From Crocinitomix sp. (GTDB lineage Bacteria > Bacteroidota > Bacteroidia > Flavobacteriales_D > Crocinitomicaceae), in assembly GCA_013138735.1 (NCBI GenBank), contig WTCE01000078.1, positions 1-33,860 of the forward strand: a DNA stretch of 33,860 bases, given 5' to 3'. Shown here in pieces: positions 1 through 33,860 of this stretch (positions within the stretch are counted from its first letter, which is position 1; each line of letters begins with the position of its first letter). Below the pieces are notes generated by a model. The model saw nothing but the letters and a program-made list of their open reading frames with translations, was not told the DNA's origin and did no database searches. The position numbers and the translations under genes were made by a program.

Positions 1-52
1 TTTCGGACTCCTTAAAACCATAGCCTCGTTTACTAATTTCTGTTGAATTCAT
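1..52 (-). CDS. 5' end of a minus-strand gene running off the window
   Basis: An ATG (complement of 50-52) opens a minus-strand frame with no stop up to the window edge, giving 17 residues that begin MNSTEISKRGYGFKE. The piece is too short to assign a family. A 10-bp palindrome (71-80, tatacgtata) and a small hairpin lie just upstream of it. It could be a real gene truncated by the window or a chance frame in a decayed region. Confidence 0.35.
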   Translation of the reverse strand, partial: MNSTEISKRGYGFKESE

Positions 53-101
53 AATTTTGTTTTTGAATTCTATACGTATATTAGAGAAATTAGAAAAAGC
101 T

Positions 102-116
102 GCCGCTGAAAGCGGC
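102..116. repeat. Small GC-rich hairpin
   Basis: The 6-bp arms gccgct and agcggc flank the loop gaa. No T-tract follows on the plus strand, so it is not a convincing terminator there. It may be part of the REP-like debris of this region. Confidence 0.35.
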
Positions 117-178
117 TTAGTTCAACATTTTACCTAAAATCACGTCCGCATTTGCCAGCACACCTCTGCATCAATTTC

Positions 179-197
179 GAAGGATTTGTAATCCTTC
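179..197. repeat. REP-like perfect hairpin
   Basis: Arms gaaggatt (179-186) and aatccttc (190-197) are perfectly complementary around the 3-nt loop tgt. A short perfect hairpin with a tiny loop in non-coding DNA is the form of REP/BIME elements. No transposase is visible in the window, so mobility is inference. Confidence 0.45.
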
Positions 198-302
198 TTT
201 AGCAGCGTTGCAACCAGAATACCTAAACGATAAATATCTTGACAAACTCCAATAGATCAAACCCCATTGCATTTAAATTCCTTTTTTCGTGTCTTTAATC
301 TC

Positions 303-521
303 ATGGATATACAATCTTCTAAAATAGAACTTGTAAAGTTGATTCTAAGTCTTGAGACTCCTGAGATTATTGAGGAAACCAAAAGCCTTTTGAAAACGGA
401 ATCGAAACAAAAGAAAATTGCTTTGACCGAATACGAAAAAAAGGAAATTGAATTGGCGCTTGTCCAGCTCGACAAAGGAGAAAGAATCTCTTTTGATAAT
501 TTCTTGAAGAAAGTTTCATGA
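303..521 (+). CDS. Antitoxin-like small protein (putative addiction-module component)
   Basis: The ATG at 303 gives 72 residues starting MDIQSSKIELVKLILSLE; an earlier TTG at 267 would only add a poor leader. The product is small, charged and predicted helical. It resembles the short 'MDIQ(S/T)xKIELxKxIL' proteins that precede RelE/ParE-type toxins in Bacteroidota; this is recognition by pattern from memory, not a search. Its stop codon overlaps the ATG of a downstream ORF (ATGA, 518-521), as in type II toxin-antitoxin operons, but that partner stops after 29 codons. If it is an antitoxin, the module has lost its toxin. Confidence 0.5.
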   Translation: MDIQSSKIELVKLILSLETPEIIEETKSLLKTESKQKKIALTEYEKKEIELALVQLDKGERISFDNFLKKVS

Positions 522-607
522 ATGATTACATTGCTTATTTATCTTTTTGGGATAAGTTGTATAATTCAAATTATGGCAAATTTCCCCTGTTAAAAAAAAA
601 AATATGA
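518..607 (+). pseudogene. Truncated 29-codon ORF coupled to the antitoxin-like gene
   Basis: The ATG overlaps the upstream stop. The frame ends after 29 residues (MNDYIAYLSFW...) just past a poly-A run at about 591-602. The position is where a toxin partner would be expected. No catalytic features remain, and a slip in the poly-A run could have ended the frame. It is either a broken toxin gene or a chance ORF. The stop in turn overlaps the ATG (604) of the Bro-N remnant. Confidence 0.3.
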
Positions 608-900
608 ATAAAAAAGAAACAACTTTAAAAATATTTCAAGAACATACTGTTCGAACTCACTGGGATGAAGAGTAAGAAAAATGGTGCGTTTTTGTTCAGG
701 ATGTTGTTTAAATCTTGACTGAGAGCAAGGACGTGAAACAATATATTAAGCGTGTAAGAAGTCGTGATGCTGAATTAAATAATAACTGAGGTACAATTTG
801 TACCCTGGTTGAAATGATTGCAACAGATGGCAAACTACGTAAAATACAAGCCTCAGATACAGAAGGCCTTTATAGGGTTATACAATCTATTCCATCCCCC
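604..900 (+). pseudogene. Bro-N / prophage antirepressor-type gene remnant with three in-frame stops
   Basis: One continuous frame from the ATG at 604 reads as the start of a Bacteroidota Bro-N (BRO family N-terminal, prophage antirepressor-like) protein. Recognisable stretches are IRTHWDEE-like (here VRTHWDEE), LTESKDVKQYIKRVRSRDAE, GTICTLVEM and KIQASDTEGLYRVIQSIPSP. Stops interrupt it at 673-675 (TAA), 709-711 (TAA) and 787-789 (TGA, where the family usually has Trp). There is no frameshift. Similarity ends at about 900, where a repeat-like sequence begins, so the C-terminal part is deleted or replaced. Intact relatives are DNA-binding regulators. This copy cannot make a full product unless stops are read through. 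Confidence 0.7.
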
Positions 901-905
901 CGCTA

Positions 906-1031
906 CCGCGAGATTTTATATCGTGAGTAATTCAACCACAAAGCTTTACCAGAAATAATAAGCTGAAAACAAACAATAGAATTACAATATAAACTTACGA
1001 TTTGACTTTACCACGAGATAAAATCTCGCGG
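906..1031. repeat. Inverted repeat pair bounding about 85 bp (REP/BIME-like)
   Basis: Arms 906-925 and 1012-1031 are inverted copies matching at 19 of 20 positions (core cgcgagattttat). The right arm is itself a perfect hairpin (cgagat-aaa-atctcg, 1014-1028) and the left arm an imperfect one. The left copy begins where the Bro-N similarity stops. This looks like a pair of REP units in opposite orientation. The spacer has no ORF. Confidence 0.6.
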
Positions 1032-1090
1032 AAGCTTAGGTGAATTTTTAGGTATTTGGGTGTCTTGATATACAATCCTGATTTTAATTA

Positions 1091-1104
1091 TACCGAATTC
1101 GGTA
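1091..1104. repeat. 14-bp perfect palindrome
   Basis: The sequence taccgaattcggta is its own reverse complement. It lies in otherwise featureless AT-rich DNA about 150 bp upstream of the phosphopantetheinyl transferase. It could be an operator or chance; nothing else in the window carries it. Confidence 0.35.
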
Positions 1105-1173
1105 CAATTAAAAATTCGGCAGGTTTGAACACGTATAGATTAATAGATGCTAAACTTCATCCGACATGAACGG

Positions 1174-1239
1174 TCTTTTATCTTTGCTCTTTAATCTTTC
1201 TTCTAAAACCTTTGTTCTTTTATCTTTGCTCTATAATCT
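1174..1239. repeat. Two 24-bp direct repeats just upstream of the PPTase gene
   Basis: Copies at 1174-1197 and 1216-1239 differ at one position (core tcttttatctttgctct), 42 bp apart start to start. Each contains the -7-like string tatctttg (TAnnTTTG), so the duplication may have produced tandem promoters for the downstream gene. Confidence 0.55.
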
Positions 1240-1255
1240 AAATAGCTTAATGTAA

Positions 1256-2002
1256 TTGATTAAAACTAGCACTATAGCATCCAATACAGTCATTGAAGAA
1301 ACCAATAACCTCTCTTCTCTCAAAAAAGGCGACATCCAAATCTGGAGCATCCCCTTAGATGCCAATGAAAAGTTTAGAGCTGCTTGTCTAAATGCTCTAG
1401 GCGAAAAAGGTAGGGAAAGAATCTCCTTCTTCAAGTTCAAACAAGTGCAAGAGAGTTATATTATTAGCCAAGGAGGCTTAAGACTTTTACTGTCCTATTA
1501 TTTAGGGATTCCTGGAGAAGAAGTTCAACTCGGAAGATTAAGCAAAGGCAAACCATTCTCAATAGACAATCCGACCCTTCGATTTAATATGTCCAATTCA
1601 GGAAGGAAAGTGGTTTACGCCTTTTCTATGGATGAAGAAATAGGCCTTGATTTAGAGCGGATCAGAGAAATGTCTGACTTGGATGAACTAATAGAAAAGA
1701 ACTACAATAGCTACGAACAGAATTACATCAATAAATTACCAGAGAAGCGACTATACCGTTTTTTTAAATTCTGGACAATCAAAGAAGCTTATTTAAAAGC
1801 AATTGGAGTAGGGATGAGGATTCCTCCGGAAGATTTAGAGTTTGGCGTGCAAAATGGTGTTTACACCTTGCAATCCATCAGAGGAGAGGTTGATACCGAA
1901 GATTGGGTTTTTAAAGATTTTGAATTGGAGGATGGCGCCTATGTTGGAACCTTGACAATCAAGAATGTTAATGCCAATATTAGTTTGAGGGAAGTGGTGT
2001 AA
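1256..2002 (+). CDS. 4'-phosphopantetheinyl transferase (Sfp type)
   Basis: This enzyme moves the 4'-phosphopantetheine arm of coenzyme A onto a serine of an acyl- or peptidyl-carrier protein in the cytosol. The 248-residue length fits the two-lobed Sfp group rather than the short AcpS group. The magnesium/CoA signature IGLDLE lies at residues 129-134 and the second signature WTIKEAYLK at 173-181 (W-x-x-K-E). The likely start is TTG at 1256, since the next in-frame ATG is deep inside the fold; the N-terminal approximately 25 residues may be over-extended. No carrier-protein or synthase gene is adjacent, so it is a stand-alone activator of carriers encoded elsewhere. It ends before a strong terminator shared with the convergent pirin gene. 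Confidence 0.85.
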   Translation: MIKTSTIASNTVIEETNNLSSLKKGDIQIWSIPLDANEKFRAACLNALGEKGRERISFFKFKQVQESYIISQGGLRLLLSYYLGIPGEEVQLGRLSKGKPFSIDNPTLRFNMSNSGRKVVYAFSMDEEIGLDLERIREMSDLDELIEKNYNSYEQNYINKLPEKRLYRFFKFWTIKEAYLKAIGVGMRIPPEDLEFGVQNGVYTLQSIRGEVDTEDWVFKDFELEDGAYVGTLTIKNVNANISLREVV

Positions 2003-2072
2003 GCTAATTGTATTTCTTTCACGCCACTTAAAAATTGTTCTTCAAATTAATTCTGATCAAAAATCATTTGTC

Positions 2073-2109
2073 AAAATACCGTCAAAGGTATTGCCTTTGA
2101 CGGTATTTT
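2073..2109. terminator. Bidirectional Rho-independent terminator
   Basis: A perfect 16-bp stem (2073-2088 with 2094-2109) closes the 5-nt loop tattg. Both ends are A/T-rich, so a U-tract forms on either strand. It sits between the convergent PPTase (ends 2002) and pirin (ends 2138) genes. Confidence 0.9.
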
Positions 2110-2137
2110 ATTAAATTCTTTCAGATTGAGGTTTCCG

Positions 2138-3241
2138 CTATTTTATGACCGTCTCTCCATTTACAAAAGTTGCAAATCGACCCAATTTTTTGTCGTGAAC
2201 TGGCTCATTGCTATCATATGGCCATCCACCAAAATGTGTTTTTCTATATTCTTGCATGATCTCATTTATTCCTTCTTTTGAATTGGCAACAAAAGGGCCG
2301 TGTTGCACCAAAGGTTCATTCATTGGTTTTCCTTGTAAAAAAAGTAAATAAGATGTTTTTGACGAATTCTGAATTTGGATGTCTTCCTTTGAGTTTAGTT
2401 GAACTAACTTTTTTTGAGTAACTTCTGTACTATTAATAGCTATACTATCTCCTTCATAATAAAAGAGTGTTCGTGTAATATCTTCATCTATTCCTGAAAT
2501 AGAGAATTTTGCATTAGGGTTTAGTTTTATAGTCCAAATTTGGAGTTTGTTTTCCGGATCGGAGGCCCAAGAATCTGGATTTGGATTGAGTGCTACTTTT
2601 TCGTTTAAAGTACCGGCTATCAAATCAACTTCCGTTAGGTTGCCGTTTTCATCTTTTGATTTGATTTTTGGAATATCCTCATTCCACATCATTTTGTAAT
2701 ATGGGTCTACCTTTTTATTTTTTTTAGGTAAATTTAACCAGAGTTGAAAAATTTCAAAAGGGTTTTTATCTTCATTTAGTAAAGGAAACATTTCAGCGTG
2801 TTGCACACCTTTTCCTGATGTAAGCCATTGTACATCACCGTTTCCAAATCGTCCTTTTCCGCCAAGAGAGTCAGTATGATCGACCATTCCTTTAGTAACA
2901 ATACTTATCGTTTCAAATCCAGAATGAGGATGACCAGGGAATCCTGGCACATTTGTTCCGTGATACATATTCCAACCATCTTTAGAGGCAAAATCTTGTC
3001 CTATAGCTCGTCCATCTAATGAGGCGTTTGGCCCCAAGTTTTCATTGCCTCCAGGATACTCATCATAATGATAAGAGCAAAAAATAAATGGATCTTGCGT
3101 TTCCCAAGGAAGAGTTAATGGTTTTATGTTTTTTATTGCTGTTTTAGTCATTTTTTTAGTTTGTGTGAACCCTATTTTTGATAGGATAAGAATACCTATT
3201 GTGGTCAATGAAATTTTTTTTATAAAATTACCTCTATTCAT
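2138..3241 (-). CDS. Secreted pirin-family protein (double cupin)
   Basis: Pirins are metal-binding double-cupin proteins, some with quercetin 2,3-dioxygenase activity; here the substrate is unknown. The four metal ligands of the N-terminal cupin are all present: H-P-H in the string HPHSGFET, and HAE in GVQHAEMF 42 residues later (H, H, H, E, same spacing as human pirin). The ATG at 3241 gives 367 residues beginning MNRGNFIKKISLTTIG, with a hydrophobic segment to about residue 23 that looks like an export signal. A TTG at 3298 would add 19 residues and is less likely. Export is unusual, as most pirins are cytosolic. It is the last gene of the Crp/Fnr-ribA-pirin group, with its own dyad promoter upstream. 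Confidence 0.88.
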   Translation of the reverse strand: MNRGNFIKKISLTTIGILILSKIGFTQTKKMTKTAIKNIKPLTLPWETQDPFIFCSYHYDEYPGGNENLGPNASLDGRAIGQDFASKDGWNMYHGTNVPGFPGHPHSGFETISIVTKGMVDHTDSLGGKGRFGNGDVQWLTSGKGVQHAEMFPLLNEDKNPFEIFQLWLNLPKKNKKVDPYYKMMWNEDIPKIKSKDENGNLTEVDLIAGTLNEKVALNPNPDSWASDPENKLQIWTIKLNPNAKFSISGIDEDITRTLFYYEGDSIAINSTEVTQKKLVQLNSKEDIQIQNSSKTSYLLFLQGKPMNEPLVQHGPFVANSKEGINEIMQEYRKTHFGGWPYDSNEPVHDKKLGRFATFVNGETVIK

Positions 3242-3323
3242 CTTTTTTTCGTAAAACGATAATGTATTTGAAGGACAGTTATCGATTTGTTTCTTCAATT
3301 CTACTGTTGGTGGATTTATAGTC

Positions 3324-3367
3324 CAAATTTCGTGACTTAATTATCTCCGTGCATTCATCTAGATTAA
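3324..3367 (-). promoter_or_regulatory. Pirin promoter with Crp-type dyad
   Basis: A near-palindrome ttcatctagattaa (3354-3367) lies upstream of pirin. The 15 bases tgcattcatctagat (3350-3364) are identical to those upstream of ribA (4020-4034). On the minus strand the -7-like box GAAATTTG (complement of 3324-3331) ends 36.5 bp from the dyad centre, exactly as at ribA. The predicted start is near 3319, which places the dyad at about -41.5. No -33 TTG is apparent, as expected for an activator-dependent promoter. Confidence 0.6.
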
Positions 3368-3385
3368 TAAAACAAAAAAATATAT

Positions 3386-3970
3386 TTATAGCAGATGATT
3401 AAGTTCGTTTTTTTTAACGTTTAAATAATCTAGGTTGTACTCGTTGGTTGCTATAATCAAAGGTATTCTTCGTGCAACTTTAATTCCTGAGTTTTCCCAT
3501 ACTTTTATTTTTTCCGGATTATTAGAGAGTAATGCTATTGACTTTATTTTCATATGCTCAAGTGCCTGAACAGCAATTGTAAAATCTCTTAAATCAGTAT
3601 CAAAACCCAAAGAATGATTTGCTTGTATCGTATCTTGGCCTAGATCCTGCAAGGCATAAGCATTGATTTTATTAAAAAGCCCAATGCCTCTACCTTCTTG
3701 TCTTAAATAAACGATAATACCTGTCTTTTTTTTTGCGATTTCACGCATGCTTTCATCAAGTTGTTGACCACAGTCACACTTTTTAGAACTGAAAACATCA
3801 CCCGTCAAACATTCTGAATGAATCCTTGTTAAGACATCTTCCTGATCCGTTAAATCACCTATATACAGAAGACAATGTTCATGTATGTCACCTTCTTCCT
3901 TGAAAGAAATAATATTAAAAGCACCATATTTGGTAGGCAGTTTCGCTTTATTTGAAAATGTTATTTTCAT
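3386..3970 (-). CDS. ribA: GTP cyclohydrolase II
   Basis: It opens GTP to 2,5-diamino-6-ribosylamino-4-pyrimidinone 5'-phosphate, formate and pyrophosphate, the first step of riboflavin synthesis, in the cytosol. Starting from the ATG at 3970 (MKITFSNKAKLP) it is 194 residues, matching single-domain RibA. The zinc site C-X10-C-X-C is present in the string RIHSECLTGDVF...KKCDCG, followed by YLRQEGRGIGL and DLRDFTIAV, which hold GTP-binding and catalytic residues. It is not fused to DHBP synthase (RibB), and no other rib gene is nearby, so this copy is outside a riboflavin operon. Its neighbours are a Crp/Fnr regulator upstream and pirin downstream, each of ribA and pirin having the same dyad. 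It may supply extra flavin under the regulator's inducing condition. Confidence 0.92.
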   Translation of the reverse strand: MKITFSNKAKLPTKYGAFNIISFKEEGDIHEHCLLYIGDLTDQEDVLTRIHSECLTGDVFSSKKCDCGQQLDESMREIAKKKTGIIVYLRQEGRGIGLFNKINAYALQDLGQDTIQANHSLGFDTDLRDFTIAVQALEHMKIKSIALLSNNPEKIKVWENSGIKVARRIPLIIATNEYNLDYLNVKKNELNHLL

Positions 3971-3993
3971 TGTTTTTCGATTGTAAACATGTA

Positions 3994-4037
3994 CAAAAGT
4001 CAATATTTAAAACTTGTGATGCATTCATCTAGATGAA
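3994..4037 (-). promoter_or_regulatory. ribA promoter with perfect 14-bp dyad
   Basis: The perfect palindrome ttcatctagatgaa (4024-4037) is centred at 4030.5. The minus-strand -7-like box GACTTTTG (complement of 3994-4001) ends 36.5 bp downstream of that centre. A start near 3989 would leave a leader of about 19 nt before the ATG at 3970. Sequence and spacing match the pirin promoter. Confidence 0.65.
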
Positions 4038-4050
4038 GAAATGAAAAAAA

Positions 4051-4590
4051 TTAATGTGAACGTGCAATTTTGCCTCTTATGGTACTAAGCGCTTGAGGTG
4101 TAATCCCTAAATATGTCGCAATCATGCGTTGAGGAACGCGGTTAGGTAAGTCTGGGTAAGTATTTAAAAAGTAATTATAACGGTCTATTGCCGGTGACCC
4201 CATTAGCATAAGGACTCTACGTTGTAATTTACCTAACCGTCTGTATAAAAGCTGCGTGTTTTCTACAATTTTTTCTTTTGGCAAATCAGCATTGAATAGA
4301 TAATCTTTATTAAAGATAATTATCTCTGAGTCCTCTAAACAATCAATAAATAGTTTCACAGGTTCATTAAACTCTAAAGCTTCTAAATCAGCAATTATCC
4401 AACCTGTCGGAGCAAACATAAAAATATGCTCTTTTCCTTTACTATCTATAATGTAGCTTCTTAAAAGTCCTTTTTTAACGTAAAAAGTTGAAGCTTGAAA
4501 ATCTCCATCTCGCTGAAGAAAATCTCCTTTTTGGAACTGTTTTCTTTTAGCATTGGGATCAAGGTTTAGTATTTCCGTTAAATTTTCCAT
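4051..4590 (-). CDS. Crp/Fnr family transcriptional regulator
   Basis: This is a cyclic-nucleotide-binding-fold regulator of 179 residues, shorter than E. coli Crp. Residues 15-110 form the jelly-roll sensor (KGDFLQRDGD, STFYVKKGLLRSYIID) and residues 110-125 the dimerisation helix. The C-terminal winged helix has the recognition part RMIATYLGITPQALSTIR. The sensor has no Fnr-type cysteine cluster and lacks a full cAMP-binding RxSE-like cassette, as is common in Bacteroidota members, so the signal is unknown. Directly downstream on the same strand are ribA and pirin, each with a Crp-sized dyad at about -41.5, which makes them the likely targets. It may also be a candidate for the TGTAAC dyads at 11.7 and 12.6 kb, though one protein is unlikely to read both motifs. 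Confidence 0.88.
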   Translation of the reverse strand: MENLTEILNLDPNAKRKQFQKGDFLQRDGDFQASTFYVKKGLLRSYIIDSKGKEHIFMFAPTGWIIADLEALEFNEPVKLFIDCLEDSEIIIFNKDYLFNADLPKEKIVENTQLLYRRLGKLQRRVLMLMGSPAIDRYNYFLNTYPDLPNRVPQRMIATYLGITPQALSTIRGKIARSH

Positions 4591-4639
4591 TTTTATTTAA
4601 TGCACGGCAACATCCGAATTAGGCAAGCAGGTGTAACAG

Positions 4640-4783
4640 TTATATTTGATTCTTAATAAATGTAACAATTTTTTGTTGCACATTTTCAATGTCATTATTG
4701 GAAGAATAAAACTGAATAGGGTTTAAATTATCTAAATCGTTGATTAATGCAATATTTACAGCTATTATAGGCCATTCTGAATA
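4640..4783 (-). pseudogene. Possible C-terminal gene remnant
   Basis: A minus-strand frame of about 47 codons ends in TAA (complement of 4640-4642) and reads in part PIIAVNIALINDL and QQKIVTFIKNQI, with codon usage like a real gene. An in-frame TGA just upstream blocks it and there is no usable start. It may be the tail of a deleted gene once sited between the esterase and the regulator. The family is not recognised and chance is possible. Confidence 0.25.
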
Positions 4784-4823
4784 TCAAACATAGCGTTGAA
4801 AAGTTAGATGCATTTTATCTCAT

Positions 4824-5750
4824 TCATTTCACACCACTCAAAAAGAAATCAGAAATGACTTCAGCCGCATTAATTTCCTGAGAAATTTTCCCTAAAAAAA
4901 TTGACTTAAAATCTTTCTTTCTTCCTGGCCATGCATGACCACCGCCTATAACTTTGTAGAGTACAACTTTGTTTTTAGCCGTTTCGGAAGCTGAAAAATA
5001 TTTAATTACCGTTGTTTTATCATTCGGATCGTTCTCAATAATGAGTGAATCTTTTGGATAAAGACATTTATTTTTAGCCACCCAATATTCGGCTGTCGGT
5101 AAAAATCCTTTGGTCGAGTATTTGTTTTTACCCTTCACTTTTCCACCTTCATATTGTAAAAGCGGATCATCTGTGGATCCAATGAGTAAAAGCGGAATGG
5201 TACTGCCGCTTGTCGCATACGTATCAATCGGATTAAATAAATTTGAACAAACCATTGCTATCCCCGATAATTGATGGGGCAATTTACTTGCTAATAAAGC
5301 AGACATAAAACCACCATTCGAAATTCCGCAAGCAAATATTTTAGTGGTATCAACCGAATAATTTAAAGCAAGTGTATCAATTAACTGATTGATAAAACCA
5401 ATATCATCAATCTCATTTCTTGGTGCTGCACCAACCTCGATTTGAATTCCCCATGACCTTTTATAACCTTGCGGATAACATACAATAAAGTCTTTTTGGT
5501 CAGACTGTGCATTAAATCCAGAAAAACCGGCAATTGCTTTCGCTCTGCTTGTTATGCCGTGTAAAACAAAAATTATTGGATACTGCTTCTCAGCGTCGTA
5601 ATTCTCGGGAAGATGGACAAGATATGACCGATCGAAATCCTGATAGGTGAATTGAGAATATGTTGTTTCGTTTTGCACAAAGGAATACTTACAAGAAACA
5701 AATTGACTGCTTAGAATAAAAACCAGAAGTAGATATAGAATCTTTTTCAT
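4824..5750 (-). CDS. Lipoprotein alpha/beta hydrolase, PHB-depolymerase/esterase family
   Basis: It is predicted to be a surface or periplasmic serine esterase of the poly(3-hydroxybutyrate) depolymerase / feruloyl-esterase-like (LpqC) family. The ATG at 5750 (MKKILYLL) gives 308 residues with a lipoprotein signal ending in the lipobox FVSC. Counting in the longer frame from 5765, the oxyanion motif HG is at 69-70, the nucleophile elbow GISNGG at 147-152 with Ser149, a candidate acid at Asp199/200 in GSTDD, and the catalytic His277 in GGGHAWPG. Such enzymes act on polyesters or acylated polysaccharides; the substrate cannot be read here. It is monocistronic and divergent from the acyl-CoA ligase. 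A consensus -7 box TACTTTTG (complement of 5763-5770) precedes it. Confidence 0.8.
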   Translation of the reverse strand: MKKILYLLLVFILSSQFVSCKYSFVQNETTYSQFTYQDFDRSYLVHLPENYDAEKQYPIIFVLHGITSRAKAIAGFSGFNAQSDQKDFIVCYPQGYKRSWGIQIEVGAAPRNEIDDIGFINQLIDTLALNYSVDTTKIFACGISNGGFMSALLASKLPHQLSGIAMVCSNLFNPIDTYATSGSTIPLLLIGSTDDPLLQYEGGKVKGKNKYSTKGFLPTAEYWVAKNKCLYPKDSLIIENDPNDKTTVIKYFSASETAKNKVVLYKVIGGGHAWPGRKKDFKSIFLGKISQEINAAEVISDFFLSGVK

Positions 5751-5828
5751 TTTTTTGTCTCTCAAAAGTATTTTCGCAATTAAATTTTAGTCGTTTTGTA
5801 ATACGAATCTAATTTAAGCTATAATAGT

Positions 5829-5836
5829 TATATTTG
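5829..5836 (+). promoter_or_regulatory. -7 promoter box for the acyl-CoA ligase
   Basis: TATATTTG fits the Bacteroidota TAnnTTTG consensus and lies 22 bp before the ATG at 5859. No well-spaced TTG -33 element is visible, so only the -7 part is supported. Confidence 0.45.
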
Positions 5837-5858
5837 AATGAACTGATAGCCGATTTTT

Positions 5859-7634
5859 ATGGAACCAACTAGAACTTTTGATTTTCTTCAACGATATAAA
5901 GACAAATTTCCTGACAAAGATGACGCTCTTGCTGGGAAGGTCAATAAAGAATGGGTGAAGTATAGCTCACAAGACTATATAAAGAATTCGAACAGCATTA
6001 GTCAAGGATTAAAAGAATTAGGGTACAAAAAGGGGGATAAAATTGCCACAATAACCAATAATCGTCCTGAATGGAATTTTGTAGACATGGGAATGGCGCA
6101 ATTAGGAATTGTACATGTTCCTATTTTCGCTACGCTAAGTACGAATGGGTTTCGCGATATTTTAACGCACGCTAAGGTAAAATGCGTATTTGTTTCTGAC
6201 AAAGCGCTTGCTGACAAAATTGCGCCTTTGGTAAACGAAATTGCAACGCTTGAAAAAGTCTATTCATTTGATGCCGTTGAAGGAATTAGTCATTGGAAAG
6301 AGGTGCTTGAACTTGGAGAGCAACATGGGGAAAAGCATAGTGCAGAAATAGAGACAATCAAAACTGGTATTCATGAGGATGATTGTGTTACCTTGATCTA
6401 TACATCAGGAACAACAGGAACTCCAAAAGGTGTAATGCTTTCTCATAAAAATTTAGTAAGCAATGCAAAGGTGGCTGCAGGGGTTTTTAAACTGCAACCA
6501 AATCATAGGTATTTAGGCATTCTCCCAATTTGTCATGCAGGTGAGCGAATGGGAAACTACCAAACACAATACTCAGGCTGTAGTATTTATTATGCAGAGA
6601 GTTTGGCAACAATTGCTGATGATTTAAAGGAAGTTAAGCCGCATGGATTTGGTGCTGTTCCTCGTATTCTTGAAAAAGTGTATGATAAAATCATTAATAA
6701 GGGTGAGAAATTAACGGGGATAAAAAAGAAGTTGTTTTTTTGGGCCTTGGATTTAGGTCTAGATTATGAAATAGATAAAAAGAATGGGGCTTTCTATGAA
6801 ATGAAACTCAGCATTGCAAACAAGATTATTTTCAGTAAGTGGCGTGAGGCTATGGGTGGAAATGTTATTTCCATTGGAATAGGGGGAGCAGCTTTACAAC
6901 CTCGATTAGAAAGAGTATTCTGGTCAGCAGGGATCAAATTGTTGAATATGTACGGTTTAACTGAGACGTCTCCAATTATTACCATCAATAGAGCAGCATC
7001 TCCATTAGTCCAATTGGGTTCTGTAGGTGCCGGAGTTGAAGGGGTAGAATTGAAAATAGCCCCAGATGGAGAAATTCTTTGCAGAGGAGACAATGTGATG
7101 ATTGGTTATTACGATAATGAAGAAGCAAATAAGGAAGCAATAGATGAAGATGGCTGGTTTCATACGGGAGATATTGGCGTATTAGATGAGGGCAAATTCT
7201 TAAGAATTACCGACAGAAAAAAGGAGTTATTCAAATTATCAAACGGTAAATATGTATCGCCACAATCTGTTGAAAATGCATTTAAAGAATCAGTTTATAT
7301 TGATCAATTGATGGCAATTGGAGAGGGAGAGAAATTTGCAAGTGCAATTATTACTCCCAATTTTGAAGCTTTAAATCATTGGTGTAAAGAAAATGGTGTT
7401 GATACTTCAGATAAAAAGGCAATGATCAAGAACGAAAAGGTGATTGCGCTTTATAATTCAATCATTAAGGAGATTAACCCTAAAGTTGAGAAAGATGAAC
7501 AGCTCAAACGCCAAAAACTGGTTACTGATGAATGGACGCCAGAATCAGGAGAGCTTTCTCCAACGTTAAAATTAAAGAGAAGAGTTTTAAAGGCTAAATA
7601 TCAAACGGAAATCGACCAAATTTTCGGGAATTAA
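5859..7634 (+). CDS. Long-chain fatty acid-CoA ligase (AMP-forming)
   Basis: It activates fatty acids to acyl-CoA through an acyl-adenylate, using ATP and CoA, at the inner face of the membrane. It is 591 residues, usual for long-chain acyl-CoA synthetases. The phosphate loop YTSGTTGTPKG is at 181-191, the adenylate-binding motif MYGLTETSP at 364-372, the ATP-ribose motif WFHTGD at 433-438 and the hinge DRKKE at 452-456. All catalytic motifs are intact. The next gene, 53 bp on, is a PlsC-like acyltransferase, so the pair probably channels exogenous or recycled fatty acids into lipid. Confidence 0.92.
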   Translation: MEPTRTFDFLQRYKDKFPDKDDALAGKVNKEWVKYSSQDYIKNSNSISQGLKELGYKKGDKIATITNNRPEWNFVDMGMAQLGIVHVPIFATLSTNGFRDILTHAKVKCVFVSDKALADKIAPLVNEIATLEKVYSFDAVEGISHWKEVLELGEQHGEKHSAEIETIKTGIHEDDCVTLIYTSGTTGTPKGVMLSHKNLVSNAKVAAGVFKLQPNHRYLGILPICHAGERMGNYQTQYSGCSIYYAESLATIADDLKEVKPHGFGAVPRILEKVYDKIINKGEKLTGIKKKLFFWALDLGLDYEIDKKNGAFYEMKLSIANKIIFSKWREAMGGNVISIGIGGAALQPRLERVFWSAGIKLLNMYGLTETSPIITINRAASPLVQLGSVGAGVEGVELKIAPDGEILCRGDNVMIGYYDNEEANKEAIDEDGWFHTGDIGVLDEGKFLRITDRKKELFKLSNGKYVSPQSVENAFKESVYIDQLMAIGEGEKFASAIITPNFEALNHWCKENGVDTSDKKAMIKNEKVIALYNSIIKEINPKVEKDEQLKRQKLVTDEWTPESGELSPTLKLKRRVLKAKYQTEIDQIFGN

Positions 7635-7687
7635 GTTAAAAAAGTACATTTAAACAACTAGTTACGCATTAAAAAGAGCCCATTTAT

Positions 7688-8488
7688 ATGATGATGCAGT
7701 TTTATAGAATCCTTTATACTTTTATTCTCAGTAGAAGATATCGCGTTAAAATTGAAGGAGTTGAATTGTTGCAAAAAGAAGGCGGTAAATTGATTCTTCC
7801 TAATCATCAATCGCACATGGACCCTCAGCTTATTGGCGTACTGTTTTTTAAGCATACGCCAATTGTTCCCGTTGTGAATGAATCGTTTTTTAAAATTCCT
7901 TTCGTCAGTTTTTTTCTAAAAAGATGGGGGGCCATTCCGGTGGCACAATTCGATAAAGGAAACAGAGATCCTAATGTATTACAGAATATTTTTGCTGGAG
8001 CGAATGCTGCATTAGACGAAGGTAAAAGTGTTATTATTTATCCATCTGGTCAATTACAAGACCTTGGGATTGAGAAAATAAAAAATAAACAAGCGGCACA
8101 TACGGTTGTTTCCAACTTATTTGATGAAAGTGATGTGCGCGTTTTAGGAGTAAGAGTGTCGGGACTTTGGGGCTCAACATTTTCTAAAGCCTGGAAAGGT
8201 CAACAACCTCCATTTCTGCAGCGGTTTTTAAGAGGTATTGGTTATTTCTTTGCGAATTTAATTTTTCTCAGTCCCAAACGAAATGTTGTTTTGGAAATTG
8301 TTGACATTACGGATGAAGCAAAAGAACAATCAAAAAATGACCGACGAACATTTAATATTTATTTAGAGGAATTTTATAATGTCAATGGAATTGAAGAAGT
8401 AAGCTATATAAGGCACTTTTTCTGGGCTCCTAAAACGAGGCGGAAATTGCCTCAGAATATAGTTGACGCTTATAAAAAAATGTCCTAA
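7688..8488 (+). CDS. PlsC-like 1-acyl-glycerol-3-phosphate acyltransferase family protein
   Basis: It probably transfers an acyl group to lysophosphatidate or a related acceptor at the membrane. The catalytic H-X4-D motif is seen in NHQSHMDP (His40, Asp45). The second conserved block VPVVNESFFKIPF follows. The usual glycerophosphate-binding motif PEGT(R) is replaced by PSGQ at 119-122 (YPSGQLQDLG), so acceptor specificity may differ from true PlsC. The 266-residue length is normal. Three ATG codons in a row (7688, 7691, 7694) make the exact start ambiguous. It lies 53 bp after the acyl-CoA ligase, probably in one operon. Confidence 0.8.
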   Translation: MMMQFYRILYTFILSRRYRVKIEGVELLQKEGGKLILPNHQSHMDPQLIGVLFFKHTPIVPVVNESFFKIPFVSFFLKRWGAIPVAQFDKGNRDPNVLQNIFAGANAALDEGKSVIIYPSGQLQDLGIEKIKNKQAAHTVVSNLFDESDVRVLGVRVSGLWGSTFSKAWKGQQPPFLQRFLRGIGYFFANLIFLSPKRNVVLEIVDITDEAKEQSKNDRRTFNIYLEEFYNVNGIEEVSYIRHFFWAPKTRRKLPQNIVDAYKKMS

Positions 8489-8660
8489 AAAAAGTTAGCG
8501 TTTGATTTTGTTTGCGGAGAGGAAGACAGTTGTTTAATCCTCTTGTAATATTTAGCGGCTAAACGGAATAAATCAGAGTTAGTATTTTATAGTCAATTAA
8601 AATTTGCCCTAACCAACTAGTTAATGCTTAAAGATTATTACTAGTATTTATATGTTTATT

Positions 8661-9158
8661 ATGAAATTAGAGGATTTAAAAGAAGATGTATTGAATTATA
8701 AAAATACACTGAAAAATATTAATCAAAAAAGAAAGCTGTGGCATACGGAAACAAAAGCTTTAATATTAAACACATTGAAAAGTATTACGAAGACGTATGA
8801 ACTCGATTGGGATATTGAAATAATGGAATCAACCCGGAATTTAGAAGGGATTAATCTAACCCTTGGGAATAGTATTAGCAGTACATATAGTGAGGATGAA
8901 AAAGGGAAAAAAAGATATGCTAAAACAGGGGGTAACTTAGTTTTCTCACAGGCTTATAATGGTGATGTTTTCATAATTTTTATGACGCCAAGTATTGATA
9001 ATTTTAATATTCCACAGGATCCTCAAAAAATAATTGGAAAGGTAAATCCCGCTAAAATTAACGAAGAATTTATTATTCTGCACATTTCACAGTTTTTGAT
9101 AGAACTTGCGGATTGGGAAAGTTTAATGTCTTCCCATATTATTGGTTTTAAAGCCTAA
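8661..9158 (+). CDS. Hypothetical protein, soluble, mixed helix/strand
   Basis: I do not recognise this family. The ATG at 8661 (MKLEDLKEDVLNYKN) is preferred to that at 8652. The 165-residue product has a charged helical N-terminus (1-45), then alternating strands including a GGNLVFSQAYNGDVFIIFM segment and a hydrophobic C-terminal helix FIILHISQFLIELADW. There is no signal peptide, membrane span or Cys. The 172-bp gap upstream suggests its own promoter, so it is probably not part of the lipid operon. Codon usage looks like its neighbours. Confidence 0.6.
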   Translation: MKLEDLKEDVLNYKNTLKNINQKRKLWHTETKALILNTLKSITKTYELDWDIEIMESTRNLEGINLTLGNSISSTYSEDEKGKKRYAKTGGNLVFSQAYNGDVFIIFMTPSIDNFNIPQDPQKIIGKVNPAKINEEFIILHISQFLIELADWESLMSSHIIGFKA

Positions 9159-9236
9159 TTTGGGCCTTATATCTTTTCTGTTATTCCTTCGGTCATTTTG
9201 GGAAATATTAATCTGCTTTTCGCTAAGATTAAAAAT

Positions 9237-9626
9237 TTAAATATTACTTAGAACGTTCCGTAATTTTTCTTGAACAGCCTTTGCAGGAATTTCTAAAGCA
9301 GCGTTTCCAACGCTACCCATTGCGGCAGAAGGATCAATGATTGCAATTTCAACATCTCCATTTCCTAATTCACGAAGGGTAACATTGCAAGGTAACATAG
9401 TGCTTATGGTTGGTTCTATGCTAATTACTTGGTCGGCATAACTAGGATTACATGCACCTAAAATTACGTGGGGCAGATAATCTTTATCCAATTTCTTTTT
9501 CATGGTAGCTTGTATGTCAATTTCAGTAAGAACGCCAAAACCTTCTTTTTTTAACTCTTCTTCTACCTTTGGACGAATAGCCGCAATGGTAGTTCCGTTA
9601 ATTATTTTTGAATTGTAATATTTCAT
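9237..9626 (-). CDS. DUF302 family protein
   Basis: DUF302 proteins are small alpha/beta proteins of unknown role, often near redox, metal or stress genes. The ATG at 9626 (MKYYNSKIINGTTIA) gives 129 residues; the longer frame to 9683 adds an unlikely leader. The family pattern is seen in VEEELKKEGFGVLTEIDI, then HVILGACNPSYADQ and LPCNVTLRE, with the two conserved Cys (GAC and LPC) and the closing DPSAAMG. There is no signal peptide, so it is cytosolic. It is the last gene of the minus-strand stress-gene block. A 10-bp palindrome tctgatcaga (9657-9666) sits about 35 bp upstream of the start. Confidence 0.82.
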   Translation of the reverse strand: MKYYNSKIINGTTIAAIRPKVEEELKKEGFGVLTEIDIQATMKKKLDKDYLPHVILGACNPSYADQVISIEPTISTMLPCNVTLRELGNGDVEIAIIDPSAAMGSVGNAALEIPAKAVQEKLRNVLSNI

Positions 9627-9689
9627 ATTCTGTTTGTTTAATGTTCTTAAATAGTGTCTGATCAGAGATGGCCGAATATTCACATCCCG

Positions 9690-9821
9690 CTAGCGATCAC
9701 AACGAGTCGATTTAGATGCGATTGCATGTGTATTATTTTCCCCATAAAAATCTATCAAATGTGCCTTATAATGATCCATCCAAACACCTAAGTTGTTTTC
9801 ATGGCTTTTTTCACAAAAAAA
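9690..9821 (-). pseudogene. Fragment of an eRF1-like (baeRF/'translational machinery') protein
   Basis: Immediately after the HPF stop, in the same frame, about 43 codons read HENNLGVWMDHYKAHLIDF then NNTHAIASK before a TAG (complement of 9690-9692). This resembles the N-terminus of Bacteroidota proteins of the form NLG(I/V)WMDHxxAHLIEF, whose C-terminal part is an eRF1-domain-3-like fold and whose genes commonly adjoin HPF genes (family knowledge, from memory). Here only the first third remains and no proper start codon is in frame. It is probably a decayed partner gene; read-through from HPF would fuse it to that protein. Confidence 0.45.
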
Positions 9822-10136
9822 TCAGCGATTTTGACTGCGTCCAACAATGGTTTTAATGGCTGCTTTTACTTTACTAGTTGCGCCTGAAATTGCGAGTTCA
9901 ACAGTGTCAGCTTGGTTTTTAACTGCAATCGGTTGTTTACCTTCCAGTCGTGCTTCAAGAAGACATGATATCTCATTAAATCCTTCTTTAATTCCATTTT
10001 CATCTTTTAAATGAACTTCAATACGGGTGATATGCGATTCGAATCTTTCCAATTCTTTTGCTATTTGAGTAGAAAAAAAATCGACTTGATTTTTAGCTCC
10101 TTTAAGTGTTTTGTCTGTACTTATTTGAATTATCAT
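9822..10136 (-). CDS. HPF/RaiA-family ribosome-associated protein
   Basis: Members bind the 30S decoding channel and stall or dimerise ribosomes during stress or starvation. This 104-residue protein has the short HPF/RaiA layout: beta strand MIIQIST at the start, a helix to about residue 32, then ITRIEVHLKDENG, a strand CLLEARLEGKQPIAV and a closing helix with KVKAAIKTIVGR. The C-terminal dimerisation domain of long HPF is absent. It is a divergent stand-alone copy rather than a hibernation factor next to rpoN. Its neighbours (DUF302, VIT1, DUF2202) point to a stress setting. A 122-bp gap upstream may contain its own promoter, but no clear box was found. Confidence 0.8.
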   Translation of the reverse strand: MIIQISTDKTLKGAKNQVDFFSTQIAKELERFESHITRIEVHLKDENGIKEGFNEISCLLEARLEGKQPIAVKNQADTVELAISGATSKVKAAIKTIVGRSQNR

Positions 10137-10258
10137 GCTTATATTTTATTTGTTTATGATCGTTAATTTTCATTATACACTTTAATTTCTACAACGTGCT
10201 TAAAGCTTAGCTCTTTTTATTAAATTTCATTGTATTTGGATAGATACATTGCATTATG

Positions 10259-10975
10259 TTATCCAACAGTCACATTGAAAAGATAACCAACTAATGCAGT
10301 TAAGCCCATTGCAACTGTTCCCCAAAACGTAATTCTAATAACTGCTCTACTAATGCTAGATCCGCCAGCTTTTGCAGCTAATGCTCCTAAAATGATGAGA
10401 AAAATTATGCCAAATCCGTAAAGAGAATATTCCAAACTTTCTAAAGGAAGAAAAAGTACAACTAAGAAGGGAAGCAAGCCTCCTATTGTAAACGCAGCCC
10501 CAGAAGTAAACGCCGCTTGAACGGGCTTTGCTTGGCTAACTTCGTTTATTCCTAATTCATCTCTTACATGCGCTGCTAAAGCATCTTTTTCCGTCAATTC
10601 TTTAGCGACGATCATTGCAGTTTCTTTTTTCAGACCTCTCTTTTCGTAAATATCTGATAAACGCTGCAATTCAATTTCAGGCATTTCTTCCAATTCTATC
10701 CGCTCTCTTTCAATATCCGCTTCTTCTACATCAGTTTGAGAACTAACTGAAACGTATTCTCCTGCAGCCATTGATAACGCACCAGCGACTAATGCTGCTA
10801 AAGTTGCTAGAATTACTGGTTCTCTTATGTCACTTGCGGCAGCAACACCAATGGCAACACTGGCAGTTGATAATATTCCATCATTTGCACCAAGAACAGC
10901 TGCTCTTAACCAATTACTCCGAGTTATGTAATGATTATCTAAATAACTATCTAGGTCATCTGTATTTTCAGTCAT
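10259..10975 (-). CDS. VIT1/CCC1-family iron/manganese transporter
   Basis: It is predicted to move Fe2+ or Mn2+ across the inner membrane, usually out of the cytosol. The 238 residues show the family order: short N-terminus with NWLRAAVLGANDGIL (conserved start of helix 1, with the metal-site Asp), helix 2 with LVAGALSMAAGEYVSVSSQ, a charged cytosolic helical domain rich in Glu (residues about 85-150, metal-binding in plant VIT1), then three hydrophobic helices to the C-terminus. The protein ends in VTVG with no tail. It lies 67 bp downstream of the DUF2202 gene and may be co-transcribed with it, giving a ferritin-like plus metal-exporter pair. Confidence 0.88.
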   Translation of the reverse strand: MTENTDDLDSYLDNHYITRSNWLRAAVLGANDGILSTASVAIGVAAASDIREPVILATLAALVAGALSMAAGEYVSVSSQTDVEEADIERERIELEEMPEIELQRLSDIYEKRGLKKETAMIVAKELTEKDALAAHVRDELGINEVSQAKPVQAAFTSGAAFTIGGLLPFLVVLFLPLESLEYSLYGFGIIFLIILGALAAKAGGSSISRAVIRITFWGTVAMGLTALVGYLFNVTVG

Positions 10976-11042
10976 TTATTGAGTTTTGCTTAAGGTACAA
11001 ATAAGTACGTTGCTAAACCGTTCCTTAATACTATTTATGCTC

Positions 11043-11648
11043 TCATCCACCACATCCACCGCTTTCTTCGGCAAGAATTGTGTTAAATTGCTCAACACTT
11101 ATGAATTGTGGGATATAGTCATAATCCAATTCAATCAGTTTCTCGATAAATTTCCGCATATGATTATTCGATCCACATTCCAACTTCTCGTAAGCATCTA
11201 AAATGTCTTCTTGATCAGTCCGCATTATAAATTCATCAATATCAAATATATCAACATCCTCAATGGTAGCGCCTACAATAAAAGCATCTAATAAAGATGA
11301 ATCTGTCTTGGCAATTAAGGAATTGTATAAGTGTTGCAATTCAACATTGTTGAACACACCTCTTTCAGTTGATGCAGGGTCTTCGATATCGTAATCATTT
11401 AACAGCACAAGTATCTTGTCCATGTGTTTTTGTTCACTTGCTGAGATACTTTGAAAAACAGCATCTCCATATAAATCAAATGCATACAAATAAACATCTC
11501 TAGCCAATTTTTCTTCTTCGCGTAGATATTCTAAATCTGCAATTTCTTCGGTAGATAAGTCAGCCTGTTTATTACATGAACCAAGTGTCATTGTTACCGC
11601 GCCAATACTTAATAGCGCTATTCCTGATATTAAAGTTTTAACTTTCAT
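11043..11648 (-). CDS. DUF2202 ferritin-like lipoprotein
   Basis: DUF2202 is a ferritin-superfamily helical-bundle domain of unknown function. This 201-residue copy has a lipoprotein signal with lipobox TLGSC (Cys25). Carboxylate/His residues fitting a di-metal bundle are in LREEEKLARDVY (44-53), SASEQKH (Glu72, His75), GATIEDVD (Glu130) and NNHMRKF (His163). It ends in a Cys/Gly tail SGGCGG. It should sit in the periplasm on the inner or outer membrane. The next gene is a VIT1-type metal transporter. Its promoter carries a TGTAAC-N4-GTTACA dyad shared, with identical spacing, with the cytochrome c lipoprotein gene upstream. Confidence 0.85.
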   Translation of the reverse strand: MKVKTLISGIALLSIGAVTMTLGSCNKQADLSTEEIADLEYLREEEKLARDVYLYAFDLYGDAVFQSISASEQKHMDKILVLLNDYDIEDPASTERGVFNNVELQHLYNSLIAKTDSSLLDAFIVGATIEDVDIFDIDEFIMRTDQEDILDAYEKLECGSNNHMRKFIEKLIELDYDYIPQFISVEQFNTILAEESGGCGG

Positions 11649-11669
11649 AATTAACGTTTTAAATTCACT

Positions 11670-11714
11670 TTAAGTTAGTGATTATTGACCTTTTGGACTG
11701 TAACACTTGTTACA
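11670..11714 (-). promoter_or_regulatory. DUF2202 promoter with TGTAAC-N4-GTTACA dyad
   Basis: The perfect 6+6 dyad tgtaacacttgttaca (11699-11714) is centred at 11706.5. The minus-strand -7-like box TAACTTAA (complement of 11670-11677) ends exactly 36.5 bp from that centre. The layout is copied at the cytochrome c gene (12555-12599). It is consistent with a class II Crp/Fnr-type activation site at about -41.5. Confidence 0.65.
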
Positions 11715-11739
11715 TAGTGACAAGTGATTCGCACTTAAT

Positions 11740-12534
11740 TTAGTCTGCCTCAAAAAAGGTGTTGAATTCGGTGAATTTCACTTTTAAGTCCGATAGTTGG
11801 ACATTTGCTTCATCAATTGATTTGACCGACATAAGTTCGTGCATTGAACCTTCAACTCCGCCAAAAAAGACATGAATTTGATCAAATAATTCACCTGTAT
11901 AATCTTTATCAGACATGACCGTTTTCACGTCTGAAAAAATGGTTTTTCCAAATTCGTTATAGTCCTCAACCTTGTCAGATTCGAATGTATTAATCTGATC
12001 AGCGGTCGTGTTAATCAATTCGATTGAGCTTGCCTTTAGTTTCCATTTTTCACCATCATTGAGTGATAAACTACTGCTTTGCATGTGATGATTTGGTGTT
12101 GCGCCAAAATCCATATCAAATAGGGCTTCTGCGATCAACTTTAGTTCCGATTGGTCGTACGCGGCTTTTGGCATTAGATTAAACTTACGCAAGGCTCCAG
12201 GCATCAAAGATTTCTCTTCCGTTGGATCATTGACCATATCCATAACAGCCGCTACAAATTCAGTTTTATCAGGATAGACAGGTTTGTAATGCTCTTGCAC
12301 ACGTAGCATTGGAGGTGCTATCATTTCTGATTTCTTTGCAGGGTCAGGTGTTTTGAAGTGACATGCGAAACAGTTTTGCTCCATGAGTAATTCTCCCTCA
12401 TTCATCATTGCTGTTTCATCACTGTTATCTGCAGGTATTCCTTCGTTATTTCCTGCATCATTTGCACCGCAACTCACTGCGATACTGGCTAAAATGCCGA
12501 TTGTTACTAAACCACTAATCTTTATACTTTTCAT
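11740..12534 (-). CDS. Cytochrome c lipoprotein with C-terminal helical domain
   Basis: It is a periplasmic membrane-anchored electron carrier of 264 residues. The lipobox is AVSC (Cys22). A single haem c site CFACH is at 55-59, with Met111 or Met121 (LMPGALRKFNLMP) as possible axial ligand. After a His/Met stretch (NHHM) a second domain runs from about residue 155 to 264. That domain is recognisably related to the lipoprotein at 20306-20764: both have DG(E/Q)KW, then DY, then a G-x-x-x-D-x-x-H block, and end in FNT(F/Y)F. In this copy the Cys, Met and first His of the partner's CTM...H motif are replaced by Lys210, Tyr212 and Phe217. Expression is probably under the TGTAAC dyad upstream. Confidence 0.82.
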   Translation of the reverse strand: MKSIKISGLVTIGILASIAVSCGANDAGNNEGIPADNSDETAMMNEGELLMEQNCFACHFKTPDPAKKSEMIAPPMLRVQEHYKPVYPDKTEFVAAVMDMVNDPTEEKSLMPGALRKFNLMPKAAYDQSELKLIAEALFDMDFGATPNHHMQSSSLSLNDGEKWKLKASSIELINTTADQINTFESDKVEDYNEFGKTIFSDVKTVMSDKDYTGELFDQIHVFFGGVEGSMHELMSVKSIDEANVQLSDLKVKFTEFNTFFEAD

Positions 12535-12554
12535 AATAAATGTTTATCAATTAT

Positions 12555-12599
12555 TTAAGTTAGTCTTTATCCTCTCACGGGTCTGTAACTCTTGTTACA
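12555..12599 (-). promoter_or_regulatory. Cytochrome c gene promoter with TGTAAC-N4-GTTACA dyad
   Basis: The dyad tgtaactcttgttaca (12584-12599) is centred at 12591.5. ACTAACTTAAA on the minus strand, with the box TAACTTAA (complement of 12555-12562), is identical to the DUF2202 promoter and again ends 36.5 bp from the dyad centre. The 21 bp between dyad and box are not conserved, so this is a shared regulatory layout rather than a recent duplication. Confidence 0.65.
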
Positions 12600-12666
12600 C
12601 ATGGGGGGATTGGCGCAGTTGCCTAACATAATTCTCTTCGGAAAACGCATTCAATTGGGTGAAATT

Positions 12667-13521
12667 TTATTTTTTGGATTTGACAACGCCTACCTTTTTC
12701 TTCATCATTTGTGAATGGACAAAAAATACAATATTCGATAAAAACAATCCTAAAATAATAGCGTTTGGAATTGCGGCTAGTGATAAGAGCGCAATTCCAA
12801 TAGCTGTAGCGGCTCCGTAATAAAATTGTAATGGAAATTTAGTTGGAGAAGTTTTTGGTTCAACAATAATTGCAGCGCCCACAAATAATATACTAATCGC
12901 GTACGATAAAAATGTGGTACCATAGAAGTTAAAGCCATAAGCAATAGCCAAAGAAATTATGATAAAAGTTAAGGCTATAGGGTGTCTCTTCATACGTCCT
13001 ACATTAAAGGTTAAAGCCAGTATTATTGGTATGATGGGAAGTGCCACTTCATTTCCAAGAATAGGAAAACGAATATCAATTCCCGTCCAATCTACCGGAG
13101 GAACACCTATTGCTGGAATTATAAAAGAGATGAGGGTCACCACAGCCACGGAAAAAATGACGGGATTAAAAATGTTTCGCTTTTTATGCTTTATAAAGAA
13201 TTTAGAAACAAAAAGAAGTAAAATGACTAATATTCCTCTAATTGGCTCAGGGTCTGCATGCGAGAGGATAAGTACTATAATTAACACGCTTATCAAGGTG
13301 TTTTTATACGTCTTTTTCTGATCCACAAATTTCTTTAAAAGAAAAAAGATAAGGGTTGAAAGTGCTATTAAGCCCAAGCCTAAAAGTGCAAATTGAACTC
13401 CCTCTGTTTTCCCTGCTACAACAAAAACATTAACGATTTTCATCACTGTCAGGATGAGCAAAAAGGTCAAAAAATGATCGTAGGGAGTTAACCCTTTAAA
13501 TAAGCGAACTATTCTTGTCAT
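12667..13521 (-). CDS. NqrB/RnfD-like membrane protein
   Basis: A 284-residue polytopic protein with about 8-9 hydrophobic helices. It carries two NqrB/RnfD family signatures: NIFNP at 116-120 (family K/RHxFNPxxF) and EPKTSP at 221-226 (family PxTSP). The covalent-FMN motif S/D-G-A/S-T-T of true NqrB/RnfD is not seen, and no other nqr or rnf genes are nearby, so it is unlikely to be a working Na+ pump subunit. A role in membrane electron transfer or flavin binding is possible. Only 1 bp separates it from the DUF2141 gene upstream, so it belongs to the efflux operon or its tail. The downstream cytochrome c lipoprotein has its own promoter. Confidence 0.72.
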   Translation of the reverse strand: MTRIVRLFKGLTPYDHFLTFLLILTVMKIVNVFVVAGKTEGVQFALLGLGLIALSTLIFFLLKKFVDQKKTYKNTLISVLIIVLILSHADPEPIRGILVILLLFVSKFFIKHKKRNIFNPVIFSVAVVTLISFIIPAIGVPPVDWTGIDIRFPILGNEVALPIIPIILALTFNVGRMKRHPIALTFIIISLAIAYGFNFYGTTFLSYAISILFVGAAIIVEPKTSPTKFPLQFYYGAATAIGIALLSLAAIPNAIILGLFLSNIVFFVHSQMMKKKVGVVKSKK

Positions 13522-13522
13522 A

Positions 13523-13981
13523 TTACATGTATATTATTTTGACTTTTTTATAACAATTCGTATCAACCGGGAAACTCGCATCCTCAAAATTAGGGCGATT
13601 GCCTAGGCCGATAGAACTATAATTTGTAAAACCGATTCCCTCTGTAGGTAGAATCCATCCTTTTTTAATCTTTCCATTCATATCCTCGTCATGCAAAATG
13701 TTAAGCGCATAATTACCTTTTGGTATATTTTCAAAGATGACTTTGGCTTCCCCATCTTGGATGACTCCATCTTTTTGACGGTAATAATTTTCATAATGTT
13801 CATCTGGTATGGATCCCTCTTTATTATATAAGGTGAACTGCACGTTTCCTGTAGAATTTCTTAGACCATCTACATGAACCATGATTTTACAGTTGTCTAG
13901 CTCCGTCTCATTGTCAGATTGAAATGACCACAAAGTAAGTCCTAAAATTACTCCGCTTATAGCGATTAATGCTTTATTCAT
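13523..13981 (-). CDS. DUF2141 periplasmic protein
   Basis: A 152-residue exported protein with an N-terminal signal (MNKALIAISGVILGLTLW). The DUF2141 pattern is clear: VHVDGLRNSTGNVQFTLYN, then KVIFENIPKGNYALNILHDE, DMNGK and GIGFTNYSSIGLG. The fold is a beta sandwich; function is unknown. It lies 35 bp after the RND pump and 1 bp before the NqrB/RnfD-like gene, so it is probably an accessory of this operon. A Cys near the start of the mature part (DNCKIMV) and another near the end (DTNCYKK) could form a disulfide. Confidence 0.85.
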   Translation of the reverse strand: MNKALIAISGVILGLTLWSFQSDNETELDNCKIMVHVDGLRNSTGNVQFTLYNKEGSIPDEHYENYYRQKDGVIQDGEAKVIFENIPKGNYALNILHDEDMNGKIKKGWILPTEGIGFTNYSSIGLGNRPNFEDASFPVDTNCYKKVKIIYM

Positions 13982-14016
13982 AGAATTCCTATTTTTAGAT
14001 TAAAAGAGATTGATTT

Positions 14017-17000
14017 TTATTGCTGGATAGGTTCATTTTTTGTTTTGCTAAAACGTTCTTTAATACTATCCACGACGTAATAAACAACCGGCACTAAATA
14101 CACCGTAAGAATTAGTGATGAGGTAACGCCCCCAATGATTACCCAGGCCAAACCATTTTTCCATTCAGCCGCCGAACCTGTTGCTAAAGCAATGGGTAAC
14201 ATCCCAACAATCATAGAGATACTCGTCATTAAAATGGGACGCATTCTTCCTTTTCCAGCTTCAATCAATGCATCTTTATAATACATTCCTTGTGCTTTCA
14301 ATTGATTGGTGAAATCGACAATTAAAATGGCATTCTTAACTACAAGTCCCATTAACATAATCATGCCAAGCATGGCAAAAAGACTTAAGTGACTTATGGA
14401 GAGGTTTAAAGCGAGCAAAGCACCAATAACCGCAACTGGAATTGAAAATAGCACTACAAATGGATAGATGAAACTATCATATAATGCGACCATAATGAGA
14501 TAAATCAAAAGGAAAGAAATCAAGAGTACGGAACCTAAGGCTCCAAAACTATCATTTTGCCGCTTAATGTCACTTCCCCAAGTCATATTCATTCCTTCTG
14601 GTAAAGGATTTTCTTTGATATACGCAACTACATCATCTGCCACCGTTCCAGAAGGTCTTCCTAAAGCATCCGAAGTTAAAGTAACTGCAGGTTGCCGATC
14701 TTTCCGTTCTAATAAAGAAGGAGAATTATCTTGTACAACTGTTGCAAATTGTGACAGTTTTAAAGGGATGCCCATTGGATTAATGATGGTCATGTTTTCC
14801 AAATCGCTGTAGTTCTCCCGATTTACATTGTCGTATTGAACTCGGATCGGATATTCTGTTCCGTTTTGCGTGAGTTTAGCGTCATCATTCCCCGTTAAGG
14901 CAGTTCTAACTGTCATTCCTAAATACCCGCCAGTAATTCCTAAGCGTTGCATTTTATCATAATCGGGTACAATTCTAAATTCAGGATTTCCTTCTTCAAC
15001 CGACAATTGAACATTATCTGAACCGGGTATTTTTTCGATTACTGTTTTTAGCTCATTCCCCGTAGCCATAACCTTGTCAATATCATTACCACTTAAAGTA
15101 ATTTCAATTGGAGCAGATCTTGGAATCAAGCCCAATCCAACCATAGAATAATTAACCCCTGGAAATTGAACACGCAATTGATCTCTTAAATCTTTCATAT
15201 AAACGTCAGTTGCCTGATCGTCTCTTTCGGCCTTTGCTTTGAGTTGAATGGTAAATTCAGTTTTATTTTCGGCACCTACACCCAAACTTCCAATACCAGT
15301 ACTTGGTCCACCTATATTGCTAAACACGGTTGAAATATCGGGCTGATGTAATAAAAAGTCTTCAATTTGATAGGACTTAATATTATTCTCTTTTATCGTT
15401 GTGAATTTGTCATATTCAAGGCTTAATTTAAATTTCCCTTGATCTCCTGTTGAGATGAGCTCTTTTCCAATAATATTTTGCTTGAACATTAATCCTGTTA
15501 AGGCGAATAGGGCGAGGAGAATTCCTGTAAAAATGAGCTTATGATTCAAGACCCACTTTAGCTGATTACCATACCAATTCGTGAAATTGTCTAGTTGTTT
15601 TTCAAACCACAATAAGAACTTATTGAAGATATTGGTCGGTTGTAGATCCTCTGATTTCCCAATCCGTGAAGCCATCCAAGGGGTTAGCGTAAACCCAACC
15701 AATAAACTGGTTAGGGTAGAGGTAATGACCACAACAGAAAACTGCATGAGCATATCTGCCACAAAAACCTGCAGAAATAAAATCGGTATAAACACGACTA
15801 TATCAACCAAGGTGATGGATAGTGCTGAGAAACCAATCTCCATTCTACCCTCCATTGCTGCAACATCCTTCTTTTTGCCCATATCCAAATGGCGTTGAAT
15901 ATTTTCCAATACAACGGTTGCATCATCCACCAAAATCCCGATAATTAGGGACATGGCTAAAAGAGTCATTAGGTTAAGCGTATAACCTAGCATCCACATA
16001 ACAGCAAAGGCTGTAACTAATGAGGTTGGAATGGCAACCAAAACAATCAATGCATTTCTAAAGCTTCTCAAGAATAAGAGCATGACTAAGGAAACCAAAA
16101 TTACCGCCATGATTAAATCGAATACAACAGAATTTACAGCTTCAATTGTATTGTCAGTGCTATCATCTGCAATTATAAATTTCACATTGCTCAATGTATT
16201 CTGTCCTTCAATTTCTAATAATGTTTCTTTTACTTTTCGAGAAACATCCACCGCGTTGGCATCACCTTGTTTTTTGAGGAGTATACCAATACCGTTTTGG
16301 CCATTATAACGACTAATGGATGTGATCTCTTTCACGCTATTAGTAACGATAGCAATATCTTTCACGTAAATAGGGTTGCCTGGAAAAGGCATGGCAACTT
16401 GCACCATTTCAATGTCCGAAATAGCTGTGTATTTTCCTGCAACACGAACTGAATTGCTTTGCACATCATTCGTGATTCTACCTGCAGGAACATCAAAACC
16501 GGAGCGATTTATAGCTTCAACCACTTGTAATAAAGAGATTTGATGCTGTTCTAGTTTAGATTGATCGACTTTTACGTTGATTTCTCGCTCTTCGCCGCCA
16601 AGGATTGTCAATTCTGCTACCCCTTTTATTTGTTGAATTTGAGGCAAATAATCATCAATCATTTTTTGATAAAATACCGTAGACGCATCACTACTTGTGG
16701 CACTGATAGACATAATAGGCAAGTCATTTGGAGAGACTTTACTCATGACAGGACTCAGTATTTCATCTGGCAAATCTGTCCTTATATTGTCAATATACCG
16801 CTGGGCATCTTGCATGGTTTTATCCAAATCTGTCCCGTATTCCAAGTTGGCAATAATAACCGAAGCGTTGGGGAGTGATTTAGTCACCAAATATTCTACA
16901 CCTTCTAAATTTGATAAGGCATCTTCAATTTTACGGGACACAGAGGTTTCAACCTCTTGAGGTTCCGCGCCAGGATAAACCGTTTTAATAACCACTACGG

Positions 17001-17127
17001 GCTGATTAAAATCGGGCATTAACTCATAACTTAAATTGGTAAATCCAATGTATCCTAAAAGGATAAAAACACCGAATAAAACAATGATGAGAGAAGGTCT
17101 TTTTATTGATATTTCTGTAATATTCAT
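14017..17127 (-). CDS. RND efflux permease, HAE1/AcrB-like
   Basis: It is the inner-membrane proton-driven pump of a tripartite exporter, 1036 residues, the normal length for HAE1/AcrB members. The N-terminal helix SIKRPSLIIVLFGVF is followed by the periplasmic pore domain. The proton-relay pair Asp401-Asp402 is in helix 4 (GILVDDATVVLENI), as in AcrB Asp407-Asp408. The second half repeats the fold, with helix 10 around LMGLVVKNAILIVDF. The DD plus Lys (VVKNAI) arrangement and absence of Met-rich clefts favour drug or organic substrates over Cu/Ag, though substrates cannot be read reliably. It overlaps no other gene and lies 9 bp after the adaptor gene. Confidence 0.93.
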   Translation of the reverse strand: MNITEISIKRPSLIIVLFGVFILLGYIGFTNLSYELMPDFNQPVVVIKTVYPGAEPQEVETSVSRKIEDALSNLEGVEYLVTKSLPNASVIIANLEYGTDLDKTMQDAQRYIDNIRTDLPDEILSPVMSKVSPNDLPIMSISATSSDASTVFYQKMIDDYLPQIQQIKGVAELTILGGEEREINVKVDQSKLEQHQISLLQVVEAINRSGFDVPAGRITNDVQSNSVRVAGKYTAISDIEMVQVAMPFPGNPIYVKDIAIVTNSVKEITSISRYNGQNGIGILLKKQGDANAVDVSRKVKETLLEIEGQNTLSNVKFIIADDSTDNTIEAVNSVVFDLIMAVILVSLVMLLFLRSFRNALIVLVAIPTSLVTAFAVMWMLGYTLNLMTLLAMSLIIGILVDDATVVLENIQRHLDMGKKKDVAAMEGRMEIGFSALSITLVDIVVFIPILFLQVFVADMLMQFSVVVITSTLTSLLVGFTLTPWMASRIGKSEDLQPTNIFNKFLLWFEKQLDNFTNWYGNQLKWVLNHKLIFTGILLALFALTGLMFKQNIIGKELISTGDQGKFKLSLEYDKFTTIKENNIKSYQIEDFLLHQPDISTVFSNIGGPSTGIGSLGVGAENKTEFTIQLKAKAERDDQATDVYMKDLRDQLRVQFPGVNYSMVGLGLIPRSAPIEITLSGNDIDKVMATGNELKTVIEKIPGSDNVQLSVEEGNPEFRIVPDYDKMQRLGITGGYLGMTVRTALTGNDDAKLTQNGTEYPIRVQYDNVNRENYSDLENMTIINPMGIPLKLSQFATVVQDNSPSLLERKDRQPAVTLTSDALGRPSGTVADDVVAYIKENPLPEGMNMTWGSDIKRQNDSFGALGSVLLISFLLIYLIMVALYDSFIYPFVVLFSIPVAVIGALLALNLSISHLSLFAMLGMIMLMGLVVKNAILIVDFTNQLKAQGMYYKDALIEAGKGRMRPILMTSISMIVGMLPIALATGSAAEWKNGLAWVIIGGVTSSLILTVYLVPVVYYVVDSIKERFSKTKNEPIQQ

Positions 17128-17136
17128 ACCCTTAAT

Positions 17137-18210
17137 TTATTTGTTTGATTCTAATGTTTCAATCGTGACATTTGCATTGTTAAATAGGTTTATAAAACCT
17201 CCAGTAACAATTATATCTCCTGCAGCAACACCCGAACTGATTGTGACAAAATCTCCGCTTCTATTTGCAATTGAAACTGGTGTTAAAACAGCTTTTCCAT
17301 TTATTACCAGATATACTTTTGGGCTAATGTCTGAGCCAATAATACACCTAGAAGGAATTTGAACTTCATTCGAATTTTGCGCACCGCTATTTGTAAAAAC
17401 CTTACCAAACATTTTTGATTTTAGCGGTATCTCACTGCTATTTTCAATTTCAAATTCGGCCAAAAAATTGTTACCCATATTCCCTTTACTGCTGGTGTAA
17501 ATTAACTTCCCAATTAAAGTAGCGTTGGGGAAGGCATCAGCTGAAATGATGTATGACTCACTATTTTGAAACTGGTTCAAATCGCGCTCAGTTAAATTTA
17601 TTGCAAACTTCAACTGACTCATATTCGTTAATTCAATTAAAGGCATTGCTGGTGCTGCAAAAGCGCCAACTTCTGCAAATTGTTTGGTCACAATGCCTGC
17701 AAATGGTGCTTTAATTGTAGTCATGCGAATTTGCTCTTGAATAATTTTACGTTCTGTTTGTGCCGTCTCCAATCCCAAAAGTGTTTTCTCCAATTTTATA
17801 CCCTGTATGGCGTCGTTATCTGCCAGTTTTTGATAACGGTCAAGATCTTTTTCTAAACCACCAATTTGTGTATTAATCGCTTTTAGTTTTAAGCGCAATA
17901 AGTCATCATCTATTTTAAGAATGGATTGTCCCTTTTTTAATAGATCCCCCTCCTTTACATAAATTTTCACGATTGCTCCCTGAATATCTGCATTAACTTT
18001 CACTTCATTAAACGGCTCAAATGTCCCCGTAAATGATTTGATTTCTGTTTGCGACTCATTGGACACTTTCTCTGCTAACACATTGATTGGAGCCTCCTTA
18101 TCGTAATGATAAATTCTATTTTCTGATGTGGATTTATTCAATTTTAATTGCACAACTATCAAGGCGATAATTGAAACTAAAATGGCAATACCTATTATTC
18201 TTTTAAACAT
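17137..18210 (-). CDS. RND periplasmic adaptor (HlyD/MFP family)
   Basis: It links the RND pump to the outer-membrane channel. The 357-residue protein has one N-terminal hydrophobic segment (about 5-23) as anchor or signal. It has a lipoyl-like half GAIVKIYVKEGDLLKKGQSI, an alpha-helical hairpin (about 105-155), the second lipoyl half IKAPFAGIVTKQFAEVGA, then beta-barrel and membrane-proximal domains. It sits between the TolC and pump genes, 41 bp and 9 bp away, in the usual outer-membrane/adaptor/pump order found in Bacteroidota. Confidence 0.92.
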   Translation of the reverse strand: MFKRIIGIAILVSIIALIVVQLKLNKSTSENRIYHYDKEAPINVLAEKVSNESQTEIKSFTGTFEPFNEVKVNADIQGAIVKIYVKEGDLLKKGQSILKIDDDLLRLKLKAINTQIGGLEKDLDRYQKLADNDAIQGIKLEKTLLGLETAQTERKIIQEQIRMTTIKAPFAGIVTKQFAEVGAFAAPAMPLIELTNMSQLKFAINLTERDLNQFQNSESYIISADAFPNATLIGKLIYTSSKGNMGNNFLAEFEIENSSEIPLKSKMFGKVFTNSGAQNSNEVQIPSRCIIGSDISPKVYLVINGKAVLTPVSIANRSGDFVTISSGVAAGDIIVTGGFINLFNNANVTIETLESNK

Positions 18211-18251
18211 GATTTTTAATTTTTATGCAATGATTATCTGAAAGGATTCAA

Positions 18252-19568
18252 CTATTTCAGAATGTTTCCTGTTATTTTTTGTAATTCCAAATCCGCAACA
18301 ATACTTTCAATTACCGCAGTTAAATAATTTTGTTTTGTCTGTCGTAACTCGTTGTCTGCTTGAATAACATCTAATGTGGATGCTATACCTTGCTGATGTT
18401 GGAGGTCAACTTCTGAGTATATTTCTTCTGCTAAAGCAACTTGTGCTAACCTGATCTCTATTTGGTCTAGCGCCACTTTTAAATTTTCCTGGGCATTGTA
18501 AATGCCGAGATTGGTTTTATCAACTATTGTTGCCTCTTGCAATTGCAGGTTCTCATGCTCAATTCTTTTTTGTGAAATTTGCTTATTTGTAACTGTTCCA
18601 TTAAATAGGGGATAGCTCACTTTTAGTCCTACAAAACTCAAAGGGTAAAAATTGAGAAAATCGTTTGGAGCAACGTCATAGCCATAACCATTGGTTCCTA
18701 AATATCCAACGATACCAACATCCGGAATGTATCTCGATTTCTGCAGCGACTTTATATCTGCTGTTACCAATTCTTGCTGGAAACGGTTAATGCCTATTTC
18801 TAGCGAAGGTTTCGTATCGTATGTTTGCGTGGTAGTCAAATTAATAAGGGGATCAATTGCTAAGTCAAAATCCATTGAAAGTCCCATATAAAGCTTTAGG
18901 CCATTTAAAACTTGAGTTGTTTTTGACTCAATTTGGTCGCGTTGCGAATTCAAAATGGAAAGTTGCAGTGCTACTTTTTTAACATCTGTTCCCGTGGCAA
19001 GCAATGCTTCTTGCAGTTGTTTTACATTATCCAAGACTTTTTCAGTATTGCTAATGCTACTTTCCAAAAAAAGCTCTTTGTTCATCAGCAGCTGCGCATT
19101 TCTATATAAGGCAGATACTTCAAAATAGATCTGTTCTTTCGTTTTTTGAATTTGAAGATCGACAGTATTTATTGCAATCTCCGTTTTGTCAATTGCTCCA
19201 TACAATTTGGCAGAGTAGATAGGGATTTGGATCGTTAAATTCCCATTGATATTGTGAGGAACACCAAATTGCGCTTCTTTAAACTGACCGTCAGGACCGC
19301 CAAAAACTGAAAGAGGCATCAACTGATAGGGGAGGTCTACAAAGTATTTGTATTCTCCATTGGCAGTTACTTTTGGGATTAAATTCGCTTTTACCTCTTT
19401 ATTTTTCAAAAGCGCAATTTCGTTCTGGTTTTCCAGAATTTTTACAGCATTATTATTTACTAGCGCTGTGTCAATACATTGTTCGAGTGTCCAAATTTGA
19501 GCGAAACTCATTGTACCGACAAAAAGCGAGATAAACAATACAGCTGATTTTAAGTTTATATATGACAT
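18252..19568 (-). CDS. TolC-family outer-membrane efflux protein
   Basis: The outer-membrane channel of the exporter, 438 residues with a signal peptide ending near MSFAQ. The body has the internally repeated long coiled helices of the TolC family: the LEQCIDTALVNNNAVKILE start of repeat 1 and the SLEIGINRFQQELVTADIKS start of repeat 2. Short strand segments between them form the barrel (VSALYRNAQLLMN, SFVGLKVSYPLFNG). It starts 4 bp after the small membrane protein gene and is clearly in the same transcript. Confidence 0.92.
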   Translation of the reverse strand: MSYINLKSAVLFISLFVGTMSFAQIWTLEQCIDTALVNNNAVKILENQNEIALLKNKEVKANLIPKVTANGEYKYFVDLPYQLMPLSVFGGPDGQFKEAQFGVPHNINGNLTIQIPIYSAKLYGAIDKTEIAINTVDLQIQKTKEQIYFEVSALYRNAQLLMNKELFLESSISNTEKVLDNVKQLQEALLATGTDVKKVALQLSILNSQRDQIESKTTQVLNGLKLYMGLSMDFDLAIDPLINLTTTQTYDTKPSLEIGINRFQQELVTADIKSLQKSRYIPDVGIVGYLGTNGYGYDVAPNDFLNFYPLSFVGLKVSYPLFNGTVTNKQISQKRIEHENLQLQEATIVDKTNLGIYNAQENLKVALDQIEIRLAQVALAEEIYSEVDLQHQQGIASTLDVIQADNELRQTKQNYLTAVIESIVADLELQKITGNILK

Positions 19569-19572
19569 AATT

Positions 19573-19971
19573 TTAATTTTTAGCTTTCAATTCCTGCCGT
19601 TTTATCGTTGATGCGAAAATGGCTAACAATACTGTCATTGCGACTCTGAAAATCATTGCGCCCACGGTCTTGGTTTCATATAAGCCACCATTTACGATAT
19701 GCACAAAGAACAAAATTTGTCCTATAATCAAGACAGCAACGGCTACGAGTAGGGGCTTTACAATCCATGTTTTGCGCTGTAGTATTCCAATTGCCGCAAG
19801 TAGGTAGAGTATGCCTGCGATAAAATTGGCCCAAACTACTACTAGCACGTAATTTCCTTCCTTGGCGCGAATGCCAAACAAATCTAAAAGGACCGAGCTT
19901 GTTAAAAACAAGGTTAATAGTCCAAAGAGTATTAGAATTGTTGCGAGTATATATTTTCCTTTTGTTTTCAT
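19573..19971 (-). CDS. Small four-helix membrane protein
   Basis: I do not recognise the exact family. The 132 residues form four hydrophobic helices (about 8-30, 43-63, 71-93, 103-122) with positive ends, a layout like DoxX/DUF-type small membrane proteins. It is the first gene of the efflux operon: its promoter holds a TetR-type dyad, and the TolC gene follows after 4 bp. A role in sensing, assembly or proton coupling of the pump is speculation. Confidence 0.7.
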   Translation of the reverse strand: MKTKGKYILATILILFGLLTLFLTSSVLLDLFGIRAKEGNYVLVVVWANFIAGILYLLAAIGILQRKTWIVKPLLVAVAVLIIGQILFFVHIVNGGLYETKTVGAMIFRVAMTVLLAIFASTIKRQELKAKN

Positions 19972-19983
19972 AATAACACTTTT

Positions 19984-20016
19984 GTAAGTTAATGTTTACT
20001 AACTTGTGTAAGCAAA
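19984..20016 (-). promoter_or_regulatory. Efflux operon promoter with TetR-type operator
   Basis: On the minus strand TTTG (complement of 20013-20016), 21 bp, then TAACTTAC (complement of 19984-19991) form a plausible promoter. The dyad gttaatgtttactaac (19988-20003) overlaps the spacer and the -7 box. It matches the perfect operator at tetR at 13 of 16 positions. Binding there would block the operon. Confidence 0.6.
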
Positions 20017-20021
20017 TTTTT

Positions 20022-20309
20022 TTACTTGATGAGTAATAACTGCGCTTCTTGCACGGCCGTTAACCAATGCACCACATTCTCCGGAATATGTACATAATCA
20101 CCAGTTTTAAGAACGTGTTTTTCTCCGTTTTCGGATTCATAAACTGTTTCGCCAGAAGTACAAAATAAAACAGCTGGTATTGTTGTGGTATGTTTCGCGA
20201 AAACTTCGTTCTTTAGGATTTTAATCGCTCGGATTTCGGCTTTTCCTTCATGTGCTATTTTAAGCGCAGAAACCTTTTTTTCTGCTTTGTGTAAGTTTGC
20301 TATATTCAT
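20022..20309 (-). CDS. Small single-domain cupin protein
   Basis: A 95-residue cupin_2-type barrel. The second cupin motif is clear (HVLKTGDYVHIPENVVHWL, with the closing His). The first motif usually G(X)5HXH(X)3-4E is degenerate here (around AVLFCTSGETVYES), so a typical three-His metal site is not supported. There is no signal peptide, so it is cytosolic. Its ATG overlaps the stop of the upstream lipoprotein gene (ATGA, 20306-20309), implying translational coupling. It may be a ligand-binding accessory of the tetR transcript. Confidence 0.8.
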   Translation of the reverse strand: MNIANLHKAEKKVSALKIAHEGKAEIRAIKILKNEVFAKHTTTIPAVLFCTSGETVYESENGEKHVLKTGDYVHIPENVVHWLTAVQEAQLLLIK

Positions 20310-20764
20310 TTGAAATATGTATTAAAAATGGTTAATTCATTATTTAGTTCTGTTGCTATTTCTTCGCCGTCTTCTACTGCTGTAATCCCTATTAATTCTT
20401 TGCGTAAATCAATGAATGGTAATAACCATTTGTGCAATTCGTCATGCGCTTGTCCTTTCATTGTGCAGCTAGAGATAACCGTTTTTGTATGATGTTTCAA
20501 ATCGCCAGATAAGGCCTCATAATCGGCTAATGTTGTTCCACTAAAAGCTTGCATTCGCAATTCTATTGAATCAATTGATACACGCATCCCTTCATCAATC
20601 ACCCACTTTTGTCCATCTATCATAATAAGATCATGTGGATTTGGTTCTACTTCGGTTGTAGTTACAACAGTAGTATCTATGGCTACGTCCGCTCCTGAAT
20701 TTTCTTCTTGACTTCCGCAGCCAAAAAGGAATGCACTTATAAGTATTGTTCCTAGTATCTTCAT
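20306..20764 (-). CDS. Lipoprotein with CTMxGxxHDxLH motif domain
   Basis: A 152-residue lipoprotein (lipobox LFGC, Cys16) with a helical domain from about residue 45. Features in order are IDGQKW (49-54), DYEAL, SCTMKGQAHDELHKWL (99-114) and a closing FNTYF. Cys100, Met102, His107 and His111 look like a soft-metal or haem ligand set. The same domain, without three of those residues, forms the C-terminal half of the cytochrome c lipoprotein at 11740-12534. I recall similar uncharacterised Bacteroidota proteins but no named family. It lies 2 bp after tetR and overlaps the cupin gene, so it is co-transcribed with the repressor. Confidence 0.72.
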   Translation of the reverse strand: MKILGTILISAFLFGCGSQEENSGADVAIDTTVVTTTEVEPNPHDLIMIDGQKWVIDEGMRVSIDSIELRMQAFSGTTLADYEALSGDLKHHTKTVISSCTMKGQAHDELHKWLLPFIDLRKELIGITAVEDGEEIATELNNELTIFNTYFK

Positions 20765-20766
20765 TT

Positions 20767-21348
20767 TTAGTTTGTTTTTAATATGGTTAATAGTGATTCA
20801 ATCAAATTATTTCCAACGTGATTCATATCCAATTCAAAATTTGAAACCCGCCATTTATACATTTGTAATCGAAAGGTTCCCATAATAATATGCGTCATTT
20901 CCTCGGGTGTAATATTTTTTGTGAATGCTCCCATTTGTTGACCATTTCTTATTACGGGTAATAAATGTTTCATTTTAATCTGCATTATGCTATAAATCTG
21001 TTGATTTATCTTATCACTCTCCTCTAAAAGTCCGTCCGAAAAAACAACAACAACAAAATCCGTATTTTGATTAAAAAAATCTATTTGAGTCTTAAAAATA
21101 GCTTTGACTTGTGCCTCATTTGATAGGGTAGAGTCGATCTTTTTAAATCGTTCATCCATGTTATGTGCCAGGTATTGCAGCATGCTAATCAAAATCGTTT
21201 CCTTATTCTTAAAGTGTCGGTAGATTGCAGCTTCAGAGAAGTCCATCTCTTTAGCGAGCTTTTTTATGGTTAATCCACCAACGCCAGAAGCGGTTAAGAT
21301 TTTTCCAGCTGCTTCAATAATCTCGAATTGTCTTTCTGTAAAATCCAT
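20767..21348 (-). CDS. TetR-family repressor of the efflux operon
   Basis: A 193-residue TetR/AcrR regulator. The N-terminal helix-turn-helix is canonical: QFEIIEAAGKILTASG, GLTIKKLAKEMDFSEAAIYR, HFKNKETIL. The ligand-binding C-terminal domain is variable, as usual. The gene leads a minus-strand transcript (tetR, lipoprotein, cupin), followed by the efflux operon with its own promoter. A perfect dyad overlaps the tetR promoter and a close copy overlaps the efflux promoter, so it probably represses itself and the pump. Confidence 0.9.
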   Translation of the reverse strand: MDFTERQFEIIEAAGKILTASGVGGLTIKKLAKEMDFSEAAIYRHFKNKETILISMLQYLAHNMDERFKKIDSTLSNEAQVKAIFKTQIDFFNQNTDFVVVVFSDGLLEESDKINQQIYSIMQIKMKHLLPVIRNGQQMGAFTKNITPEEMTHIIMGTFRLQMYKWRVSNFELDMNHVGNNLIESLLTILKTN

Positions 21349-21355
21349 AATGTTA

Positions 21356-21400
21356 GTTAGTATTCACTAACAAAGATATGATTTTTTTTATAAGTAGCAA
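21356..21400 (-). promoter_or_regulatory. tetR promoter with overlapping operator
   Basis: On the minus strand TTG (complement of 21398-21400), 19 bp, then TATCTTTG (complement of 21371-21378) is a full-consensus Bacteroidota promoter. The perfect dyad gttagt-attc-actaac (21356-21371) begins at the last base of the -7 box and covers the start site, 7 bp ahead of the tetR ATG. This is a textbook autorepression layout. Confidence 0.75.
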
Positions 21401-21540
21401 CAAAATGCAAGAATAAAATTGAATTTGCGTTTGATTTTGAGTGTTTACAAGGGTACTTGAAGAAGTCAGTTTAGGTCCTTAATCTATTAGAACTAAATAC
21501 TGTTCGTCTATTTGAAAAGCCAATTTGTAAAAAAAATAGC

Positions 21541-22275
21541 TTATTGCACCACTATTTTTGAACTATAAACCCCCTTATTTTGAATAACATTTAATAAATA
21601 GGTACCACTTGCTAAATTTGGATGGATTGTATATGTGCCATTCAAACCAGGTTCATTAAGAATGAGTTTTCCGTCAATTGAAAAGAGTTCAATTTCAAAA
21701 TCACCTTCTACTTCAATTGTTATATTGTTTATGATAGGGTTGGGGTAAATAGCAACAGCTATTTGACTTGAATTTTCATTAATTCCGATAAAGTTTTGAT
21801 TGAGTTTTAATAAAAAATGGTCTATCCATCCCTCACTCGTAAGTTCATAGTTTTCAGCAGGATTTGGATCAAAGTCAGTTTTCCCAACAAAATTACCTGT
21901 TATATATAATTCTCCCGCATTATTAACCAAGAGGTCATACGATATGCATTCATTAATTTCAGGTTCAGCAAGTTCCAACAGCACGACGGATTGTTCTACC
22001 CAAACGAAATCGCCTGAGACGTCCAACTTTAGAATAAATGTAGAATTGGCATAAGTAAATCCTTCGCTAGCGAGCAAATACTCTTCCTCCCCTGGATCAA
22101 AATCAGCAATGCCACTAAACAAACCTGTGCTGTATATATTATTTTCATCATCTGATGCGATAGCATCTCCGCCACCAGCTAATTCTCCTGATACGGAGTT
22201 CACCCATTCGAATTGTTGCGCATTAATTAATGTTGGGGTCATTAATACAACTATTCCTATTATAATCGCTTTCAT
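21541..22275 (-). CDS. T9SS-sorted secreted protein with SBBP-like repeats
   Basis: A 244-residue exported protein (signal ending LINAQ). Residues about 20-165 hold two SBBP-like beta-propeller-type repeats, marked by IADFDPGEEEYLL, FILKLD and TDFDPNPAENYEL, FLLKLN. Residues about 175-244 are a type A T9SS C-terminal sorting domain: YPNPIINNITIEV, FSIDGKLIL, LASGTYLLNV and final KIVVQ. Relatives usually have many more repeats, so this is a short or shrunken member. It would be exported through the T9SS pore and anchored or released at the surface. Its ligand is unknown. Confidence 0.85.
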   Translation of the reverse strand: MKAIIIGIVVLMTPTLINAQQFEWVNSVSGELAGGGDAIASDDENNIYSTGLFSGIADFDPGEEEYLLASEGFTYANSTFILKLDVSGDFVWVEQSVVLLELAEPEINECISYDLLVNNAGELYITGNFVGKTDFDPNPAENYELTSEGWIDHFLLKLNQNFIGINENSSQIAVAIYPNPIINNITIEVEGDFEIELFSIDGKLILNEPGLNGTYTIHPNLASGTYLLNVIQNKGVYSSKIVVQ

Positions 22276-22606
22276 AAGTTTTTTTTGAAAGGTATGACAT
22301 TAATAAAGGTAAAACATATTGCCTAAAGTCATGATAGAGAGATGTTTATGCCGGTATAAATTTTGATAAATGAAATAACCAGAATTGATAAGCAGGTCTA
22401 ATATACTTGAGGAGTGGTGGGGATAACTCAGGGCTTCCCATAGTGAGAATTTAAAGACGTTGGGAGAGGTGATATGGGTAACAAATCAGTTTAATAATGA
22501 ACAAAGTAGTGCAATTCCGTTGCGCCCACTTTTCATAAAAAGAACAGACCTTATCACTCAATCAAAGTAACAAGGTCTGCTAATAAATTATATTCCTATA
22601 TCGATC
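22276..22606. other. Intergenic stretch between two T9SS cargo genes
   Basis: No ORF or recognisable remnant is visible over about 330 bp. The only structure seen is the terminator at 22545-22579. The part nearest 22276 should hold the promoter of the 21541-22275 gene, but I could not pick a convincing -33/-7 pair. Confidence 0.5.
22545..22579 (-). terminator. Terminator of the 598-residue T9SS gene
   Basis: Arms cagacctt (22545-22552) and aaggtctg (22572-22579) pair over 8 bp with a 19-nt loop. On the minus strand the hairpin is followed by a T-rich run (gttcttttta). It lies about 28 bp past the stop at 22607. Confidence 0.6.
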
Positions 22607-24403
22607 TTATTGTTTCACAAAATGTTTCTGTAATGATTCACCCTTAGTATTTATTGCTGTTAAGATATAAACACCTGTTGCCAAATCATTAATGTTAATT
22701 TGGTTTTGACTACCTGTATTATTCAATTTATCTTTAACTAATATTTGGCCTTCAATATTCATAATAATAAGGTCATAATTACCGTTTTCTGTAATTGAGA
22801 AACGTAGCACATCATTTGCTGGGTTAGCAAGTAGTGTCAATTCATTCTCCATTTGAATCTGCAAGTCAACTGCTGTATTACCCAGTGCAGGAGATGAAAA
22901 AACCGGACAATTATCTGTCATGTGATCCGTGTTTGGGTCAACAGGGACATACAATGGCGCGCTAAATGTTCCTGTGCCAGGAGTAGCATCAAGCAAAATA
23001 TTTGTGGATATTCCGTGTCCTACCATTTCCATATCAAATTCTTCAATACACGGTGAGTCTGCATTAACAGTAGAGAGTGCTGAAGACATAACGTCAAATG
23101 AAAAACTACCGTCCTGGGTTGGTGAAATGCTTACATAATTATTTAAATCTTTGTTTAAAGTTGTGCTTTCTGGAGTGTAAACATCCGTGTTTAGTGTAAG
23201 TTCATTGAAAAAAGAATAAAGTCCTCCTTGCACTGGATACCCCGTTGGTATTTCGCTTCGTGTCCAGTATTTAGCACGATCTATAATATTCCCCATTAAA
23301 TCTATTTCTTGATAAACGGAAAGCACTCTGTCATTAAATTGACCGTACTCTTCTAACATTCCAAAAATTAAATACGTATTGTCATGACTATTCGGAAGAA
23401 TTTTAAAACCTGTGAAACTCGGGACATCACCGAAAGCACTTGGGTTGGTTGGGAAAACATCATCTATTCTATGACCAGAGTCGAAAACTAAGTCTAAGCC
23501 AATAAGTCTGAACTTGGCAATATATGGTCTGTTTTCATCAATTGTTGGAGAATTAGATACATTGTATAATAATACAAGATAGTTTTCGTCAGAATTAAAA
23601 TGCGCTGAAACTCCCATAGCTTCTTCTTGCCCAGTAATGGACGTTGCAATAAATGATTCATTATCTATTATTGCACCTGAAAAATTATCAACTAGTGCAG
23701 CCAATACTTGACTTTGTCCAGTTGTACCAGGATTAATTGCATTTGAGTGATTACCCGTTATAAAGTATCGCTCGCGAACTTCGACAATTTCGTTAATTGT
23801 TGTCATTTGAAAATCGGAACTTGCATTATATGTTGAGACCCAATCTTGGGTAAAACCGCCAGTTAAAGTGATTAAAAGTCCATTTCCAACTAGTGGTGGC
23901 GTTACTCCTGTTGCTTCGAAACCACCAATGACGTATTGGTCATTTATTGTAGAATAGATTATATTACAACCGGTTGCATTGTTTGCGCCAGCGAATTGAT
24001 AGTCGTTAATAAGGGTGCCGTTTGTTCCGTTATACAAAGCAGCATAAAGCTCAGTTCCAGAACCCGTCGGATCAACAAACCCTGTTACTGCTACATGAGA
24101 TTCTTTACCTATGGTTACATCTAAAACTCGCGCATCTGTTACCCCAAGATTAACATAATTCTCCCAAACAATCAATCCAAAATCATCTAAAGTAAAGATG
24201 TGCATTGAAGTTTGACCACCGGTACTAATAAACGTTCCAGCGCAGGCATATGAATATGGCGCGGTATCTGGTGCGGTTTCAATTGAATAATGATCAGAAC
24301 TGGGTGAGCCTGGAAGTGTATTGATAAAGGATTCCTGAAATTGAGCATTAGCACTAAAAATAGTGAATAGCAAAAGCGCTTTAAGTAAGAGTATTTTTTT
24401 CAT
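22607..24403 (-). CDS. Large T9SS-sorted secreted protein of unknown function
   Basis: A 598-residue exported protein with a signal peptide ending FSANAQ. The body (about 20-500) is rich in beta-strand, Gly/Asn/Thr and acidic residues, with repeated phrases such as VIGGFEATG, ITGNHSNA and IFGMLEEYG that look like propeller blades. Residues about 525-598 form a type A sorting domain: LLANPANDVLRFS, IMNIEGQILVKD, LATGVYILTAIN and the final HFVKQ. No catalytic motif is seen. Adhesion or surface display is plausible but not shown. Two TTACA-type dyads lie 90-135 bp upstream. Confidence 0.82.
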   Translation of the reverse strand: MKKILLLKALLLFTIFSANAQFQESFINTLPGSPSSDHYSIETAPDTAPYSYACAGTFISTGGQTSMHIFTLDDFGLIVWENYVNLGVTDARVLDVTIGKESHVAVTGFVDPTGSGTELYAALYNGTNGTLINDYQFAGANNATGCNIIYSTINDQYVIGGFEATGVTPPLVGNGLLITLTGGFTQDWVSTYNASSDFQMTTINEIVEVRERYFITGNHSNAINPGTTGQSQVLAALVDNFSGAIIDNESFIATSITGQEEAMGVSAHFNSDENYLVLLYNVSNSPTIDENRPYIAKFRLIGLDLVFDSGHRIDDVFPTNPSAFGDVPSFTGFKILPNSHDNTYLIFGMLEEYGQFNDRVLSVYQEIDLMGNIIDRAKYWTRSEIPTGYPVQGGLYSFFNELTLNTDVYTPESTTLNKDLNNYVSISPTQDGSFSFDVMSSALSTVNADSPCIEEFDMEMVGHGISTNILLDATPGTGTFSAPLYVPVDPNTDHMTDNCPVFSSPALGNTAVDLQIQMENELTLLANPANDVLRFSITENGNYDLIIMNIEGQILVKDKLNNTGSQNQININDLATGVYILTAINTKGESLQKHFVKQ

Positions 24404-24906
24404 TTTAAAATATATTTAATATTGCCTACTCTATTAATTGTAAAACATTGAAAAGGTTTTTCGGCTTCCCCCTTTTAATAATTATATTGATCGTAACTAT
24501 TCTTACAGAATAATTTTGACGTGTAATCTTCTTACATTTTCAGTAATCTTAAACATCAAAGGAGAACGATTTACGAAAAACACCGTTTTAAATAAGTTGT
24601 CGAATTATAACGCTTTACTAACTGTGGGTTTTAGTTCTTTAGTTCAAATGCAGACTGTTGTTTGGATTAACTGTCGCTACAATTAACGCTAAATAAGAAA
24701 GACGAACTATATGTTTTTCATATCTGGTAGTTATTATTCCATAAGTGGTAAAATGTGTTAGAAAGAAAGTACTAATCTTGAAAGGGTTTTATATAAAAAT
24801 GCCCTTTGCTTGTTCTTGAAAACCTTCCTGGTGTTTCAGCAATATTTAGAATAATGCCAAATGAGGTATGTGGATTTGATTGCTGCAAACCTTGCTTAGG
24901 TTTTTA
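24404..24906. other. Gene-free stretch upstream of the T9SS gene
   Basis: About 500 bp without a convincing gene on either strand. It holds two TTACA dyads (24492-24507, 24522-24536) and an imperfect hairpin aaaggg...ccctt with an inner ttttatataaaa palindrome (24781-24807), perhaps the terminator of a lost gene. Confidence 0.5.
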
Positions 24907-25053
24907 ATAAGTAAAAAGTGGGTTGCAGATTTATCAGGAAAGATTGTCTATCAAAACAATTACAAAAACGTGAAACAATTAAGTTTACAGATAGAATGTC
25001 AACCTGGAACTTATTTCGTTCAAGTGGAAATGGCTGATCATTTTGGTTTTTTT
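24907..25053 (+). pseudogene. Remnant of a T9SS C-terminal sorting domain
   Basis: A plus-strand frame reads ISKKWVADLSGKIVYQNNY, then QLSLQIECQPGTYFVQVEM and DHFGFF. This matches the second half of a type A sorting domain (xDLxGKxVY ... xGxYFVxV). There is no upstream passenger domain or signal peptide, and the downstream part runs into repeat DNA at about 25043. It is most likely the tail of a deleted T9SS cargo gene of opposite orientation to the two intact ones. Confidence 0.55.
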
Positions 25054-25215
25054 ATTGGATTCAATTCGATTGGCTATCGATTGTATTTTTCAATCACAAG
25101 ATTAATTGCTCCTCCTGCGCTATGCTTCGGAGGTTCAATTGATCTCCATTAAGTTGTCCTTTAGAAACATTGAAACCAATTCTTTCTTGCAGAAATCATT
25201 TTGGTTTTTTTATTG
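25037..25215. repeat. 21-bp direct repeat
   Basis: The same 21 bases (core ttttggtttttttattg) occur at 25037-25057 and 25195-25215, start to start 158 bp. Similarity continues imperfectly for about 14 bp (caattcgat). The DNA between has no gene. Confidence 0.65.
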
Positions 25216-25267
25216 TCTCCAATTCGATCGAACAAGTTCGTCAAATTGAATCCAATAAAAAAACCAA
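25043..25267. repeat. 24-bp perfect inverted repeat next to tRNA-Ser
   Basis: Positions 25043-25066 and 25244-25267 are exact reverse complements. The second copy of the direct repeat (25203-25215) also pairs imperfectly with the right arm across a short gap. The right arm merges into the tRNA terminator. It looks like copies of a terminator or tRNA-flank sequence spread by local duplication and inversion. Confidence 0.65.
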
Positions 25268-25288
25268 CCAGCCTACGACTGATTGGTT
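25255..25288 (-). terminator. Terminator of tRNA-Ser
   Basis: On the minus strand AACCAATCAG, a 7-nt loop, then CTGGTTGGTT form a 10-bp stem with one G-T pair (complement of 25262-25288), followed by a run of seven T. It lies 8 bp past the tRNA 3' end. Confidence 0.85.
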
Positions 25289-25295
25289 TCCTTTA

Positions 25296-25384
25296 CGCGG
25301 ACAGTGAGAGATTCGAACTCTCGGTACCTTGCGGTACGCTAGTTTTCAAGACTAGTGCATTCGACCACTCTGCCAACTATCCGC
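25296..25384 (-). tRNA. tRNA-Ser(UGA)
   Basis: An 89-nt type II tRNA including the discriminator G (25296). The acceptor stem GCGGATA pairs with TGTCCGC (one G-T pair). The D arm, anticodon stem CTAGT/ACTAG with loop cttgaaa, anticodon TGA (complement of 25346-25348), long variable arm and T arm GAGAGTTCGAATCTCTC are all seen. No CCA is encoded. It reads UCA and, by wobble, other UCN serine codons. Confidence 0.95.
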
Positions 25385-25386
25385 GG

Positions 25387-25416
25387 CAAAGATAGTTCTT
25401 TTTTTATTTTTACAAA
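25387..25416 (-). promoter_or_regulatory. tRNA-Ser promoter almost touching the tRNA
   Basis: On the minus strand TTTG (complement of 25413-25416), 18 bp, then TATCTTTG (complement of 25387-25394) form a consensus promoter. Only two bases (CC) separate the -7 box from tRNA nucleotide 1, so transcription should start at or within a few bases of the mature 5' end. Confidence 0.7.
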
Positions 25417-25555
25417 TATTTTTTATCGTTTATTGATCATAAAAAAAATATTATTTCTACCGTCTTGAATGCATGGGATTTAGGATGATGAAAAACCTTC
25501 CTTTGCAATGTGTTTCATTGTTTATAATTCGATAGATTTTTCCTAACTTAGCTTT

Positions 25556-25939
25556 ATGAGAAAGTTGTTATTCTTGTTGGTCGTGCTAGTTTTGACAGCT
25601 TGTGCTAAAACACCTTTGTTAGACGCTTCTGAAGCAATGGTAGGTACTTGGATCCATTATAACTCTGAAACAGATGCCCACCGCATCATTATCAAGGAAG
25701 ACGGAACAGGGTCAATGGAATGGATTGCAGATGGTGAAGTGAGCCGCGCAACAAAAATTCGTGAATGGTATTTAGATGACAATATTCTATCGTTTGGAAA
25801 AGCTGCGTTTAATGGGGAATCGTATGAAATTGATAAATACCCCACCTTTACTTGGGACGAAATTATCAACTACTATGACACAATTCAAGAAGCGACTCGA
25901 TATATTAAATTAGATAACTATTACTACGCCGAAGAATAA
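25556..25939 (+). CDS. Small lipoprotein, lipocalin-like
   Basis: A 127-residue predicted lipoprotein (lipobox LTAC, Cys16). The mature part opens MVGTWIHYNSE and continues in short strands (HRIIIKEDGTGSMEWI, DDNILSFG), the 'GTW...' pattern of lipocalin-like small beta-barrels of Bacteroidota. No catalytic residues are seen. A cytochrome c lipoprotein gene follows after 37 bp, with its own -7 box, so co-transcription is possible but not required. Confidence 0.75.
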   Translation: MRKLLFLLVVLVLTACAKTPLLDASEAMVGTWIHYNSETDAHRIIIKEDGTGSMEWIADGEVSRATKIREWYLDDNILSFGKAAFNGESYEIDKYPTFTWDEIINYYDTIQEATRYIKLDNYYYAEE

Positions 25940-25947
25940 GAAATCGC

Positions 25948-25955
25948 TACATTTG
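25948..25955 (+). promoter_or_regulatory. -7 box of the cytochrome c gene
   Basis: TACATTTG matches TAnnTTTG exactly and lies 21 bp before the ATG at 25977. No TTG is found at the right distance upstream. Confidence 0.4.
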
Positions 25956-25976
25956 CACCGATTTAATTTTTGCAAT

Positions 25977-26393
25977 ATGAAATATATAGCCGTCTTTATT
26001 TTTAGTCTTTTTTTGATCGCCTGTGGTGGAGAAACCGAAGGTTGGGCAACTGATGATATGTTAGTGCAACCAAGTGAGTTTGCTAGCGGCGAAAAGGTGT
26101 ATATGAGCACTTGTGTTGCTTGCCATCAAAAAGATGGAGTAGGATTGGAAGGTGCTTTTCCACCTTTAGCAAATTCGGATTATTTATTGGCTGATAAAAA
26201 TCGTGCAATTGAAATTGCGGCCAACGGAATGGAGGGTGAAATCATAGTGAATGGAGACGTTTACAATACAGTAATGGCGCCACAAGGCTTAACCAATAAG
26301 GAAGTTTTGGATGTTGTTAATTATGTCCTCAACAGTTGGGGGAACGACGGTGGGAAAGTTACTTTGGCGGATGTTGAGGCTATTATGAATTAG
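25977..26393 (+). CDS. Mono-haem cytochrome c lipoprotein
   Basis: A 138-residue membrane-anchored class I cytochrome c. The ATG at 25977 gives the lipobox LIAC (Cys16); the frame from 25953 only adds a poor leader. The haem site CVACH is at 46-50 and the axial Met is probably Met100 in NTVMAPQG. The order GEKVYMSTCVACHQKDGVG, FPPLANSDYLL and LTNKEVLDVVNYVLNSWG is typical of small soluble cytochromes that serve nitrite, NO or oxygen reductases. No reductase is nearby. It differs from the cytochrome c lipoprotein at 11740 in having no second domain. Confidence 0.9.
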   Translation: MKYIAVFIFSLFLIACGGETEGWATDDMLVQPSEFASGEKVYMSTCVACHQKDGVGLEGAFPPLANSDYLLADKNRAIEIAANGMEGEIIVNGDVYNTVMAPQGLTNKEVLDVVNYVLNSWGNDGGKVTLADVEAIMN

Positions 26394-26446
26394 GAATTTC
26401 TATCCTTTCAATATTCTCGATTTTTTTCTTTAAAACCGAACTCAGG

Positions 26447-26478
26447 TTTAAAAACAAAACTTATTTTTATTACATTTG
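26447..26478 (+). promoter_or_regulatory. folD operon promoter
   Basis: TTTA (26447-26450), 20 bp, then TACATTTG (26471-26478). The -7 box is full consensus and the -33 is one base off. The predicted start is about 20 nt before the folD ATG at 26505. Confidence 0.5.
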
Positions 26479-26504
26479 AAGGTAACCACAAAAAATACTT
26501 GCAA

Positions 26505-27377
26505 ATGATTCTATTAGACGGTAAAAAAACATCCAATGACATTAAAGATGAGATCACAATTAAAGTTGCTGAACTCAAAAAAAAAGGTAGAAAAACACCA
26601 CATTTAGCTGCAATTATTGTAGGCGCAAATGGGGCTAGTATTACCTATGTCAATGCAAAAGTTAAGGCATGTGAAAAAGTGGGGTTTGAATCTACTTTGG
26701 TCCAATTACCTGAGGATGTTTCAGAAGCTGAGTTATTGTCTAAAATAGATGAGTTAAACAATGACGATCGTATTGATGGATTCATTGTACAATTGCCTTT
26801 GCCAAAACACATAGACGAGCACAAGGTAACCTTGGCGGTTTCTCCTGAAAAGGATGTGGATGGTTTTCATCCGGAAAATTTAGGACGAATGGTATTGGAC
26901 TTACCTTGTTTTTTACCAGCAACTCCTTATGGAATTGTTCAATTATTGGATCGTTATGACATTGAGACTTCAGGAAAGGATTGTGTTGTGATTGGAAGAA
27001 GTCATATCGTAGGTTCACCAATGAGTATTTTAATGGCGCGTAATAATAAAGTGGGAAATTGTACGGTTACTTTAACCCATTCGCGCACAAAAAACTTGAT
27101 AGACTATACTAAAAAGGCAGATATAATAATTGTGGCGCTGGGCAAAGCAGAGTTCTTAACGGCAGACATGGTGAAAGAGGGCGTTGTAGTTGTTGATGTT
27201 GGGATTACACGTGTTAAAGATGCTTCTAGAAAGTCTGGATTTAGACTATTAGGAGATGTGAAGTTTGATGAAGTAGCGCCTAAATGTTCTTATATCACGC
27301 CTGTACCAGGTGGAGTAGGACCAATGACAATTGCATCTTTAATGATGAATACCTTGCAGGCAATGGACATGAAATAA
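26505..27377 (+). CDS. folD: Bifunctional methylene-THF dehydrogenase / methenyl-THF cyclohydrolase
   Basis: It interconverts 5,10-methylene-, methenyl- and 10-formyl-tetrahydrofolate with NADP, feeding purine and formyl-Met synthesis in the cytosol. The ATG at 26505 ([10 protein letters not shown]) gives 290 residues, against 288 in E. coli. The signatures are intact: [17 protein letters not shown] with catalytic Tyr and Lys, [14 protein letters not shown], the nucleotide-binding [12 protein letters not shown] and the closing PGGVGPMT. It is the first gene of a tight plus-strand operon; the next gene starts 1 bp after its stop. Confidence 0.95.
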
Positions 27378-27378
27378 A

Positions 27379-28284
27379 ATGGCCTACTACCAGGAATCAA
27401 AAAAGTTCAATTTACGTCGCATGGCGTGGACCTTTCCATTGGGGTTATTGGTTGTTTTTGGAGGAGCAGATCTTTATGCTTATGTTATTTTAGAGAATCC
27501 AGCGAGCTTCTTTAACTTTGTAATCACGGCAATTTTTATGCTCTTGATTGCAGTTACTGCAATTTTGGCGATAGACGGTGCAAAAATCCGCAATTATCGC
27601 GTTCGTTTACTCTCCATGATATTTTTTGCAGTTTTTGGTGTAGTCTGTGCGTGGATTTTCTTTTTGGCCTTAATTTTTGAAGTTTCCTTTTTTACTGTTC
27701 TGACAGATTTTTCTACTTATTTTTTGAAACTAACGAGTGGTTTTACTCGAAACGGCGGCATTCCATATTTTTCGTGGTTAGCTGAAGCAGCATTCATAAT
27801 AGGTTTTCCAATCTCTTTTATAGGCACTTCAAAGAACGGTGAGTTTCCTTATTGTGAGCCCTGTGACAAATGGTCGGAGGATAATGTATCCATATTATTG
27901 AAACTTCCTCAAATTTATACGTTATCTGAATTAGAAGAGAAAATTAAGACAGATGGAATTCGATCATTTTTGACCTATGAAAGGGCAGATAAAAAGGATG
28001 CTAATTACCACGAATTCATTTTCTTTTGGTGCGCAACTTGTCGGGATGAAATGCATTTGAGTGTGAAATGGCATCATATTGACGATAGTAAGACATTTGA
28101 TAAAAAACAAAGTGAGTTGATCATGAATCTTTATGAATTGGAGTCTGGTTTTCAGCGAGAAGAATTATATGATGGAAAGAATGATTCTGAGGATCGATTT
28201 AACTTTGCAGAGGCGGAAGAGCAGCAACCAGAAAAGCCGGAGAATTATGATCCAAATGAGTTTGATGAATTAGAGGAGATATGA
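27379..28284 (+). CDS. Membrane protein with a cytosolic two-CxxC domain
   Basis: I do not recognise the family. The 301-residue protein has four hydrophobic segments (about 15-36, 44-64, 80-105, 130-150). A soluble domain then carries CEPC (159-162) and CATC (218-221), which could form a zinc ribbon or redox pair. The C-terminus (about 255-301) is highly acidic with Glu/Asp/Pro/Gln. It sits 1 bp after folD, and its stop overlaps the ATG of the archaemetzincin gene (ATGA, 28281-28284), so the two are translationally coupled and may work together at the membrane. Confidence 0.72.
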   Translation: MAYYQESKKFNLRRMAWTFPLGLLVVFGGADLYAYVILENPASFFNFVITAIFMLLIAVTAILAIDGAKIRNYRVRLLSMIFFAVFGVVCAWIFFLALIFEVSFFTVLTDFSTYFLKLTSGFTRNGGIPYFSWLAEAAFIIGFPISFIGTSKNGEFPYCEPCDKWSEDNVSILLKLPQIYTLSELEEKIKTDGIRSFLTYERADKKDANYHEFIFFWCATCRDEMHLSVKWHHIDDSKTFDKKQSELIMNLYELESGFQREELYDGKNDSEDRFNFAEAEEQQPEKPENYDPNEFDELEEI

Positions 28285-28943
28285 AAAAAGTGTTAGTTAG
28301 TATATTCGTTTTGGCCATAATTGGTGGTGCTATTTTAATTTTTATTCCAAAAACGCAGGAGCTTATTGGAATAGATACTGGGCCGCCATTAATTGGTATT
28401 CAACCCTATGGGAGTATTGCTGACCAGGAAGTAGATTCAGTAAAAAATTCTATTGAGGCCATGTATGGATTTGAAGTAGTGGTGCTAGACAAAAAGGAAA
28501 TGCCAGAAATGGCTTATACAGAAATTCGTTACCCCCGTTATCGGGCAGATTCTTTGTTAAAATGGCTAACTTATCATCATCCAGATACGATTGACATTGC
28601 CGTTGGGCTAACCAATCAAGACATTTCCATCACCAAATATAAAGGCAATACAAGAGAAATTAAAGATCCGGAATGGATGTATAAAGATTTTGGCATTTTT
28701 GGGTTGGGAACAGTCGGTGGAACATCTTGTGTGGTTTCATCCAACCGCTTGCATAAAAATGTATCCGACAAAACTTTTTATAGACGCCTAATGCGAATTA
28801 CTTGTCACGAAGTAGGGCATGTTTTAGGTTTGCGCCATTGTCCCGAAGCAAATTGTTTAATGAATGATGCTAACGAATCAATTAAAACAATTGACAATAG
28901 CACGGGCGACTTGTGCGCTGATTGTTGGGCAGATGTTAGATAG
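28281..28943 (+). CDS. Membrane-anchored archaemetzincin (peptidase family M54)
   Basis: A zinc metalloprotease of the archaemetzincin family, common in archaea and vertebrates and patchy in bacteria. The full signature is present: HEVGH (176-180), G183, then HC (186-187), four residues, Cys192, Met194, exactly seventeen residues, then CADC (212-215). The three His and Glu177 bind and activate the catalytic zinc; the four Cys bind a structural zinc. Residues 1-22 are a hydrophobic anchor or uncleaved signal, so the enzyme faces the periplasm; the family often lacks such an anchor. The substrate is unknown. It is coupled to the CxxC membrane protein upstream and followed after 16 bp by a lipoprotein gene. 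Confidence 0.92.
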   Translation: MKKVLVSIFVLAIIGGAILIFIPKTQELIGIDTGPPLIGIQPYGSIADQEVDSVKNSIEAMYGFEVVVLDKKEMPEMAYTEIRYPRYRADSLLKWLTYHHPDTIDIAVGLTNQDISITKYKGNTREIKDPEWMYKDFGIFGLGTVGGTSCVVSSNRLHKNVSDKTFYRRLMRITCHEVGHVLGLRHCPEANCLMNDANESIKTIDNSTGDLCADCWADVR

Positions 28944-28959
28944 TTGATTAAGTTGACTT

Positions 28960-29388
28960 ATGATTCGAATATTAATAATCGGAATAGTATTGTTATTTGG
29001 TTTGATTAGCTGCTCAGATGATACTGTGTTGATTGAATTGACGGACCATATCCAATTTACTTGGAACAATACCCAGCAAAAAATTGAGGAAGATGCTGAT
29101 TTTAAAAACATCCAGAAACATTTCTTAATTTATCGGAAAACGATTATAAATCAAATTGCGAATACTGAAAAAACAGAAGTACGAATCTGTAAATCGCATA
29201 CAAACATAACTAATGGAGTTATGGCATTCGTTTTATTGGATTATTTCGAGGATATACCGTACTATCTCGTTTTCCAATTACAATTTGATGCATATGGGGA
29301 TTGTCGATATCCGCATGGCTTAATTCCATATATCGCGAGAGAAAAAGAAGAAGTGGTTGAGAAATTACACTTCTATTTTCAAAATTAA
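28960..29388 (+). CDS. Lipoprotein of unknown function
   Basis: A 142-residue predicted lipoprotein (lipobox LISC, Cys18). The mature part has a helix (KIEEDADFKNIQKHF), two Cys (RICKSH, GDCRYP) that could form a disulfide, and a strand-rich middle (MAFVLLDYFEDIPYYLVFQL). I do not recognise a family. It is the last gene of the folD operon, 16 bp after the archaemetzincin gene, so it may be a partner or substrate of that protease. Confidence 0.65.
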   Translation: MIRILIIGIVLLFGLISCSDDTVLIELTDHIQFTWNNTQQKIEEDADFKNIQKHFLIYRKTIINQIANTEKTEVRICKSHTNITNGVMAFVLLDYFEDIPYYLVFQLQFDAYGDCRYPHGLIPYIAREKEEVVEKLHFYFQN

Positions 29389-29434
29389 ATTCTTATGAGA
29401 AGTTTGTTGGGCAAATAATTAGATAATTGATTCA

Positions 29435-30355
29435 TTATTCTAATGATTCGTCTGTTTCCGTTCGTGCATTCAATTCTTCAAAAGGATTTAAGACTTCGGT
29501 AACAACTAATTTAGAAGTGATTTCACCCTCATCCTCAACGACTAAAAATAGGCCGCAATCTTCAGGGTTTTCGCACATGTCTACTTGATCTAAAATGTAT
29601 TTCGTATCCACATTATCAAAGCTTGTTCTCCATCCGCCTGCTGTGCCTTGCTTTTCTGATACGCCATTCCATAAAATAAAATCAGGTTCATCTAGCATGT
29701 TTTGATCTCCGTACCAAGACGTGTAGCGCAAACCTTTTTCAGTTTCATCAATTCTAAAAAGCCCTTCTTCAGTTCTACCCAGAAAAACGTTATAATCGTA
29801 CTTTTTTAGAATTGGATGCATAGAATTTCGCACTTGCTCTTCCAATTCTGCCTGTTTTTCTTTCTCGGCTGCTGATTGATAATTAATTGTGATTATGCTG
29901 TTTGCTGGATCATTAAACCAAATTAAACCATTCAAAATCCCAACTGTTCCGTTAGAGCCAGTCATATCCATAATATCAGGTTCGTCTAAATGGGCTTGCA
30001 ATTTTACCTTTAATTCTGCATCAAAAAGTGTAGCATAATAGGCCTTAAATTCCATTGCATTCGTTATTGCAGGAATTGGCGCATCTCGTTGCAAAGGGAA
30101 TTCGATATATTTTAGAACCGAGTTGATATCATCATTCAATACTGCATTTGCAAAGGAATCGATACTTGCTTTGCGTTCTTCCATCCACAGGGCATCAGCA
30201 TCTATAACTTCAGTTGCTGTATCTTCTGCCATTTCTTCAGAGATAGCTACTTCAGGCGTTTCATCCATTTCCAACGCTTCGTCACTCTCAATTCCGCAAG
30301 CGAATAACAAAAAAATGAGAAAAATCAGTGGGCTTAGTTTATATAATCGGTTCAT
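29435..30355 (-). CDS. Lipoprotein of unknown function
   Basis: A 306-residue predicted lipoprotein from the ATG at 30355 (lipobox LFAC); the TTG two codons earlier is ignored. After the Cys comes an acidic Glu/Asp/Thr-rich linker (about 22-50), then a domain starting WMEERKASIDSFANAVLND, with strand pairs such as GLIWFNDPANSIITINYQ and LRYTSWYGDQNML. A late pair of Cys (DMCENPEDCG) may be a disulfide. No catalytic motif is recognised. It is convergent with the folD operon and is monocistronic. Confidence 0.65.
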   Translation of the reverse strand: MNRLYKLSPLIFLIFLLFACGIESDEALEMDETPEVAISEEMAEDTATEVIDADALWMEERKASIDSFANAVLNDDINSVLKYIEFPLQRDAPIPAITNAMEFKAYYATLFDAELKVKLQAHLDEPDIMDMTGSNGTVGILNGLIWFNDPANSIITINYQSAAEKEKQAELEEQVRNSMHPILKKYDYNVFLGRTEEGLFRIDETEKGLRYTSWYGDQNMLDEPDFILWNGVSEKQGTAGGWRTSFDNVDTKYILDQVDMCENPEDCGLFLVVEDEGEITSKLVVTEVLNPFEELNARTETDESLE

Positions 30356-30512
30356 AGTCAAAAATAACTAGAAATATTTAAGAAACATCTAAATGTCTTT
30401 GTGGATTTGAATTTCATGATTTTACTTAAAAAGAAGGATAACTGTCCATAAATGACTGATAAGTGTAGGATTTACCTCATAATTCAATTAATGAAGGCTT
30501 TTTGACGTCTGT

Positions 30513-30543
30513 TTTGCATTCATCCGACCTTTTACTAGCTTTG
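30513..30543 (+). promoter_or_regulatory. Consensus promoter of the 30630 lipoprotein gene
   Basis: TTTG (30513-30516), 19 bp, then TAGCTTTG (30536-30543): both boxes match the Bacteroidota vegetative consensus. The start would be near 30548, leaving about 80 nt of leader that is A-rich just before the ATG (aactaactaacaataaatt). Confidence 0.65.
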
Positions 30544-30629
30544 CCTTAATGCCTGTTATTCAGTCTAGAAGAATGCTATTTCTATAGATTAGTATATTCG
30601 TGTTATTAATAACTAACTAACAATAAATT

Positions 30630-31070
30630 ATGAAACGAATTTTAATGATTGCGGCAATGGCTTTGATAGCAGTTTCCTGTAACAAAAATCAAAAAGCAGT
30701 AAAAACATTAGATGGCACTTGGAACGCAACATCTGTAGTGGGTATTTCTGGAGGCGTAACAGTAGATCTTTTTGCACTTGGAGTGTTCACTTCTTTTACT
30801 TACACGTTCGACGGATGTAAATTGAAAGATGACGAATTCTGTGGAATAACTATAACGATAGTTGCAGATGGCGATACAGATACGAACACCGGTTTATATA
30901 CTGTAATCGACGACGGATTAACGCTACAAATGAAGGATGATTTGGCTTCTACTGAACTGATCTCTATGGAGATTGTTGAGTTGACCAAGTCTGAGCTTAA
31001 ATTGAGACAAGTTGAAGGCGCTGGAACTGCGGATGAGGTAATAATTGACTTTGTTTTTGAAAAACAATAA
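30630..31070 (+). CDS. Lipocalin-like lipoprotein
   Basis: A 146-residue predicted lipoprotein (lipobox AVSC, Cys17). The mature part begins LDGTWNATSV and runs as successive short beta strands (FTSFTYTFDGCKL, CGITITIVADGD, GLTLQMKDD, ELKLRQVEG), as expected of the Bacteroidota lipocalin-like family. Two Cys (DGCKL, EFCGI) may pair. The ligand is unknown. It has a strong promoter and a strong terminator and no operon partner, so it may be highly expressed. Confidence 0.78.
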   Translation: MKRILMIAAMALIAVSCNKNQKAVKTLDGTWNATSVVGISGGVTVDLFALGVFTSFTYTFDGCKLKDDEFCGITITIVADGDTDTNTGLYTVIDDGLTLQMKDDLASTELISMEIVELTKSELKLRQVEGAGTADEVIIDFVFEKQ

Positions 31071-31087
31071 GCTTTATTTCAATATTT

Positions 31088-31122
31088 AAAGCCCTGTTCG
31101 GTTCTTCCAAGCGGGGCTTTTT
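31088..31122 (+). terminator. Terminator between convergent genes
   Basis: Arms aaagccc (31088-31094) and gggcttt (31114-31120) pair around a 19-nt loop, followed by t-rich sequence. It ends the lipocalin-like gene and may also serve the convergent gene at 31135. Confidence 0.75.
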
Positions 31123-31134
31123 CATATTAAGTTT

Positions 31135-31827
31135 TTAACCCTTAGAAATATCTAAAACAGAAATTTTCTGCCATATTTTACGACTTAAACTCGTTGTTAG
31201 TCCCTCAATTTCATTAATTGTTTGCAGCACAACTTCATCCTTAAAGCCATTCGCATACAAGGCCGATATTTTACTGCAAAGCGCCAGCATTTCACTGCTA
31301 TAATCCAAATATCGCGACAATTCAAACAAAGTCATGGATCGCGTTGGTGAATTGGCCGTATTATTTTCAGATATGTTTTTAGGATCTTTTGTCAGTTGAT
31401 GCATATCAATAACATGCGCTATTGAACGAATTTCATGCAAAGCATCTAAGGCCCGATTACGCTTGATTCGTGTTTCTGTTTTGGCTAAGAAATATAGGGC
31501 TGCTCCAATTAAAATGAGGTCGTTAATTGACGCTTCAGCAATTGAGATCAAGTCTATCATATTAAACTGACCGGTTTCAACATTAAGTGTTGAAATGGTT
31601 AGAAATAATATAGTAAAGGTTAACAGTACTACAGAAACAAGTACAATACGCAACCATAGCAATGGTTTAGAAATAAAGGCAATCTTAGCTTTGCTCTCTT
31701 CCGCAACTTTTAATAATTCACCACAAACATTCTCCAATCCCGATTTAGGAAAGCGATCGTTAATTCTTAATTTGAGCTTTTGTAGCGTCTCAATTGTTAA
31801 TTCATTATTTAATTCACGGTATTCCAT
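31135..31827 (-). CDS. Two-helix membrane protein of unknown function
   Basis: A 230-residue protein with two hydrophobic segments (about 57-80 and 94-116) and soluble helical N- and C-terminal parts. The C-terminal part contains FELSRYLDYSSEMLALCSKISALYA, a charged helical region without known motif. There is no signal peptide or catalytic residue pattern. It lies 29 bp after the cyclophilin gene and is probably the last gene of the menC transcript. Confidence 0.65.
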   Translation of the reverse strand: MEYRELNNELTIETLQKLKLRINDRFPKSGLENVCGELLKVAEESKAKIAFISKPLLWLRIVLVSVVLLTFTILFLTISTLNVETGQFNMIDLISIAEASINDLILIGAALYFLAKTETRIKRNRALDALHEIRSIAHVIDMHQLTKDPKNISENNTANSPTRSMTLFELSRYLDYSSEMLALCSKISALYANGFKDEVVLQTINEIEGLTTSLSRKIWQKISVLDISKG

Positions 31828-31856
31828 ATTCTGTGAGCTAAAATAGCAAATTAGGT

Positions 31857-32483
31857 TTAAAGTGAATAATCAAATTCTGTCTTGAGTTGTTCAGCCGTGT
31901 ATTCTTGAATGCTCACTTTTAAAGGAATATCCTCGAGCGGTGTATCAGTTTCATCTGTTGCTTCATGTTCAATTTTTTCTAAAACATCCTCACCACTAAT
32001 AATTTTACCAAAAATCATATAATCGCCATCCAATCTAGCTAAACCTTCCTCATTCGTTACAATGTAAAATTGACAGGCGTTAGATTGTTTGCCAGGATTA
32101 TCATCTCTACCCATTCCTAATGCACCATACGAATGCCCAATTGTATCAACAAATTCAGGATCAATCAAATAAGGAGAACCGTCGAAATATTCAGGTAAAT
32201 CTGGACACCCTCCTTGAATAACAAAATCAAGTACAACGCGATTAAATGTAAAGGAATTATAATGCTCGGCATTGGCCAATTCAATAAATTTGGCTTTATG
32301 ATTGGGAGTTTCGTCAAACATCCAAAAATTCATTGTGCCTAAACGTGTTTCAATTTCAACTATGGGAAAAGTAATTGCCGGTTCTGGTGGTGGCATTATT
32401 GTGTAATCGGGGATATCATTATTGTCGCCACAACTCAATAAAATTAGTACAATTAAGGCGAAAAAGTTTCTGTTCAATTTCAT
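31857..32483 (-). CDS. Cyclophilin-type peptidyl-prolyl isomerase lipoprotein
   Basis: It catalyses cis/trans isomerisation at proline in exported proteins. A 208-residue lipoprotein (lipobox LLSC). The cyclophilin fold starts at IETRLGTMNFWMFDETPNH; the active-site block FNRVVLDFVIQGGCP has the catalytic Arg and Phe-x-x-Gln-Gly-Gly layout (F(H/N)R...QGG). GALGMGRDDNPGKQSNACQFYIV covers the second block in modified form. The C-terminal approximately 20 residues are an extension. It begins 8 bp after menC. Confidence 0.88.
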   Translation of the reverse strand: MKLNRNFFALIVLILLSCGDNNDIPDYTIMPPPEPAITFPIVEIETRLGTMNFWMFDETPNHKAKFIELANAEHYNSFTFNRVVLDFVIQGGCPDLPEYFDGSPYLIDPEFVDTIGHSYGALGMGRDDNPGKQSNACQFYIVTNEEGLARLDGDYMIFGKIISGEDVLEKIEHEATDETDTPLEDIPLKVSIQEYTAEQLKTEFDYSL

Positions 32484-32491
32484 AAGTTTAT

Positions 32492-33553
32492 CTATTGATG
32501 AATTAGCTGTCCATTTTCTATAACAAGCGGCGCAGGAATATTATTGGTATAAAGCTGCCCAGTGCCTAAACCTTGCGGCAGTGGATTATTTTTCGTAAAC
32601 GTATACTGTGCAATCGCATTCAGCCCAATATTACTTTCCAAAGCAGAAGTAATCCACCAGGCAATACCTAATTCCTCAGCCAAGGCAATCCATTCATCTG
32701 TTCCATGAAAACCACCAATCAAGCTTGGTTTAAGTATGACGTATTGTGGAAGAATGGTTTCTAACATTAACCGTCTTTCACTGCTTATTGTCACTTTTAT
32801 TAATTCTTCATCTAGCGCAATTGGCAAAGGAGTATTTTTGCACAGATTTCGCATGGCCATCCAATCGCCTTGTTTTATGGGTTGTTCAATTGAATGCAAG
32901 TCATACTTTGCTAATTGTTCCAATTTGTCCATTGCGTCTTCGGCAGAAAAAGCCCCGTTGGCATCTACACGCAATTCAATTTGATCGGCCGAATAATTAG
33001 CCCGGATAAAAGCCAATAAATCCAATTCTTTCTGAAAATCAATAGCGCCGATTTTCAGTTTAATGCAGTCAAAACCAGAAGCTAATTTTTCTTCAATTTG
33101 CTCCAACATATAATCCTTGCTACCCATCCAAATTAAACCATTAATTTTTATAGGGGCCTGGTTGCTCACGAAATCTGATGGAAAAATAGTTTTAGTGCCA
33201 CCATGCTTTAAATCGAGTAGGGCTGTTTCAATTGCTAAATAAATGGATGGATAATTAGATAACCAAATCATTTTATTCGCATCATATCCTTTAATATGAG
33301 GAGTGACCTTTGAGAGGGGTTCAATTGAAGAATTAATATTAGCAACGACGTTCGCTATAAAGTCTTCATAATTTTCATCCCAATCAGGTGATAGCGTTTT
33401 AATGATTGAAGCCTCACCAATTCCAACAATTTCAGGCCTATTTATGTTCCAAATGCGAATGAACCATGAATCCTTTTGAGTCAGAACACCACGTGAAGTT
33501 CCACTAGGGCGTTTAAAATCTAAAGTGTATTTTTCGAGAGACGCTTTTAGCAT
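32492..33553 (-). CDS. menC: o-Succinylbenzoate synthase (enolase superfamily)
   Basis: It dehydrates SHCHC to o-succinylbenzoate in menaquinone synthesis. The 353 residues carry the enolase-superfamily set: KLKIG with acid-base Lys165/Lys167, metal ligands Asp197 (VDANGAF), Glu223 (IEQP) and Asp248 (ALDEEL), and Lys275 (LKPSLIGG), then SALESNIGL. This arrangement is that of MenC; the closely related dipeptide epimerases cannot be fully excluded, because no other men genes are in the window. The gene leads a three-gene minus-strand operon with the cyclophilin and a membrane protein. Confidence 0.85.
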   Translation of the reverse strand: MLKASLEKYTLDFKRPSGTSRGVLTQKDSWFIRIWNINRPEIVGIGEASIIKTLSPDWDENYEDFIANVVANINSSIEPLSKVTPHIKGYDANKMIWLSNYPSIYLAIETALLDLKHGGTKTIFPSDFVSNQAPIKINGLIWMGSKDYMLEQIEEKLASGFDCIKLKIGAIDFQKELDLLAFIRANYSADQIELRVDANGAFSAEDAMDKLEQLAKYDLHSIEQPIKQGDWMAMRNLCKNTPLPIALDEELIKVTISSERRLMLETILPQYVILKPSLIGGFHGTDEWIALAEELGIAWWITSALESNIGLNAIAQYTFTKNNPLPQGLGTGQLYTNNIPAPLVIENGQLIHQ

Positions 33554-33860
33554 GCGTTAAAATTATCAATTTTCAATGTTTTAAGAGTTAAATGGATGAA
33601 TGATTTAATGGGATAATGATTAATGGGTGATTTTATTTAATCATTGACCTTTTTTTTATATCGACCCTTATAACCCTTATAACCCTTATAACCGCGTCAA
33701 CTCGTATTGAACACTTCGATACTTCGACAGGCTATTAGATTAGCAATTCATAAAATTAAGATGATTTATTGATGTTATAAGGAGGGGGTTCTAGGGTGAG
33801 ACTCATAACTCGATTATTTTGTTAATAACTTGACCCGCATATATTTATCATTTAATTTTA
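33554..33860. other. Gene-free right edge with small repeats
   Basis: No ORF was found. It contains a 9-bp arm hairpin aatgattaa/ttaatcatt (33615-33645), three tandem copies of cccttataa (33665-33691), and the string acttcgatacttcgacaggc at about 33715-33734, which resembles a common interspersed Bacteroidota repeat. The menC promoter should lie near 33554-33600, but no clear box is seen. Confidence 0.5.
33665..33691. repeat. Tandem repeat, 9 bp x 3
   Basis: The unit cccttataa is repeated three times without change in non-coding DNA. It is a short variable-number-type repeat with no known role here. Confidence 0.8.

Follow-up and report, generated by a model that had tools for sequence, protein, structure and literature searches.

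The regulator that serves here as the main point of comparison is FNR of E. coli, in which the Crp/Fnr fold is combined with a four-cysteine [4Fe-4S] site, and whose operator, TTGAT-N4-ATCAA, is a 14-bp dyad of 5-4-5 geometry with its third base read by Glu, Ser and Arg residues of the recognition helix. For both FNR and CRP, the classical class II position of the operator centre is -41.5, and those CRPs that respond to cAMP have a cAMP-contact signature, GE..L....RS or GE..L....RT. FNR promoters carry TATAAT, whereas the -7 box of Bacteroidota reads TAnnTTTG or GAnnTTTG.

Matches to the cyclic-nucleotide-binding model PF00027, which also hits non-regulator proteins, occur in 113 of 118 Bacteroidota genomes and reach 25 in a single genome. 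One Crp-like protein of the phylum, BT1413 of Bacteroides thetaiotaomicron, is reportedly predicted to control an operon of which BT1414 is a member (PMC10434189) and, to judge by its number, adjoins the operon predicted to be under its control. Our search of the literature found no worked-out operator for the subfamily considered here and no description of the layout reported below, part of that search probably missing papers that print the slashed form 'Crp/Fnr'. The locus that we compare with these systems lies in a window (the whole stretch of DNA analysed, 33,860 nucleotides) from a Crocinitomix sp., contig WTCE01000078.1, in which an earlier note had pointed to a Crp/Fnr-type gene followed by two similar promoters.

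Results

The locus and its regulator

Read along the minus strand, the locus runs in the order regulator, dyad 1, -7 box, ribA, dyad 2, -7 box and pirin-family gene. The regulator is a Crp/Fnr-type protein of 179 aa (4051..4590, minus strand; PF00027 E 9.9e-9), ribA encodes a GTP cyclohydrolase II of 194 aa (3386..3970, minus strand; PF00925 E 5e-60, with TIGR00505 above its cut-off), and the pirin-family gene (2138..3241, minus strand; PF02678 and PF05726) encodes 367 aa from the ATG at 3241. Since a second GTP_cyclohydro2 match is present elsewhere in the genome, on contig C57, the ribA of the window is an extra copy, as the earlier note had supposed. The pirin may be exported, the sole basis for this being an N-terminus that looks signal-like by eye.

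Like FNR, the regulator has the Crp/Fnr fold. A cyclic-nucleotide-binding-type N-terminus is indicated by the PF00027 barrel (35.5 bits against a cut-off of 27.5), and a C-terminal winged helix-turn-helix by alignment through residue 174 to 3dn7, the best solved relative ('cyclic nucleotide binding regulatory protein'; phmmer E 3.8e-17, residues 16-174 aligned, helix-turn-helix included); none of the Pfam helix-turn-helix models reached 1e-3 on the protein. The recognition helix reads TPQALST (Q166, S169, T170), as against TPEYLSE in 3dn7, and Q166, S169 and T170 presumably correspond to E209, S212 and R213 of FNR. That the protein is FNR proper can be rejected, and that it is CRP proper seems improbable: the four cysteines are absent, a single one (C84, which 23 of the 63 aligned members share) being found instead, and the NCBIfam Fnr model gives 26.7 bits, far below its cut-off of 228. 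The cAMP-contact signature was not seen by eye in the regulator sequence. No substitution is seen at D49, G52, E54, F59 or W64 among the 63 aligned members, while H55 and D68 each occur in 62 of them.

Two dyads at one spacing

Dyad 1, a putative operator, is a perfect palindrome (TTCATCTAGATGAA; 4024..4037, minus strand) 13 nt past the regulator stop codon, and dyad 2, likewise a putative operator (TTCATCTAGATTAA, or TTAATCTAGATGAA on the minus strand; 3354..3367, minus strand), has one mismatch. On the plus strand both read TGCATTCATCTAGAT, with 15 bases shared, and the two sites, TTCAT-N4-ATGAA and TTAAT-N4-ATGAA, have the geometry of the FNR operator with a different base 3. Each dyad is followed by a -7 box, GACTTTTG for ribA (3994..4001, minus strand; last G at 3994, predicted start 3989) and GAAATTTG for the pirin gene (3324..3331, minus strand; last G at 3324, predicted start 3319), and in both promoters the last G of the GAnnTTTG box lies 36.5 bp from the dyad centre. 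Neither promoter has a TTG between dyad and box, the one TTG at hand overlapping the first base of the ribA box. About where the missing -33 element would be, dyad 1 is flanked on its promoter side by TGCAT (4019..4023, minus strand), and the promoter-side flank of dyad 2, read from the sequence, is TGCAC (3349..3353, minus strand). Positions, shared bases, spacing and the lack of a -33 TTG are all as the earlier note had described them.

In F. psychrophilum, mapped transcription starts put the sigma-A box, TAnnTTTG, between -12 and -5 (PMC9723704). With the last G of the box at -5, as in that species, and a further 36.5 bp to the dyad, the dyad centres would fall at -41.5, which corresponds to the position of a class II activator site. 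The geometry proposed in the note is thereby recovered, and the starts that it predicted at 3989 and 3319 agree with the same placement of the box.

TTCATCTAGATKAA is found nowhere else in the genome (6,839,587 bases searched), and the degenerate form TTMATSTASATKAA has four occurrences there: two in the window, one on contig C171 and one on contig C188. The last of these (C188:52485) was dropped, as it is without a box at the right position. The C171 site lies directly behind a paralogue 57% identical to the window regulator, has the box GACCTTTG at 36.5 and is followed by a DoxX-like frame. Over 100 dinucleotide shuffles of the window, sites with at most two mismatches averaged 0.32, and six of the 100 reached two; repetition of the motif is by itself only mildly unusual, rare rather than extreme. 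It is the spacing, together with conservation in relatives, that settles the dyads as real.

Conservation behind Crp/Fnr genes

The relatives of the regulator that were compared came from two sources: 59 genomes, the own genome among them, and a species-level genome collection that contributed the best 80 of 117 loci. These 80, with 45-88% identity to the window regulator, were located with peptide patterns taken from the window protein, which is a source of bias. There were 110 loci with a usable regulator end, and 108 distinct ones once L098 and L100 had been dropped as duplicates; L068, whose regulator end is unusable, was left out, and repeat views of the own genome (L001, L002, L114-L118) were omitted. 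L100, a Crocinitomix algicola record, is repeated by L011 of the same genus (G002), the stretch behind the gene being identical. A dyad was counted if it had at most one mismatch to TTNATCTANATNAA and lay no more than 130 nt behind the regulator stop codon.

So defined, a dyad stands behind the regulator stop codon at 69 of the 108 loci, and at 58 of these 69 a TTTG ends exactly at +36.5, as against 0-4 at any other spacing from +7 to +80 (the 69 and the 58 both take in the window and its C171 paralogue). The spacing has been kept and the spacer sequence has not, since at all but two of the 17 positions from +12.5 to +28.5 the information content is below 0.4 bits. In the consensus, ATTTC-TTAATCTAGATTAA-TGCAT-N17-gAnnTTTG, TGCA adjoins the dyad only where it faces the promoter (its T is present in 65 and its G in 63 of the 69) and the T-rich ATTTC lies on the opposite side. 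Most of the loci lack a -33 TTG, and a TTG that ends anywhere from +8.5 to +17.5 is seen at 15 of the 69.

By the pattern and place used, 39 of the 108 loci are without a dyad. Among these, a dyad does occur in L083, L093 and L094, where it overlaps the regulator stop codon and its box is at 36.5; L043 and L045, which are close relatives (63-64% identity), have none in place, the nearest such dyads lying 943 and 444 nt further. When 364 looser dyads at the same loci were considered, with the counted sites excluded, 22 had a TTTG at 36.5 versus 0-9 elsewhere. None of 68 loci has such a dyad in the 300 nt that lead up to the matched regulator start, so the sites are not there for autoregulation, a reading that we reject.

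The earlier note had staked its proposal on the persistence of the dyad in relatives that keep all three genes. Only two of the fetched relatives do so, L034 and L063, and both keep the sites. L034, which has the gene order of the window, retains both dyads with boxes at 36.5, its second site preceding a Fer4_19-like frame that is located ahead of the pirin gene (it starts MSKEYSNGEI and resembles Fer4_19 genes at other loci). In L063, where the order is Crp-pirin-ribA, the pirin/ribA pair is preceded by a single dyad, which has two mismatches and whose box is at 36.5.

For each site, the target was taken to be the first downstream frame of 60 aa or more, which gave 83 frames in 30 clusters; one representative per cluster was scanned, 5 of the 30 being without a Pfam match. 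The clusters comprise YceI (11 frames), DoxX and DoxX_2 (7, 6, 3 and 3), an unnamed small family (7), Fer4_19 (6, with pirin behind in some loci), FMN reductase (6), GTP cyclohydrolase II (5), pirin (4), DinB_2 (3), CDGSH (2), strictosidine-synthase-like (2) and polyketide-cyclase-like (2) proteins, and 16 single genes. As far as family names allow a judgement, the targets are often of a redox or detoxification type, a description that covers 53 of the 83 frames when YceI and DoxX are included.

Co-variation of recognition helix and operator

The earlier note had linked the dyads to the regulator by the adjacency of its gene. This link gains from the observation that base 3 of the dyad tracks the recognition helix of the adjacent Crp/Fnr protein, at helix positions that are presumably those used by FNR. 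In the 69-locus set, the helix could be read at 66 loci. Where Glu is paired with Lys, Ala, Ser or Thr, base 3 is A in both halves (38 of 39); where it is paired with Arg, base 3 is G in both (3 of 3); and for Gln without Arg it is C in the promoter-proximal half at 22 of 24 loci and in the distal half at 10 of 24. A wider set of 137 loci was also assembled, of which the 87 with a dyad and a box at 36.5 were used and the other 50 were not. Here the proximal base 3 is G for Glu with Arg (17/17), A for Glu with Lys (30/31) and for Glu with Thr, Ser or Ala (7/7), and C for Gln without Arg (21/22), while the four cases of Gln with Arg have TTACC (three) or TTCAC (one), the four of Ile or Val with Arg have TTAAC, and the single cases of Glu with Phe and Glu with Glu have TTAAG. 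The rule is weaker in the distal half than in the promoter-proximal half: at these same loci, a distal G accompanies Glu with Arg in 12 of 17 cases, and a distal C accompanies Gln without Arg in 10 of 22. At L012, L014 and L105, EALSR or ETLSR helices occur with TTGAT...ATCAA or TTGAC...ATCAA sites.

On a quick tree made with the helix masked, 15 of whose 84 inner branches are strongly supported, changes number 8 for Gln and 8 for C, and 7 for Arg and 6 for G. Independent pairs, counted on the best tree by a custom script in which the Gln contrast omits the Arg rows (62 rows used), stand at 6 to 0 for Gln/C in 195 of 200 random pairings, and in the remaining five a pair is undecided and the count is 5 to 0; for Arg/G they stand at 6 to 0 with one undecided in all 200. 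If only strongly supported branches are used, 3 pairs are left for Gln/C and 2 for Arg/G, none of them against and too few for significance, and the support that the tree lends to the co-variation is modest. Taken as a whole, the co-variation ties the dyad to the neighbouring regulator more directly than adjacency alone.

Searches independent of the window or of the dyad sequence

A 52-base promoter model, R1, was built on sequence only from 67 loci, with the window and its paralogue excluded. In the own genome it places the dyad 1 site first (E 1.4e-8), the dyad 2 site second (E 2.3e-8) and the C171 site third (E 1.5e-7), and nothing beyond these three is better than 0.004 among the 150 of 5661 first-look candidates that were scored. 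The fourth match, L122 (C54:39016-39064; E 0.004), lies before a MATE-type-looking efflux gene; a Crp/Fnr gene is absent from its 3-kb locus, and the site is kept only as a lead. There are 19 weaker matches, at E 0.15 and above, and the seven examined look chance-like. Two weaker matches, on C68 (E 7.1) and C76 (E 9.0), are directly behind Crp/Fnr paralogues and are probably not due to chance.

Over 296 genomes of the phylum, 45 (the own genome included) have R1 matches at E <=0.01, with 19 first-look candidates scored per genome, so that further sites may exist. Of the 29 sites fetched from other genomes, none is a near-copy of an R1 training row, and in 14 cases the site directly follows a Crp/Fnr gene. 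The remaining 15 precede genes whose translations, judged by eye, resemble pirins (8), YceI (4), ring-cleavage dioxygenases (2) and a transporter (1). The spacing is 36.5 at 17 of the 29 and 37.5 at nine, with the exact TTTG absent at three, and because R1 rewards the 36.5 spacing these counts are not independent. The nine sites at 37.5 are L138, L141, L144-L147, L154, L155 and L158; at eight of them AAGTGC replaces AATGC right after the dyad, and these eight stand before pirin-like genes.

In a blind offset test, Crp/Fnr-type genes were taken by Pfam model and palindromes were scored at each offset from A..TTTG boxes. The helix was matched at 48 of 76 loci (7/16, 25/30 and 16/30), and the unit of the test is boxes, not loci. 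At an offset of 36.5, 17 of 30 boxes have at least four of five pairs, nine of them perfect, as against 0-4 at the 31 other offsets, none of which has more than one perfect palindrome; the test takes in the window regulator once and also some loci shared with the 108 (for example L183 = L017 and L190 = L027). Among the 16 phylum-wide top regulators with the helix read, mostly long 'RETISR' CRPs, such a palindrome was absent, and the layout therefore belongs to the short subfamilies. In seven paralogues (L165, L187, L194, L195, L196, L198 and L202) the end of the box is 40 bases past the regulator stop codon, which must therefore lie inside an operator half-site, TTGAT or TTAAC. By the spacing counts, the own-genome ranking under R1 and the blind offset test together, chance can be rejected as the source of the dyads.

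Discussion

We consider it highly probable that the regulator encoded at 4051-4590 binds the two dyads and, presumably in answer to some signal, activates ribA and the pirin gene from class II promoters, the whole acting as a built-in promoter cassette. A dimer of the regulator would bind both 14-bp dyads through the half-site TTMAT, with the 5-4-5 arrangement of the FNR box and a changed base 3, and the two recognition-helix residues that correspond to Q166 and T170 of the window protein would set the promoter-proximal base 3. With the operator at -41.5, a -33 element that cannot be used and a GAnnTTTG -7 box, ribA and pirin would then be activated, the TGCA flank lying in the place of the -33 TTG, for which it may substitute, and ATTTC on the far side offering a possible upstream contact, and the operator that adjoins the regulator stop codon would be part of the regulator's own cassette. 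The subfamily of the window regulator would differ from FNR in having C or A as base 3 and in acting locally, on the next gene. As judged from sequence, this mechanism is well supported by conservation and co-variation. The 15 R1 sites that have no regulator directly in front count against it, as do the loci with no dyad in place, the R1 sites spaced at 37.5 or lacking an exact TTTG, the weaker distal half, the small number of pairs on strongly supported branches and the absence of the palindrome from the long CRPs.

Activation is the likely output because the dyad sits at -41.5 and the -33 TTG is mostly missing. One could instead suppose that the adjacent protein represses, for instance as a ligand-released block to RNA polymerase, with the dyads still serving as operators; the dyad and its flank do extend to the place of the -33 element, where a bound protein could stand in the way. 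The combination of -41.5 with a missing -33 TTG is, however, the look of an activator-dependent promoter, and a repressor site needs no single fixed spacing, yet one spacing has been kept at most of the loci with a dyad, so that on this geometry repression seems unlikely. Another reading is that a different Crp/Fnr paralogue, such as a global regulator, binds the dyads and the neighbouring gene is incidental. The genome would offer candidates, with 16 PF00027 matches of which 15 are above the cut-off, and about half of the sites found by DNA search alone are unlinked to a regulator. Against this, the base-3 rule connects each operator to its own neighbour's helix, and paralogues of the same genome have other dyads behind their own genes, for example TTGATTCAAATCAA for PETFSR and TTAAGATAGCTTAA for PEFLSF, which makes a distant binder very improbable. 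We give hardly any credence to the idea that the dyad acts in RNA, forming a hairpin or terminator where the regulator transcript has its 3' end, rather than as a DNA operator. The frequent position of the dyad just behind the stop codon would suit such a structure, but the spacing to the promoter box is fixed, copies of the element also precede pirin-, YceI- and dioxygenase-like genes at places with no regulator gene directly ahead, and the second site in the window is placed after ribA and not after the regulator. Rfam has no match at the dyads; its sole match in the window is a tRNA gene (25298-25382, minus strand).

If activation by the adjacent regulator is accepted, the earlier note's idea of a small local regulon holds in so far as it ties the promoters to the adjacent Crp/Fnr gene, and it understated the scope, as the layout is found at many Bacteroidota loci. 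Read in this way, the finding is larger than had been stated: it would be a recurrent unit of regulator, operator and promoter with a readable specificity rule. Many short Crp/Fnr genes of Bacteroidota would be followed by a built-in class II promoter that drives whatever gene comes next, often YceI, DoxX, pirin, FMN reductase, Fer4_19/CDGSH or ribA. It is tempting to go further, and on balance we lean slightly towards the view that these are portable cassettes of a short regulator with its own promoter, the operator anchored at the end of the regulator gene, the pair moving and evolving together and capturing the next gene, and a two-residue helix code making the operators predictable. Under that code the proximal half-site would have G for Glu with Arg, A for Glu without Arg, C for Gln without Arg and TTAAC for Ile or Val with Arg, and in some paralogues the anchoring would be so tight that the stop codon falls within the half-site (TTGAT, TTAAC). 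If the layout holds, operator, promoter and first target could be read from roughly 100 bases behind a regulator gene, and the choice of DNA by Crp/Fnr recognition helices could be tested on the natural co-variation as it stands. The odd pairing of an extra riboflavin gene with a pirin would also be explained, as both would be outputs of one local switch.

The nearest relatives found for the window regulator are in Flavobacteriaceae records (L033, 88% identity; L034, 83%), whereas among other genomes of its own genus the best match reaches 61% (L004); horizontal transfer of the cassette is possible. The C171 paralogue (L113, C171:10600-16200, at about 2000-2925 of that locus; 57% identical) has an in-frame TAG before its recognition helix, with operator and box present, and is either a recent pseudogene or the result of a sequence error. 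The DoxX-like frame behind it is 103 aa long, as against 124-125 aa in relatives.
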